A stretch of 53,789 nt of DNA, taken from positions 1 through 53,789 of the forward strand of contig CALVST010000010.1 in NCBI GenBank assembly GCA_944359365.1, read 5' to 3'. Shown here in pieces: positions 1 through 53,789 of the stretch. Position 1 is the stretch's first letter, and the number at the start of each line of letters is the position of its first letter. Position numbers and translations under genes: made by a program. The stretch is from an uncultured Clostridia bacterium. GTDB taxonomy: Bacteria > Bacillota > Clostridia > Christensenellales > Borkfalkiaceae. A model generated the notes under the pieces. It was not told the origin of the DNA. It saw only the letters and a program-made list of their open reading frames with translations, and searched no databases.

Positions 1-903
1 TTCGCGCAGAGCGTCATCTGCCGCGAATGCGGCTACGTCGCAAAGTGCGCGTCCTGCGACGTTTCCCTCACTTACCACAGCGAAGAAAACTGCCTGAAAT
101 GCCATTACTGCGGCGCGCAGTACCATATGCTTTCCGCCTGCCCCGAATGCGGCAGCGTGCATCTGAGCTATACGGGCACGGGCACGCAGAAGATCGTGGG
201 GGAACTGAAAAAACTGTTTCCGTCCGCGCGCATCCTGCGCATGGACAACGACACGACTTCGGGCAAGGAAGGGCACTACAAAATACTCAAAGCGTTTTCG
301 GAGCGCGAGGCGGACATCCTCGTCGGCACGCAGATGGTGGCAAAGGGGCACGACTTCCCCGCGGTCACCCTCGTGGGCATACTCGACGCGGACATGAGCC
401 TGCATTTTTCCGATTACAGGAGCGGCGAACGCACCTTTCAGCTCGTCACGCAGGTCGCGGGCAGGAGCGGGCGTGCGGAAGAGCCGGGCAAAGTCGTTTT
501 GCAGACGTACGACCCCGAAAATTACATCCTGCGCTTTGCCGTAAACAACGATTACAAGGGCTTTTTCGAGCATCAGATATCCCTGCGCAAGGCGACCGAC
601 TTTCCGCCCTTTGCGAAGATCGTCCGCGTGATGGTCACGGCGGAGGACGACAAAAAGGCGCTCGAAACGCTCAAAGAGGTATGGTTTTCCCTCAAAGAAT
701 TGTATGACGGCCGGCCGGGCGAGTTCCTGTTTTTTAACAAGATGCGCGCGCCCGTCAGGCGGATACAGAACAAATTCCGCTATCAGGTGCTGATGCGGCT
801 GAAAAGCGATAAACTTCTTCCGGAAGTTTACGCCCGTTCGGTGCCGCATGCCTCGCGCGACGTTCTGGTGTACGTCGAGGAAAACCCGAACAATCTTTCG
901 TAA
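1..903 (+). CDS. priA: Primosomal protein N' (PriA helicase), 5'-truncated by the window edge
   Basis: The frame is open from base 1, so the start and N-terminal half lie outside; about 300 C-terminal residues are visible. PriA is the 3'-5' helicase that reloads the replisome at collapsed forks. The fragment opens in the zinc-binding insert, with the paired cysteines CREC, CASC, CHYC and CPEC in the first 50 residues. Helicase motif V follows (GTQMVAKGHDF, about visible residue 109), then motif VI (QVAGRSGR). The C-terminal domain ends with VYVEENPNNLS. The next gene, def, starts 43 bases downstream on the same strand, which is the standard priA-def-fmt order of Firmicutes. I see nothing broken in the visible part. 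Confidence 0.95.
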   Translation, partial: FAQSVICRECGYVAKCASCDVSLTYHSEENCLKCHYCGAQYHMLSACPECGSVHLSYTGTGTQKIVGELKKLFPSARILRMDNDTTSGKEGHYKILKAFSEREADILVGTQMVAKGHDFPAVTLVGILDADMSLHFSDYRSGERTFQLVTQVAGRSGRAEEPGKVVLQTYDPENYILRFAVNNDYKGFFEHQISLRKATDFPPFAKIVRVMVTAEDDKKALETLKEVWFSLKELYDGRPGEFLFFNKMRAPVRRIQNKFRYQVLMRLKSDKLLPEVYARSVPHASRDVLVYVEENPNNLS

Positions 904-946
904 CATAAGCGGGCGGCAGCCCTTTTCGGATAAAAAGGAGATAAAA

Positions 947-1405
947 ATGGCGATACGCAACGTGGTGCAGGTCGGCGACGACATACTGCGCAAAAAATGT
1001 TTCGAGGTGGAAAACTTCGACGAAAAACTTTGGCAGCTTTTGGACGATATGAAGGACACCGTCCGCAAAGAGGACGGCGCGGGGCTTGCCGCTCCGCAGG
1101 TCGGCGTTTTGCGCCGCGCGGTCGTCGTGGACGTGAAAGAGGGCTTTTACGAGCTCGTCAACCCCGTCATTTTGGAAGAAAAGGGGGAACAGCGCGGCTA
1201 TGAAGGCTGTCTTTCGGTGCGCGGAAAGCGGGGCATCGTATCCCGCCCGCTCGTCGTCAAGGTAGAGTATTCCGACAGAAAGGGAAAGCGCAAAAAACTC
1301 GTCGCGCGCGGATTTTTCGCCCGCGCGGTCTGCCACGAACTCGACCATCTGGACGGCATTTTGTATACCGACCGCGCCGAAAAGGTGGAAACGGAAAAGG
1401 AATAG
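947..1405 (+). CDS. def: Peptide deformylase
   Basis: This 152-residue enzyme removes the N-formyl group from nascent proteins. All three family motifs are present: GAGLAAPQ (residues 44-51, Gln51 near the active site), EGCLS (metal ligand Cys88) and HELDH (ligands His130 and His134, catalytic Glu131). I chose the ATG at 947 because it has a strong AAGGAG site (about 935-940) at good spacing and matches the usual family N-terminus; the frame stays open upstream but has no good site there. fmt follows after 4 bases. The pair supplies the two ends of the formyl-methionine cycle and is very probably co-transcribed. The protein is at the short end for the family but no domain is missing. Confidence 0.96.
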   Translation: MAIRNVVQVGDDILRKKCFEVENFDEKLWQLLDDMKDTVRKEDGAGLAAPQVGVLRRAVVVDVKEGFYELVNPVILEEKGEQRGYEGCLSVRGKRGIVSRPLVVKVEYSDRKGKRKKLVARGFFARAVCHELDHLDGILYTDRAEKVETEKE

Positions 1406-1409
1406 GAAT

Positions 1410-2345
1410 ATGAGAATCGTCTACGCGGGCGCGCCGGAATTTTCCGTCGCGCCCCTCAAAAGTTTAACGGACGCGGGCTTTTGCGTCGTTGCCGCCGTCA
1501 CGCAACCGGATAAACCCGTCGGCAGAAAGGCGATCCTTACGCCCACGCCGCTCAAAAGTTACGCGCTTTCGCAGGGCATCCCCGTGTACGATTTCGCAAA
1601 AATACGCGAACATGTTTCCGAACTGCTGGCGCTCGGGGCGGACGTCATGGTCACCTGCGCATACGGGCAGCTGCTCACGCAGGAAGTGCTGAGCGCCTTC
1701 CCGAAAGGGGTATACAATATACACGCATCCCTTCTGCCCCGCTGGCGGGGCGCGTCGCCCATTCAGCACGCGATCCTTGCGGGGGATGAAAAGACGGGCG
1801 TCACCGTCATGAAAACGGACATCGGGCTGGACACGGGCGATATGCTCCTCTGCGAAGAGATGGCTGTATCGCCCGCCGATACAGCGGCAACGCTCTCCGA
1901 AAAACTGTCTTTGCTCGGCGGCGGGTGCATCGTAAGGGCGCTCAAAGAGCTCGAAGCGGGCACTGCCGTGTTTACCAAGCAGGACGGCGCGCGGGCGACT
2001 CTCTGCAAAAAGATCAAAAAAGAGGAGTGCGTTGTCAACTTTTCCCGCCCCGCGAAAGAGGTGTGCGATCTTATCCGTGCGATGAATCCTTCGCCCCTCG
2101 CTTACGCTTTTCTGAACGGTAAACTCGTCAATTTCTATTTTGCGGAACCGTGCGAATGCGCGGAAAACGCCGAAGCGGGCAGGGTGGTGCGCGCAGACAA
2201 GACGGGCGTATACGTTGCCGCGGGCGGCGGGTGCGTGAAGATCACCGAATTGCAGCTCGAAGGGGGCAAGCGCATGCGCGCGGCGGACGCGGTGAACGGC
2301 AGGAAGATCGCCGTCGGCGATGCGTTCGCAAAGGAGCGCGCATGA
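1410..2345 (+). CDS. fmt: Methionyl-tRNA formyltransferase
   Basis: This 311-residue protein transfers a formyl group from 10-formyl-tetrahydrofolate to initiator Met-tRNA. The N-terminal Rossmann-like catalytic domain carries VYNIHASLLPRWRGASPIQ (about 101-119), with the catalytic Asn103 and His105, and GLDTGD (139-144) with the catalytic Asp. The C-terminal OB-like tRNA-binding domain starts near residue 205. The start is ATG, 4 bases after the def stop. The stop overlaps the rsmB start in an ATGA, so translational coupling is likely. Length and motifs are normal. Confidence 0.96.
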   Translation: MRIVYAGAPEFSVAPLKSLTDAGFCVVAAVTQPDKPVGRKAILTPTPLKSYALSQGIPVYDFAKIREHVSELLALGADVMVTCAYGQLLTQEVLSAFPKGVYNIHASLLPRWRGASPIQHAILAGDEKTGVTVMKTDIGLDTGDMLLCEEMAVSPADTAATLSEKLSLLGGGCIVRALKELEAGTAVFTKQDGARATLCKKIKKEECVVNFSRPAKEVCDLIRAMNPSPLAYAFLNGKLVNFYFAEPCECAENAEAGRVVRADKTGVYVAAGGGCVKITELQLEGGKRMRAADAVNGRKIAVGDAFAKERA

Positions 2346-3586
2346 CCAATCCGCTCGCAGATCCCTATTTTATCCTGAACAAAGTTTACGGCGGCGGCGC
2401 GTACCTCAAACAGGCGATCGCCGAAACGCCGGTCGAGGAGCAAAACCGCGCCCGCACGGTCAGGATCGTGTACGGCGTGATGGAAAACGACATTTATCTC
2501 GAACATTGCATCCGCGCGTTCGCGCCGAAGAACCCCAAACTGCCCGTGCGCATCGTGCTGAAAATTTCCGTGTACATGCTCCTGTTTTTGGGCAAAAAGA
2601 AGTACATGGTCACGGATAACGCCGTTTCCCTCGTAAAAAAGCTCGGCAAAGGGGGCGCGGCGGGCTTCGTGAACGCGTTTTTGCGCGCGTTCGACGCCGA
2701 TAAGGTCAAACTGCCCGCAGGGGAACTTGCGGCGCTTTCGGTCAGAGCGTCCTATCCGCAGTTCGCCCTTACCCGCCTTATAAAGGCATACGGGAAGGAC
2801 GCGGCGGAAAAGATCGCCTCTTTCCGCGCAGAGGGCGTTTCTGTGCGCTTTTGCTGCGACGAGGAAAAGCTCGGCGGCTATCTCGCGGGCGGGGAGTATC
2901 AAAAAACCCCGTTTGCGGATACCTATATTTTCCGCAATTTCGCGCGGGGCGAAGGTTACGACGAGGGGGAATATACCTTTCAGTCGGTCGGCTCGGTCGC
3001 GATCGCCGCGGGGGTGGAGCCGTGCGAAAACGTATTGGACGCCTGCGCCGCGCCCGGCGGCAAGAGCGTTTTATTGTCGGAAAAGTGCGCAAAGGTCACG
3101 TCCTTCGAACTGCACCCGCACCGCACTGCGCTCATAGAAAGCTATGCAAAGCGCATGCACCGCGAAAATATAACCGTCGTATGCCGCGATTCTTCCGTTT
3201 ACGACGGCGCATATGCGGAAAAATTCGACGCCGTTCTGGTGGACGCGCCCTGCACGGGGTACGGCGTGGTATCGGAAAACCCCGACATCAAGTTTTTCCG
3301 TAAGGAGGAGGACATCGCCGCGCTCGCAAAGGCGCAGCGCGCCATTCTCGCCGCGTGCGCCGGGTATGTAAAAAAGGGCGGGTATTTGTATTATTCCACC
3401 TGTTCCGTGTTCGAAGAGGAAAACGACGCCGTTATAGGCGCGTTCCTCGCGGAAAACCCCGGATTTTCGCCCGAAGCGGCGGACAGCCCGCTCGGGCATA
3501 TCAAGACGAAGTACGGGCTGCAATTTCTGCCGCACATATCGCTCGGCGCGGGCTTTTACTTTTGCAAAATGAAGAGGAAAGCATGA
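2342..3586 (+). CDS. rsmB: 16S rRNA (cytosine-967-C5)-methyltransferase RsmB
   Basis: This protein has 414 residues. The first ~140 form a NusB-like RNA-binding helical domain and the rest is a SAM-dependent methyltransferase of the NOP2/Sun family. SAM motif I is DACAAPGGKS, motif IV is DAPCTGYG, and the catalytic-cysteine motif is YSTCSVFEEEN. Both conserved cysteines of the two-cysteine m5C mechanism are present. The ATG overlaps the fmt stop (ATGA at 2342-2345), which fixes the start. The stop overlaps rlmN in the same way. Assignment to position 967 of 16S rRNA is by family and operon position. Confidence 0.94.
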   Translation: MTNPLADPYFILNKVYGGGAYLKQAIAETPVEEQNRARTVRIVYGVMENDIYLEHCIRAFAPKNPKLPVRIVLKISVYMLLFLGKKKYMVTDNAVSLVKKLGKGGAAGFVNAFLRAFDADKVKLPAGELAALSVRASYPQFALTRLIKAYGKDAAEKIASFRAEGVSVRFCCDEEKLGGYLAGGEYQKTPFADTYIFRNFARGEGYDEGEYTFQSVGSVAIAAGVEPCENVLDACAAPGGKSVLLSEKCAKVTSFELHPHRTALIESYAKRMHRENITVVCRDSSVYDGAYAEKFDAVLVDAPCTGYGVVSENPDIKFFRKEEDIAALAKAQRAILAACAGYVKKGGYLYYSTCSVFEEENDAVIGAFLAENPGFSPEAADSPLGHIKTKYGLQFLPHISLGAGFYFCKMKRKA

Positions 3587-4623
3587 AAGAAATTTTACAG
3601 GACTTATCCTTTGAAGAGATGGAATCGCTCGTCCTGTCGCTGGGCGAAAAGAAATACCGCGCGGCTCAGCTTTGGCGGGGCTTGATGCAGGGCAAGAAAA
3701 TTTCGGACATCACCGACCTTTCCAAGGCGTTCAAGGCAAAACTTTTGGAGCGGTTCGAGGACGAGCCTGTGCGGATCGCGGAAACGCTCACCTCTTCCGA
3801 CGGCACCGAAAAATATCTGTTCGCCCTTGCGGACGGCAACATCATCGAGGGCGTATTCATGCGCTACAAATACGGGAACACGCAGTGCGTTTCCACGCAG
3901 GTGGGCTGCCGCATGAACTGCGCTTTCTGTGCCTCCGGGCTCGGAGGGTTGGTGCGGGATCTCACGGCGGGGGAAATATTGTCGCAGATCCTCGTCGTCA
4001 ACGCCCTGCACGGCGGCACGCCCGAAAAGCGTGCGGTCACGAACGTCGTGCTCATGGGCAGCGGCGAGCCGCTCGACAATTACGGCAACACGGTCAGATT
4101 CCTGCGCAACGTATCGCGGGAAGGCGGCATCGGCATCAGTCCTCGCAACATCTCCCTCTCAACCTGCGGCATCGTGCCGAAAATGTACGCGCTCGCGGAC
4201 GAGGGCATTCCCGTCAACCTGACCGTATCCCTGCACAATGCCGACGATGAAGAGCGCGCGCGCATCATGCCCGCCGCCAAGGCGTATAAAATTGCAGACA
4301 TCTTAAAGGCGTGCGACTATTATTTTGAAAAGACGGGGCGGCGGTACATCTTCGAATATTCCCTCATCCACGGGGAAAATGCCGACAGGCAGCATGCGGA
4401 AAAACTCATTTCCGTCCTCAAAGGGCGCCCCTGCCACGTCAACCTTATACGGCTCAACGAAGTGAAGGAGCGCGCGCTTTCGGGCGCGGACGAAAAGGAG
4501 GCGTACCGCTTTTTGGGCATGCTCGAGAAGGCGGGGCTTTCGGCAACGCTCAGAAGAAGGACGGGCGCGGACATAGGCGGCGCCTGCGGGCAGCTGCGTG
4601 CGAGCAGGCTGAAAGGGGAATAA
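3583..4623 (+). CDS. rlmN: Dual-specificity RNA methyltransferase RlmN (radical SAM)
   Basis: RlmN methylates C2 of A2503 in 23S rRNA and A37 in some tRNAs. The 346-residue protein has the radical-SAM cluster motif C-x3-C-x2-C as Cys109, Cys113 and Cys116 (GCRMNCAFC). The methyl-carrying cysteine lies near the C-terminus in GADIGGACGQL (Cys335). The SAM-binding GSGEPLDN motif is also present. The ATG overlaps the rsmB stop by 4 bases. The gene ends the first tightly packed block; a new promoter follows, and the phosphatase/kinase/GTPase trio often found next is missing. Confidence 0.96.
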   Translation: MKEILQDLSFEEMESLVLSLGEKKYRAAQLWRGLMQGKKISDITDLSKAFKAKLLERFEDEPVRIAETLTSSDGTEKYLFALADGNIIEGVFMRYKYGNTQCVSTQVGCRMNCAFCASGLGGLVRDLTAGEILSQILVVNALHGGTPEKRAVTNVVLMGSGEPLDNYGNTVRFLRNVSREGGIGISPRNISLSTCGIVPKMYALADEGIPVNLTVSLHNADDEERARIMPAAKAYKIADILKACDYYFEKTGRRYIFEYSLIHGENADRQHAEKLISVLKGRPCHVNLIRLNEVKERALSGADEKEAYRFLGMLEKAGLSATLRRRTGADIGGACGQLRASRLKGE

Positions 4624-4663
4624 GGCGCGCTTGCGGATATTTTAAGCGAATTTCGGCAAAGCG

Positions 4664-4692
4664 TTGACAACGCGGCATGCTTTTGCTATCAT
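4664..4692 (+). promoter_or_regulatory. Probable sigma-A promoter of rpe-thiN-spoVM
   Basis: TTGACA (4664-4669), a 17-base spacer, then TATCAT (4687-4692). It lies in the 124-base gap between rlmN and rpe, so rpe-thiN-spoVM probably has its own transcription start. Confidence 0.7.
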
Positions 4693-4747
4693 AATATCGA
4701 AGTATAAAAGATGGCTTGCAATGGCGGACATAAGAAAAGAGGAAAAG

Positions 4748-5407
4748 ATGAACAACGAAATCAAGATCGCGCCGTCTATACTGTCGGCGGATTTCGCGGC
4801 GATGGGCGCGGCGGTGGAAAAGTTGGAAAAGTGCGGCGCCGACCTTATCCACTGCGACGTGATGGACGGGACTTTCGTGCCCAAGATCACCTTCGGCGGC
4901 GACATGATCGCCGCGGTGCGGCAGCACACCCTTTTGCCGCTCGACGTGCACCTGATGGTCGTAAATCCGCAGAATCAGGTGCGCGCGTTTGCCGAGGCGG
5001 GCGCGAGCATCATTACCGTGCACCGCGAGGCGTGCGGCGAGGACATTAAAAACGTGCTGCGCCTCATCAAAAACTGCGGCGCGCGCGCGGGAGTCGTCAT
5101 CAATCCCGACACTTCTTTGAAAGAGGTGTACGACTGCCTCGAATTGTGCGACCTTCTGCTCATCATGAGCGTCTATCCCGGTTTGGGCGGACAGAAATTC
5201 ATCGAACGGGTACTCCCAAAAGTGGAAGAGGCTCGGCGCATTTTCGACGCGCAGGGCGTTGCCAAAGATATCGAAATAGACGGCGGCATCACGGAGGCGA
5301 ACGTGCGCCGCGTGAAAGATGCGGGGGCGAACGTCATCGTGGCGGGCAGCACCGTGTTCAACGCGCCCGACATGGCAAAGACCATCGCCAATCTGCGCAC
5401 GCTGTAA
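4748..5407 (+). CDS. rpe: Ribulose-phosphate 3-epimerase
   Basis: This 219-residue TIM-barrel enzyme interconverts ribulose-5-phosphate and xylulose-5-phosphate in the pentose phosphate pathway. Family motifs are IAPSILSADF at the N-terminus, DVMDGTFVPKITFG, HLMVVNP, the loop MSVYPGLGGQKF and the phosphate-binding IDGGI. The ATG at 4748 is chosen for its AGAGGAAAAG site 6-12 bases upstream; an in-frame ATG at 4721 would add nine residues that do not look conserved. thiN starts 11 bases downstream. In Bacillus the same order is rsgA-rpe-thiN-spoVM, so this block is conserved although the genes before it are not. Confidence 0.95.
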   Translation: MNNEIKIAPSILSADFAAMGAAVEKLEKCGADLIHCDVMDGTFVPKITFGGDMIAAVRQHTLLPLDVHLMVVNPQNQVRAFAEAGASIITVHREACGEDIKNVLRLIKNCGARAGVVINPDTSLKEVYDCLELCDLLLIMSVYPGLGGQKFIERVLPKVEEARRIFDAQGVAKDIEIDGGITEANVRRVKDAGANVIVAGSTVFNAPDMAKTIANLRTL

Positions 5408-5418
5408 CGAGGCATATT

Positions 5419-6027
5419 TTGAAAGGCATCATACTGCTCAACGGAGAGCCTTACGCGGGCGATATCGAAAAGAGGGAAGGGGATATCGTGCTCGCGGCGG
5501 ACGGCGCTCTTTCGTGGGCGAAAGATAAAATAGAGATCGATATCACGGCGGGCGACTTCGATTCGCTCGGCTATGTGCCGGCAAATTCCGTCGTATACCC
5601 TTCCGAAAAGAATTTTACCGACGGCGAAATAGCGCTCGACCTGCTCATAGAAAGGGGCTGCCGCGAGATAGAAATTTACGGCGGCGGAGGCAGGCGGGAA
5701 GACCACTTTTTCGGCAATATGCAGCTTTTGTATGCGGCGTATCTTCGGGGCGTGAAGTGCGTCATGAAGACGGCGTATTCGGAAATTTACTGCGCTTCGG
5801 GCAGGGTGGCGTTTGAAAACAAGCGGGGGCGCACCGTATCGCTCGCACCCGTAGGGCTTTCGGCGCATATAATAAATAGCGAAGGGCTGAAATATCCGCT
5901 CCATGAGCTGACGCTTTCCGCGGGGAGCTGCCGCGGCGTAAGCAACATCGTGGAAGCCGACAGCGCGTTTGCCGACTGCGCGGAGGGCGTGCTCTTCGTA
6001 TTCGAAATAATGCCCGAAGGAGTGTAG
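5419..6027 (+). CDS. thiN: Thiamine pyrophosphokinase
   Basis: This enzyme makes thiamine diphosphate from thiamine and ATP. I start it at the TTG at 5419, preceded by GAGG (5409-5412) 6 bases away; no in-frame ATG lies near. That gives 202 residues. Diagnostic motifs are the substrate-binding AGDFDSLG (residues 44-51), TDGEIALDLLIERG, and the GGGGRREDHFFGN loop. A C-terminal beta-sandwich domain follows, ending near residue 200. No thiamine riboswitch is visible upstream. The next reading frame, the tiny spoVM, starts 3 bases after the stop, so the two are probably coupled. Confidence 0.92.
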   Translation: MKGIILLNGEPYAGDIEKREGDIVLAADGALSWAKDKIEIDITAGDFDSLGYVPANSVVYPSEKNFTDGEIALDLLIERGCREIEIYGGGGRREDHFFGNMQLLYAAYLRGVKCVMKTAYSEIYCASGRVAFENKRGRTVSLAPVGLSAHIINSEGLKYPLHELTLSAGSCRGVSNIVEADSAFADCAEGVLFVFEIMPEGV

Positions 6028-6030
6028 CGT

Positions 6031-6114
6031 TTGAAGATCATCTGCGTAAGGCCGCCGAGGGCGGTGCGCATGCTGTTGCGCTTGTTTGTACGCACGAGAG
6101 AAAAAAATACATAA
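6031..6114 (+). CDS. spoVM: Stage V sporulation protein M-like micropeptide (27 residues)
   Basis: A TTG start at 6031 follows a very strong AAGGAG (6017-6022) with an 8-base gap and opens a 27-codon frame ending at TAA 6112-6114. The product begins MKIICVRPPRAV and continues as a short amphipathic helix rich in Arg and Leu. Bacillus SpoVM is a 26-residue amphipathic peptide beginning MKFYTIKLP that marks the curved forespore membrane; Pro9 is functionally important there and is also Pro9 here. Position is the second argument: spoVM follows thiN directly in Bacillus. Sequence identity is low, as is normal for this family. It is too short for most gene callers. If right, it argues that the organism, or a recent ancestor, makes endospores. 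Confidence 0.75.
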   Translation: MKIICVRPPRAVRMLLRLFVRTREKNT

Positions 6115-6127
6115 TTTTGCCTTTGCA

Positions 6128-6158
6128 GCCGCCTCGCAGGGCTTTGCGGGGCGGCTTT
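6128..6158 (+). terminator. Probable rho-independent terminator after spoVM
   Basis: GCCGCC (6128-6133) pairs with GGCGGC (6150-6155), and CGCA pairs with TGCG inside it, around a 6-base loop. Only a short TTT follows, so it may be leaky. Confidence 0.5.
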
Positions 6159-6173
6159 GGCAGGATGCATATC

Positions 6174-6629
6174 ATGAAGATCAGAAAAATGGAGCGCGGC
6201 GACGGGGAAAAGACGCTGCGGCTCTTTTACGAAACGGTGCGAGCCGTCTGCTCGCGCGACTATACCGCGGCGCAGACAGCCGTATGGGCATCTCCGCGCG
6301 GCGAAACGGAGTGGACGAGCTCTTTTTTTGGCGAGGGGCGGCGCGCGCTCGTCGCCGAAGAGGGCGGCGAGATCGTCGGCTTTGCCGACATGACGCAAGA
6401 CGGGTATTTCGACCGCTTATATGTGCACAAAAACTTTCAGCGGCGGGGCGTCGCCGCGGCGCTTGCGGACGCGTTGGAAGAGGGGAGTGCGGCATCCTCT
6501 TTCACGGTGCATGCGTCCGTTACCGCGCGCGGTTTTTTTGAAAAGAGGGGGTACGTTCTCGTGCGCGAAAACATTGTCGAACGGGGCGGGGAAAAACTCG
6601 TCAACTTTTACATGAAGAAGGAGAAATGA
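6174..6629 (+). CDS. GNAT family N-acetyltransferase
   Basis: This 151-residue protein has the GNAT fold: beta strands around AEEGGEIVGFADM (about 61-73), then the acetyl-CoA pyrophosphate loop QRRGVA (89-94) with its following helix, and a C-terminal FFEKRGYVLVRE segment typical of the superfamily. I start it at the ATG at 6174, 8 bases after AGGA; an ATG at 6165 has no site. The acceptor cannot be told from sequence. The nitroreductase gene starts 4 bases after its stop, so the two are likely co-transcribed. Confidence 0.85.
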   Translation: MKIRKMERGDGEKTLRLFYETVRAVCSRDYTAAQTAVWASPRGETEWTSSFFGEGRRALVAEEGGEIVGFADMTQDGYFDRLYVHKNFQRRGVAAALADALEEGSAASSFTVHASVTARGFFEKRGYVLVRENIVERGGEKLVNFYMKKEK

Positions 6630-6633
6630 AAAA

Positions 6634-7305
6634 ATGACGTTGGAAGAAGCGGTATACGCCCGCCATTCCGTGCGGAGCTATACGGGAGAGGCATTGGCGA
6701 AAGGGGCGGCTTTCGCGCTCGAAGAGGAGATAGAAAAGTGCAATAAAGAGGGGGAGCTTTCGATGCGCCTCGTGCAGAACGAGCCGAAGGCGTTCAAGAG
6801 TTTTCTCGCAAAATACGGCAAATTTTCGGGCGTTACGAGTTACATCGTCCTTGCGGGCGAACAGGCGAAGGATCTGCGGGAGCGCGCGGGGTACTACGGC
6901 GAGCGGCTGGTTTTATCGGCGCAGACGCTCGGGCTGAATACCTGTTGGGCGGCGCTCACCTTCGGCAAGGGCGCGGTGAAAAAATCCGCGGGGCTGAAAA
7001 AGGGCGAAAAACTTGCCTGCGTCATCGCGGTGGGGTACGGCAAAACGCAGGGAGCCGCGCACAAAAGCAAAACTTTTAACGACGTTGCCGTCGCCAAAGA
7101 TGCGCCCGAATGGTTCCGGAAGGGCGTGGAATTTGCCCTTCTCGCGCCTACGGCGACCAATCAGCAGAAATTCCGCTTTACCCTTGTCGGGAACAAGGTG
7201 CTTGCGGAATGTACGGGCGGCTTTTACGGAGATATAGACCTCGGCATCGTGAAGTATCACTTCGAGTTGGGCGCGGGTACGGAGAATTTTGTCTGGAGCA
7301 AATAA
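6634..7305 (+). CDS. Nitroreductase family protein
   Basis: This 223-residue protein belongs to the FMN-dependent nitroreductase superfamily. The N-terminus, with VYARHSVRSYTGE (7-19), carries the flavin-contacting Arg-Ser motif, and the middle has the family segment ERLVLSAQTLGLNTCW (about 90-105). The C-terminal LLAPTATNQQKFRF matches the second flavin-binding segment (AxSxxNxQPW in many members). These enzymes reduce quinones, nitroaromatics or related compounds with NAD(P)H; the natural substrate is not predictable. AAGGAG precedes the start. It is the last gene of its strand before a strong shared terminator. Confidence 0.88.
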   Translation: MTLEEAVYARHSVRSYTGEALAKGAAFALEEEIEKCNKEGELSMRLVQNEPKAFKSFLAKYGKFSGVTSYIVLAGEQAKDLRERAGYYGERLVLSAQTLGLNTCWAALTFGKGAVKKSAGLKKGEKLACVIAVGYGKTQGAAHKSKTFNDVAVAKDAPEWFRKGVEFALLAPTATNQQKFRFTLVGNKVLAECTGGFYGDIDLGIVKYHFELGAGTENFVWSK

Positions 7306-7314
7306 TTTGTGTAT

Positions 7315-7359
7315 AAAACCGGCGCGGCGCACCTTGTACGGGTGCGCCGCGCCGGTTTT
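7315..7359. terminator. Strong bidirectional terminator between convergent genes
   Basis: A near-perfect stem, AAAACCGGCGCGGCGCACC paired with its complement at 7341-7359, closes a 7-base loop. T runs on both strands (TTTTTT on plus, AAAA on the left giving Ts on minus) let it serve the nitroreductase and the DUF3795 gene. Confidence 0.9.
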
Positions 7360-7367
7360 TTCGCTTT

Positions 7368-7685
7368 TCAGCGTTTTTGCAGCCGCCATATCATCTTTGC
7401 AAGGTTGGCGGCGTTTTCTTCGTCGGATATCGTCGGATCTTTGGTGAATTTTTCGCAGGGGAGGGCGGCGCATCCGCCGCAGTCGAGCAAGCTCTTTCCG
7501 TTTACGCAGCAATCGTATACCGCGCATACCGCCTGCCCCGTGTATTCGAGCCAATATACCCGCCCCTCGATTTCGCGGCAGCCCGCGCATTCGGAGGGGT
7601 ATTTCGCGCATTCTCCGCACGCCGCGCCGCAGGGCGCGGGAACTTCGGCGCCATTGAAGGGTAGTCCGCTTTTCGCACGCGTCAT
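7368..7685 (-). CDS. Cysteine-rich DUF3795-type protein
   Basis: This 105-residue protein has 11 cysteines, in an arrangement typical of the DUF3795 family: CGAACGECAKYPSECAGC near residues 19-36, then a second group (CAVYDCC, CGGCAALPCEKF, 54-80). It is probably a small soluble metal-binding protein; its function is unknown. I chose the ATG at 7685 because it has a GGAGG site directly upstream and the family motif starts soon after; the frame is open further up, overlapping rqcH, without a site. The start overlaps the rqcH stop in an ATGA, so it is translated from the rqcH message. It ends at the shared terminator. Confidence 0.85.
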   Translation of the reverse strand: MTRAKSGLPFNGAEVPAPCGAACGECAKYPSECAGCREIEGRVYWLEYTGQAVCAVYDCCVNGKSLLDCGGCAALPCEKFTKDPTISDEENAANLAKMIWRLQKR

Positions 7686-9343
7686 AAAATTTCCTCCTTT
7701 TCGTGCCTGTCCGGAGTGGCGAGCGCCGTCTGAAAATCGGTATAAATGACGAACCCCGCCTTTGCCTTGGGCGGCTTTTTTACGAAACGGCGTTCGCAAT
7801 AGTCCACGGGTATCTTGTCGCCCGCCTTTCCGTCCGAAAACCAGGCGCATATCTCCGCCGCGGCTTTGAGCACGGCGTCGGGCACCTTTTTCCCCTCCGT
7901 TCGCACGATGACGTGCGAACTGTGGTATTTTTGCGTGTGCAGCCATATATCCGAAGGCGCCGCCTCGCGCAGGAGCCTGTCGTTCTGCACGTTGTTGCGC
8001 CCCGCAAAGACGTGGAAACCGCCGATGCGGAAAGCGCGGAAGGGCACGGGCGCGGCCGCTTTTTTCTTTTTCGGCTCGGGCGGCAGAAGTCCCGCCGCGC
8101 GCACTTCCTCTTCGATCTCCGCAAGGTCGAGCATGTTTTCCGCCCGCGCAAGGGAAGAAAGGGCGCTTTCGGTATAGTCGAGGTCTGCCTGCGCTTCCGC
8201 CTTCTGCGGGGCGACCGCCGCGAGCGTCCGCTTCTGTTTGTTGTACTTTTTGAAGTATTTCTGCGCGTTCTGGGCGGGGTTCAGCGTTTTATCTAGGGGG
8301 ATGCGCACCGTTTTCGCTTCCTCGTCGTAGTAATTCACCGCTTCCAACCCGTCCGCGCCCTTTTTTATGGCGTAAATGTTCGCCGTTACAAGCTCGCCGA
8401 AAATGCGGTTTTTTTCCATGTCGCCGCATTCGCGTTCCCGCTCCAAAAGGATGCCGAGCTTTTTTTCTTCCTTTTTTTTGCGGGAAAGGAGCAGGCTTTC
8501 GAGTTTCCGCTTTTTTTCGGAAAAATCTTTCTTGGTTTCCCGTTCGGTATAATACGCGTCCTGCGCGGCGTTTACGCTGTCGTACCGCTCGCCCGCAGGG
8601 AAACGGGCGTGAAAGTCCTTTGCCTCTCCGCCGCTCCGCTCCACGGCGGGCGCTTTTTCATCCGAAAAGATGAAGGAATAGACGTATTCGGCGAGGGCTG
8701 CGTTATCGCCCGGCGCATTCTCGGCGATGAGGCGGCAGGTGGGGTAGGCCAGCCCCGAAACGTGCGCGAACAGGAAATCCGCAAGTTCGCCCGTTCTCGC
8801 GGCGAGGCAGGCTTTAAGCGCCTCTTTGTCGGAAGGGTTCGTCTTGTCCTGCGGTTCGGGCAGGGCGTATTTTACGCCGGGGAAAAGCACGCGCTTGAAG
8901 TTTTCCTGCAAGGAAGATATCTTCAATGCCCCCGTCACGACGCCGCTTTCGGTGAGGATCAGGTTGGAATATTTGCCCATGATCTCCGCATACAAAACGC
9001 GCTCCGCGCGGGAAAATTCGCCCGCGTAGTCGAATGTGAAGGCGAGGATGCGCTCGAAGCCGATCTGTTCCGCGCGCAAAAGCGTCGCGCCCGTCAAATG
9101 CTTTCGGAGCAGCATGCAGAAGTTGGGCGCAACGTCGGGCGCGGTGCGCGGCGCGGAGGAAACGCACGCCCGCGCAAACGACGCGTTTGTGTTCAGCAGA
9201 AGTTTCCTCGTCTTTCCGCCCGCGTATAACAGGATGTTCACCTCGTCGCGCGAGGGCTGTATGATCTTATTGACCTTTCCGCCGGCGAGCATTTCGTCGA
9301 GTTCGCGGGCGATATGGCGCAGCGTAAAAGCGTCTTGGGGCAT
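7682..9343 (-). CDS. rqcH: Ribosome quality control protein RqcH (NFACT family)
   Basis: RqcH is the bacterial Rqc2/NEMF homologue that adds alanine tails to nascent chains stuck on 50S subunits. This 553-residue protein has the full layout: NFACT-N, a helix-hairpin-helix region, a long coiled coil (about 270-420, rich in Lys/Glu), and the C-terminal NFACT-R domain with GRNNVQND and IWLHTQKYHSSHVIV. The tRNA-contacting pair known as Asp97-Arg98 in Bacillus reads Glu97-Arg98 here. Its partner RqcP is encoded 12 kb away. GGAGGT precedes the ATG, and a clear promoter lies upstream. It was formerly annotated as a fibronectin-binding protein. Confidence 0.94.
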   Translation of the reverse strand: MPQDAFTLRHIARELDEMLAGGKVNKIIQPSRDEVNILLYAGGKTRKLLLNTNASFARACVSSAPRTAPDVAPNFCMLLRKHLTGATLLRAEQIGFERILAFTFDYAGEFSRAERVLYAEIMGKYSNLILTESGVVTGALKISSLQENFKRVLFPGVKYALPEPQDKTNPSDKEALKACLAARTGELADFLFAHVSGLAYPTCRLIAENAPGDNAALAEYVYSFIFSDEKAPAVERSGGEAKDFHARFPAGERYDSVNAAQDAYYTERETKKDFSEKKRKLESLLLSRKKKEEKKLGILLERERECGDMEKNRIFGELVTANIYAIKKGADGLEAVNYYDEEAKTVRIPLDKTLNPAQNAQKYFKKYNKQKRTLAAVAPQKAEAQADLDYTESALSSLARAENMLDLAEIEEEVRAAGLLPPEPKKKKAAAPVPFRAFRIGGFHVFAGRNNVQNDRLLREAAPSDIWLHTQKYHSSHVIVRTEGKKVPDAVLKAAAEICAWFSDGKAGDKIPVDYCERRFVKKPPKAKAGFVIYTDFQTALATPDRHEKEEIL

Positions 9344-9367
9344 AGGTTACCTCCGGTTTTCTTGTAC

Positions 9368-9396
9368 ATTATAACGCAGAACGCCGAGAAAAGCAA
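9368..9396 (-). promoter_or_regulatory. Promoter of rqcH
   Basis: On the minus strand TTGCTT (9396-9391), a 17-base spacer and TATAAT (9373-9368). It sits 25 bases before the rqcH start. Confidence 0.75.
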
Positions 9397-9466
9397 ACAC
9401 ACAGGGTACGTTTTGCAAAAACGGCGGGGCGCAACAAAACATTGCGCGGCATTGTCGGAGTAGATA

Positions 9467-9495
9467 TTGACTTTTAGCCTCTTTGCATCTATAAT
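9467..9495 (+). promoter_or_regulatory. Promoter of the HTH membrane regulator gene
   Basis: TTGACT (9467-9472), a 17-base spacer, TATAAT (9490-9495). It is divergent from the rqcH promoter with about 70 bases between the two -35 boxes. Confidence 0.85.
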
Positions 9496-9527
9496 GTATC
9501 ATATAGGACGTTTATTAAAGGTGAAGC

Positions 9528-11015
9528 ATGAAAATAGGTGAAAAGATCGTCTTTCTGCGCCGCAAAAAGGGTATAACGCAGGCTGAACTTGCCGATCAAT
9601 TACATTTTACCCGCCAGGCAGTTTCAAATTGGGAGCGGGGCATTACCGAGCCGGATGCGCACACGCTGTCCGTGATCGCCGCCTATTTCGGTATTTCGAC
9701 GGATGAACTGTTGGGGAGTGCGTCCGAGCGGCAGTCTTATGCGCCGGCCATTGGGACCGATATGGAGCATGTCCGATATGGGTTCGACATCGGGAATGCC
9801 GAGTCCGTTTCTGCCGCAAAAGCGCTGCGTGTTCTGCTTTGGGTTTATACTTGGCTGTATGCAGCGCAAATTTTATTATCTTTTCCTTCCGAATCGGGTT
9901 TTTATGTTTTTTTCGGCGTGGTTATCTTTTTTTGTGCCGCCGCTGTGCGTATTGCCGTTTTCGTGCTGTTCCTGTTTGCAAAGCAGAGCGGTCGCGCCGC
10001 GCCGCGCGTTACATTTTTTGTCTGCCTGGTGACGGGCGAAATTTTTTCGTTTGTACTTTTGTCCGACAACGTCGTGCTCGCACTCGCGTTCGGTATCGCC
10101 GCTCTATTGCTTTTATCGGCAACGGCGGCGTTGGCTCCCGTAGCTTTTCGTGCAAAAAATAAGCGGGTGCAGAGGCGTTGTTATATTGCGATCGGCTGCT
10201 GTTTGGCGCTGTCCGCGGCGGCGATCGTTGCGGAAGTGTTCGTGCCGGAAAACGTCCTTAGTCTCCGCCCGCAGTATCTGACGCTCATAGATACCTTTTT
10301 GACTCTGTGCGCCGATGCGGCATATATACTCGCCCTTTTTATGTTGGAACGTGCCCTCTGCGACCGCATAAAGGGATATAAATATATCGGCGCGGCGGAG
10401 GGCAGGAAACCCGTTGATCTTTCTCGGACAGAAAAATCGCAAGTCTTTCAAAGTTCGGTTTGGACAAATGTATTTTTGCTCTGTTTCGTACTTCCGTTCG
10501 TATCCTTTTTTTCGCAGATAAATACCGCACTTTCTGCCGATTTTTGTGTTTCGCTTTTCTTCTTCCCCTTGTTGTTCGGCGCATTGTTCTTTATCGGAAA
10601 GAGGGGAAAGCATCTTGCTTTGACCGTCGCGATCGGCGTGCTTTGGTGCGCCAACCTGTTCTGTTCCTTTTATTTGGTTTCATTTTTTCTCGTTGCTTCC
10701 GATTCTCCCGTACATAATTTATCTTTTGCCGAGGCATGCCCGAATTTCTTGTTGTGGTCTGCTCTGTATGCGGCTGTTTTGTTCGGGTTCTGCGCTAAAA
10801 AAGGCATTCGTCGTCCGGCGGGTATTGCGTTGCGCTGTCTGTTTTTGGCTGTTGCTGTCTTTTCGGTCGGCGCGGGTATATATTACATCGCTGCGGTTGA
10901 CGTGAAGTATGCCCCGAGTATCGCATTTTTGCTCATGTACGGCTTTTTGCTGCTGCTCTTTTTAACGCATTTTTTGACGCAAGACAGAATGGTGACGCAA
11001 AATTCTTTCAACTGA
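9528..11015 (+). CDS. Membrane-anchored HTH (XRE-type) regulator
   Basis: This 495-residue protein starts with a Cro/CI-type helix-turn-helix (residues 1-63; ITQAELADQLHFTRQAVSNW and the family end motif STDELLG). The remaining ~400 residues are strongly hydrophobic, with roughly ten predicted membrane spans from about residue 100 to the C-terminus, separated by short polar loops. This is the layout of one-component regulators tethered to the membrane, several of which are known in Firmicutes; the signal is unknown. No recognisable ligand domain is visible. Codon use is more AT-rich than in neighbouring core genes. It has its own promoter and an AAAGGTG site. No obvious target gene lies next to it apart from tig and rqcH. 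Confidence 0.8.
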   Translation: MKIGEKIVFLRRKKGITQAELADQLHFTRQAVSNWERGITEPDAHTLSVIAAYFGISTDELLGSASERQSYAPAIGTDMEHVRYGFDIGNAESVSAAKALRVLLWVYTWLYAAQILLSFPSESGFYVFFGVVIFFCAAAVRIAVFVLFLFAKQSGRAAPRVTFFVCLVTGEIFSFVLLSDNVVLALAFGIAALLLLSATAALAPVAFRAKNKRVQRRCYIAIGCCLALSAAAIVAEVFVPENVLSLRPQYLTLIDTFLTLCADAAYILALFMLERALCDRIKGYKYIGAAEGRKPVDLSRTEKSQVFQSSVWTNVFLLCFVLPFVSFFSQINTALSADFCVSLFFFPLLFGALFFIGKRGKHLALTVAIGVLWCANLFCSFYLVSFFLVASDSPVHNLSFAEACPNFLLWSALYAAVLFGFCAKKGIRRPAGIALRCLFLAVAVFSVGAGIYYIAAVDVKYAPSIAFLLMYGFLLLLFLTHFLTQDRMVTQNSFN

Positions 11016-11125
11016 TTGCATTGCAATTATGCGGCGGACGGAAATCGAGACCTCCATTTTTTGCCGTTTATCGAAATCTATGTGTGCAACGAGAAAAAAT
11101 ATAGGGCAAGACAACGAAAAACGCT

Positions 11126-11153
11126 TTGCAAAACGCTCTGTTTGTGCTAAAAT
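11126..11153 (+). promoter_or_regulatory. Probable promoter of tig-clpP-clpX
   Basis: TTGCAA (11126-11131), a 16-base spacer, TAAAAT (11148-11153), 44 bases before the tig start. No CIRCE or CtsR-type operator is obvious. Confidence 0.6.
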
Positions 11154-11196
11154 ACTGTAACGGATAAAAAGATTATCAGTTTGCAGGAGAAAGATC

Positions 11197-12627
11197 ATGA
11201 AGTACAATACACAAACTTCCGAAAAAAGCACCGTAAAGATCACCCTGACCTTCGATAAAGCGGAGTGGGACGAGGCGAATACCGAGGCGTACAAAAAAAC
11301 GCGCGGCAGGTACTTCGTAAACGGGTTCAGAAAGGGCAAAGCCCCCAAACACGTCATCGAACTCAACTACGGCAAGGGTGTTTTCTATGAAGAAGCGCTC
11401 AACGAGCTTTTCGACAAGCATTACGAGGAAGTGCTCGAAAAGGAAAAGGATAACTTCACGGTCGTCGGCCGCCCCGAGCTTTCCGTTGAAGATATCAGCG
11501 AAGAGGGCGCCTCTCTCGTCGCTACCGTGCCCGTAAAGCCCGACGTAAAACTCGGCGCTTACAAGGGTATAAACATTCAGAAGAAAGAGTATAATGTAAA
11601 GGACGAAGACGTGGAAGCCGAGCTGAAAAAGCTGCAGGAGCGCAATTCCCGCCTCGTGGAAGTGGAAGACCGCGCCGCGGAAAACGGCGACACCGCGACC
11701 ATCGATTTTTCGGGCAGCGTGAACGGCGAAAAATTCGAGGGCGGCACGAGCGAGAACTATCCGCTCGTTCTCGGCAGCGGCTCGTTCATTCCGGGTTTTG
11801 AAGAGCAGGTCGTCGGCATGAAGGTCGGCGAAGAGAAAGACGTGAACGTCAAATTCCCCGACGATTATCAGGCGGAAGAGCTCAAAGGCAAGGACGCGGT
11901 TTTTGCCGTAAAGCTGAATAAGCTCGAAAAGAAAGAGCTTCCCGAAGTGAACGACGAGTTCGTTAAGGACGCGGCGGGCGCAGAGAGCGTGGAAGCGTAT
12001 AAAAAGGAAACGCGCGAACGCCTCGAAAAGCAGGCGAAGGAAAAGGGCGATGCGGAAACGGAGAACAACATCCTCCGCGCCATCACCGAGAAGGCAGAGG
12101 TCGAAATTCCCGACGCGATGATCGAAAATCAGGTCGACATGATGGTGCGCAATGCCGAATACCGCCTCGGTATGCAGTACGGCGGCATGAAGCTCGAGGA
12201 TTATCTCAGATACATGGGCAGCAACATGGAAGATTTCCGCAAGGGCTACCGTGCGCAGGCGGAAGATACCGTCAAGAGCCAGCTCGTGGTGGATAAGATC
12301 ATCCGCGAAGAGAACATCAAAGCGGAAGACGCCGAGATCGACGCGAAGCTCGAAGAGTTCGCAAAGTCCGCAAATAAGACGCTCGAAGAGTACAAAAAGG
12401 ACGTGGACGACGCGCAGCGCGAATACATCGGCAACGACATCGTTATAAACAAACTGTTCGACTTCCTCAAAGCGAACAACAACTTGACGGCGGAAGAGCC
12501 GGAAAAGAAACCTGCCGCAAAGAAAACGGCGGCTAAAAAAGCGGACGGGGAAGAAAAACCCGCGGCGAAAAAGCCAGCCGCCAAAAAATCTGCCGCAAAG
12601 AAAGCGGAAGAGGAAAAGGCGGAGTAA
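11197..12627 (+). CDS. tig: Trigger factor with a Lys/Ala-rich C-terminal tail
   Basis: Trigger factor is the ribosome-bound chaperone at the nascent-chain exit. This 476-residue copy has the ribosome-docking loop GFRKGKAP in the N-terminal domain, an FKBP-type prolyl isomerase domain (about 155-245; DTATIDFSGSVNGEKFEGG), and the helical C-terminal chaperone domain. Residues 437-476 are unusual: repeats of PAAKK and AAKKA, resembling histone H1, appended after the normal end of the family. AGGAG precedes the ATG. clpP starts 34 bases on and clpX follows, the classic tig-clpP-clpX order linking folding with proteolysis. Confidence 0.95.
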   Translation: MKYNTQTSEKSTVKITLTFDKAEWDEANTEAYKKTRGRYFVNGFRKGKAPKHVIELNYGKGVFYEEALNELFDKHYEEVLEKEKDNFTVVGRPELSVEDISEEGASLVATVPVKPDVKLGAYKGINIQKKEYNVKDEDVEAELKKLQERNSRLVEVEDRAAENGDTATIDFSGSVNGEKFEGGTSENYPLVLGSGSFIPGFEEQVVGMKVGEEKDVNVKFPDDYQAEELKGKDAVFAVKLNKLEKKELPEVNDEFVKDAAGAESVEAYKKETRERLEKQAKEKGDAETENNILRAITEKAEVEIPDAMIENQVDMMVRNAEYRLGMQYGGMKLEDYLRYMGSNMEDFRKGYRAQAEDTVKSQLVVDKIIREENIKAEDAEIDAKLEEFAKSANKTLEEYKKDVDDAQREYIGNDIVINKLFDFLKANNNLTAEEPEKKPAAKKTAAKKADGEEKPAAKKPAAKKSAAKKAEEEKAE

Positions 12628-12661
12628 CGCTTTTTCCGCGCGAATTTTTTAAGGAGCGTAC

Positions 12662-13261
12662 ATGAAAGACAATATTTCTATGAACCTCATCCCGATGGTC
12701 GTGGAGCAATCCAGCCGCGGCGAGCGTTCGTATGACATCTATTCGAGGCTTTTGGAAGACAGGATCATATTCCTTTCGGGCGAGATCAACGACGCCATGG
12801 CAAATACCGTGGTGGCGCAGCTCATCTATCTTGAAGCCAAAGACATGAACAAGGACATCAGCCTTTATATCAACAGCCCGGGCGGGAGCGTATCTGCCGG
12901 CATGGCGATTTACGACACCATACAGTATATCCATTGCGACGTTTCCACCATCTGCATAGGTCTTGCGGCAAGCATGGGCGCCTTCCTTCTTTCAAGCGGC
13001 GCAAAGGGCAAGCGTTTCGCGCTTCCCAACAGCGAAATTATGATTCATCAGCCGCTCGGCGGCGCGCAGGGGCAGGCGAGCGACATCAAAATTCAGGCGG
13101 AGCACATCTTAAAAATAAAGGATAAGATGAACCGCATCCTTGCCGCGAATACGGGCAAAGGCATTGAAGAGATAGAGCGCGATACCGACAGAGACAATTA
13201 TCTCTCCGCGGACGAGGCGCTCGAATACGGGCTGATCGATAAGGTCTTCCACAACAGATAA
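12662..13261 (+). CDS. clpP: ATP-dependent Clp protease proteolytic subunit
   Basis: ClpP forms the double-ring serine protease chamber that degrades proteins unfolded by ClpX or other Clp ATPases. The 199-residue protein has the catalytic triad Ser104 (LAASMGA), His129 (IMIHQP) and an Asp near 178 (DTDRDNYLS). The oxyanion and handle regions ([22 protein letters not shown]) are intact. AAGGAG lies just before the ATG. A 139-base gap to clpX holds repeats and a hairpin (listed separately). Confidence 0.97.
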
Positions 13262-13305
13262 ATTTATATGACCGCGGGAGCATTCCTGCGAATTGCGAAG
13301 AAATA

Positions 13306-13352
13306 CGCGGCACCGAGTTTTCGTGCCGCGCAAGCTTTCTTTCGCGCAAGCT
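13306..13352 (+). repeat. Hairpin and 10-bp direct repeat between clpP and clpX
   Basis: CGCGGCAC (13306-13313) pairs with GTGCCGCG (13323-13330). The 10-mer CGCGCAAGCT occurs at 13327-13336 and again at 13343-13352. No T run follows the hairpin, so it is not an obvious terminator; it could be a processing or stability element separating clpP and clpX levels. Confidence 0.55.
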
Positions 13353-13400
13353 GTTTGGCGCGCCGCGCAAAACGTGCGGGCGGGCGCGCGGGAGGTATTT

Positions 13401-14624
13401 ATGAAAGATAACGAACAATATTGTTCTTTTTGCGGTAAAAGCAAAGATCAGGTCAAGCGGCTCATCGCAGGCCCCAACGGACTGAACATCTGCGACGAGT
13501 GCGTGGAGATCTGCAACGAAGAGATCAAGTCGGTAACCGCCGTGCCGTCGGATAAGGTAGAGCTGAAAAAGCCGTCCGAAATAAAGGCGGAGCTCGACAA
13601 ATACATCGTAGGGCAGGATAAGGCGAAGAAGGTGCTTTCCGTCGCGGTGTATAACCACTATAAGCGCATCAACAGCGAAATAGCAAAAAACGACGACGAA
13701 GTAGAGATAGAAAAGAGCAACATCCTGCTTTTGGGACCTACCGGCTGCGGCAAAACGCTTTTGGCAAGGACGCTCGCGCGTATTCTGAACGTGCCCTTCG
13801 CCACGACGGACGCGACCACCCTCACGGAGGCGGGTTACGTCGGCGAAGATGTGGAAAATATCCTTCTCAAACTCATTCAGAATGCAGACTACGACATTGA
13901 AAAGGCAGAGCGCGGCATCATTTATATCGACGAGATCGATAAGATCGCGCGCAAGGGCGAGAACGTTTCCATCACCCGCGACGTTTCGGGCGAAGGCGTG
14001 CAGCAGGCGCTTTTGAAAATTATCGAGAGCACAGTTGCGAGCGTACCGCCGCAGGGCGGCAGGAAACACCCGCAGCAGGAGTGCATGCGCATCGATACGA
14101 CGAACATCCTCTTTATCTGCGGCGGCGCATTTGTGGGGCTGGATAAGATCGTGGCAAAGCGCAAGGACGACACTTCCCTCGGGTTCGGCGGCAAGGTGAG
14201 AAATCCCGGCGACGAAATGGATTACGAGGCGCTCGAAGACGTCAAACCGCAGGATCTCACAAAGTTCGGGCTGATTCCCGAATTTGTCGGGCGGGTGCCC
14301 ATCGTGGTAAGTCTGAAACCGTTGGACGAAACCGCGCTCGTCAAAATACTGACGGAGCCGAAAAACGCCATCATCAAGCAGTATCAAAAGCTCATCGGCA
14401 TGGACGGCGTAAAACTTTCCTTTGACGACGCGGCGGTCAGCGAGATCGCGAATACCGCCATCCGTTTGAAGACGGGCGCGAGGGGGCTTCGCACCATCAT
14501 AGAAAATCTGATGACCGACGTGATGTACGACATCCCGTCGAACGACGGCATCAGCGAAGTGCGCATCACGCGCGAATGCGTTCTCGGCACGGCAAAACCC
14601 GAAGTCATCAAAAAGAGCGCGTAA
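13401..14624 (+). CDS. clpX: ATP-dependent Clp protease ATP-binding subunit ClpX
   Basis: ClpX is the AAA+ unfoldase that feeds ClpP. The 407-residue protein has the N-terminal zinc-binding domain (Cys8, Cys11, Cys31, Cys34), Walker A GPTGCGKT, Walker [11 protein letters not shown], and the C-terminal sensor-2 segment [11 protein letters not shown]. The pore loop GYVGEDVE follows Walker A. The ATG at 13401 is preferred: it has GGAGG at 13391-13395 and starts immediately before the zinc domain; upstream in-frame sequence is not conserved in type. A hairpin terminator follows, and the sequence then changes abruptly to AT-rich. Confidence 0.97.
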
Positions 14625-14648
14625 AATCGATAAAAATCAGCTTGGTAT

Positions 14649-14693
14649 ATGCACCTTAAAAAGTTGGGTAGACTTTTTGGGGTGCATGTTTTT
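14649..14693 (+). terminator. Terminator of clpX
   Basis: ATGCACC and AAAAAGT (14649-14664) pair with ACTTTTT and GGTGCAT (14672-14687), followed by TTTTT at 14689-14693. Confidence 0.85.
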
Positions 14694-14760
14694 AATTATT
14701 GAATTAATAAATTTGCATAAGTTTGTCGTTCTCTTATATTTTATATAATATAATAAGTTA

Positions 14761-14789
14761 TTGAATTTGAAAAATAAAAGTGTTATAAT
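14761..14789 (+). promoter_or_regulatory. Promoter of the zinc-ribbon/nuclease gene
   Basis: TTGAAT (14761-14766), a 17-base spacer, TATAAT (14784-14789), 30 bases before the ATG. The gene is therefore an independent unit. Confidence 0.8.
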
Positions 14790-14819
14790 TAATATGAAAA
14801 TTCTATTCGGAGCATAAAT

Positions 14820-16754
14820 ATGCTAAAGCAAACAAAATTTGTTGCAGACTCTGATCTGATAAAAGAATGGGATTGGGAAGAAAACAACAAATTGAATTTA
14901 AATCCATATTTATTAACAATCGCAAGTCAAAAAAAAGCGCATTGGATATGTGAAAAGGGGCATGAGTGGACAACGACGATCAATCATAGGGGTATAGGCG
15001 GAACAAAATGTCCCTACTGTTCAAATAAAAAGGTATTAGTTGGTTTTAATGATTTTGAATCTCAGTTTCCTGAACTTATGAAAGAATGGGATTGGGAAGA
15101 AAATAACAAAATAAAAATATTTCCGCAAGAGATTTTTTGGGGAAGTTGTAAAAAAGTTTATTGGATTTGTTCTAATGGACACAAATGGTTAGCGTCAATT
15201 CGGCAAAGGACTGTTGTAGGGACAAATTGTCCCTACTGCTCTAATAAAAAGATATTATCGGGGTATAATGATTTAAAATCTCAAAGACCTGATTTGATGA
15301 TAGAATGGGATTATGAGAAAAACATTTTAGATCCTGAAAAGGTGGCAATACTTTCACCTAAAAAGGCATATTGGATTTGTTCAAAAGGGCATAAATATGA
15401 AAAATCAATTTATGATAGAGTGAAAGGAAAAGGTTGTCCTGTTTGTGTCCGTTCAAAAAGCACTTCGTTTCCCGAACAATGCTTTTATTATTATATAAAA
15501 AAAATATATCCTGATGCTATAAATAAATATAAGGACATATTTAACAATACTATGGAAATAGATATCTATATCCCCTCTATAAAGACGGGTATAGAATACG
15601 ACGGGCATTATTGGCATAATGAAGATTCATTGAAAAGAGAGGGAAAGAAGTACAATATTTGTAAGAAAAATGGAATAAAATTATATAGAATTAAGGAAGG
15701 AAAATTTGCGGAATCTGCTGATAACGCAGATAAAATATATTATATTCCAGAAGAATGTGATAATAAAATATTGAGTTTATATATTTATGAATTTATTAAA
15801 GTATTAACTTTTTTTAGCCATAAATTACCAAAAATTGATGTAGATAAAGATAAAAATGAAATTTTAGAATATATGACAATTAAATATGAAGATTCACTGA
15901 AAAATTTGTTTCCTAATATAGCAAAGGAGTGGCATCCAACAAAAAATGGTAAATTAACGCCTGATTTATTTGCGCCAAATTCTACTGAAAAAGTTTGGTG
16001 GAAATGTTCTAAATGTGGTAATGAGTGGTATGGTTCAATCGTAAATAGAAGTAATGGGCACGGTTGTAATGTATGCGCAACAGAAAAAAGGAAATTAACA
16101 AAAAAAGAAACATTGTTGTCTACTCGTCGGATTTTAGATAATAAAATATGTTTACTTGATTGGGATTATGACGCAAACGAGCATGGTCCAGAGTATTATA
16201 CATATGGTAGCGGTGAAATAGTCAATTGGAAATGCCACATTTGCGGATACAAATGGAAAACGGCTATATGTAATAGAACGAGAGATTATAAAAATGGATG
16301 TCCTTTATGCTCTGGGAAAACAATAGTTAGTGGTGTCAATGATTTATTTACCTTGTTACCCGACTTAATGAAAGAATGGGCTTGGGAAGAAAATAAAGAT
16401 ATTGATCCTAAAAAAATAGGAATCGGCAGTCATTTATTTGCGTATTGGAAATGCAAAAAATGTGGATATATATGGAAGGCAAAGATTTATAACAGAACTC
16501 ATGGCAAAGGGTGTCCTTGCTGTGCAAACAGAGTTGTTGTTTCTGGTATAAATGATTTAGGGACAACAAATCCAGAACTTGCTAAAGAATGGCATCCCAC
16601 ATTAAATGGTAGTTTAACTCCTTATCAGGTTACAAAGGGACAGAATATTAAAATATGGTGGAAATGTTCTAAATGTGGTAACGTATGGCAAGATACATTA
16701 AATCATAGAAGTTCATCAAAGAGGCAGTGTCCCAAATGTAAAGGAGTCGGATAA
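14820..16754 (+). CDS. Seven-zinc-ribbon protein with a central VSR/PD-(D/E)xK-like nuclease domain
   Basis: This 644-residue protein is very AT-rich compared with its neighbours and looks acquired. It has seven repeats of about 70 residues resembling the DUF4379 'probable zinc-ribbon' family. Each repeat runs: an acidic EW-D/H-W/P start, an aromatic W-x-C motif, a second ligand, then a C-P-x-C knuckle. Repeats 1-3 (about 12-215) use Cys and His (WIC-x2-GH), then CPYC or CPVC. Repeats 4-7 (about 366-644) use CxxC-G, then CxxC. Between them, about 216-340, is a domain with MEIDIYIP (Glu246, Asp248), GIEYDGHYWH (Glu259, Asp261, His263, His266) and GIKLYRIKEG. This matches the core of VSR-like and related endonucleases. 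A sequence-specific nuclease (homing, mobile or defence) is the best inference; no substrate is known. Confidence 0.75.
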   Translation: MLKQTKFVADSDLIKEWDWEENNKLNLNPYLLTIASQKKAHWICEKGHEWTTTINHRGIGGTKCPYCSNKKVLVGFNDFESQFPELMKEWDWEENNKIKIFPQEIFWGSCKKVYWICSNGHKWLASIRQRTVVGTNCPYCSNKKILSGYNDLKSQRPDLMIEWDYEKNILDPEKVAILSPKKAYWICSKGHKYEKSIYDRVKGKGCPVCVRSKSTSFPEQCFYYYIKKIYPDAINKYKDIFNNTMEIDIYIPSIKTGIEYDGHYWHNEDSLKREGKKYNICKKNGIKLYRIKEGKFAESADNADKIYYIPEECDNKILSLYIYEFIKVLTFFSHKLPKIDVDKDKNEILEYMTIKYEDSLKNLFPNIAKEWHPTKNGKLTPDLFAPNSTEKVWWKCSKCGNEWYGSIVNRSNGHGCNVCATEKRKLTKKETLLSTRRILDNKICLLDWDYDANEHGPEYYTYGSGEIVNWKCHICGYKWKTAICNRTRDYKNGCPLCSGKTIVSGVNDLFTLLPDLMKEWAWEENKDIDPKKIGIGSHLFAYWKCKKCGYIWKAKIYNRTHGKGCPCCANRVVVSGINDLGTTNPELAKEWHPTLNGSLTPYQVTKGQNIKIWWKCSKCGNVWQDTLNHRSSSKRQCPKCKGVG

Positions 16755-16773
16755 AAATATTGAAATGCCCATG

Positions 16774-16794
16774 TTGTAATGCTTGACTTTACAG
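16774..16794 (+). promoter_or_regulatory. Upstream operator-like palindrome at the sirtuin promoter
   Basis: TTGTAA (16774-16779), 9 bases, TTACAG (16789-16794). It covers the -35 box. It lies within the first copy of an 11-bp repeat, CATGTTGTAAT (16770-16780), whose second copy starts 42 bases later. Confidence 0.6.
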
Positions 16795-16811
16795 CAAAGA
16801 AGTGGTATACT
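16783..16811 (+). promoter_or_regulatory. Promoter of the sirtuin gene
   Basis: TTGACT (16783-16788), a 17-base spacer, TATACT (16806-16811), 39 bases before the ATG. Confidence 0.85.
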
Positions 16812-16815
16812 CATG

Positions 16816-16836
16816 TTGTAATTAATTTTGTTACAA
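16816..16836 (+). promoter_or_regulatory. Downstream operator-like palindrome at the sirtuin promoter
   Basis: TTGTAA (16816-16821), 9 bases, TTACAA (16831-16836). It starts 5 bases after the -10 box and so covers the transcription start. It has the same half-sites and spacing as the upstream palindrome, 42 bases (four helical turns) away. Confidence 0.65.
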
Positions 16837-16849
16837 TAGGTATGCGGTC

Positions 16850-17680
16850 ATGAAAAAAGACGTGGAAATGATGCGAAAATGGCTTGCAGAGGCGGAGGCG
16901 GTCGTCATCGGCGCGGGGGCGGGGCTTTCCTCGTCGGCGGGGTTTACCTATGCGGGGGAGCGGTTCGACAGGTACTTTTCGGATTTCGCGAAAAAATACG
17001 GCTTTCGCGATATGTATTCGGGCGGGTTTTACCCGTACCCTTCGTTGGAAGAGTTTTGGGCGTATTGGTCGAGGTATGTCTACATCAACCGATACGACCA
17101 ACCCGCGGGCAAGCCTTACGAAACCCTCCTGCGGCTCGTGCAGGGGAAAAATTATTTTGTTCTGACCACCAACGTAGACCACAGGTTTCAGGTCGCGGGG
17201 GTCGAGAAAGGGCGGCTGTTTTATACGCAGGGCGATTACGGGCTGTTCCAATGCAGTGTTCCCTGCCACAAAAAGACGTACGACAACGAAAAACAGGTGC
17301 GTGAGATGCTGGCGCGGCAGAAAGATATGAAGATCCCTTCCGAACTCATTCCCCGCTGCCCCGTCTGCGGAAAGCCGATGTCCATGAACCTTCGCGCGGA
17401 TAACTCTTTCGTAGAGGACGAGGGCTGGCATGCCGCCTGCGCGCGCTACGAGGCGTTCATTACCGAAAACGCGGGCAGGAAGGTGCTCTTTTTGGAACTC
17501 GGCGTGGGCATGAACACGCCCGGCATCATCAAATACCCGTTCTGGCAGATGACCTACCGCAACAAGAACGCGCGCTATGCGTGCGTCAACCTCGAAGGCG
17601 CATACGCGCCCGAGGAGATCAAGGGGCGCTCCGCCTGCATCGCGGGAGACATCGGCGAGGTCTTGGAAAAACTTTTGTAG
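16850..17680 (+). CDS. Sir2-family protein resembling class M sirtuins (SirTM)
   Basis: This 276-residue NAD-dependent protein has the Sir2 Rossmann fold: GAGAGLSSSAG (21-31) binds NAD, and TNVDHRFQ (107-114) carries the conserved Asn108. The usual catalytic His is replaced: the motif reads FYTQGDYG with Gln127, as described for SirTM enzymes, which act as protein ADP-ribosyltransferases in oxidative-stress operons. The zinc site uses Cys135, Cys139, Cys170 and Cys173. Known SirTM genes sit with a macrodomain hydrolase, a GcvH-like carrier and a lipoate ligase; none of these is here, so the target is unclear. Transcription is probably controlled by the two palindromes upstream. The ribosome site is weak (ATAGG). 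Confidence 0.85.
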   Translation: MKKDVEMMRKWLAEAEAVVIGAGAGLSSSAGFTYAGERFDRYFSDFAKKYGFRDMYSGGFYPYPSLEEFWAYWSRYVYINRYDQPAGKPYETLLRLVQGKNYFVLTTNVDHRFQVAGVEKGRLFYTQGDYGLFQCSVPCHKKTYDNEKQVREMLARQKDMKIPSELIPRCPVCGKPMSMNLRADNSFVEDEGWHAACARYEAFITENAGRKVLFLELGVGMNTPGIIKYPFWQMTYRNKNARYACVNLEGAYAPEEIKGRSACIAGDIGEVLEKLL

Positions 17681-17708
17681 TATCGGGGCGCTTCGGTATC
17701 GCCCGCGC

Positions 17709-17737
17709 TTGACTTTGTACTGCTTTCGTACTATAAT
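17709..17737 (+). promoter_or_regulatory. Promoter of the csoR-like/EamA operon
   Basis: TTGACT (17709-17714), a 17-base spacer, TATAAT (17732-17737). Confidence 0.88.
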
Positions 17738-17741
17738 AAGC

Positions 17742-17762
17742 ATATCCCCCCTAGGGGGATAT
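17742..17762 (+). promoter_or_regulatory. CsoR-type operator
   Basis: The palindrome ATATCCCCC - CTA - GGGGGATAT is perfect over 9-bp arms. It begins 5 bases after the -10 box and ends 11 bases before the regulator's ATG. G/C-tract palindromes of this kind are the known targets of CsoR/RcnR/FrmR regulators, so autoregulation is likely. Confidence 0.85.
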
Positions 17763-17773
17763 GGAGAAAGGAT

Positions 17774-18037
17774 ATGCACGGACACGAGAACACGAAAGCG
17801 GTGCTGGACAGACTGTCCCGCGCGGCGGGACATATGAACGCCGTCAAAAGGATGGTGGAAGAGGGCAGGGATTGCAGCGACGTGCTCATTCAGATTGCAG
17901 CCGTGCGCGCGGAACTTGCGAACGCGGGCAAACTGCTCCTGAAAGACCATATCGCGCATTGTATTGCGGACGCCGTGCGCGAAAACGATGAGGCGGCGAT
18001 CGAAAAACTCAACGGCGCCATCGATAAATTGCTATGA
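17774..18037 (+). CDS. CsoR/RcnR/FrmR-family transcriptional repressor
   Basis: This 87-residue, all-helical protein of the DUF156 family has the ligand pattern Cys34, His59 and Cys63 (DCSDVL; KDHIAHC), matching the Cys-His-Cys copper(I) site of CsoR (Cys36/His61/Cys65 in M. tuberculosis). It also starts with His2 and His4, which some nickel/cobalt sensors use, so the metal is not certain. GGAGAAAGG precedes the ATG. Its stop overlaps the start of the EamA transporter (ATGA at 18034), so it regulates and is co-expressed with that transporter. No copper ATPase or copper chaperone is adjacent, which is unusual for a true copper sensor. Confidence 0.9.
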   Translation: MHGHENTKAVLDRLSRAAGHMNAVKRMVEEGRDCSDVLIQIAAVRAELANAGKLLLKDHIAHCIADAVRENDEAAIEKLNGAIDKLL

Positions 18038-18987
18038 AAAGCGCCGCAAAAACAGGCATATTTTTTGCCGTGCTTGCCGCGGCTCTGTATGCGATCAATT
18101 CGCCCTTTTCAAAACTTTTGCTCGGGTATATGCCGCCGACGCTGACGGCAGGTTTTTTGTACATCGGCGCGGGGCTCGGCATGGGCGTCGTCGCGCTCGC
18201 GCGCGGGGCAGCGAAAAGGCAGAAGGCGGAACAAAAACTCACGAAGGCGGAACTGCCGTACACGGTCGGCATGATCGTCCTCGACATCGCCGCGCCCGTA
18301 TGCCTGATGTTCGGGCTGAAATACTGTTCCGCGGCGAGCGCGTCCCTTTTGAACAACTTCGAGATCGTGATGACGGCAGTTATCGCCCTCGCCGTATTCA
18401 AAGAGAAAATATCGCCCCGCCTGTGGGCGGGCATCGCGCTCGTAACGCTGGCGTGCGCGATGCTCTCGCTGGAAGATATTTCCGCGTTCCGCTTTTCGGG
18501 CGGCGCGCTGCTCGTATTGCTCGCGGCGGTCTTTTGGGGTTTGGAAAACAACTGCACCCGCAAAATATCTTCGAAAGACCCGATGCAGATCGTGTTGCTG
18601 AAAGGCGTTTTTTCGGGGACGGGCTCGCTCGTCATCGGCTTTTGCATAGGGGAACGGATAACGGTTTGGTGGGCGGTGCTTGCCGTTCTCGGCGTCGGGT
18701 GCGTGGCTTACGGGCTGAGCATATTCTTTTATGTGTACGCGCAGAGGCTTTTGGGCGCGGCGAGGACGAGCGCCTATTACGCGGTCTCCCCGTTTATCGG
18801 CACGCTGCTTTCGCTGGCAATTTTCCGCGAAATGCCGCATTATACCTATTATATAGCGCTCGCCGTCATGGCGGTCGGCGCATGGCTGTGCGCGCAGGAT
18901 AAGCCTCTGCTGCGAAGAAAGTCGAAAAGCGCGGAAGGTTCGGGCGGCGAGAACGCAGCCGACGCGCCGAAAGATACGCCGTCATAA
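18034..18987 (+). CDS. EamA/DMT-superfamily transporter
   Basis: This 317-residue membrane protein has about ten hydrophobic spans arranged as two EamA repeats (roughly 5-145 and 155-292), a short inward link, and a hydrophilic C-terminus rich in Ser, Gly and charged residues. DMT transporters export or import small metabolites; substrate cannot be read from sequence. Its start overlaps the CsoR-like gene, implying control by metal or a reactive small molecule. A strong hairpin lies past its end, shared with convergent radA. Confidence 0.88.
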   Translation: MKSAAKTGIFFAVLAAALYAINSPFSKLLLGYMPPTLTAGFLYIGAGLGMGVVALARGAAKRQKAEQKLTKAELPYTVGMIVLDIAAPVCLMFGLKYCSAASASLLNNFEIVMTAVIALAVFKEKISPRLWAGIALVTLACAMLSLEDISAFRFSGGALLVLLAAVFWGLENNCTRKISSKDPMQIVLLKGVFSGTGSLVIGFCIGERITVWWAVLAVLGVGCVAYGLSIFFYVYAQRLLGAARTSAYYAVSPFIGTLLSLAIFREMPHYTYYIALAVMAVGAWLCAQDKPLLRRKSKSAEGSGGENAADAPKDTPS

Positions 18988-19006
18988 ACGGATCTCGCGT
19001 AAATAA

Positions 19007-19045
19007 GATGCGCGCCCCGAGGCATAATGCCGCGGGGCGCGCATC
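19007..19045. terminator. Hairpin between the convergent EamA and radA genes
   Basis: GATGCGCGCCCCG (19007-19019) pairs with 19033-19045, and an inner GGCA/TGCC stem closes a 3-base loop. There is no clear T run on either side, so it may act as a barrier or a 3'-end stabiliser rather than a classic terminator. Confidence 0.6.
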
Positions 19046-19069
19046 TGATTCGTAAAAGTGCCGTCGCAC

Positions 19070-20455
19070 TCATTTGGTTTGCGGTTCGGGGAAAAGTTTT
19101 TTGATCATCTGATTGACGTACTGCGCGGGGACAAGCTGTATTTTGTCCTCGAATTTTTTTACGCTCTTGAAGTTTTTGGCGGGGAATATCACCCGTTTGA
19201 ACCCCATCTTCACGCACTCGTTGACGCGCTTTTCGGCAAAGGTAACGCCGCGCACCTCTCCGGTCAGCCCCACCTCTCCGAATACGGCGGTGTCTTTGTC
19301 GATGGGTTCGTTTTTATATCCGCTCGCGAGCGCCGCGCATACGGCAAGATCTACCGCGGGTTCTGAAAGGCGTATGCCACCCATGGCGTTGAGGTAAACG
19401 TCCTGATTGTAAAAGGGGAGCCCGCACCGCTTTTCGAGCACGGCGATGAGCAGTACCATTTTGTTGTAGTCGATGCCCAGCGGCATCCTGCGGGGCAGGC
19501 CGTAAGCCGTTTTTGCGAGCAGCGTCTGAATTTCCACCATCATGCAGCGGTTGCCCGTTTCCGAAGGCGTCACGCAGCTGCCTGCCGCTTCCCCGCGGTT
19601 TTCGGAGAGGAATATGCCCGAATAATCGGAAACGCCGTAAATGCCTTCGCCCGTCATTTCGAACACGCCCACTTCCTGCACCGAGCCGAATCGGTTCTTA
19701 TAGGCGCGCAGTATTTTGAAGTTCTCTTCCCGCTCGCCTTCGAAGTAGAGCACGGTGTCCATGATGTGTTCGAGCACCTTCGGCCCCGCGAGCGCGCCCT
19801 CTTTGGTGACGTGCCCGACGATGAAAAAGGTGATGCCGCGCCCCTTGGCGATGCGCTGCAGTTTTCCCGCGCATTCGCGCACCTGCCCGACCGAACCCGC
19901 CGCGGAGGAAAGTTCGCTCGTGTACACCGCCTGGATGGAGTCGATGACGACGAATTTTTCGTCTTCGATGGCGTCTTCGATGTCCTCGAGGCAGGTTTCG
20001 TTGAGTAAAAGAAGGTTGGAAGAGTCGAGTTTCAGCCGCGCGCAGCGCATTTTTACCTGCGAACAGCTCTCTTCGGCAGAGACGTACAAAACGCGGTGCT
20101 TTTCGGAGAGGTGCGCGGAAACTTCGGTCAAAAGGGTGCTTTTGCCGATGCCGGGATCGCCGCCGATGAGTACGAGCGAGCCGGGCACGATGCCGCCGCC
20201 GAGCACGGTGTCAAGTTCCGCAATGCCCGAAGATACGCGCGAATACCGCTCTTCTTTGACTTCCGAAAGGGGAACGGGGCGCTTTGCGGAGACCGAACGC
20301 TCCCTTTTGACGGTTTTTTGCGGCGCGGCGCTTTCTGTTATTTCCTCGACGAGCGTGCCGAATTTGCCGCAGTTCGGGCATCTGCCCAACCATTGCGGGC
20401 TCTGCGCGCCGCATTCCGAACATACATAGACCGATTTGGATTTTGCCAATTTCAT
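19070..20455 (-). CDS. radA: DNA repair protein RadA
   Basis: RadA (Sms) is a RecA-like ATPase that processes recombination intermediates. The 461-residue protein has the N-terminal zinc finger CSECG...CPNCG (residues 12-29), Walker A GGDPGIGKST, the RadA-specific KNRFGS motif, and a C-terminal Lon-protease-like domain (about 330-455). Motifs and length are normal. It is the last gene of a minus-strand unit rqcP-ispDF-unknown-radA, with a 13-base gap to the gene before it. radA often neighbours ispD/ispF in Firmicutes, so the context is ordinary. Confidence 0.96.
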   Translation of the reverse strand: MKLAKSKSVYVCSECGAQSPQWLGRCPNCGKFGTLVEEITESAAPQKTVKRERSVSAKRPVPLSEVKEERYSRVSSGIAELDTVLGGGIVPGSLVLIGGDPGIGKSTLLTEVSAHLSEKHRVLYVSAEESCSQVKMRCARLKLDSSNLLLLNETCLEDIEDAIEDEKFVVIDSIQAVYTSELSSAAGSVGQVRECAGKLQRIAKGRGITFFIVGHVTKEGALAGPKVLEHIMDTVLYFEGEREENFKILRAYKNRFGSVQEVGVFEMTGEGIYGVSDYSGIFLSENRGEAAGSCVTPSETGNRCMMVEIQTLLAKTAYGLPRRMPLGIDYNKMVLLIAVLEKRCGLPFYNQDVYLNAMGGIRLSEPAVDLAVCAALASGYKNEPIDKDTAVFGEVGLTGEVRGVTFAEKRVNECVKMGFKRVIFPAKNFKSVKKFEDKIQLVPAQYVNQMIKKLFPEPQTK

Positions 20456-20468
20456 TCTCCTCTGCTTT

Positions 20469-20765
20469 CTATTTCGTTTGCGCGATTTCCGTCATGTTGC
20501 CGAGCAGGAGCGCGATGTCGGCAAGAACGCTTTCCTCACTGTCATAAAAACTCAATTCGTTATCCGTCCCACGCCACCAATATTCCTGCTCGTATTCGTC
20601 GAATTCGAGCGTTTGGTCGGCGAAAGAATAAGTGCCGTCCTTTCGGCGGTAAACGAGGATGCGCCGCGACCTGTCCTCACTGAAAAAGGCGCGCACGACG
20701 TCTGTATCGTCGGGCATAGATCGCCAACGCCACAAAAGTTCGTCGGAATATCGATGGTTTTGCAT
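20469..20765 (-). CDS. Small acidic protein of unknown function (98 residues)
   Basis: I do not recognise this family. The protein is soluble, acidic and rich in aromatic residues, with WRWRSMPDDTD near the start, a beta-strand-like RRILVYRRKDGTYSFADQ, and EYWWRGTDNELSFYDSEE in the middle. The C-terminus is a short helix. There is no signal peptide, membrane span or metal motif. It sits between ispDF (17 bases upstream) and radA (13 bases downstream) in the same orientation, so it is translated from the same message. GC content fits the core genome. Confidence 0.75.
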   Translation of the reverse strand: MQNHRYSDELLWRWRSMPDDTDVVRAFFSEDRSRRILVYRRKDGTYSFADQTLEFDEYEQEYWWRGTDNELSFYDSEESVLADIALLLGNMTEIAQTK

Positions 20766-20782
20766 GATTCTCCTCTCGCCGT

Positions 20783-21940
20783 TCAGACCGACTTTATCAG
20801 CGCCGTTGCAATGACCGTGATCCCTTCGCCGCGGCCGATATAGCCGAGCCCCTCGTTCGTGCCTGCCGATATGCCGACGGCGTGTTCAAAAATGTGCAAT
20901 ACGTCCGCGATGTTTTTCTTCATCTGCGCGATAAACGGCGCTAATTTCGGCCTTTCCGCCGAGATCGCCGCCGAAACGTTCACGACGGAAAATCCGCGCT
21001 CTTGCAAGAGCGCATACACGCGCGCAAGCAGGGCAAGGCTGTCCGCGCCCTTGTACTGCGCGTCGGTATCGGGGAAGTAGTGCCCGATGTCGGAAAGCCC
21101 CGCTGCGGAGAGGAGCGCGTCCATCACTGCATGGCACAAAACATCGCCGTCGCTGTGGGCAATGAGCCCGCGCTCAGACGGTATTTTTACGCCGCCGAGT
21201 ACGATGTGGTCTTTTTCCGCGCCGAATGCGTGGGTATCCGTGCCGATGCCCGTGCGGTATGTTTCCATTTGAAAATCCTCCGCAAACGTCAGTTTTACGT
21301 TTGCCTTTTCCCCCATAAACAGGCGGGGCGACGCGACGTATTTCCTGTATACGCCCGAATCGTCGGTAAACGCTTCGTGCTCCGTTATTTTTCCGTAAGC
21401 CTCGTATAGGGGCGCAAAGGCGAATCCCTGCGGCGTTTGCAGGGTAAACAATTTGTCCCTTTCCACCGTATCCGAGATGAACCCGCTTTCCGCAAGCACG
21501 GCGGTATCCGTACAGGGGAGCGCGCACACGGCGCTGCCGAACTGCCGCACGGTATCGATGCACTCGTTTATGACCTTCTGCGAAACGAAGGGGCGCGCCG
21601 CGTCGTGTATCAGCACATAGTCGGGCGGGCAGGGGAGCGCGGCAAGGCGGCAGAGCGCATTCTTCACCGATTCCGTGCGCGTGGCGCCGCCCGGGGCGAG
21701 CGTGATAGGCTTGCCGCCCGCAGCGGGCGCCGCGTCAAAGCCCGAAAGTTCGCGGGCGATATCTTCCCTGTCCGCTTCGTTCGCGCATACGACGATGCGC
21801 GAAATGCCCGCGTTTTGCGCGAAGGCGGCAACGGTGCGCGCGACGACGGAAACGCCGCCCGCCTTTTGCAGTATTTTATTTTTGGCAAAACCCGCGCGCG
21901 AGCCGACGCCCGCCGCGGGGATGATCGCCGCGATGTTCAT
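20783..21940 (-). CDS. ispDF: Bifunctional IspD-IspF enzyme of the MEP isoprenoid pathway
   Basis: This 385-residue fusion joins two non-consecutive MEP-pathway enzymes. Residues 1-~225 are IspD (CDP-ME synthase), with the CTP-binding PAAGVGSRAG (8-17) and VLIHDAARPFV (109-119). Residues ~229-385 are IspF (MECDP synthase), with the metal-binding GTDTH (233-237), AHSDGDVLCHA and DIGHYFPDTD. Both active sites look intact. Such fusions are known in several lineages and are thought to help form a complex with IspE. The start overlaps the rqcP stop (ATGA). No ispE or ispG gene is in the window. Confidence 0.95.
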   Translation of the reverse strand: MNIAAIIPAAGVGSRAGFAKNKILQKAGGVSVVARTVAAFAQNAGISRIVVCANEADREDIARELSGFDAAPAAGGKPITLAPGGATRTESVKNALCRLAALPCPPDYVLIHDAARPFVSQKVINECIDTVRQFGSAVCALPCTDTAVLAESGFISDTVERDKLFTLQTPQGFAFAPLYEAYGKITEHEAFTDDSGVYRKYVASPRLFMGEKANVKLTFAEDFQMETYRTGIGTDTHAFGAEKDHIVLGGVKIPSERGLIAHSDGDVLCHAVMDALLSAAGLSDIGHYFPDTDAQYKGADSLALLARVYALLQERGFSVVNVSAAISAERPKLAPFIAQMKKNIADVLHIFEHAVGISAGTNEGLGYIGRGEGITVIATALIKSV

Positions 21941-22191
21941 TGTTCTCCGCCCGAAACGATCTCATACAGCGAGGCAGCCTCGTCCTTTTTGACCGTTTCT
22001 TTGAGTTCGAGCACGCGGAATTTCAAACTGCCGGCGGAAAAGGCGAGTTCTACCACGTCGCCTACTTTCAGCCTGTAAGCAGGCTTTGCTTCCCGCCCGT
22101 TCACGCATACTTTTCCCGCCTTGCAGGCGTCTTCTGCCACGGTGCGCCGTTTCAATATCCTCGAAACTTTCAAAAATTTGTCTATCCGCAT
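21937..22191 (-). CDS. rqcP: S4-domain protein RqcP, ribosome quality control factor
   Basis: This 84-residue S4-domain RNA-binding protein closely resembles Bacillus YabO/RqcP: MRIDKFLKVSRILKRRTVA at the N-terminus, GKVCVNGREAKP in the middle, and the family end ELKETVKKDEAASLYEIV. RqcP holds the peptidyl-tRNA on the stalled 50S subunit while RqcH adds alanines. I start it at the ATG at 22191, with AAAGGA upstream; the longer open frame has no site and does not match the family. It is the first gene of the minus-strand operon and overlaps ispDF. Confidence 0.92.
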   Translation of the reverse strand: MRIDKFLKVSRILKRRTVAEDACKAGKVCVNGREAKPAYRLKVGDVVELAFSAGSLKFRVLELKETVKKDEAASLYEIVSGGEQ

Positions 22192-22215
22192 AAAAAATCC
22201 TTTGTTTGCCGAAAT

Positions 22216-22238
22216 AAAAAGGCGCCTCTGCGGGCGCC
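22216..22238 (-). terminator. Terminator-like hairpin in the rqcP leader
   Basis: On the minus strand GGCGCC (22238-22233) pairs with GGCGCC (22226-22221) and is followed by TTTTT. It lies 25 bases before the rqcP start. As no gene precedes rqcP on that strand, it may attenuate the operon. I found no clear minus-strand promoter to prove it. Confidence 0.4.
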
Positions 22239-22325
22239 GCGGCGCGTCATTCGGCTTTTTTTGTCTTGCCGCGCCGAATTTTGCCGAAAATTTCAAAAAT
22301 TTATTTTCGGGCATTAAAAAAGCAG

Positions 22326-22354
22326 TTGACAATTCTTCCAAAATTTTATATAAT
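22326..22354 (+). promoter_or_regulatory. Strong promoter of rpoBC
   Basis: Perfect consensus: TTGACA (22326-22331), a 17-base spacer and TATAAT (22349-22354). It implies a leader of about 250 bases before rpoB. Confidence 0.92.
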
Positions 22355-22613
22355 ACTAAACTGTATCATTATGGAATATAATGTGCTTTTTACCCTTTTT
22401 ACCTTTGAAAAAACGCGAGCATAAGCTCGTATCGTCCGCTTTTATATAATAATGTATAAAAAGGGACGGAACGCGCGGCAGCGCCGCTGTTTTGAAATAT
22501 TATACAGCAAAATTTCGGATATGTAAAGAGGCGGAGCGGATTTTAATGAAAAAAAATTCTTCCCGCCCGAAACGCAGGCAACCTACGGAACGAATTTCAA
22601 AAGGAGCAAGTGA
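22355..22613 (+). promoter_or_regulatory. Structured 5' leader of rpoB
   Basis: This is the transcribed gap before rpoB (the whole gap from rqcP is 422 bases). CCCTTTTTA (22393-22401) can pair with TAAAAAGGG (22457-22465), enclosing the hairpin CGAGC-ATAA-GCTCG (22416-22429). A third hairpin, GCGGC-AGC-GCCGC (22475-22487), is followed by TGTTTT and resembles a weak terminator. AAAGGAG lies just before the rpoB ATG. The arrangement suggests attenuation or autoregulation. I see no gene in it. Confidence 0.55.
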
Positions 22614-26630
<4,017 letters not shown>

Positions 26631-26644
26631 TCGGGAGGAATACA

Positions 26645-30418
<3,774 letters not shown>

Positions 30419-30438
30419 ACAATGTTTAAATAACTTAA

Positions 30439-30475
30439 AAGCCCCGCTTTTCAACTGAAAAGCGGGGCTTAAATT
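30439..30475 (+). terminator. Terminator of rpoBC
   Basis: AAGCCCCGCTTTTC (30439-30452), loop AACT, then the perfect complement (30457-30470), followed by an AT-rich AAATTTT. Confidence 0.88.
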
Positions 30476-30480
30476 TTGCT

Positions 30481-30535
30481 ATTTTCGGGCGCATAAGGGC
30501 ACCTGAAAATAGGGGGACATGATGCTTCGGACCGG
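30481..30535. repeat. Two adjacent hairpins after the rpoC terminator
   Basis: ATTTTCGGGCGC (30481-30492) pairs with GGCACCTGAAAAT up to 30510 with one mismatch and one wobble. TTCGGAC (30516-30522) pairs perfectly with GTCCGAA (30529-30535) around CGGTTA. Their role is unclear. They lie at the 3' side of the XRE gene on the minus strand and may end it. Confidence 0.5.
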
Positions 30536-30568
30536 TTAGTCCGAAATCCATTTTAAAGTAAAACGGTT

Positions 30569-30868
30569 TTAGGTCAGAAGTCTTATCAACGCCTCTTTTT
30601 TGTCTTCCGGAACGCCCCTGAGTTTTTCGATGATCTCTTTATCGTGCCGATAGGCGGGAATGGAATAGTAAAAAAATTCTTCCGTATCCGTATTGCAGGC
30701 ATCAAGTATTTCGAGCAGCGTTTCAAAAGTGGGCGCAAAATTCCTGTTCGTTTCGAGCATATGGATATAACCCGCATTCTTCCCTATGGCAAGCGACAGC
30801 TTGCGCGCGGAAAGATTCGCCCGATTGCGTATATAGCCGATGCGCTCTATCAGTTCTTCCAAAGTCAT
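30569..30868 (-). CDS. XRE-family transcriptional regulator (99 residues)
   Basis: A Cro/CI-type helix-turn-helix fills residues 1-~65: LIERIGYIRNRANLSARKLS, then AIGKNAGYIHMLE and PTFETLLEILDACNTDTEEFF. The last ~30 residues form a charged helix (HDKEIIEKLRGVPEDKKEALIRLLT) that probably dimerises. Similar proteins occur in phage-like and mobile regions as well as chromosomes. It diverges from the membrane zinc-ribbon gene; the palindrome over that gene's promoter is a likely binding site. The start is ATG, but no strong ribosome site is evident. Sequence is more AT-rich than the rpoBC genes. Confidence 0.85.
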   Translation of the reverse strand: MTLEELIERIGYIRNRANLSARKLSLAIGKNAGYIHMLETNRNFAPTFETLLEILDACNTDTEEFFYYSIPAYRHDKEIIEKLRGVPEDKKEALIRLLT

Positions 30869-30966
30869 AGTTTTATACTGCCGCCTTTTTTCTTTATTAT
30901 AAAGGAATCTTATTTATACATATGCATAAACAATAATCTAATTATGCTCAAAACAAAATATTTTAT

Positions 30967-31023
30967 CGTATTGTATATTATATTTGTTGACTATTATCGT
31001 ATTGTATGTTATAATACAATACG
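30967..31023. promoter_or_regulatory. Operator array CGTATTGTAT (direct and inverted) over a promoter
   Basis: The 10-mer CGTATTGTAT occurs at 30967-30976 and 30998-31007, 31 bases apart (three turns). Its complement ATACAATACG lies at 31014-31023, forming a palindrome with a 6-base centre that covers the -10 box. The first copy sits just upstream of the -35 box. Confidence 0.7.
30987..31015 (+). promoter_or_regulatory. Promoter of the membrane zinc-ribbon gene
   Basis: TTGACT (30987-30992), a 17-base spacer, TATAAT (31010-31015), embedded in the operator array. Confidence 0.85.
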
Positions 31024-31088
31024 CAAGCGGGCGGAAGTTGTTTCCGACGCAGCCGATTGCAAAAGAAAAACAAAAAGGAGAAGGGTAA

Positions 31089-31412
31089 ATGGCTGCAATT
31101 ATTATTTTTGCGATTCTTATAGTGATCGTAGTGCTGGCACTTGTAATTGCGGAGGCAAACAGAAAAAAGCGCGCGCGCTGCAAGGAATGCAACACGAAGT
31201 ACGATTACGATAACGACGTTTCGTGGTCAGTGGTGCAGGAGATCGAAGAACAGAATTGTATAAAGTCGGTGGTGGATATCACCTGCGTCTGTCACAACTG
31301 CGGCGCCGAAAAAAAGTACACAAGAACTTTTAAAACTGCCGAAAGGAATACAAATACGGGAGTGGTCACGCGCCGCAATATATATGACCTTTTGAAAAAA
31401 GAATTTAAATAA
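31089..31412 (+). CDS. Small membrane-anchored zinc-ribbon protein
   Basis: This 107-residue protein begins with one strong membrane span (about 3-21, AAIIIFAILIVIVVLALVIA) followed by a positive stretch (NRKKRAR), so the rest is probably cytoplasmic. A four-cysteine ribbon follows: CKEC (31-34) and, after about 30 residues, CVCHNC near 66-71. The C-terminus is charged (RNIYDLLKKEF). I do not recognise the family. AAGGAG precedes the ATG. It has its own regulated promoter and terminator and diverges from the XRE gene, suggesting a two-gene stress or defence module. Confidence 0.75.
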   Translation: MAAIIIFAILIVIVVLALVIAEANRKKRARCKECNTKYDYDNDVSWSVVQEIEEQNCIKSVVDITCVCHNCGAEKKYTRTFKTAERNTNTGVVTRRNIYDLLKKEFK

Positions 31413-31451
31413 TACCATCGGGTTGATAGCTCGCCGAAAATATGGGAGCGA

Positions 31452-31491
31452 AAAATATGCCGACGGCTGATTTGCCGTCGGCGTATTTTTT
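31452..31491 (+). terminator. Terminator of the membrane zinc-ribbon gene
   Basis: AAAATATGCCGACGGC (31452-31467), loop TGATTT, then GCCGTCGGCGTATTTTTT. Confidence 0.9.
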
Positions 31492-31518
31492 GTGGCGTTA
31501 AATTTTGAAATAAGAAAT

Positions 31519-31561
31519 AAAACCGCGCCCGCATTGCCACGAACTGCGCAATGCGGGCGCG
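31519..31561 (-). terminator. Terminator of the minus-strand HAD/cls genes
   Basis: CGCGCCCGCATTGC (31524-31537) is the exact complement of 31548-31561, with a 10-base loop. On the minus strand it is followed by GGTTTTATTT. Confidence 0.82.
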
Positions 31562-31577
31562 ATCTATAATATAATTT

Positions 31578-32387
31578 TTATTTGCTTGCGCAAGAACCGC
31601 CGAGGATGTTTTTCAACGCGTGCAGTACGCCGCCGTCGTCGTTGGAGGGGATGGTTTTGCCGATGAGCGCTTTCAGCCCCTCAAAGGCGTTTTCCGTCAC
31701 ATAGGCGTGGTCGCACGCGAGCAGCATTTCGTAGTCGTTCATGTGGTCGCCGAATGCCGCGCATTCGGAGCGGTCAACGCCGAACTTTTTCTGTACGAAA
31801 GTTAAAGCAACGCCCTTGTTCACCCCTTCGGCGGATATGTCGAGCCAGGTTTCGCCCGATTGTATCACGCGCAGGTCTTTCAGCTGTTCGGGCAATATTT
31901 TCATCGTGTTGTTTTCGGGGCCTTTCCCGTCGAACACAGCTATCTTGCATACGCCCGTTTCTTTGAGCACGTCGGAAAAATCCCTGTGCGCCGTGTTCAG
32001 GTAAGAGGCTTCCACATATTTTACGAACGGCTGCACGTCGTCTTCGTAATAGGCGCAGTCGGGCGTGCAGAGCAGGGGATACACGTCGCCGCCCCGCAAT
32101 TTTTCGATCTGTGCGAGCGCCGAACGGGTGCGTTCGGCGCTGAGCAGTTTGCAGAAAAAAATTTCGCCGCGGAAAGCGCAGATGGCGCCGTTTTCCGCAA
32201 TGAATACGATCTTGTCGCGCACGGGCGCGAACAGCTTTTCCAAGGATACCAGCTGCCGCCCGCTTGCGGCGCAGAAAAGTATCCCTTTTTCATATAATTG
32301 TTCGATGAGGGGGAATATCTCGCGGGGGAGTTTTCCTTCGGAGTCGAGCAGCGTTCCGTCAAGATCGCTTGCGGCAAGTTTTATCAT
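31578..32387 (-). CDS. HAD-superfamily Cof-type phosphatase
   Basis: This 269-residue protein has the HAD nucleophile motif ASDLDGTLLD (Asp8 and Asp10), a C2B-type cap, and the C-terminal motif FGDHMNDYEML that places magnesium. These enzymes dephosphorylate sugar phosphates, flavin or pyridoxal phosphate; which one here is not clear. The ATG at 32387 is preceded by AGAGAG. The cardiolipin synthase gene ends 41 bases upstream, so the two may share a message. Confidence 0.9.
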   Translation of the reverse strand: MIKLAASDLDGTLLDSEGKLPREIFPLIEQLYEKGILFCAASGRQLVSLEKLFAPVRDKIVFIAENGAICAFRGEIFFCKLLSAERTRSALAQIEKLRGGDVYPLLCTPDCAYYEDDVQPFVKYVEASYLNTAHRDFSDVLKETGVCKIAVFDGKGPENNTMKILPEQLKDLRVIQSGETWLDISAEGVNKGVALTFVQKKFGVDRSECAAFGDHMNDYEMLLACDHAYVTENAFEGLKALIGKTIPSNDDGGVLHALKNILGGSCASK

Positions 32388-32428
32388 ATGGTTCTCTCTT
32401 TATGCTTTGCGCGGATACACGCCGGTTT

Positions 32429-33976
32429 TCACATCAAAGGTGCGAAAAAGCGCAGCACCGAGCGGTAAATTTTTCTGAAAAGCGACGTTTTGCTGCTTTT
32501 TTCCGTCATTAGCTCGCTTACGGCGCACGTCTGTAAATAGTCGTGGTATAGATCGTCTGCAACTTCTTTGTCGAAAAACATGATGTTGCACTCGCAGTGC
32601 AGATAAAAACTGCGAAAATCCATGTTTGACGAGCCAATGATGCACACGTTCCCGTCGCTGACGATGCTCTTTGCGTGGATAAAACCCGGCATGTAGCGGT
32701 AGATGCGTATTCCCTCTTTGATGAGAGGGGTATAGAACGCCTTTGTGACCGCGTAAACGTACTTTTTGTCGGGAATAAAGGGGACGGTGATACGCACGTC
32801 TACGCCCGAATGCGCCGCCGTGATGAGCGCTTTTTTCATTTCGTCGTCCAGGATGAGATAGGGCGTATTGATGTATACATATTTTTTCGCATTATAGATC
32901 GTTTTCAGATACAGCGATTCGCATATGTTGTGCCCGCCTGTAAAGGGGGAGTCTGCAAAGGGCAGGCAGACATATTTACCTTCGGGCGATTTGGAAATAT
33001 ATCTTTCGAAGTCCTCCTCGTTTATCCCGTCCTCGGCGTTTTTCATCTCCCAAAGCTGCAAGAACATGGCGGAAAAATTCTGCGCCGCGCGCCCGCGTAC
33101 CATTACGCCCGTATCCTTCCAGTGCCCGTGCAATTCGATTTCGTTCGTGTACTCGTCGGCGATGTTGATGCCGCCCGTGAACGCCGTTTCGCCGTCTATG
33201 ACGACGATCTTTCTGTGGGTGCGGTTGTTCTGCGCAACGTCGAGCACGGGGCGGAAACGGTTGAAGCAGAGGCAGCGTATGCCTTCCTTTTCCAAGAGCG
33301 AGGCGAAGTTGTGCGGAATACCGAGCAGCGAGCCGATGTCATCGTAAATGATGCGCACATCTACCCCGTTTGCGACCTTTTCGAGCAAAATTTTGTGGAT
33401 GCGATCCCAAAATTTCCCCTCAGATATGACGAAAAATTCGAGAAAAATATACTTTTGGGCGGCGGCAAGTTCTTTTTCGAGCTGCGCGCCGTATTCCTCG
33501 CCCGAAGTGAAATATTTATATTCGTAACAGTCGGTGGCAGGCATGGCGCTCTCTTTGCGCACAAATTCCGCACACTGCGCGGGGAAACTGCCGAGTTCAA
33601 GGAAACGGCAGTCCGCCGAGGGTTGGCGTTCGTACAGTTTGACGATGCCGGGAAGGTCGTGCATCAGGTGACGTTTGAGTTTGCGCCGCGGGTTTTTGCG
33701 CCTGCGGAATATAAAATAAAGGCAGGCGCCGATGGGCGGTATCAGCAGAATGGGAACGATCCACGCGATCTTGTACTCCGCATTGATCTCAGAATTGATG
33801 ATGTAGAGCACGAGGATGATGTCTATGATAAGGAATATGGCGCTTACATACGTTCCCACTGTCGGGAACTGCATGGAAAGCCATATGAGCGTCGCGGGGA
33901 CGACGGCGAGCTCCAAAAGCAGCAGGATCGCCACTATAAAAAATTTGCTCGATAAAAGCTTGAATAATTTGCGCAT
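32429..33976 (-). CDS. cls: Cardiolipin synthase (phospholipase D type)
   Basis: This 515-residue membrane enzyme joins two phosphatidylglycerols to form cardiolipin. Two N-terminal membrane spans (about 12-32 and 38-60) precede a positive loop (FRRRKNPRRKLKRH). Both HKD motifs are complete: THRKIVVIDGETAFTGG and FIHAKSIVSDGNVCIIGSS, with the GG/GS partners. Length and order match the PLD-type Cls of Firmicutes. It is on the same strand as the HAD gene and the MDR dehydrogenase, with 46 bases between it and the latter. Confidence 0.94.
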   Translation of the reverse strand: MRKLFKLLSSKFFIVAILLLLELAVVPATLIWLSMQFPTVGTYVSAIFLIIDIILVLYIINSEINAEYKIAWIVPILLIPPIGACLYFIFRRRKNPRRKLKRHLMHDLPGIVKLYERQPSADCRFLELGSFPAQCAEFVRKESAMPATDCYEYKYFTSGEEYGAQLEKELAAAQKYIFLEFFVISEGKFWDRIHKILLEKVANGVDVRIIYDDIGSLLGIPHNFASLLEKEGIRCLCFNRFRPVLDVAQNNRTHRKIVVIDGETAFTGGINIADEYTNEIELHGHWKDTGVMVRGRAAQNFSAMFLQLWEMKNAEDGINEEDFERYISKSPEGKYVCLPFADSPFTGGHNICESLYLKTIYNAKKYVYINTPYLILDDEMKKALITAAHSGVDVRITVPFIPDKKYVYAVTKAFYTPLIKEGIRIYRYMPGFIHAKSIVSDGNVCIIGSSNMDFRSFYLHCECNIMFFDKEVADDLYHDYLQTCAVSELMTEKSSKTSLFRKIYRSVLRFFAPLM

Positions 33977-34022
33977 TTGTCACCAAAACCGAAAAGAACC
34001 GCATGGCCGGGCGGCCGCTTGT

Positions 34023-35042
34023 TCAGATCATATTCAGTATAGAAGGGCGGGTACGGTTTTCTTTTTCGAGCAGCGCCGCCTTTGCCGCGAATAGAGCGGG
34101 TATATCCGAAGCGTCCGTTTCCTCGGCGAGGAAAGGCGCAAGATCCACAGCCTTGTTCACAAGAAGGTTGATGGCGGCGGCGCTCTGCGGGCAGTCGCCC
34201 GTAACGCCCGTCACGGTAAGTTTTTTGTCCAACGCCTTTTTCAGGTGCACGCTCATTTCCGCAAATTCCATGCCCGCGTAAATGACTTTGCCGCACGGTG
34301 CCGCAAGGTCGAAGGGCAGGTCGGGGGAAAGTCCGTTGAAACTCGTGTATACGCAGCCTTCTGCCATCCTTCCGCCGGTTATTTCGGAAACGCCCGCAAG
34401 CAGGTTTTCGTCCGCTTTCAGCGTATAGTAAACCCCGCACGCCGCCGCGGCGGCGAGGCGCTCTTCGTCGGAATCGATCAGGATAGGCACCGCCTGATGA
34501 TAGATAAGAAGCTGCGCAAGAATATTGCCCGTTTCGCCCGCGCCGATCACCGCAACGTGCGTTCCCTTAGCCGCGTCGAGCGTTCCGGCAATGTCTTCGC
34601 ACAGGGAAATAAGCCCCGTATACAGAGCACAGTCGTCGCTCACGGAAGGGGGAAGGGGGGAAAGGTCAGCCTCTTCGGCGACGATAAAGTCGCGCAGGAA
34701 CCCGTCCTTGTTGATGCCCGCGATCTGCGGAGAAAGGCAGCCGTCTTTATTGCCTTTTTTGCATTCGGCGCATTCGCCGCAGGGCGCTACGCCGTCAAGG
34801 AACACCCTGGTGTTCTTTTCGACCTTGACGCAGCCTTCGCCCGCTTCCACGACCACGCCGATGGCATACATCCCCGGCACGCGCGGATAGCGTATGCCCG
34901 CCGCGCCCGTGTAGGCGCGTATTTCGGGATAAGCGATAAGCACTTTGGCGATCTTGACTTTTGCCTGCGTGGGCGAGGCTATGCTGTCAGGTCTTTCCTC
35001 TTCGGCGATGACCTTCGGGGAAAGGAGTTTCCAAACTTTCAT
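34023..35042 (-). CDS. MDR (zinc-alcohol-dehydrogenase-like) protein with the catalytic zinc site altered
   Basis: This 339-residue protein has the MDR fold: a GroES-like N-terminal domain and a Rossmann domain with VAVIGAGETGNILAQLL near residue 170. The structural zinc site is complete (Cys88, Cys91, Cys94, Cys102). The catalytic zinc site is not: the usual Cys before a Gly-Thr/Ser-Asp stretch reads AYPEIRAY, and the GHE motif reads PGMYAIG. It may be a zinc-free reductase or a non-catalytic relative. The ATG has GAGAGG upstream and its own promoter. Confidence 0.85.
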   Translation of the reverse strand: MKVWKLLSPKVIAEEERPDSIASPTQAKVKIAKVLIAYPEIRAYTGAAGIRYPRVPGMYAIGVVVEAGEGCVKVEKNTRVFLDGVAPCGECAECKKGNKDGCLSPQIAGINKDGFLRDFIVAEEADLSPLPPSVSDDCALYTGLISLCEDIAGTLDAAKGTHVAVIGAGETGNILAQLLIYHQAVPILIDSDEERLAAAAACGVYYTLKADENLLAGVSEITGGRMAEGCVYTSFNGLSPDLPFDLAAPCGKVIYAGMEFAEMSVHLKKALDKKLTVTGVTGDCPQSAAAINLLVNKAVDLAPFLAEETDASDIPALFAAKAALLEKENRTRPSILNMI

Positions 35043-35073
35043 GGCATCCTCTCAAAAGAATTGGTTAGAATCA

Positions 35074-35102
35074 ATTATATAGCAATCTTCCGGATTTAGC
35101 AA
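35074..35102 (-). promoter_or_regulatory. Promoter of the MDR gene
   Basis: On the minus strand TTGCTA (35102-35097), a 17-base spacer, TATAAT (35079-35074). Confidence 0.78.
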
Positions 35103-35113
35103 GCGAAAAAAGC

Positions 35114-35155
35114 AAAAAAAAACGAACGGGGCGGTGTCTTTCATGCCTGCCGCCC
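35114..35155 (-). terminator. Possible orphan terminator upstream of the MDR promoter
   Basis: On the minus strand GGGCGG (35155-35150) pairs with CCGCCC (35134-35129), and nine Ts follow at 35122-35114. No minus-strand gene precedes it; it may insulate the rpmE promoter from read-through or be a remnant. Confidence 0.35.
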
Positions 35156-35237
35156 TGCAAAGTATGCGCGATTTGACCATTTTTATCGCATTTGCGCCCT
35201 CTGCGCAAAAAAAATTTTCAATGCAGGCGAATATCGT

Positions 35238-35266
35238 TTGACTTGCTTTCGGAAATGATATATAAT
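35238..35266 (+). promoter_or_regulatory. Promoter of rpmE
   Basis: TTGACT (35238-35243), a 17-base spacer, TATAAT (35261-35266), 44 bases before the rpmE ATG. Confidence 0.88.
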
Positions 35267-35309
35267 AATTCAGCATCTTAAAGTAAAGTACGCAAAGAGA
35301 GGTGAAAGC

Positions 35310-35513
35310 ATGAAACCCGATATACATCCCGATTATCACGAGGTCACCGTGACCTGCGCTTGCGGCGCAACGTTCAAAACGGGCACCACGAAAAAGGGCG
35401 ATGTTCTCAAAGTGGATATTTGCAGCAAATGCCATCCCTTTTTCACCGGCAGGCAGAAGCTCGTTGACACAGGCGGCAGAGTCGATAAGTTCAAAAAAAG
35501 ATACGGAATTTAG
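35310..35513 (+). CDS. rpmE: 50S ribosomal protein L31 (zinc-containing type)
   Basis: This 67-residue protein begins [12 protein letters not shown] and ends [11 protein letters not shown], both diagnostic of L31. It keeps the four cysteines of the zinc-binding form (Cys16, Cys18, Cys38, Cys41; TCACG and CSKCHPF), as opposed to the cysteine-free YtiA type used in zinc shortage. AGAGGTG precedes the ATG. It has its own promoter and terminator, and the order rpmE-prmC-prfA behind it is typical of Firmicutes. Confidence 0.97.
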
Positions 35514-35524
35514 TTTTTGTATTT

Positions 35525-35564
35525 TCAGCTCTAAGTGCTTGCTTGGGGCTGATTTTCTTTTTTT
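35525..35564 (+). terminator. Terminator of rpmE
   Basis: TCAGCTCTAAG pairs with CTTGGGGCTGA (with G-T wobbles) around TGCTTG, followed by TTTTCTTTTTTT. It may be partly read through to supply the next gene, for which I see no separate promoter. Confidence 0.85.
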
Positions 35565-35588
35565 GAAGGAATTTTAAGGGAAGTTCGA

Positions 35589-37412
35589 ATGGCAAAAAAG
35601 AAGGAAAAGGAAAACCGCACTTATATCGGCGGGCAGGCGGTGCTCGAAGGGGTGATGATGCGCGGCAAGACCGCTTACGCCACCGCCGTGAGGGATCCCG
35701 AAGGGAACATACAGGTGGAAAGCCGCAGGCTGAACACATCCAAGGCGATGAAACGGGTGGCGAAGATCCCGCTCGTGCGCGGCGTCGTCAACTTCATTTC
35801 CTCTCTCGTGACCGGCTCGAAGATCCTTATGCGCAGCGCGGAGGTGTACGGCGACGAGGGAGAGCCTTCCAAATTCGAAAAATGGTGCGAGGAAAAGCTG
35901 CACCTGAACGTGATGTCCGCCGTGTCGTTCATCGCCACGCTTTTGGGCGTCGTTCTGGCGGTGGGGCTGTTCATAGCGCTTCCGCTTTGGCTGTCTAACC
36001 TGATCTTTCCGGCGCATTTGGAGCTGAGCATCGGCTATAACCTCGCGCAGGGCGGCATACGCCTCGTCATATTCATTCTGTACATCGTCGCCATTACGGC
36101 GATGAAAGATATCCGCCGCGTGTTCATGTACCACGGTGCGGAACATAAAACGATCACTTGCTTTGAAAAGGGCATGGAACTCACGCCCGAGAACGCAAAG
36201 ACCTGTTCGCGCATACACGACCGCTGCGGCACCACCTTCCTGTTCCTCGTCATGGCGATCAGCATCGTCGTGTTTTCCTTCGTCAATTGGCTTTTGAAGG
36301 ATACGTTCAACGGTATCGGCAATGAAGTGCTGCGCTTTTTGGCGCAGTTCGGCGTGAAAATACTTTTCCTGCCGTTGGTCGCGGGCATCTCTTACGAGGT
36401 CTTGAAACTTTTGGCAAAATCGCAGAGCAAGATACTTCTGCCCATCAAGGCGCCGGGGTTCGCGCTCCAGAAACTGACGACGAGAGAGCCTTCCGAGGAT
36501 ATGCTCGAAGTCGCCATCGCGGCGTTTAAAAAGGTATACGAGATGGACGCCGATCCCGATGCAAAGGAAACGGATTTTACCGTTTCCAAGACGGTGAAAA
36601 AATATACCGAAGAGCTGAAAGCGGTCTTTGCCGAACAGGGCATCGACGAGAGCGATGCGGAGTGGCTCGTTTCGATGAAGGCGGGCGTGCCGAGGAGCGC
36701 GCTTGCAGAGTCGGACAAAATGCTCGTGCCGAGCGAAGTGAGATCGCTCGATGCGCTCGCGGGCGAGCGCATGGCGGGAAAACCGCTGTGGTATGTGCTC
36801 GGCAGCGCGAGCTTTTACGGGTACGAAATAAAAGTGGACAAACGCGTGCTCATCCCCCGCCCCGAAACGGAAATGCTTGCGGAAATGGCAATAAAGGCGG
36901 CTGAGGACGGCGGCTCGGTGCTCGATTTATGCACGGGCAGCGGCTGCATCGCCGTTGCTGTGGCGAAGGAAACGCAGAAACAGGGCAAAAACGTGCAGGT
37001 GAGCGCCGCCGACGTGAGTGCGGACGCGCTTGCGGTTGCAAAGGAAAACGCCCTTGCGAACGGCGCCGAAATAACATTTACGCAGAGCGACTTATTGGAC
37101 GGCGTCAAGGGAAAATTCGATATCATCGTATGCAATCCGCCCTATATCAAGCGTGGAGATCTGGAAACTTTGCAGAAGGAAGTGCGAGATTTCGAACCGA
37201 TGACCGCATTGGACGGCGGAGAGGACGGGCTTGATTTTTACAGGCGGCTCGCAAAGGACGCGCCCAAGAAACTGAAAAAGGGCGGTCTGCTCCTTTTGGA
37301 ATGCGGGCAGGGGCAGGCGCAGGAGATCGTGAAACTTCTGAAAAAGTTTGAATACGCCATGATATCGCGCGACCTCGAAGGCGTGGAGCGGTATGTAAGG
37401 GCGGTGCTGTGA
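35589..37412 (+). CDS. prmC: DUF1385-PrmC fusion: membrane domain joined to release-factor glutamine methyltransferase
   Basis: One 607-residue frame joins two normally separate proteins. Residues 1-~310 are a DUF1385 (YqhQ) protein: IGGQAVLEGVMMRG at the start, RVFMYHGAEHKTI and CSRIHDRCGT, and four or more membrane spans. Residues ~335-607 are PrmC: an N-terminal helical substrate domain, RVLIPRPETE, the SAM site VLDLCTGSGCIAVA, and the catalytic NPPY at 516-519. PrmC methylates the Gln of the GGQ motif in release factors. Here the enzyme would be tied to the membrane. prfA, its substrate, follows. I see no stop or slippery site between the parts. Start: ATG after AAGGGAAG. Confidence 0.93.
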   Translation: MAKKKEKENRTYIGGQAVLEGVMMRGKTAYATAVRDPEGNIQVESRRLNTSKAMKRVAKIPLVRGVVNFISSLVTGSKILMRSAEVYGDEGEPSKFEKWCEEKLHLNVMSAVSFIATLLGVVLAVGLFIALPLWLSNLIFPAHLELSIGYNLAQGGIRLVIFILYIVAITAMKDIRRVFMYHGAEHKTITCFEKGMELTPENAKTCSRIHDRCGTTFLFLVMAISIVVFSFVNWLLKDTFNGIGNEVLRFLAQFGVKILFLPLVAGISYEVLKLLAKSQSKILLPIKAPGFALQKLTTREPSEDMLEVAIAAFKKVYEMDADPDAKETDFTVSKTVKKYTEELKAVFAEQGIDESDAEWLVSMKAGVPRSALAESDKMLVPSEVRSLDALAGERMAGKPLWYVLGSASFYGYEIKVDKRVLIPRPETEMLAEMAIKAAEDGGSVLDLCTGSGCIAVAVAKETQKQGKNVQVSAADVSADALAVAKENALANGAEITFTQSDLLDGVKGKFDIIVCNPPYIKRGDLETLQKEVRDFEPMTALDGGEDGLDFYRRLAKDAPKKLKKGGLLLLECGQGQAQEIVKLLKKFEYAMISRDLEGVERYVRAVL

Positions 37413-37936
37413 AAAAGGTTCACCCGTTTCTCGGCAAGCTGATGCCTGCGAAACGTCGTGAGTTGAGGGGAAACCCGAACGCGCGTCGCAACAAGGCGAC
37501 GATGTGCGTGCGGCGCGTATCACTTGCCGCACAGCGCATATGCGCTTGTTGCTCCTTTTTCCCAAAAATCTCACACCGCTACGCGCGTTGCGATTTTTGG
37601 GAACCCTGTTTTTGTCCGCGATATTTAAGGGCACGCATAATACACAATCGCGCGGCTTCACCCTTTCCGTAAGCCAATGCATTGGCAAATTGAGTGAAAA
37701 AGCAAAAAGCGTGGTTTTTGCTTTTTCGCGATATTATTTAAATAATCAAAGGCGCGTTCCGAAATCGCTATTTTGGATAAGCGTACTCAATTAGCCGCAT
37801 ACTTGCGGTCTCAACGGGTGAATGCGGCGCGCATGATATGGTGTGCCTTCAATAAGCGCGCCGCAGAGGGCAGCACCCTTAAATCACGGCTGAATATGCC
37901 GTCAGCTCGGCATATTCAGCGTGAACAGTAAGTTTT
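37413..37936. repeat. 524-bp palindrome-dense region between prmC and prfA
   Basis: No gene is seen in this gap. It holds at least ten inverted repeats. The clearest are AGCGCATATGCGCT (37533-37546), TTCCCAAAAATC with its complement (37559-37570, 37592-37603), GCCAATGCATTGGC (37673-37686), GAAAAAGCAAAAA with its complement (37696-37708, 37715-37727), ATTATTTAAATAAT (37733-37746), TGCGGCGCGC with its complement (37823-37832, 37856-37865) and a 13-bp stem at 37889-37920. TTCACCCGTT (37419-37428) and AACGGGTGAA (37813-37822) would be 10-bp terminal repeats of a 404-bp unit. A MITE-like insertion or a large structured RNA are both possible. I see no clear promoter for prfA. Confidence 0.65.
37889..37920 (+). 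promoter_or_regulatory. Perfect 13-bp hairpin 16 bases before the prfA start
   Basis: GCTGAATATGCCG, loop TCAGCT, then the exact complement. There is no T run, so it is not a terminator. It lies directly before the weak prfA ribosome site (AGTAAG) and could modulate initiation or mRNA processing. Confidence 0.6.
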
Positions 37937-39007
37937 ATGTTAAAAAAATTAGACGACATTTTAGACAAGTACAATAAATTATCTGCGGAAATGGCGGATC
38001 CCGCCGTCATCGCCCAGCCCGAAAAGTGGACGCAGTGCGCAAAAGAGCACGCCGAAATTTCCGAAGCCGCCGAAAAGTACCTCGAATACAAAAAGACGGA
38101 AAAGGAGATGAACGACGACTTTGCCGCCGCCGAATCGGAAAGCGATGCCGAAATGAAGGAGATGCTCACCGAAGAAGGTTACGCCTTGAAGGAAAAGCTC
38201 TCTCAGATACACGACGAGCTGCGCATTCTTCTGCTACCCAAAGACAAGAACGACGACAGGAGCGTCGTGATGGAGATACGCGGCGGCGCGGGCGGCGACG
38301 AGGCGAGCCTGTTCGCGGCTGACCTTTACAATATGTACTGCCGCTATGCCGACTCCATGCGTTGGAAAACGGAGATCGTCGATTTGAGCGAAACGGAACT
38401 CGGCGGCATGAAAGAAGTCGTTTTTACCGTGTCGGGCAAGGGGGTATACAGCAAGCTCAAATATGAGAGCGGCGTGCATCGCGTACAGCGGGTGCCCGAA
38501 ACGGAATCGCAGGGCAGGGTGCACACTTCCACCGTCACCGTGGCGGTTTTGCCCGAACCCGAGGACGTGGAAGTAGCGATCAACGAAAAGGACCTGAAAA
38601 TAGACACTTACCGTTCGGGCGGCGCGGGCGGGCAGCACATCAACAAGACGGAGAGTTGCATCCGTATCACCCATCTCCCCACGGGCATCGTCGTTACCTG
38701 TCAGGACGAACGTTCGCAGATCAAAAACCGCGAAAAGGCGATGAAGGTATTGAAGAGCCGCCTGTACGACTATTATAATACGAAATATCAGAGCGACTAT
38801 GCGGAAAACCGCAAGAGTCAGGTAGGTACGGGGGACAGGAGCGAACGCATACGCACCTATAACTTCCCGCAGAACCGCGTTACCGACCACCGCATCGGCG
38901 TTACTCTCTATTCCCTCGATTCCTTTATGCTCGGCGACATCGGCGGGATGCTCGAAAGCCTCGCCATTGCCGACAGGGAAAGACTGCTTGCGTCCGAAAC
39001 GGAGTGA
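37937..39007 (+). CDS. prfA: Peptide chain release factor 1
   Basis: RF1 ends translation at UAA and UAG. The 356-residue protein has the codon-reading tripeptide motif PET (187-189, PxT class) and the universal GGQ (231-233; GGAGGQHINKTES), whose Gln is the PrmC target. The stop-codon domain and ribosome-contact segment RTYNFPQNRVTDHRIG are intact. The ATG at 37937 has no clear Shine-Dalgarno sequence, only AGTAAG, and a strong hairpin ends 16 bases upstream. It is separated from prmC by the repeat region but keeps the conserved gene order. Confidence 0.97.
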   Translation: MLKKLDDILDKYNKLSAEMADPAVIAQPEKWTQCAKEHAEISEAAEKYLEYKKTEKEMNDDFAAAESESDAEMKEMLTEEGYALKEKLSQIHDELRILLLPKDKNDDRSVVMEIRGGAGGDEASLFAADLYNMYCRYADSMRWKTEIVDLSETELGGMKEVVFTVSGKGVYSKLKYESGVHRVQRVPETESQGRVHTSTVTVAVLPEPEDVEVAINEKDLKIDTYRSGGAGGQHINKTESCIRITHLPTGIVVTCQDERSQIKNREKAMKVLKSRLYDYYNTKYQSDYAENRKSQVGTGDRSERIRTYNFPQNRVTDHRIGVTLYSLDSFMLGDIGGMLESLAIADRERLLASETE

Positions 39008-39065
39008 TATCTGCCGCATTTGCGGCGCTCCTACTTCAAAAAAATTTTTTACGAGGTATAAATCT

Positions 39066-40256
39066 ATGAGAACGACCAAGAGAATTTCTTCCATTTCTCC
39101 CTCCCTTACCCTTGCCATCACCGCGAAAGCCAAAGCGATGAAGGCGGAAGGGAAGTCCGTCATCGGCTTCGGCGCGGGCGAACCCGATTTCAACACCCCG
39201 CAGCACATCATCGACGCCGCGAAAGACGCACTCGATAAAGGTTATACCAAATATACGCCCTCTTCGGGGCTTCCCGCCCTGCGCAAGAGGATCGCGGAAA
39301 AACTCAAAGAGGAACAGGGATTGGAATACGAACAGTCGCAGATCATCGTGTCTTCCGGCGCAAAGCATTCCATTTTCAACGCGATGTTCGCGCTCATAGA
39401 GGAAGGGGACGAAGTCATCATCCCCGCGCCGTATTGGCTCACCTATCCCGAATTGGTCAAGGTGTGCGGCGGCAAGAGCGTATTCGTGGAAGGCAGGAAA
39501 GAGAACCACTTCAAAATGGAGCCCGCAGACCTGAAAGCCGCGATCACGCCCAAGACCAAAATGCTCGTGTTCAATTCCCCGTCCAACCCTACGGGCGCCG
39601 TGTATACCGAAGCGGAGATACGCGCCATCGCAAAAGTGGCGGAAGAGGCGGGCATCTGGGTGCTTTCCGACGAAATTTATTCCAAACTCATCTATGACGG
39701 CGTGAAGCACTTCTCTATCGCCCGCGCGAGCGATTACATGAAGGATCATACGGTGCTCGTGGACGGCGTTTCCAAGACGTATGCCATGACCGGCTGGCGC
39801 ATCGGCTGGCTCGCAGCCCCGCAGGACGTTGCGAAGGCGATAGACTCTTTCCAGAGCCACGCGACGAGCAACCCGACAAGCATTTCGCAGTATGCGACGC
39901 TCGCCGCGCTGGACGGCAGCGAGGATGAGCTCGTGAAAATGCGCGAGATCTTCAACGACAGGAGAAAATTCATGATCTCCCGCATCAAAGAGATCGAAAA
40001 TCTGAGCTGCATCGAACCGGACGGCGCTTTCTATATAATGCTTATCGTGAATAAGCTGTACGGCAAGCGCTACAACGGCAGGAAAATAAACGGCTCTTTG
40101 GACGTGGCGGATATGCTCCTCGAAAAGGGAGTCGCGGTCGTGCCCGGCATCGCCTTCGGCGACGACGAGTGCGTGCGCCTTTCCTATGCCATCTCGAAAG
40201 AGGATATCGCGGAGGGGCTTGACCGCATCGAATCGTTCGTGAAGGAGGTATTCTGA
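39066..40256 (+). CDS. Class I aminotransferase, aspartate aminotransferase type
   Basis: This 396-residue PLP enzyme is of the AspB-like subgroup: VIGFGAGEPDFNTPQHI near residue 35, FNSPSNPTGAVY for cofactor contacts, and the PLP-lysine segment DGVSKTYAMTGWRIGWLA. It probably interconverts aspartate and oxaloacetate using 2-oxoglutarate. The ATG at 39066 has GAGGT upstream; the frame continues further up without a site. The next gene starts three bases after its stop with a strong site inside the aminotransferase coding end, so the two are coupled. Oxaloacetate use links it with the citrate/isopropylmalate-type synthase downstream. Confidence 0.93.
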   Translation: MRTTKRISSISPSLTLAITAKAKAMKAEGKSVIGFGAGEPDFNTPQHIIDAAKDALDKGYTKYTPSSGLPALRKRIAEKLKEEQGLEYEQSQIIVSSGAKHSIFNAMFALIEEGDEVIIPAPYWLTYPELVKVCGGKSVFVEGRKENHFKMEPADLKAAITPKTKMLVFNSPSNPTGAVYTEAEIRAIAKVAEEAGIWVLSDEIYSKLIYDGVKHFSIARASDYMKDHTVLVDGVSKTYAMTGWRIGWLAAPQDVAKAIDSFQSHATSNPTSISQYATLAALDGSEDELVKMREIFNDRRKFMISRIKEIENLSCIEPDGAFYIMLIVNKLYGKRYNGRKINGSLDVADMLLEKGVAVVPGIAFGDDECVRLSYAISKEDIAEGLDRIESFVKEVF

Positions 40257-40259
40257 CAG

Positions 40260-41666
40260 GTGATCTATTTCGACAAGAGCAAAAACCTCCTCGAAGAGGA
40301 CAAGTACCACTATCAGCTGCAGGACGTAAAGGAGCCGGAACTCTTCCGCGACCTGTACCCTTACGACGAGATCCCCAAGGTCGTTTTCAACTACCGCAAC
40401 GTGCCGATGGACATGCCCTCGGAGATATGGATCACGGATACGACCTTCCGCGACGGGCAGCAGTCGACCTCGCCTTTTACCGTAAAGCAGATCGTCGACA
40501 TTTATAAACTCATGTCCCGCCTCGGCGGGCCGAAAGGCATCGTAAGGCAGAGCGAATTTTTCCTGTACAGCGAAAAGGACCGCTGCGCGCTGCAAGAGTG
40601 CCGTGACCTCGGTCTGAAATTCCCCGAGATCACGACATGGATCCGCGCGAACGAGAAGGACTTCGAACTCGTAAAGGACGCGGGCGTCGCAGAAACGGGT
40701 ATTTTGGTGAGCTGTTCCGACTATCACATCTTCAAAAAGATGAACCTTACCCGCGCGCAGGCGATGGATAAATACCTCGGCATCGTAAAGAGCGCGCTCG
40801 CGCACGGCATCAAGCCGCGCTGCCACTTCGAAGACATCACCCGCGCCGACTTTTACGGCTTTGTGGTGCCGTTTGCCAACGAACTGATGAAACTTTCGCG
40901 CGAGAGCGGCATCCCGATCAAGATCCGTATGTGCGACACGATGGGCTTCGGCGTGAATTACCCGGGCACGTCGCTTCCCCGCAGCGTGCAGGGCATCGTG
41001 TACGGGCTGCACCATCATGCGGAAGTGCCCAGCGAAATGCTCGAATGGCACGGTCACAACGACTTTTACAAGGTGGTCACAAACGCCGCTACGGCGTGGT
41101 TGTACGGTGCGAGCGCGGTCAACTGTTCCCTGCTCGGCATCGGCGAGCGCACGGGCAACTGTCCGCTCGAGGCGATGGCGATAGAGTACGCCTCCCTGCG
41201 CGGTACGGACGACGGCATGGATTTCACCGCCATTACCGACATCGCCAGCTATTTCGAATCGGAGCTCGGCTATATCATACCGCCCAATACGCCGTTCGTC
41301 GGCAGGGCGTTCAATTCCACCCGCGCGGGCATCCATGCGGACGGAATGCTCAAAGATCCCGAAATTTACAATATTTTCGATACCGAAAAGCTGCTCAACC
41401 GCCCCGCGCGCGTTTCCATCAACAATGCGAGCGGGCTTGCGGGCATCGCGTATTGGCTCAACGACTATTACTGCCTGCCCGAGGGGTTCAAGATCGATAA
41501 GAAAGATCCGCTCATCGTGAAGATGAAAGAGATCATCGACGCGGAGTACGCAGAGGGGCGCAACAGCATCCTCGGCGACGACGAGCTCGACAACATGATC
41601 CGCTCCATCGACAGAGACCGCCACCGCGAATTTGTCGCCTTCGGCGGCGTGCGGCAGAAGAAATAA
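40260..41666 (+). CDS. Isopropylmalate/homocitrate/Re-citrate-synthase family enzyme
   Basis: This 468-residue protein starts at GTG 40260, 11 bases after AAGGAGG (40243-40248). It belongs to the HMGL/LeuA superfamily: WITDTTFRDGQQSTSPF carries the catalytic Arg-Asp, HFEDITRADFYGF and EWHGHNDFYKVV hold metal and substrate residues, and GIGERTGNCPLEAM follows. It lacks the C-terminal leucine-binding domain of classic LeuA and has a distinct N-terminus (YFDKSKNLLEEDKYHY). Such proteins are annotated as isopropylmalate synthase, but the group is also close to the Re-citrate synthases of anaerobes. Coupling to an aspartate aminotransferase (an oxaloacetate source) fits citrate synthesis. I leave the substrate open. 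Confidence 0.85.
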   Translation: MIYFDKSKNLLEEDKYHYQLQDVKEPELFRDLYPYDEIPKVVFNYRNVPMDMPSEIWITDTTFRDGQQSTSPFTVKQIVDIYKLMSRLGGPKGIVRQSEFFLYSEKDRCALQECRDLGLKFPEITTWIRANEKDFELVKDAGVAETGILVSCSDYHIFKKMNLTRAQAMDKYLGIVKSALAHGIKPRCHFEDITRADFYGFVVPFANELMKLSRESGIPIKIRMCDTMGFGVNYPGTSLPRSVQGIVYGLHHHAEVPSEMLEWHGHNDFYKVVTNAATAWLYGASAVNCSLLGIGERTGNCPLEAMAIEYASLRGTDDGMDFTAITDIASYFESELGYIIPPNTPFVGRAFNSTRAGIHADGMLKDPEIYNIFDTEKLLNRPARVSINNASGLAGIAYWLNDYYCLPEGFKIDKKDPLIVKMKEIIDAEYAEGRNSILGDDELDNMIRSIDRDRHREFVAFGGVRQKK

Positions 41667-41749
41667 CTTTCCGAAAGCTGTGCGAAGAGGCTTTCACGGC
41701 GTTTTCGCAAAATATTTCAAAAATAATCCAAAAAATTTTTGAAAAGCTG

Positions 41750-41778
41750 TTGAAAGAATCCGAAAAATAGTTTAAAAT
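41750..41778 (+). promoter_or_regulatory. Promoter of the small P-loop gene
   Basis: TTGAAA (41750-41755), a 17-base spacer, TAAAAT (41773-41778). Confidence 0.75.
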
Positions 41779-41810
41779 AGAAGCACCAAGAAAATTCGAC
41801 GGAGGTTACC

Positions 41811-42218
41811 ATGATCAAAGTTATTTACGGCCCTAAAGGCACCGGCAAGACGAAAATCATCATCGACGAGGCGAACGGCAAAGTCGCGTCCGCCAAGGGG
41901 CATATGATCTTTATCACCAATACAAAGCGTTATATGTACGACCTGCACAGAGATATCCGTCTGATCGATACATCCGATTACGACATCGCGGGCGAAGAGG
42001 CGCTCATCGGCTTTATCAAGGGTGCCGTTGCCGCCAATAACGACAACGAATATCTGTTTATCGACGGCGCCGCGCGCATTGCCGGCAAAGAGATAAAGGA
42101 TATGGCGGCGTTCTATTATATGCTCGACAAACTTTCCGACACGAACGGGCTGACGATCTACGTCACCGTCAGCTGCGCGAAAGAGGAGTTGCCCGATTTC
42201 GTGAAAAAATATATCTAA
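41811..42218 (+). CDS. Small P-loop NTPase-like protein (135 residues)
   Basis: This protein has a Walker A motif GPKGTGKT (7-14) right at the N-terminus and a Walker B-like strand EYLFIDGAARIAG near residue 82. The rest is a compact alpha/beta domain (TIYVTVSCAKEELPDFV at the end). It resembles short ATPases seen in Clostridia whose function is unknown; it is too short for a complete AAA+ or ABC domain. A GGAGG site lies before the ATG, and it has its own promoter and terminator, so it is a single-gene unit between leuA-like and thrC. Confidence 0.85.
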   Translation: MIKVIYGPKGTGKTKIIIDEANGKVASAKGHMIFITNTKRYMYDLHRDIRLIDTSDYDIAGEEALIGFIKGAVAANNDNEYLFIDGAARIAGKEIKDMAAFYYMLDKLSDTNGLTIYVTVSCAKEELPDFVKKYI

Positions 42219-42233
42219 GTCATGACGCGGTTA

Positions 42234-42270
42234 CGCCCTTCCCCGCGCGGCGGGGAAGGGCGCAGTTTTA
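42234..42270 (+). terminator. Terminator of the small P-loop gene
   Basis: CGCCCTTCCCCGC (42234-42246) pairs perfectly with 42250-42262 over a 3-base loop, followed by AGTTTTA. Confidence 0.8.
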
Positions 42271-42301
42271 CGGCGCACATTGCCGTTTTACAGGAGGAGC
42301 T

Positions 42302-43789
42302 ATGAAATTTATCAGCACGAGGGGGGAAGAAACGGTTACGGGAGCGGAGGCGATCGCGCACGGCATCGCGTCCGACGGCGGGCTGTTCGTGCCGGAAGCG
42401 TTTCCCGAGGTTTCCGAAGATGAGCTTAAAGCAATGCTGCCCATGAGCTATGCAGAGCGCGCGGCGACCGTTCTTTATAAATATCTCGACGAGTATGATT
42501 TCGAAGAACTCAAAGCCGCCTGCGAAAAGGCATATTCCCAATTCGACGAAGGGGACGCCGCGCCTCTCGTGAAGATCGATTCGTCCATCTATATGCTCGA
42601 ACTCTTCCACGGACCGACGTGCGCGTTCAAAGACCTTGCGCTCACCCTTTTGCCCTATCTTCTGCGCAAAGGATGCGATCTGTGCGGCATCAAAGAGGAC
42701 GTTCTGATCCTCGTTGCGACCAGCGGCGATACCGGCAAGGCGGCGCTCGAAGGGTTCAAAAACGCGCCCGGCATAAAGATCATGGTCTTTTACCCGAACG
42801 AGGGCGTCAGCAAGATGCAGAAGTTGCAGATGGCGACGCAGGAGGGGAACAACGTGGCGGTCGTGGCGGTCAGAAGCAACTTCGACGACTGCCAGAGCGC
42901 GGTAAAGACTATTTTTACGAGCGAGGCGTGCAAAGAAGAGCTGGAAAAACGGGGATATATCCTTTCTTCGGCGAACTCCATCAACTTCGGCAGGCTCGCT
43001 CCGCAGATCGCTTATTATTTTTCCGCCTATCTGGACCTTGTTTCCTCGGGGCAGATACAGCTCGGCGAAAAGGTGAACTTTGCCGTACCTACGGGCAACT
43101 TCGGCAATATCCTCGCCGCCTACTATGCGATGCGCATGGGGCTGCCCGTAGGCAGGCTGGTGTGCGCTTCCAACAAAAACAACATCCTTACCGACTTTTT
43201 CAAGACGGGCGTATACGACAAGCGGCGCGAATTTTATAAAACGATGTCGCCCTCGATGGATATCCTCATTTCCAGCAACCTCGAAAGGCTGTTGTTCGAG
43301 CTTTCGGGCAGGAATGCCGTCCGCACCAAGATCCGCATGGATAAGCTGAAAAGCGACGGCGTGTACGAGATATACGACGAGGAAAAGGAAGAGCTTGCAA
43401 AACTCTTTTACTCCGATTACTGCGGCGAGGACGAAACGGTGGAGACCATTTACGAGTTCTTCGAGGAATACCAATACCCGATGGACACGCACACCGCCTG
43501 CGCGATGTACGCCGCCGCCAATTATATGGAAAAGGAGAAGGACCACGACACGCCCATGGTCGTCGTATCCACGGCAAGCCCGTACAAGTTCCCGCAGGAC
43601 GTCATGTACGCGCTTACCGGCAACGACATCAAGGACAGCTTTAAGGCGATAAAGCATCTGAACATCACTACGGCAATGAAAGTGCCCAAGAGCCTTGCGG
43701 GGCTTCGCGACAAAAAGGTGCGCTTCGATACCGTTGCCGACAAGGATAAACTTTACCCTGAAGTGCTCAGATTCGCAGAAAAGAAATAA
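42302..43789 (+). CDS. thrC: Threonine synthase
   Basis: Threonine synthase turns O-phosphohomoserine into threonine using PLP. The 495-residue protein is of the long, E. coli/yeast-like class: N-terminal STRGEETVTGAEAI, the PLP-lysine segment GPTCAFKDLAL (Lys110), and the phosphate-binding TSGDTGKAALEG. The ending segment FDTVADKDKLYPE is normal. GGAGGAGC lies before the ATG. It stands alone between two terminators; no hom or thrB is adjacent. Confidence 0.95.
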   Translation: MKFISTRGEETVTGAEAIAHGIASDGGLFVPEAFPEVSEDELKAMLPMSYAERAATVLYKYLDEYDFEELKAACEKAYSQFDEGDAAPLVKIDSSIYMLELFHGPTCAFKDLALTLLPYLLRKGCDLCGIKEDVLILVATSGDTGKAALEGFKNAPGIKIMVFYPNEGVSKMQKLQMATQEGNNVAVVAVRSNFDDCQSAVKTIFTSEACKEELEKRGYILSSANSINFGRLAPQIAYYFSAYLDLVSSGQIQLGEKVNFAVPTGNFGNILAAYYAMRMGLPVGRLVCASNKNNILTDFFKTGVYDKRREFYKTMSPSMDILISSNLERLLFELSGRNAVRTKIRMDKLKSDGVYEIYDEEKEELAKLFYSDYCGEDETVETIYEFFEEYQYPMDTHTACAMYAAANYMEKEKDHDTPMVVVSTASPYKFPQDVMYALTGNDIKDSFKAIKHLNITTAMKVPKSLAGLRDKKVRFDTVADKDKLYPEVLRFAEKK

Positions 43790-43806
43790 ACGGGAACCCC
43801 GTTACG

Positions 43807-43837
43807 AAAGGACCGCGCATTTGTGCGGCCCTTTTTT
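43807..43837 (+). terminator. Terminator of thrC
   Basis: AAAGG-A-CCGC pairs with GCGG-C-CCTTT over an 8-base loop, followed by TTTTTT (43832-43837). Confidence 0.85.
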
Positions 43838-43943
43838 GCGGGTAAAAAGCGGCGGCGTGCGGCATTCTACCCGCCCCGTGCGTTAAAACAGAGTGAAAAA
43901 GCCGTCGAATTCGGTGAATTTTGGCAATCGAGCGGTCAGCCGT

Positions 43944-43972
43944 TTGCTTTTTTTATACGGTTGTGTTATACT
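43944..43972 (+). promoter_or_regulatory. Promoter of the trpS operon
   Basis: TTGCTT (43944-43949), a 17-base spacer, TATACT (43967-43972), 51 bases before trpS. No T-box leader is present in the short untranslated region. Confidence 0.75.
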
Positions 43973-44023
43973 TAATCACACACATGAATATTTTCGGCGC
44001 ACAGCGCCGAGGGGCTGTACTTT

Positions 44024-45028
44024 ATGGGAGAAGAAAAAAGAAAGCTGTTTTCCGCCGTTCAGCCGAGCGGCGCGGTAACGATAGGCAATTATATCGGGGC
44101 GATCAAAAATTTTGTCGCCCTGCAGGATGAATTCGACTGCATTTACGCCGTTGCAGACCTGCACGCCATAACGGTGCGGCAGGAGCCTGCGGCGCTCAGG
44201 AAAAATACGCTCGAGCTGATGGCTCTCTTCATTGCGTGCGGCATCGATCCCGAAAAGTGCATACTGTTCGTGCAGTCGCACGTTCCCGCGCACTGCGAGC
44301 TGACGTGGGTTCTGAATACGCTCACATATCCCGGAGAGCTTTCCCGCATGACGCAGTTCAAAGACAAGAGCGCAAAACATGCCGACAACGTGAATATGGG
44401 ACTGATGGATTATCCCGTGCTCATGGTTTCGGATATCTTGCTGTATCAGGCGGCCGTCGTGCCGGTGGGCGCCGATCAGAAACAGCATCTGGAGCTGACG
44501 CGCGACCTTGCCATTCGCTTCAACAACCGTTACAGCGAAACATTCACCGTGCCCGAAGCGTATATTCCGAAGGGCAGCGGCGCGAAGATCATGAGCCTTG
44601 CGGATCCTTCCCGCAAGATGAGCAAGTCTGACGAGAACCCGAACGGGTACGTCACCATGTCGGACGATCGCGATACCGTGATACGCAAATTCAAACGCGC
44701 CGTAACGGACAGCGGAAATGAAGTGCGTGCCGCGGAAGACAAGCCGGGCGTTTCCAATCTGATCGCCATTTACGGCGCTTTTACGGGCAAGAGCGCCGCG
44801 GAAATAGAGCGGGAATTCGAAGGCAAAGGGTACGGAGATTTCAAGCTCGCCGTAGGCGAAACGGTCGCCGACGCGCTCGCGCCCGTTCAGGCGGAAAAGG
44901 CGCGCCTTCTTAAAGACAAGGCTTACCTGAACGGCGTGATGAAACGCGGGGAAGAAGCGGCGGCGCGCATTGCCCGCAAAACGCTTTCCAAAGTTTACAG
45001 GAAGGTGGGCTTTTATCAGGGAGAATAA
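44024..45028 (+). CDS. trpS: Tryptophanyl-tRNA synthetase
   Basis: This 334-residue class I synthetase charges tRNA-Trp. The HIGH-type motif reads PSGAVTIGNYIGA (with TIGN, normal for TrpRS), and the KMSKS loop is RKMSKSDENPNG. The tryptophan pocket segment YPVLMVSDILLYQA and GADQKQHLELTRD are present. GAGGGG precedes the ATG. The DUF5685 gene starts three bases after the stop, and the J-like gene and membrane protein follow on the same strand, so trpS heads a longer unit. Confidence 0.96.
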   Translation: MGEEKRKLFSAVQPSGAVTIGNYIGAIKNFVALQDEFDCIYAVADLHAITVRQEPAALRKNTLELMALFIACGIDPEKCILFVQSHVPAHCELTWVLNTLTYPGELSRMTQFKDKSAKHADNVNMGLMDYPVLMVSDILLYQAAVVPVGADQKQHLELTRDLAIRFNNRYSETFTVPEAYIPKGSGAKIMSLADPSRKMSKSDENPNGYVTMSDDRDTVIRKFKRAVTDSGNEVRAAEDKPGVSNLIAIYGAFTGKSAAEIEREFEGKGYGDFKLAVGETVADALAPVQAEKARLLKDKAYLNGVMKRGEEAAARIARKTLSKVYRKVGFYQGE

Positions 45029-45031
45029 GTA

Positions 45032-45907
45032 ATGTTCGGCTATATCCAACCGGATGTTCCCTATATGTACGTCAAGGACGGTATGCTCTACAAAGCGCTT
45101 TACTGCGGGCTGTGCAAGAGCATCGGCGAGAGCTGCGGGCAAAAGGCGCGCTTCGCACTTTCCTATGACATGTCATTTTTATCGGCACTGTTGCACAACA
45201 TAAAGAATACCGACGTGAAGATAGAAAAGCAGCGCTGTGCGGCAAATATTTTTACCCGCCGCCCGATGGCGCTTGCCGACGATATCACGAAAACGGTCGC
45301 CTGCCTCAACATCATGCTCACCTATTATAAGCTGACCGACGACATCGCCGACGAGCATAAGGGCAGGTTCGCGCGCGCCTTCTTCAAAAGAGGATTCAAA
45401 AAGGCGAAGGCGCTGCACCCCCAAGCGGCGGAGATCATCAAAAAGTACATGGAAAAGCTCTCCGAGTTGGAGAAAAAGAACTGCGCAAGCCTCGATATGG
45501 CGGCAGATCCTTTCGGGCTGATGATCGCAGAGCTTTCCGATTACTGCCTCGAAAATTTTGCGACCGAACATACCCGCCGCCTTTTTTACGGCGTCGGCAA
45601 GTGGGTGTATCTCATCGACGCTTTGGACGATTACGATAAAGACGTCAAAAAGAAAAACTACAACCCGTTTTATGCGGCTTTCGGCGACGCGAACAGGGCC
45701 GCCATGCTTGCCGGGAACGGAGAAGAGGTCGACTTCGTGTTCAAAAGCGTATTTGCAGAGAATGCGGAGAGCTTGAAAAACATAAAATTTTATTTCAACC
45801 GCGATTTGACGGACAACATCATTTTGCGTGGGATGCCCGTAGCGACGGCACGCGTCAAGTGCGGGTGCCATAAAAAAGAAAAGCCGACGAAGATCAAATT
45901 GGGATAG
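45032..45907 (+). CDS. DUF5685-type protein
   Basis: This 291-residue, mostly helical protein begins MFGYIQPDVPYMYVKDG and has the family segment YKALYCGLCKSIGESCG with three cysteines near 25-36. Later come FATEHTRRLFYGVGKWVYLIDALDDYDKD (conserved acidic cluster), NYNPFYAAFG and a C-terminal CGCH. The paired acidic motif, a DDYDKD near residue 205, recalls polyprenyl-synthase-like all-alpha folds but I do not assign activity. No membrane span is obvious. It sits between trpS and the HPD-less J-like gene, an arrangement seen in Clostridia. Spacing of 3 and 16 bases implies co-translation. Confidence 0.8.
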   Translation: MFGYIQPDVPYMYVKDGMLYKALYCGLCKSIGESCGQKARFALSYDMSFLSALLHNIKNTDVKIEKQRCAANIFTRRPMALADDITKTVACLNIMLTYYKLTDDIADEHKGRFARAFFKRGFKKAKALHPQAAEIIKKYMEKLSELEKKNCASLDMAADPFGLMIAELSDYCLENFATEHTRRLFYGVGKWVYLIDALDDYDKDVKKKNYNPFYAAFGDANRAAMLAGNGEEVDFVFKSVFAENAESLKNIKFYFNRDLTDNIILRGMPVATARVKCGCHKKEKPTKIKLG

Positions 45908-45923
45908 CCGGCCGGAGGAAAGG

Positions 45924-46571
45924 ATGAATAAAAAATACTACGAGCTTTTAGGCGTTACGGAGGAGATGAGCGACGAACAGATCTCCGAGGCTTATGAGAC
46001 TCTGAAAAAGAAATATTCGGAAGAACGCTTTTTGGAGGGCGAGGCGGGCAACGAAGCCGCGAAAATGCTCAACAAAATAGACGTCGCTTACAACGAGATC
46101 ATGACCGAGCGGCGCGAAAGCCGCATGGCGGGTAAATCGGACTCGTCGTATACGCAGGTAGAGGAGCTTATCCGTGACGGAAAATATGCCGAAGCGGAGA
46201 AAGCGCTCGACGCGTTCAACGAGCGCCCCGCCGAATGGCATTACCTGTACTCCGTCGTCTTTTACAGGAAAAATTGGGTGAACGAGAGCAAAAAACAGCT
46301 CGAGATCGCCATGCAGATGGATCCGCACAACGAAAAGTATAAGACGGCGTACAGCAAGCTCAAAGAAAAGATCGAGTTTGACAAGAAAAACGCGCAGAAT
46401 GCGCAAAGCGGTCAGGGCGCCGCAGCGGGCGCTCCGCAGGGCAATGCGCAGATGGATAACGATCAGCCGCAAATGGGCGGCGGGGGCGGTTTGTGCGAAT
46501 CGTGCGCTACATGCTGCGCCTGCAATATGCTGTTCAACTGCTGTCTGAATTCCTGCTGCGGCTGCAGATAA
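45924..46571 (+). CDS. J-domain-like protein lacking HPD, with a cysteine-rich tail
   Basis: This 215-residue protein starts like a J domain (KKYYELLGVTEEMSDEQISEAYETLKKKY, about 3-31), but the essential His-Pro-Asp that stimulates DnaK ATPase is missing; the loop reads YSEERF. A short TPR-like helical pair follows (about 75-130; AEWHYLYSVVFYRKNW). After a low-complexity Gln/Gly/Asn linker, the last 25 residues hold ten cysteines in the pattern CESCATCCACN...CCLNSCCGC. It may be a scaffold or metal-binding adaptor rather than a true Hsp40. GGAGGAAAGG precedes the ATG. It is coupled with the DUF5685 gene. Confidence 0.82.
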   Translation: MNKKYYELLGVTEEMSDEQISEAYETLKKKYSEERFLEGEAGNEAAKMLNKIDVAYNEIMTERRESRMAGKSDSSYTQVEELIRDGKYAEAEKALDAFNERPAEWHYLYSVVFYRKNWVNESKKQLEIAMQMDPHNEKYKTAYSKLKEKIEFDKKNAQNAQSGQGAAAGAPQGNAQMDNDQPQMGGGGGLCESCATCCACNMLFNCCLNSCCGCR

Positions 46572-46604
46572 AGTGCGCCGCGGCGCGAGAAAAATGGTGC
46601 CGTC

Positions 46605-47348
46605 ATGAAAAAGAGATCCTTTCAGATCGCGCTGTCTGCCGTTTCCGCGGCGTTGGCGACCGTTTTTATGATCATAGGGCTGAACGTGCCTTTCGCGTTC
46701 ATTACCGGATACATTTTCGGCGCGATCGCCTTGATGTTGCCGCTTGCCGAAGGCTTTTGGGCGGGCGGTTTTCTGGCGTATTTGGCGGCGTCGCTGTTAT
46801 GCCTTCCCTTCGGCGGCATAGCCGTATTTTATAAGCTATTTCCGTTCATCGCCTTTTTCGGGCTGCATCCGCTCGTCAATTCTTTCCAGAGAAAGTGGAA
46901 GATCAACCGTTGGATCGCGTGGGCGGTAAAGGCGGTTTGGTTCGTGGGGATGCTGTGCGCGGCTTGGGCACTGTTTTCGGAGATGTTTTCCGTCCGCTAC
47001 GAATGGCTGGAAATATGGGCGTATCCGATCATTGTCGTGGGAGGCGCGGCGGTGTTCCTGCTGTATGACTGGCTCATGATAAAGGCGCAGGATCTGGTAG
47101 ATCTTTATGTTTCAAAAATAGACCGCGGCGGGCGCGGGAAAAGCGGGATTGCCAAACGGACAGGTCCGAGGGAAGATGTTGCCGACGTATTCGGCGATCT
47201 TAGCGGGCAAAATGAAAATGAGTGCGAGGGGCCGGCAGAGAACGCGCCTGAGGCGGGCAGCGGGCCCGAAGACGGGCAGAGAGAGCCGTCCGGAGAGAAT
47301 ACGGAAAAGGGAGAGAGCGAAGGGAAAGACAATAACAACGGGCAGTAG
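46605..47348 (+). CDS. Membrane protein, possibly ECF-transporter S-component-like
   Basis: This 247-residue protein has about five membrane spans in the first ~165 residues. The opening (KKRSFQIALSAVSAALATVF) and the span containing FAFITGYIFGAIALMLPLAEG are reminiscent of ECF S-component families. The last ~75 residues are hydrophilic and acidic (many Glu, Gly, Asn) and probably disordered. I cannot name a substrate. The ribosome site is weak. It lies between the J-like gene and the rlmD-like gene on the same strand. Confidence 0.65.
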   Translation: MKKRSFQIALSAVSAALATVFMIIGLNVPFAFITGYIFGAIALMLPLAEGFWAGGFLAYLAASLLCLPFGGIAVFYKLFPFIAFFGLHPLVNSFQRKWKINRWIAWAVKAVWFVGMLCAAWALFSEMFSVRYEWLEIWAYPIIVVGGAAVFLLYDWLMIKAQDLVDLYVSKIDRGGRGKSGIAKRTGPREDVADVFGDLSGQNENECEGPAENAPEAGSGPEDGQREPSGENTEKGESEGKDNNNGQ

Positions 47349-47366
47349 ACTTCGCGGGAGAGAATC

Positions 47367-48794
47367 GTGGAAAGAGTGATCGCGGGAAAAAATTTTGAAT
47401 TTACGGGCACGGTCGAATCGTTCGGTTCGAACGGGGAAGGGATCGTCCGCGAGGGCGAAACGGTTTTTTTCGCGCCCTTTACCGTTGTGGGAGAAAAGGT
47501 AAAATTCAAGGCGCTTAAAGTAAAGGGGCGCATAGGGTATGCGAAGGCGCTGGAAATACTGACGCCCGCCGACGAGCGCGTGCGTCCGCGGTGTCCGGCG
47601 TTCACCAAGTGCGGCGGCTGCCAGTTACAGCATTTAAGATACGGCGCGCAGTTAAAGTTAAAGAGCAAGACGGTACAGGATGCGCTGCGCAAGATCGCGG
47701 GGATCCGCACGGAAGTGCCGCTGACCGTCAAAAGCGAATTTCAATACGAATACAGGAACAAATTGCAGTTGCCCGTAGGTATCGACGCGCAGGGGAATAC
47801 GGTCATCGGTTTTTATGCGGAGCGCAGCCACCGCATCGTACCCGTGAACGGCTGTCCGATACATCCCTGTTGGGCGGGGGATATCATTTCCGTCTTCAAA
47901 CAATATATCGAAAAGAGCGGTGCGCGCGGCTTTGACGAGACAAAACGCACGGGCACGCTGCGCCACATCGTTGTACGCGATGTCGAAGGCGCGTTTATCG
48001 TTACTGCCGTTACATATGGAAACGAACTTCCGAAAAAGGAACTGCTTATTCAGTTGCTCGGTGAAAAATTCAGCCGCTTTTCCCTTTGGCAGAACATAAA
48101 CGGCGAAGACACGAATACCGTGTTCGGCGATGAATTCCGCCTGCTTTTCGGAGAAGGGAAGTATTCGGCGAGCGAATGCGGCATCCGCTTTGAGGCAGGG
48201 CCCAATACCTTCATACAGGTAAACGCGGGCGTCTGCCGCAAATTGTACGACCGTACCGTCCGCTTTGCGTCGCAAAGCGGCGCGGAAGTAGCGATCGATG
48301 CGTACAGCGGCAGCGGTCTGCTAACGGCTATGCTCGCCAAAAACATGAAGTGCGCTTACGGCATCGAGGCGGTGCGGGAAGCGAGCGAATGTGCCGATTC
48401 TCTGAAAGCGGCAAATAAACTTGGCAAAAAGATGTTAAATATCTGCGGCAGGGTGGAGGAAGTTTTGCCGTCGCTGCTTCGCGAAGTGGATGCGGATAAG
48501 GTGTTTTTGGTGGTCGATCCGCCGCGCAAGGGGGTGGACCGCGCAACGCTCGGGGCGATCCTCGTTTCGGGCATTCCGAATGTGGCGATGATCTCGTGCA
48601 ATCCGTCTACGATGGCGCGCGACATCGGGTATTTGACAGGCGCGCTGATCGAGGACGGAAACGAACTTAAAAAGAACCCCGCTTATACGAAAGATGGCTT
48701 GAAAGGGTATTATGAGATTTTGTCCGTACAGCCTTTCGACATGTTTCCGCAAACTAAACACGTCGAGACTATGGTAGTGCTACGTCGTATTTAG
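47367..48794 (+). CDS. rlmD: RlmD/RumA-family RNA m5U methyltransferase
   Basis: This 475-residue protein makes 5-methyluridine in RNA (family role: 23S rRNA U1939 or U747). The TRAM-like N-terminal domain (about 8-65) is followed by the iron-sulfur cysteines CPAFTKCGGCQLQH near residue 73. The SAM and catalytic parts carry DAYSGSGLLTAM, VDPPRKGVDRATL and the nucleophile SCNPSTMARD. The start is GTG at 47367 with GGGAGAG upstream. The target position is by family only, as Firmicutes carry several paralogues. Downstream the sequence turns AT-rich. Confidence 0.9.
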   Translation: MERVIAGKNFEFTGTVESFGSNGEGIVREGETVFFAPFTVVGEKVKFKALKVKGRIGYAKALEILTPADERVRPRCPAFTKCGGCQLQHLRYGAQLKLKSKTVQDALRKIAGIRTEVPLTVKSEFQYEYRNKLQLPVGIDAQGNTVIGFYAERSHRIVPVNGCPIHPCWAGDIISVFKQYIEKSGARGFDETKRTGTLRHIVVRDVEGAFIVTAVTYGNELPKKELLIQLLGEKFSRFSLWQNINGEDTNTVFGDEFRLLFGEGKYSASECGIRFEAGPNTFIQVNAGVCRKLYDRTVRFASQSGAEVAIDAYSGSGLLTAMLAKNMKCAYGIEAVREASECADSLKAANKLGKKMLNICGRVEEVLPSLLREVDADKVFLVVDPPRKGVDRATLGAILVSGIPNVAMISCNPSTMARDIGYLTGALIEDGNELKKNPAYTKDGLKGYYEILSVQPFDMFPQTKHVETMVVLRRI

Positions 48795-48970
48795 GGCAAA
48801 AATACGCCGAAATAGCCGTATTTGAGCTGTTTTATCCCCATTTTATCTTCTGTGCGGATGAGCACGGCTATCGCGAAAAAGTGACAAAGCAGTTCCGTAC
48901 GGTGAGGATAGTTATCGAACTCGACTGTGGGAACACGTAAATTAAATCAATAATATTACTTATACAATGA
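48795..48970. other. Start of the 335-base gap after rlmD; possible gene remnant
   Basis: An open frame without a start runs into this gap, from bases overlapping the rlmD end to TAA at 48938-48940. It reads like real protein (VFELFYPHFIFCADE, then TKQFRTVRIVIELDCGNT). It could be a leftover of a gene lost when the downstream island arrived, or chance. I see no ribosome site. The rest is AT-rich spacer up to the terminator. Confidence 0.3.
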
Positions 48971-48971
48971 G

Positions 48972-49018
48972 CGGGCGGCGGACTTTATCAAAAGTCCGCC
49001 GCCCGTTGCTGTCTTTTA
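48972..49018 (+). terminator. Terminator at the left edge of the restriction island
   Basis: CGGGCGGCGGACTTT (48972-48986), loop ATCA, then its exact complement (48991-49005), followed by TTGCTGTCTTTT. Confidence 0.85.
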
Positions 49019-49068
49019 TAAAATAATCAGGATATGTAAATAAAAGATTTAAAAATGCTGACAAGGTA

Positions 49069-49097
49069 TTGAAATTTGCTTATTGTTATGCTATAAT
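49069..49097 (+). promoter_or_regulatory. Promoter of the restriction island
   Basis: TTGAAA (49069-49074), a 17-base spacer, TATAAT (49092-49097), 33 bases before the HTH gene. Confidence 0.85.
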
Positions 49098-49129
49098 AGA
49101 CTTGTATTATAATTTAACGAGGAAAATTT

Positions 49130-49339
49130 ATGGCTCTCAGCTACAACAAGTTATGGAAATTGCTAATCGACAAGGGGATGACAAAGACGGAAATGCGCCT
49201 CAAAGCCGACATCTCTACGACCACGCTCGCTAAACTCGGCAAGAATGAAACGGTGTCAATGGAGGTTCTCCTCAGGATTTGCAAAGTTCTCGATTGCAAC
49301 GTCGGCGACATTATGGATGTCATAAATGAGGAGGAGTGA
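49130..49339 (+). CDS. Small HTH (XRE-type) regulator of the island
   Basis: This 69-residue protein is little more than a helix-turn-helix domain: YNKLWKLLIDKGMTKTEMRL, then DISTTTLAKLGKNETVSMEV and LLRICKVLDCNVGDIMDV. Stand-alone regulators of this kind commonly head restriction-modification and toxin operons and control their expression, often by binding their own promoter. The next gene begins three bases after its stop, and the GGAGGAG that ends this gene serves as that gene's ribosome site, so they are coupled. No operator palindrome is obvious to me. Confidence 0.88.
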   Translation: MALSYNKLWKLLIDKGMTKTEMRLKADISTTTLAKLGKNETVSMEVLLRICKVLDCNVGDIMDVINEEE

Positions 49340-49341
49340 TT

Positions 49342-50412
49342 ATGGGAACCAAAGGTTATATTTATATACTTACAAATCCGTCGTTTAAGGAATATGTCAA
49401 GATTGGTTATGCGGATAACGTTGAAAATCGTTTAAAACAGCTCAATAACAGCGAATGTATCCCTTTTGCTTTTAGAGTCTATGCAACTTATGAAGTAGAA
49501 GAAAGATTGACGGATAAAAAATTACATGCTCTTATTGACCAGCTTAATCCAAATCTGCGTTCTATTGAAAACGTAGGCGGTAAATTGCGTGTGCGCGAGT
49601 TTTATGCAATGTCTCCTGAGCAGGCATATTCAATTTTAGAAACGATTGCTGTTCTCGGTGGTCGTAAGGATCGTTTGAAACTTTGGGAGCCTTCTGCGCA
49701 GGAGAGAAAAGATGAAGATCTTGCGCAAGAGATTGAAGAAGAACATATCGAGCGGCTTTCTCCTTTCACATTCTCCAAGTGTAATATTCCCGTGGGCGCT
49801 GTAATTACATACTTTAATCGTGGTAAAGCAAATTCCGGTGTTGAGTGTACTGTAATAGACGATAAAACAGTTGAATATCAAGGAAAATCTTACTCTCTTT
49901 CTGCGTTAGCAACTGAGCTTTCCGGAAAACATGGTGTTGCTGGACCGAGATATTTTAAGTATAACGGTGAGTGGTTGAATACGATAAGAGCCAAAGCTGA
50001 AGGCAGAAAAGACCCGACAAGAGTAGAAGATGTTTGGGTTATTCCTTGTAACCCTAAACTTTATGATATCGTTGGGGCTTTCAATAAATTTGACACGATT
50101 GATTGGAGTCAAACAAATAACACCTCGGTGGGGGATACAGTTTATATTTATGTCGGCGGAGAGTATAAAGCCATCATGTATAAATGTGAAGTTGTGGCCA
50201 CGGAGTTATACGGAGATTATAATGATGATTTAGAATTTTATAAGGGCTTGCCTGAGAAAACACATTCACGGTATATGCGCCTTAGGCTGATTGAAAAGTA
50301 TGATAAAGATAAATTTCCGCTTGCTGACTTGCGCGAACACGGGCTTACTAACGTGCAGGGCAGGAGTAAGGTCACGCCACAGCTTTTAAATTATTTAAAA
50401 GGGAATTGTTAA
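49342..50412 (+). CDS. GIY-YIG (T5orf172)-DUF4357-EVE fusion protein
   Basis: This 356-residue protein combines three domains. Residues ~4-105 are a T5orf172-type GIY-YIG nuclease: GYIYILTNPSFKEYVKIGYA, Arg30, and VREFYAM near residue 84. Residues ~148-218 match DUF4357 (GAVITYFNRGKANSGV, GKSYSLSALA, GPRYFKYNG). Residues ~230-356 resemble an EVE/PUA-like domain (VWVIPCNPKLYDIVGAF, IDWSQTNN, VGDTVYIYVGGEYKAIMYKCEV). EVE domains in restriction proteins read modified bases. A modification-dependent nuclease acting beside the type I system is a reasonable inference. The start is ATG 49342 with GGAGGAG six bases upstream; a GTG at 49336 is also possible. Sequence is AT-rich. Confidence 0.82.
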   Translation: MGTKGYIYILTNPSFKEYVKIGYADNVENRLKQLNNSECIPFAFRVYATYEVEERLTDKKLHALIDQLNPNLRSIENVGGKLRVREFYAMSPEQAYSILETIAVLGGRKDRLKLWEPSAQERKDEDLAQEIEEEHIERLSPFTFSKCNIPVGAVITYFNRGKANSGVECTVIDDKTVEYQGKSYSLSALATELSGKHGVAGPRYFKYNGEWLNTIRAKAEGRKDPTRVEDVWVIPCNPKLYDIVGAFNKFDTIDWSQTNNTSVGDTVYIYVGGEYKAIMYKCEVVATELYGDYNDDLEFYKGLPEKTHSRYMRLRLIEKYDKDKFPLADLREHGLTNVQGRSKVTPQLLNYLKGNC

Positions 50413-50427
50413 AAAATTTTTAAGTAA

Positions 50428-51207
50428 ATGAAGAGAAAAGTTCCGAAATCATTACAGGCAATTATTATTACTATGTTATTGGGGATGTTTATTCCTAAAA
50501 TATTTGAAATAACCGGCGTTGCTATCTTTGATAAAATAATAATTAAAGGCTTATTGAGCCTCGCATTCTCTGCGGCAACAATATGTGTAGGAGTGTTTTA
50601 TTCTGCCCGAATTTTAAAAGGGAGGACCTCTGGAGGGAAAGCGAGAATATCACTCTACATATTGTTTGCAATTATATTACTGAGTGTAACATCAACAGTT
50701 GTTTCATTTATACAATCTATAAGCGATATAATTCTTTATATTTTATCTGGATTGGCTGCGCTACTTAGCTTAGTTCTAATTATTTGGCTGGGTATAAAAG
50801 TAATATCCGCAAAGAAACAGTTTAAAACATCGCAGGAAAAATCCGTAATTCAAAGCCAAAACAATGAAGAGAAAATTCCTGTTGAGACGGAAAAATTTAA
50901 TAAGCCTAAACCTTGCTATGCGCCTAAAAGCATACCCAAGTATGTGCAAGATAACAGTATAAAGCAAGCTGAGTTGGGCGTAGAATTAAAAGCCCTATAT
51001 GAATTGTGGAGCGAAAGGGGTGTAAGTAAAAAGTGTCTTACGGCTACAAATGATGAGAATCCTGATTTAAAATGGGTAAAAATTTATAAACCTCCTTACG
51101 CAAATGGTAAGTTTTATGGATATGTGCTAATGAATAACGCGCACAATACAGTAAACGGCGAAATATATTTCGCTGATAGACGAATATGGAGAGTTGCTGA
51201 AAATTAA
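50428..51207 (+). CDS. Four-span membrane protein of unknown function in the restriction operon
   Basis: I do not recognise this 259-residue protein. The first ~125 residues hold four hydrophobic spans (about 10-28, 36-58, 73-97, 99-125). A polar linker rich in Lys, Gln and Glu (130-175) leads to a C-terminal soluble domain (about 180-259) with LKALYELWSERGVSKKCL, KWVKIYKPPYANGKFYGYVLMNN and EIYFADRRIWRV. There is no signal peptide or catalytic motif I can name. It lies between the GIY-YIG-EVE gene and hsdM, in the same orientation. Its ribosome site is weak. A membrane partner or effector of a defence module is possible but unproven. Confidence 0.7.
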   Translation: MKRKVPKSLQAIIITMLLGMFIPKIFEITGVAIFDKIIIKGLLSLAFSAATICVGVFYSARILKGRTSGGKARISLYILFAIILLSVTSTVVSFIQSISDIILYILSGLAALLSLVLIIWLGIKVISAKKQFKTSQEKSVIQSQNNEEKIPVETEKFNKPKPCYAPKSIPKYVQDNSIKQAELGVELKALYELWSERGVSKKCLTATNDENPDLKWVKIYKPPYANGKFYGYVLMNNAHNTVNGEIYFADRRIWRVAEN

Positions 51208-51223
51208 AAAAGGAACACAAAAT

Positions 51224-52855
51224 ATGCCTAAGAAAGAAGTAAAATCAAAAGAACAATTGTTGGAAACCGTCCTTTGGAATTGCCGCGTGGCGCTCAGGAC
51301 TATTGGTAGCCTTGAAAAGAAGAGGGATGCCATTATTTCACTGTGCTTTTTAAACTTTGCAAGCGTAAAATTTGAGCGCCGCCGCAAAGAAATTATAGAG
51401 CAGTATGGCGATGTGCCTGTATTTTTAGAGAAAGTTTCATTTTATAATGCAGAGAACGTCTACTATCTGGACGAGCATTGCCGCTGGAACTATATCGTTA
51501 AGAATGCAAGCGCGGACGATATTGCTGTTAAAATAGATAAGGCGTTGGCTGATATCGAGGCGAAGAACCCACCGCTGAAAGGTGCGCTTCCTCAACAACT
51601 TTTTGTTTCATTGAATGCCGATAAGTCCGCAATGAAGTCGCTCATCGATGAAGTCAATAAAATCAATGAGGAACGCTTTAAAGAAGAAGATTTAATCGGC
51701 AGGGTATATGAATATTTCCTTCAAAATTATGCTGCCTCCGGCACAAAGGAGGACGGTGAATTTTACACTCCTGCCTGCGTTGTAGAGCTCATCACAGAAC
51801 TTATTGAACCGTTCGATGGCGTCGTCTATGACCCTTGTTGCGGTTCCGGTGGCATGTTTGTGCAGAGTATGCGTTTTGTGGACGAGCACAAGGGCAACCG
51901 CAAAAAAGTTTCTGTGGTCGGGCAGGAATCCAATCCCGACACTTGGCGACTTGCAAAAATGAACCTGTCTATTCGCGGTATTTCCTGCGATTTGGGCGAA
52001 AAGAACGCCTCAACGTTCACCGAAGATTTACATAAGGATAGAAAGGTTCGCTACATTATGGCGAATCCGCCCTTCAATCTTAAAAAATGGCGCGGCGAAG
52101 ATGAGCTTATAGGCGACCCCCGTTTTAAGGGGTGGGGAGCTATGCCTCCCGTTTCAAACGCTAACTATGCGTGGATATTGCATATGCTCTCTAAAATGGA
52201 CGAAAGCAACGGCATTGCCGGGTTTCTCCTTGCAAACGGCGCATTGAACGCAGGTGCTGGCGGTGACGATGAGGGTAGCGAAAATTCGGAATATATTATC
52301 CGTAAACAGCTTTTGGAGAGGGATAAGGTGGAGGCAATTATAGTTTTGCCCCGCGATATGTTCTATACAACGGATATTTCCGTAACGCTGTGGATTTTGA
52401 ATAATAACAAAAAGGCTCACGAGCTGAACGGCAGAATGTTGCGTGACAGAACTAATGAAGTGCTGTTTGTCGATTTGCGCCGCTGGGACGATAACACCGA
52501 AGAATATGTGCTTGATAAAAATAAAAAGAAGAAAAAGACGGTGCTCTCCCGCAAGCAGATAGAAAAAATTCGTGACCTTTATTTTTCTTGGCAGAGCGCG
52601 GACAGAAACCTGTACAAAGACGTTCCCGAATACTGCAAGGCGGTTACGCTTGAAGGCGAAAACGGTATCAGAGCAAATAACTATACCCTTACGCCCAGCA
52701 AGTATATAGAGTTTATCGACCACGACCTCGATATCGATTTCCCCAAGGAAATGGCGCGTATTCAAAAGGAAATGAAGGAAGTTATCGAGCAGGAAAAGCA
52801 GTCGCAACAGCTTTTAATTAAGGCATTTGAAGGTATCGGCTATGGCATTGAGTAA
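51224..52855 (+). CDS. hsdM: Type I restriction-modification DNA methyltransferase subunit HsdM
   Basis: This 543-residue subunit methylates adenine in the type I recognition site when bound to HsdS. The N-terminal helical HsdM domain covers about 10-155. The catalytic domain has FYTP at the start of the fold, SAM motif I DPCCGSGGMFVQS, and motif IV IMANPPFNLKKW. The C-terminal helix (FPKEMARIQKEMKEVI) contacts HsdS. It looks complete. I use the ATG at 51224, with AAAGGA upstream; a TTG at 51194 is an alternative that overlaps the preceding gene. hsdS overlaps its end by 14 bases. Confidence 0.93.
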   Translation: MPKKEVKSKEQLLETVLWNCRVALRTIGSLEKKRDAIISLCFLNFASVKFERRRKEIIEQYGDVPVFLEKVSFYNAENVYYLDEHCRWNYIVKNASADDIAVKIDKALADIEAKNPPLKGALPQQLFVSLNADKSAMKSLIDEVNKINEERFKEEDLIGRVYEYFLQNYAASGTKEDGEFYTPACVVELITELIEPFDGVVYDPCCGSGGMFVQSMRFVDEHKGNRKKVSVVGQESNPDTWRLAKMNLSIRGISCDLGEKNASTFTEDLHKDRKVRYIMANPPFNLKKWRGEDELIGDPRFKGWGAMPPVSNANYAWILHMLSKMDESNGIAGFLLANGALNAGAGGDDEGSENSEYIIRKQLLERDKVEAIIVLPRDMFYTTDISVTLWILNNNKKAHELNGRMLRDRTNEVLFVDLRRWDDNTEEYVLDKNKKKKKTVLSRKQIEKIRDLYFSWQSADRNLYKDVPEYCKAVTLEGENGIRANNYTLTPSKYIEFIDHDLDIDFPKEMARIQKEMKEVIEQEKQSQQLLIKAFEGIGYGIE

Positions 52856-53345
52856 AGTGCGCTTGGGGGATTACTTAAAATTATATAGGGAATGCTGTGG
52901 TATTGCGGATTTAACTTGTTGGGATGTCTCTGGCGTCAATAAGAACAAGGAATTTTTTGAGCCGGCAAAACAAGTTGGTGAGGATACATCAAATTACAAA
53001 ATCGTCCCCCCTGATTATTTTGCTTGTAACTTAATGCATATTGGGAGGGATGTCGTGCTTCCTATTGCGTTGAATCGCACAAGTAAAAATAAATATGTGA
53101 GCCCGGCATTGCCAGACTGTACCTCTGCTCAAATTTCCGAATTGAGAGGTGCTATTATGGGTTTTTACAGAGCAGCTAATATCGCAGAATTTCTTTCCGG
53201 CGATATGGATGCATTAGAAGAATTACAAATTGGCCTCCAAAAGATTATAGACGATAATGCTATAAAAGATAAAGTCGTATTGCAGCAAATTAAATGGTTT
53301 GCTAAGAATGTGTCGGATATAATTTACAGATTAAAACAGGGATAA
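52842..53345 (+). pseudogene. hsdS: Truncated or chimeric type I specificity subunit HsdS
   Basis: The first ~85 residues are a clear HsdS target-recognition domain start: VRLGDYLKLYRECCG, DVSGVNKNKEF, GEDTSNYKIVPPDYFACNLMHIGRD and KYVSPA. A normal HsdS continues there with a long domain plus a second copy, about 400 residues in all. Here the frame instead enters an unrelated helical stretch (ELRGAIMGFYRAANIAEFL, ALEELQIGLQKII) and stops at 167 residues. An internal deletion or recombination near 53112 is the simplest cause. It may give no DNA specificity, or a novel half subunit. It starts inside the end of hsdM. Confidence 0.7.
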
Positions 53346-53349
53346 GACT

Positions 53350-53760
53350 ATGGACTATCATTTTACAAAAGGAAATTTTACAGAATCTGAACTTGAAAAG
53401 GCGATTATTGAACTTTTCAAACAACAAGGCTATACCTATTTGCATGGCGATGAAATTCATCGTCCGTTTAAAGATGTCCTTTTGTATGATGACCTTAAAG
53501 CCTTTTTGTTGTCACAATATCCTGATTTAACTCAGTCTGAATTGAGTAAAATTATTAGCCGTTTGGACAATCTCCCCTCTGTTCCTCTTTATGAGTGTAA
53601 CCGCGATACATATCGGCTTGTTTCGGAAGGTTTTGATTTTGTGCGTGAAGACCCTTCAAAAATAGGACTTTATATCAATTTTATTGATTTTGATAATGTC
53701 GATAACAACTCAATACAGGATAATCAGCAACCGAAGTGCGATAATCGGCACTTAGTATAG
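53350..53760 (+). pseudogene. hsdR: Type I restriction subunit HsdR, N-terminal fragment, interrupted
   Basis: Residues 1-~120 match the N-terminus of HsdR: FTKGNFTESELEKAIIELF, YTYLHGDEIHR, DVLLYDDLKAFLLSQYPDLT, SVPLYECNRDTYRLVSEGFDF and LYINFIDFDNVDNNS. In intact HsdR this is followed by a VNQ-type strand and then the catalytic RRPD...ELK nuclease residues and a helicase. Here the match fades after DNNS and the frame stops at TAG 53758-53760, 29 bases before the window end. The break coincides with a possible group II intron start at 53736. Whether the rest of hsdR lies beyond is not visible. Confidence 0.7.
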
Positions 53761-53789
53761 GGGTAATCAGAAAGCAAAGGACAACCAAA
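53736..53789 (+). mobile_element. Possible 5' end of a group II intron inside hsdR
   Basis: The last 54 bases begin GTGCG, the usual 5' start of bacterial group II introns. The next bases fold as GTGCGA-TAA-TCGGCAC, followed by TTAGTATAGGGGTAA, which resembles the segment after the first stem of known introns (AGTCTATAGGGTGA in the O. iheyensis intron). Direction and placement would explain why hsdR breaks here. The window ends before any domain that could confirm it. Confidence 0.4.

What the first reader, a model, noticed from the sequence alone, without database searches (positions are those of the whole stretch)
14820..16754. Seven zinc ribbons wrapped around a nuclease-like core, in an acquired island
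Seen: three repeats with a Cys-His-Cys-Cys pattern, a domain with E-x-D...IEYDGHYWH, then four repeats with a Cys-Cys-Cys-Cys pattern, all in one 644-residue protein. Known: DUF4379-type ribbons and VSR-like endonucleases exist separately and in phage-related proteins. Inference: the ribbons form an extended DNA- or RNA-reading array positioning a single cut, with two ribbon subtypes flanking the catalytic core. The gene has its own promoter, sits alone between two core genes, and differs sharply in base composition. It could be a free-standing homing-type nuclease or a single-gene defence system.
Basis: partly seen in the sequence, partly recalled or inferred. Interest (0 to 1): 0.75.

Follow-up and report, generated by a model that had tools for sequence, protein, structure and literature searches.

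The report
Mobile zinc-ribbon array nuclease gene
A gut bacterium carries a foreign, AT-rich gene for a probable DNA-cutting enzyme set inside a string of seven zinc-binding modules; it belongs to a large, little-studied family of probably selfish 'homing' genes that settle just downstream of other genes and appear to rearrange their modules.

Summary
Gene 14820-16754 encodes 644 aa: seven DUF4379 treble-clef ribbons (E 5.6e-114), three before and four after a VSR-like PD-(D/E)xK core. A profile of the core region matches 3r3p, a mobile-intron nuclease structure (E 1.8e-7), and the acidic residues are conserved. The gene has 31.9% GC, the rest of the window 53.3%. One relative has the empty site behind clpX; another keeps only the insert's two ends.

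The kind is known in outline: phages carry 'Hef-like' or EDxHD-outgroup homing endonucleases, usually with ribbons before the nuclease. In 19 of 23 chromosomal members examined the nuclease sits inside the array, at a slot that differs between homologues. Two related elements have seven ribbons each, but the nuclease after ribbon 3 in one and ribbon 6 in the other. Their shared DNA starts directly behind two different tRNA genes, and their noncoding ends (90-91%) are better conserved than their ribbons (68-77%).

Best reading: a free-standing homing-type mobile gene whose array is remodelled. DNA cutting, target and homing are inferred. Nothing specific pointed to defence.

The parts
14820..16754 (+). 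Gene for the 644-aa ribbon-nuclease protein
   Evidence: ORF; 7 x DUF4379; only PF14311 gene in the held genome
14856..15029 (+). Ribbon 1 (C-H-C-C)
   Evidence: PF14311 E 6.5e-15; zinc ligands
15075..15248 (+). Ribbon 2 (C-H-C-C)
   Evidence: PF14311 E 1.9e-15
15297..15452 (+). Ribbon 3 (C-H-C-C)
   Evidence: PF14311 E 1.0e-17
15450..15824 (+). Nuclease core, residues 211-335; E219, E246, D248, E259, D261, H266, K277
   Evidence: profile position; residue conservation; PF18741 below cut-off; profile match to PDB 3r3p E 1.8e-7; AF2 model of residues 154-424, mean pLDDT 85.9
15918..16082 (+). Ribbon 4 (C-C-C-C)
   Evidence: PF14311 E 3.8e-21
16158..16319 (+). Ribbon 5 (C-C-C-C)
   Evidence: PF14311 E 7.6e-14
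16365..16532 (+). Ribbon 6 (C-C-C-C)
   Evidence: PF14311 E 2.1e-17
16578..16745 (+). Ribbon 7 (C-C-C-C); a remnant of it is kept in relative G026
   Evidence: PF14311 E 1.5e-20; remnant G026:C18:8445-8603, 79% identical over residues 590-642
14626..16771 (+). Approximate extent of the insert, absent from relative G011 (41 other bases there)
   Evidence: blastn flanks end at 14625 and resume at 16772; sequences compared
14647..14689 (+). Terminator-like hairpin at the left end of the insert, shared with G026; stands where G011 has a different hairpin
   Evidence: found in 2 of 40 genus genomes, G000 and G026, at up to 3 mismatches. One such site is what shuffles give on average
14761..14789 (+). 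Promoter-like TTGAAT-17-TATAAT before the gene
   Evidence: number of such sites in the region not above chance
13293..14624 (+). clpX, upstream neighbour (longest ORF; true start probably further in)
   Evidence: Pfam zf-C4_ClpX and AAA_2
16850..17680 (+). Downstream neighbour, sirtuin-like by eye only; no Pfam hit at E 0.001
   Evidence: relatives in 16 of 40 genus genomes

Best explanation
It is a free-standing, homing-type mobile gene. Its product is an extended array of treble-clef ribbons, each reading a short piece of DNA, with one VSR/EDxHD-like PD-(D/E)xK nuclease set between two ribbons. It would bind a long target, cut it, and be copied into the broken DNA by the host's repair. Shown here: the domains, the conserved residues, the predicted fold, the insertion against an empty site, its decay in a sister species, scattered single-gene insertions of relatives, and a nuclease slot that differs within the array. 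Inferred: DNA rather than RNA as substrate, double-strand cutting, the target, copying by repair, and selfishness as the reason for persistence. The scattered locations need movement to new sites, not only homing into one allele, and the data do not explain that step.
For: Seven ribbons and a nuclease core. The profile of a ribbon-nuclease-ribbon alignment of 33 matches 3r3p, 'Mobile intron protein', E 1.8e-7, over the core. The AF2 model has a helix-strand-strand-strand-helix-strand core. Phage relatives include proteins annotated 'Hef-like homing endonuclease'; in AR9 one lies within the coordinates of a CDS joined from three pieces, next to an ORF noted 'group I intron VSR'. PHROGs hits include HNH endonuclease and homing endonuclease families. 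PADLOC's only hit at E up to 0.01 for relative L008 and for a Hef-like phage protein is its HEase (homing endonuclease) model. Empty site in G011 and ends-only remnant in G026. Homologues in 5 other genus genomes are AT-rich genes (34-40% GC) at, judged from their neighbours, five other places. Flanks of G032's copy join without it in 2 of the 4 relatives compared, G020 and G061.
Against: No target site was identified, and among genus copies only the G026 remnant shares the window's site, so allele-to-allele homing is not seen. No intron around the gene (no Rfam match at E up to 1). PDB matches of DUF4379 are mitoribosomal proteins, so the fold also serves RNA-protein complexes. Foldseek did not list 3r3p among the 50 rows shown of 1202 for the ribbon-nuclease-ribbon model, so the link to 3r3p rests on sequence profile. 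PF18741 scores are below Pfam's cut-off. NCBIfam gave only weak matches, none near its cut-off.
Confidence: 0.6

Rival explanations
1. A single-gene anti-phage or anti-plasmid defence nuclease whose array recognises invading DNA and whose ribbons are shuffled to follow changing targets.
For: Sporadic presence (6 of 40 genus genomes over the family cut-off), foreign composition and ribbons in different orders would also fit defence. A type I restriction island lies in the same window at 49.3-53.8 kb, but 32 kb away.
Against: PADLOC gives one weak partial hit for the window protein (E 0.014) and only its homing-endonuclease model for L008. Read by eye, many neighbours of the homologues look like housekeeping genes or are tRNAs; they were not scanned with defence models. 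Phage relatives are annotated homing endonucleases.
Confidence: 0.15
2. A transposon-like or integrase-dependent passenger: the gene is cargo with cis-acting ends that another enzyme moves, and the nuclease is accessory or helps target the insertion.
For: L008 and L009 share noncoding ends (90% over 267 nt, 91% over 125 nt) while ribbons are at 68-77%; the right end recurs next to what looks like the end of another family member in L240. Both shared stretches start behind tRNA genes. L139's gene lies beside an integrase-like ORF (by eye) and a tRNA cluster; a plasmid homologue lies beside an annotated tyrosine recombinase.
Against: No other gene in the window insert. A pattern of two right-end repeats occurs in only 2 of 391 class genomes, and neither end repeat occurs in the window insert. 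The hairpin at the left end also stands behind a tRNA-Gln gene in G152 without the rest, so it may be an ordinary tRNA terminator.
Confidence: 0.15
3. An RNA-binding nuclease acting on tRNA or other transcripts near which it inserts.
For: PDB matches of DUF4379 are trypanosomatid mitoribosome proteins; 4 of 22 chromosomal loci, the window included, lie within 500 bp downstream of a tRNA on the same strand.
Against: The core is closest to DNA endonucleases (3r3p; MTES_1575 in 16 of 17 members at E up to 0.1). The window has no tRNA, and of the five genus copies four have none in the stretch scanned and L052's is over 4 kb off.
Confidence: 0.06

Closest known systems
Phage 'Hef-like' / EDxHD-outgroup homing endonucleases (3-5 CapR/DUF4379-like domains plus C-terminal EDxHD/Vsr domain; passages and part 2 of section 6 of PMC12350094 seen; Hef of phage U5 from a passage of PMC2988022)
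   Same: Ribbon array plus the same kind of nuclease; 155 phage records matched, the 40 listed at 22-40% identity; core residues shared with members on viral contigs
   Different: In 78 of 80 viral ORFs with both parts the nuclease follows all detected ribbons (near-identical contigs not removed); here ribbons lie on both sides, as in 19 of 23 chromosomal members examined. No intron here
I-Bth0305I, EDxHD homing endonuclease (PDB 3r3p is titled 'Mobile intron protein'; that it is I-Bth0305I is recalled)
   Same: Nuclease core by profile, E 1.8e-7 over 59 profile positions
   Different: Passages of PMC3943268 describe EDxHD enzymes with NUMOD-type DNA-binding regions, I-Bth0305I dimerising on a target of nearly 60 bp; this protein has DUF4379 ribbons and is free-standing in a chromosome. 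Its oligomeric state is unknown
T4-type free-standing homing endonucleases (Seg, Mob; passages of PMC2988022)
   Same: Nuclease genes without an intron, in intergenic regions between conserved genes
   Different: GIY-YIG or HNH cores; cleavage sites of several are known, here none is
DUF4379 proteins of trypanosomatid mitoribosomes (mS66, mt-SAF33)
   Same: Ribbon sequence and fold (E 2.9e-12 and 1.1e-11)
   Different: Ribosomal or assembly proteins; the best-scoring matches cover the ribbon part, not the nuclease core
TAL effectors (recalled; seen only in a search listing)
   Same: Analogy only: tandem repeats with a near-invariant framework and a few highly variable columns
   Different: Unrelated fold; no code demonstrated here

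Membership tests
DUF4379 (PF14311) | Profile match over the curated cut-off | tested here: met
   372.8 bits against 24.5, seven stretches. The same family rings in 2 of 14 control genomes (Bacillus subtilis, Corynebacterium glutamicum), so it is not rare in itself
VSR / EDxHD / PD-(D/E)xK nuclease | Profile similarity of the core | tested here: met
   3r3p E 1.8e-7 by alignment profile; MTES_1575 in 16 of 17 members at E up to 0.1, window segment E 0.00064, below Pfam's cut-off
VSR / EDxHD / PD-(D/E)xK nuclease | Acidic catalytic residues conserved | tested here: met
   E219, E246, D248, E259, H266, K277 in 17 of 17, D261 in 14 of 17 (17 of the 23 chromosomal members examined). In 33, mostly viral: E246, D248, E259, H266, K277 invariant, E219 at 90% or more, D261 not
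VSR / EDxHD / PD-(D/E)xK nuclease | Fold of the core by structure search | tested here: inconclusive
   Predicted order of elements fits, but the PDB search was led by ribbon matches and Bax1 endonuclease (6p4o_B, E 6.6e-4, TMq 0.28); 3r3p not among the 50 rows shown
VSR / EDxHD / PD-(D/E)xK nuclease | Metal-dependent DNA cleavage | not testable with these tools
   needs biochemistry
Free-standing homing endonuclease gene | Single nuclease gene in an intergenic insertion, with an empty allele elsewhere | tested here: met
   G011 empty, G026 remnant
Free-standing homing endonuclease gene | Cuts the allele that lacks it and is copied in | not testable with these tools
   no target found; needs a genetic assay
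Free-standing homing endonuclease gene | Recurrent presence at one allelic site in related genomes | tested here: not met
   the five other genus copies lie, judged from their neighbours, at five other places; only the G026 remnant shares the window's site
Group I / II intron HEG | Located in a self-splicing intron | tested here: not met
   no Rfam match at 14000-17500, E up to 1, none at gathering scores in the whole window
Known anti-phage defence system | PADLOC match or defence neighbours | tested here: not met
   only a weak partial DruE hit, E 0.014; the downstream neighbour has no PADLOC hit and the upstream one is clpX

The most novel reading that the evidence does not exclude
Chromosomal ribbon-nucleases are a modular DNA-reading system in which each roughly 70-aa ribbon reads a short DNA segment through a few highly variable residues on one short helix. 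Ribbons are lost, gained and re-ordered around a nuclease slot that moves, so that target and cut position change, while conserved ends let whole coding cores be exchanged between copies at the 3' ends of tRNAs and other genes. That would be a natural, shuffling, programmable nuclease array.
Probability: 0.22. Interest if true: 0.85.

Novelty: new variant of a known kind. Interest (0 to 1): 0.55.

Why it matters
[quoted passage not shown] This case shows a chromosomal branch with a different build: arrays on both sides of the nuclease, a nuclease slot that differs between relatives, ribbons with a fixed framework and a few variable columns, and insertion right behind core genes or tRNAs. If the ribbons read DNA in a modular way, the family would be a natural source of compact programmable DNA-binding modules and would explain a class of AT-rich orphan genes in Clostridia genomes. 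In the searched open-licence library 3 records mention DUF4379, two of them versions of one paper.

Tried and rejected
Intron hypothesis: no Rfam match around the gene or in the window. Defence hypothesis: no PADLOC support. IS21-like ends for the L008/L009 elements (a recalled resemblance): a pattern of two right-end repeats was found in 2 of 391 class genomes, at G124's own element (two matches) and at a contig start in G162, and the left and right repeats point the same way, so I dropped it. A mini-IS origin of the window hairpin (also recalled) was dropped: in 40 genus genomes it occurs once in G000 and once in G026. The left-end hairpin of L008/L009 as an element-specific end is weakened: G152 has it behind a tRNA-Gln gene without the rest. 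Diversifying selection on ribbons: columns 11, 16 and 41 have second-position differences of 0.61, 0.70 and 0.71 against 0.585 at four-fold sites (28 of 31 ribbons of five proteins), but four-fold sites are near saturation, so this is a hint, not a test. Recent ribbon exchange: in the matrices made (L008 against four others, within L008, within the window) no two different ribbons exceed 0.81 DNA identity. Plasmid homologues: no common neighbour in the three looked at. The class search used a ribbon-nuclease-ribbon query, which may favour split arrays; the viral scan used an alignment of the same build. Ribbon thresholds differed: domain E 1e-3 for 19 chromosomal proteins, 1e-2 for 4 more and for viral ORFs. 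A further relative in G151 (76% DNA identity over about 430 bases) was not fetched and is in no count. Full-length model: ribbons moderate, arrangement undefined (pLDDT 71.3, pTM 0.32, 5 sequences).

Full report
What is in the sequence. The ORF at 14820-16754 encodes 644 residues. Pfam finds seven DUF4379 stretches (E 5.6e-114) and one weak REase_MTES_1575 match at residues 245-302 (E 0.0026, below cut-off). The seven ribbons are the only PF14311 hits in the held genome, 89.74% complete. The gene has 31.9% GC, the rest of the window 53.3%. The organism is Candidatus Borkfalkia-like: the G026 contig with the remnant has the length of the record DWXC01000038.1, 'Candidatus Borkfalkia stercoripullorum', and the 4 kb taken from it are found letter for letter in that record.

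Nuclease core. In an alignment of 17 chromosomal members (of 23 examined) E219, E246, D248, E259, H266 and K277 are invariant; D261 is kept in 14 of 17, N in 3. In a second alignment of the window, L008, L009 and 30 viral pieces, E246, D248, E259, H266 and K277 are invariant and E219 is kept in at least 90%; D261 is not. The profile of that alignment matches PDB 3r3p, 'Mobile intron protein', E 1.8e-7, which I recall to be the catalytic domain of I-Bth0305I. AlphaFold2 models residues 154-424 at mean pLDDT 85.9, with the order helix, strand, strand, strand, helix, strand for the core. The PDB fold search returned mitoribosomal DUF4379 proteins and Bax1 nuclease first, and 3r3p is not among the 50 rows shown.

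Insertion. In G011 the region behind clpX has 41 bases between the flanks that surround the insert in the window (14625 and 16772); by eye they hold a hairpin followed by a T-rich stretch. In G026 the same site keeps the left end, with the window's hairpin, and 53 codons from the end of the gene (79% identical); the middle is gone. So the insertion was most likely present in the common ancestor of G000 and G026, and G011 either never had it or lost it. The hairpin occurs in 2 of 40 genus genomes, G000 and G026.

Relatives in the genus. 6 of 40 genomes have PF14311 over the cut-off, 8 of 40 at E 0.001. The five others over the cut-off carry their gene at five other places, judged from the neighbours, each with 34-40% GC between richer neighbours: for instance behind an isocitrate dehydrogenase-like gene in G011, behind an FMN-reductase-like gene in G026, and directly behind a LysR-like gene in G032 (names by eye from the translations). 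For G032 both flanks join without the gene in G020 and G061, 2 of 4 relatives compared. For the G011 site 3 of 4 relatives compared show both flanks with other DNA of about 0.4-1.4 kb between them; for the G026:C28 site the downstream flank was not found in any of 4.

Relatives in the class. 13 of 391 class genomes, own included, match the ribbon-nuclease-ribbon query at E up to 1e-20. Of 23 chromosomal proteins with the core that I examined, 19 have ribbons on both sides, 1 only before it and 3 only after it (some run into contig ends or look truncated). Of 115 viral ORFs with the core, 78 have ribbons only before it, 2 on both sides, and 35 none that my profile finds (near-identical contigs not removed, some ORFs cut by contig ends). 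The split array thus looks typical of the chromosomal members, with the caveats under Tried and rejected.

A nuclease slot that differs. The number of ribbons before and after the core is 3+4 in the window, L008, L053 and L140, 6+1 in L009, 4+3 in L132, 1+5 in L056, 2+3 in L052, 4+1 in L054 and L055, and 7+1 and 3+7 in the two genes of L138. L008 and L009 are related along the element, with a block of about 1.1 kb shifted by 624 bases, three ribbons. Where a ribbon precedes the core in the alignment it does so directly, and the core stands where the ribbon linker would be.

Ribbon columns. Five related proteins have 31 ribbons; in the 28 with equal spacing W5, N10, P15, S22, W27, W28, C30, H34, E35, W36, R43, C49, P50 and C52 never vary, while within the first 56 columns 16, 41, 45, 39, 17 and 19 vary most (linker columns 57 and 70 also vary). 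In the full-length model each of the seven window ribbons has a short helix (54-58, 127-133, 197-201, 407-411, 483-488, 556-560, 627-631); counted by hand, columns 41 and 42 lie in it, 39 just before it and 45 at or beyond its end. Whether they contact DNA is unknown.

Ends of two related elements. L008 and L009, from two Clostridia MAGs with different neighbours, share DNA that begins 1-2 bases behind tRNA-Ser(GCT) and tRNA-Leu(TAG). Their left noncoding part is 90% identical over 267 nt (local dips to 70%), the first 54 coding nt 96%, the right noncoding part 91% over 125 nt, the nuclease 79%, and ribbons 68-77% depending on which are paired. In the nuclease 15 of 28 four-fold sites differ, in the first 18 codons 0 of 6. 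So the ends are younger or more constrained than the core. The right end, with three 21-base repeats, recurs in G162 behind a reading-frame end that resembles the C-terminus of L137 by eye. By eye, in all three a terminator-like hairpin follows the right end. In 4 of 22 chromosomal loci, the window included (L008, L009, L137, L138), a tRNA lies within 500 bp upstream on the same strand. The window insert has neither end repeat. By eye, L134, L135 and L140 share a promoter-like stretch before the gene in otherwise different surroundings, which again suggests that gene and promoter move as a unit.

What it is like. Phage relatives include proteins annotated 'Hef-like homing endonuclease'; in AR9 the gene lies within the coordinates of a three-piece RNA polymerase gene beside an ORF noted 'group I intron VSR'. 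PMC12350094 (passages and part 2 of section 6 seen) describes group II intron HEGs with three to five CapR/DUF4379-like domains followed by an EDxHD/Vsr domain. The window protein belongs with these by domains, but differs in build and setting. I therefore call it a new variant of a known kind.

Mechanism, with certainty. Nuclease of this class: about 0.85. Mobile single-gene insertion: about 0.85 from the sites. Homing-type spread as the reason for its existence: 0.6. Modular DNA reading with remodelling: 0.22. No biochemical statement is shown here. Literature searches were made in a library of open-licence papers only: DUF4379 gave 3 records, one of them noting a large subtree of 219 DUF4379 genes of foreign origin in Mucoromycota fungi (passage of PMC11291939); the phrase 'zinc-ribbon domain-containing protein' with 'homing endonuclease' gave 0.

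Noticed in passing
window 49336-53760: A second AT-rich stretch (GC 0.36-0.47) at the end of the window: a T5orf172 gene matching PADLOC PDC-S57 (E 6e-96), then type I restriction genes: an HsdM-like methylase, a weak specificity-subunit match and an HsdR N-terminal piece.
   Followed up: partly
L008 5711-7985, L009 5713-7979, L240 1-172: Elements with shared ends, two of them behind tRNA genes: three GGGTTCA repeats at the left (20-base pitch, L008) and three AGGGGGTGCA repeats at the right (21-base pitch); a pattern of two right-end repeats is in 2 of 391 class genomes.
   Followed up: partly
L237 and L238: The same left-end design (hairpin, then GGGTTCA repeats) downstream of tRNAs in G152 (at a contig end) and G116; no ribbon ORF seen by eye in the stretches held.
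   Followed up: partly
L085 2586-3583 and L086 2583-3965: The stretch behind an icd-like gene is variable: G000 and G026 hold about 1.0 and 1.4 kb of different DNA where G011 has its ribbon gene.
   Followed up: no
window 30644-31213: A GC dip (0.41) around a 189-aa ORF with no Pfam match at E 0.001.
   Followed up: no
L138 4244-9337: Two ribbon-nuclease genes in tandem (962 and 725 aa, ten and eight ribbons), the nearer one 460 bp downstream of a tRNA-Leu gene.
   Followed up: no
L139 5515-8695: A ribbon-nuclease gene without detectable ribbons before the core, with an integrase-like ORF (by eye) and a cluster of five tRNA genes upstream.
   Followed up: no
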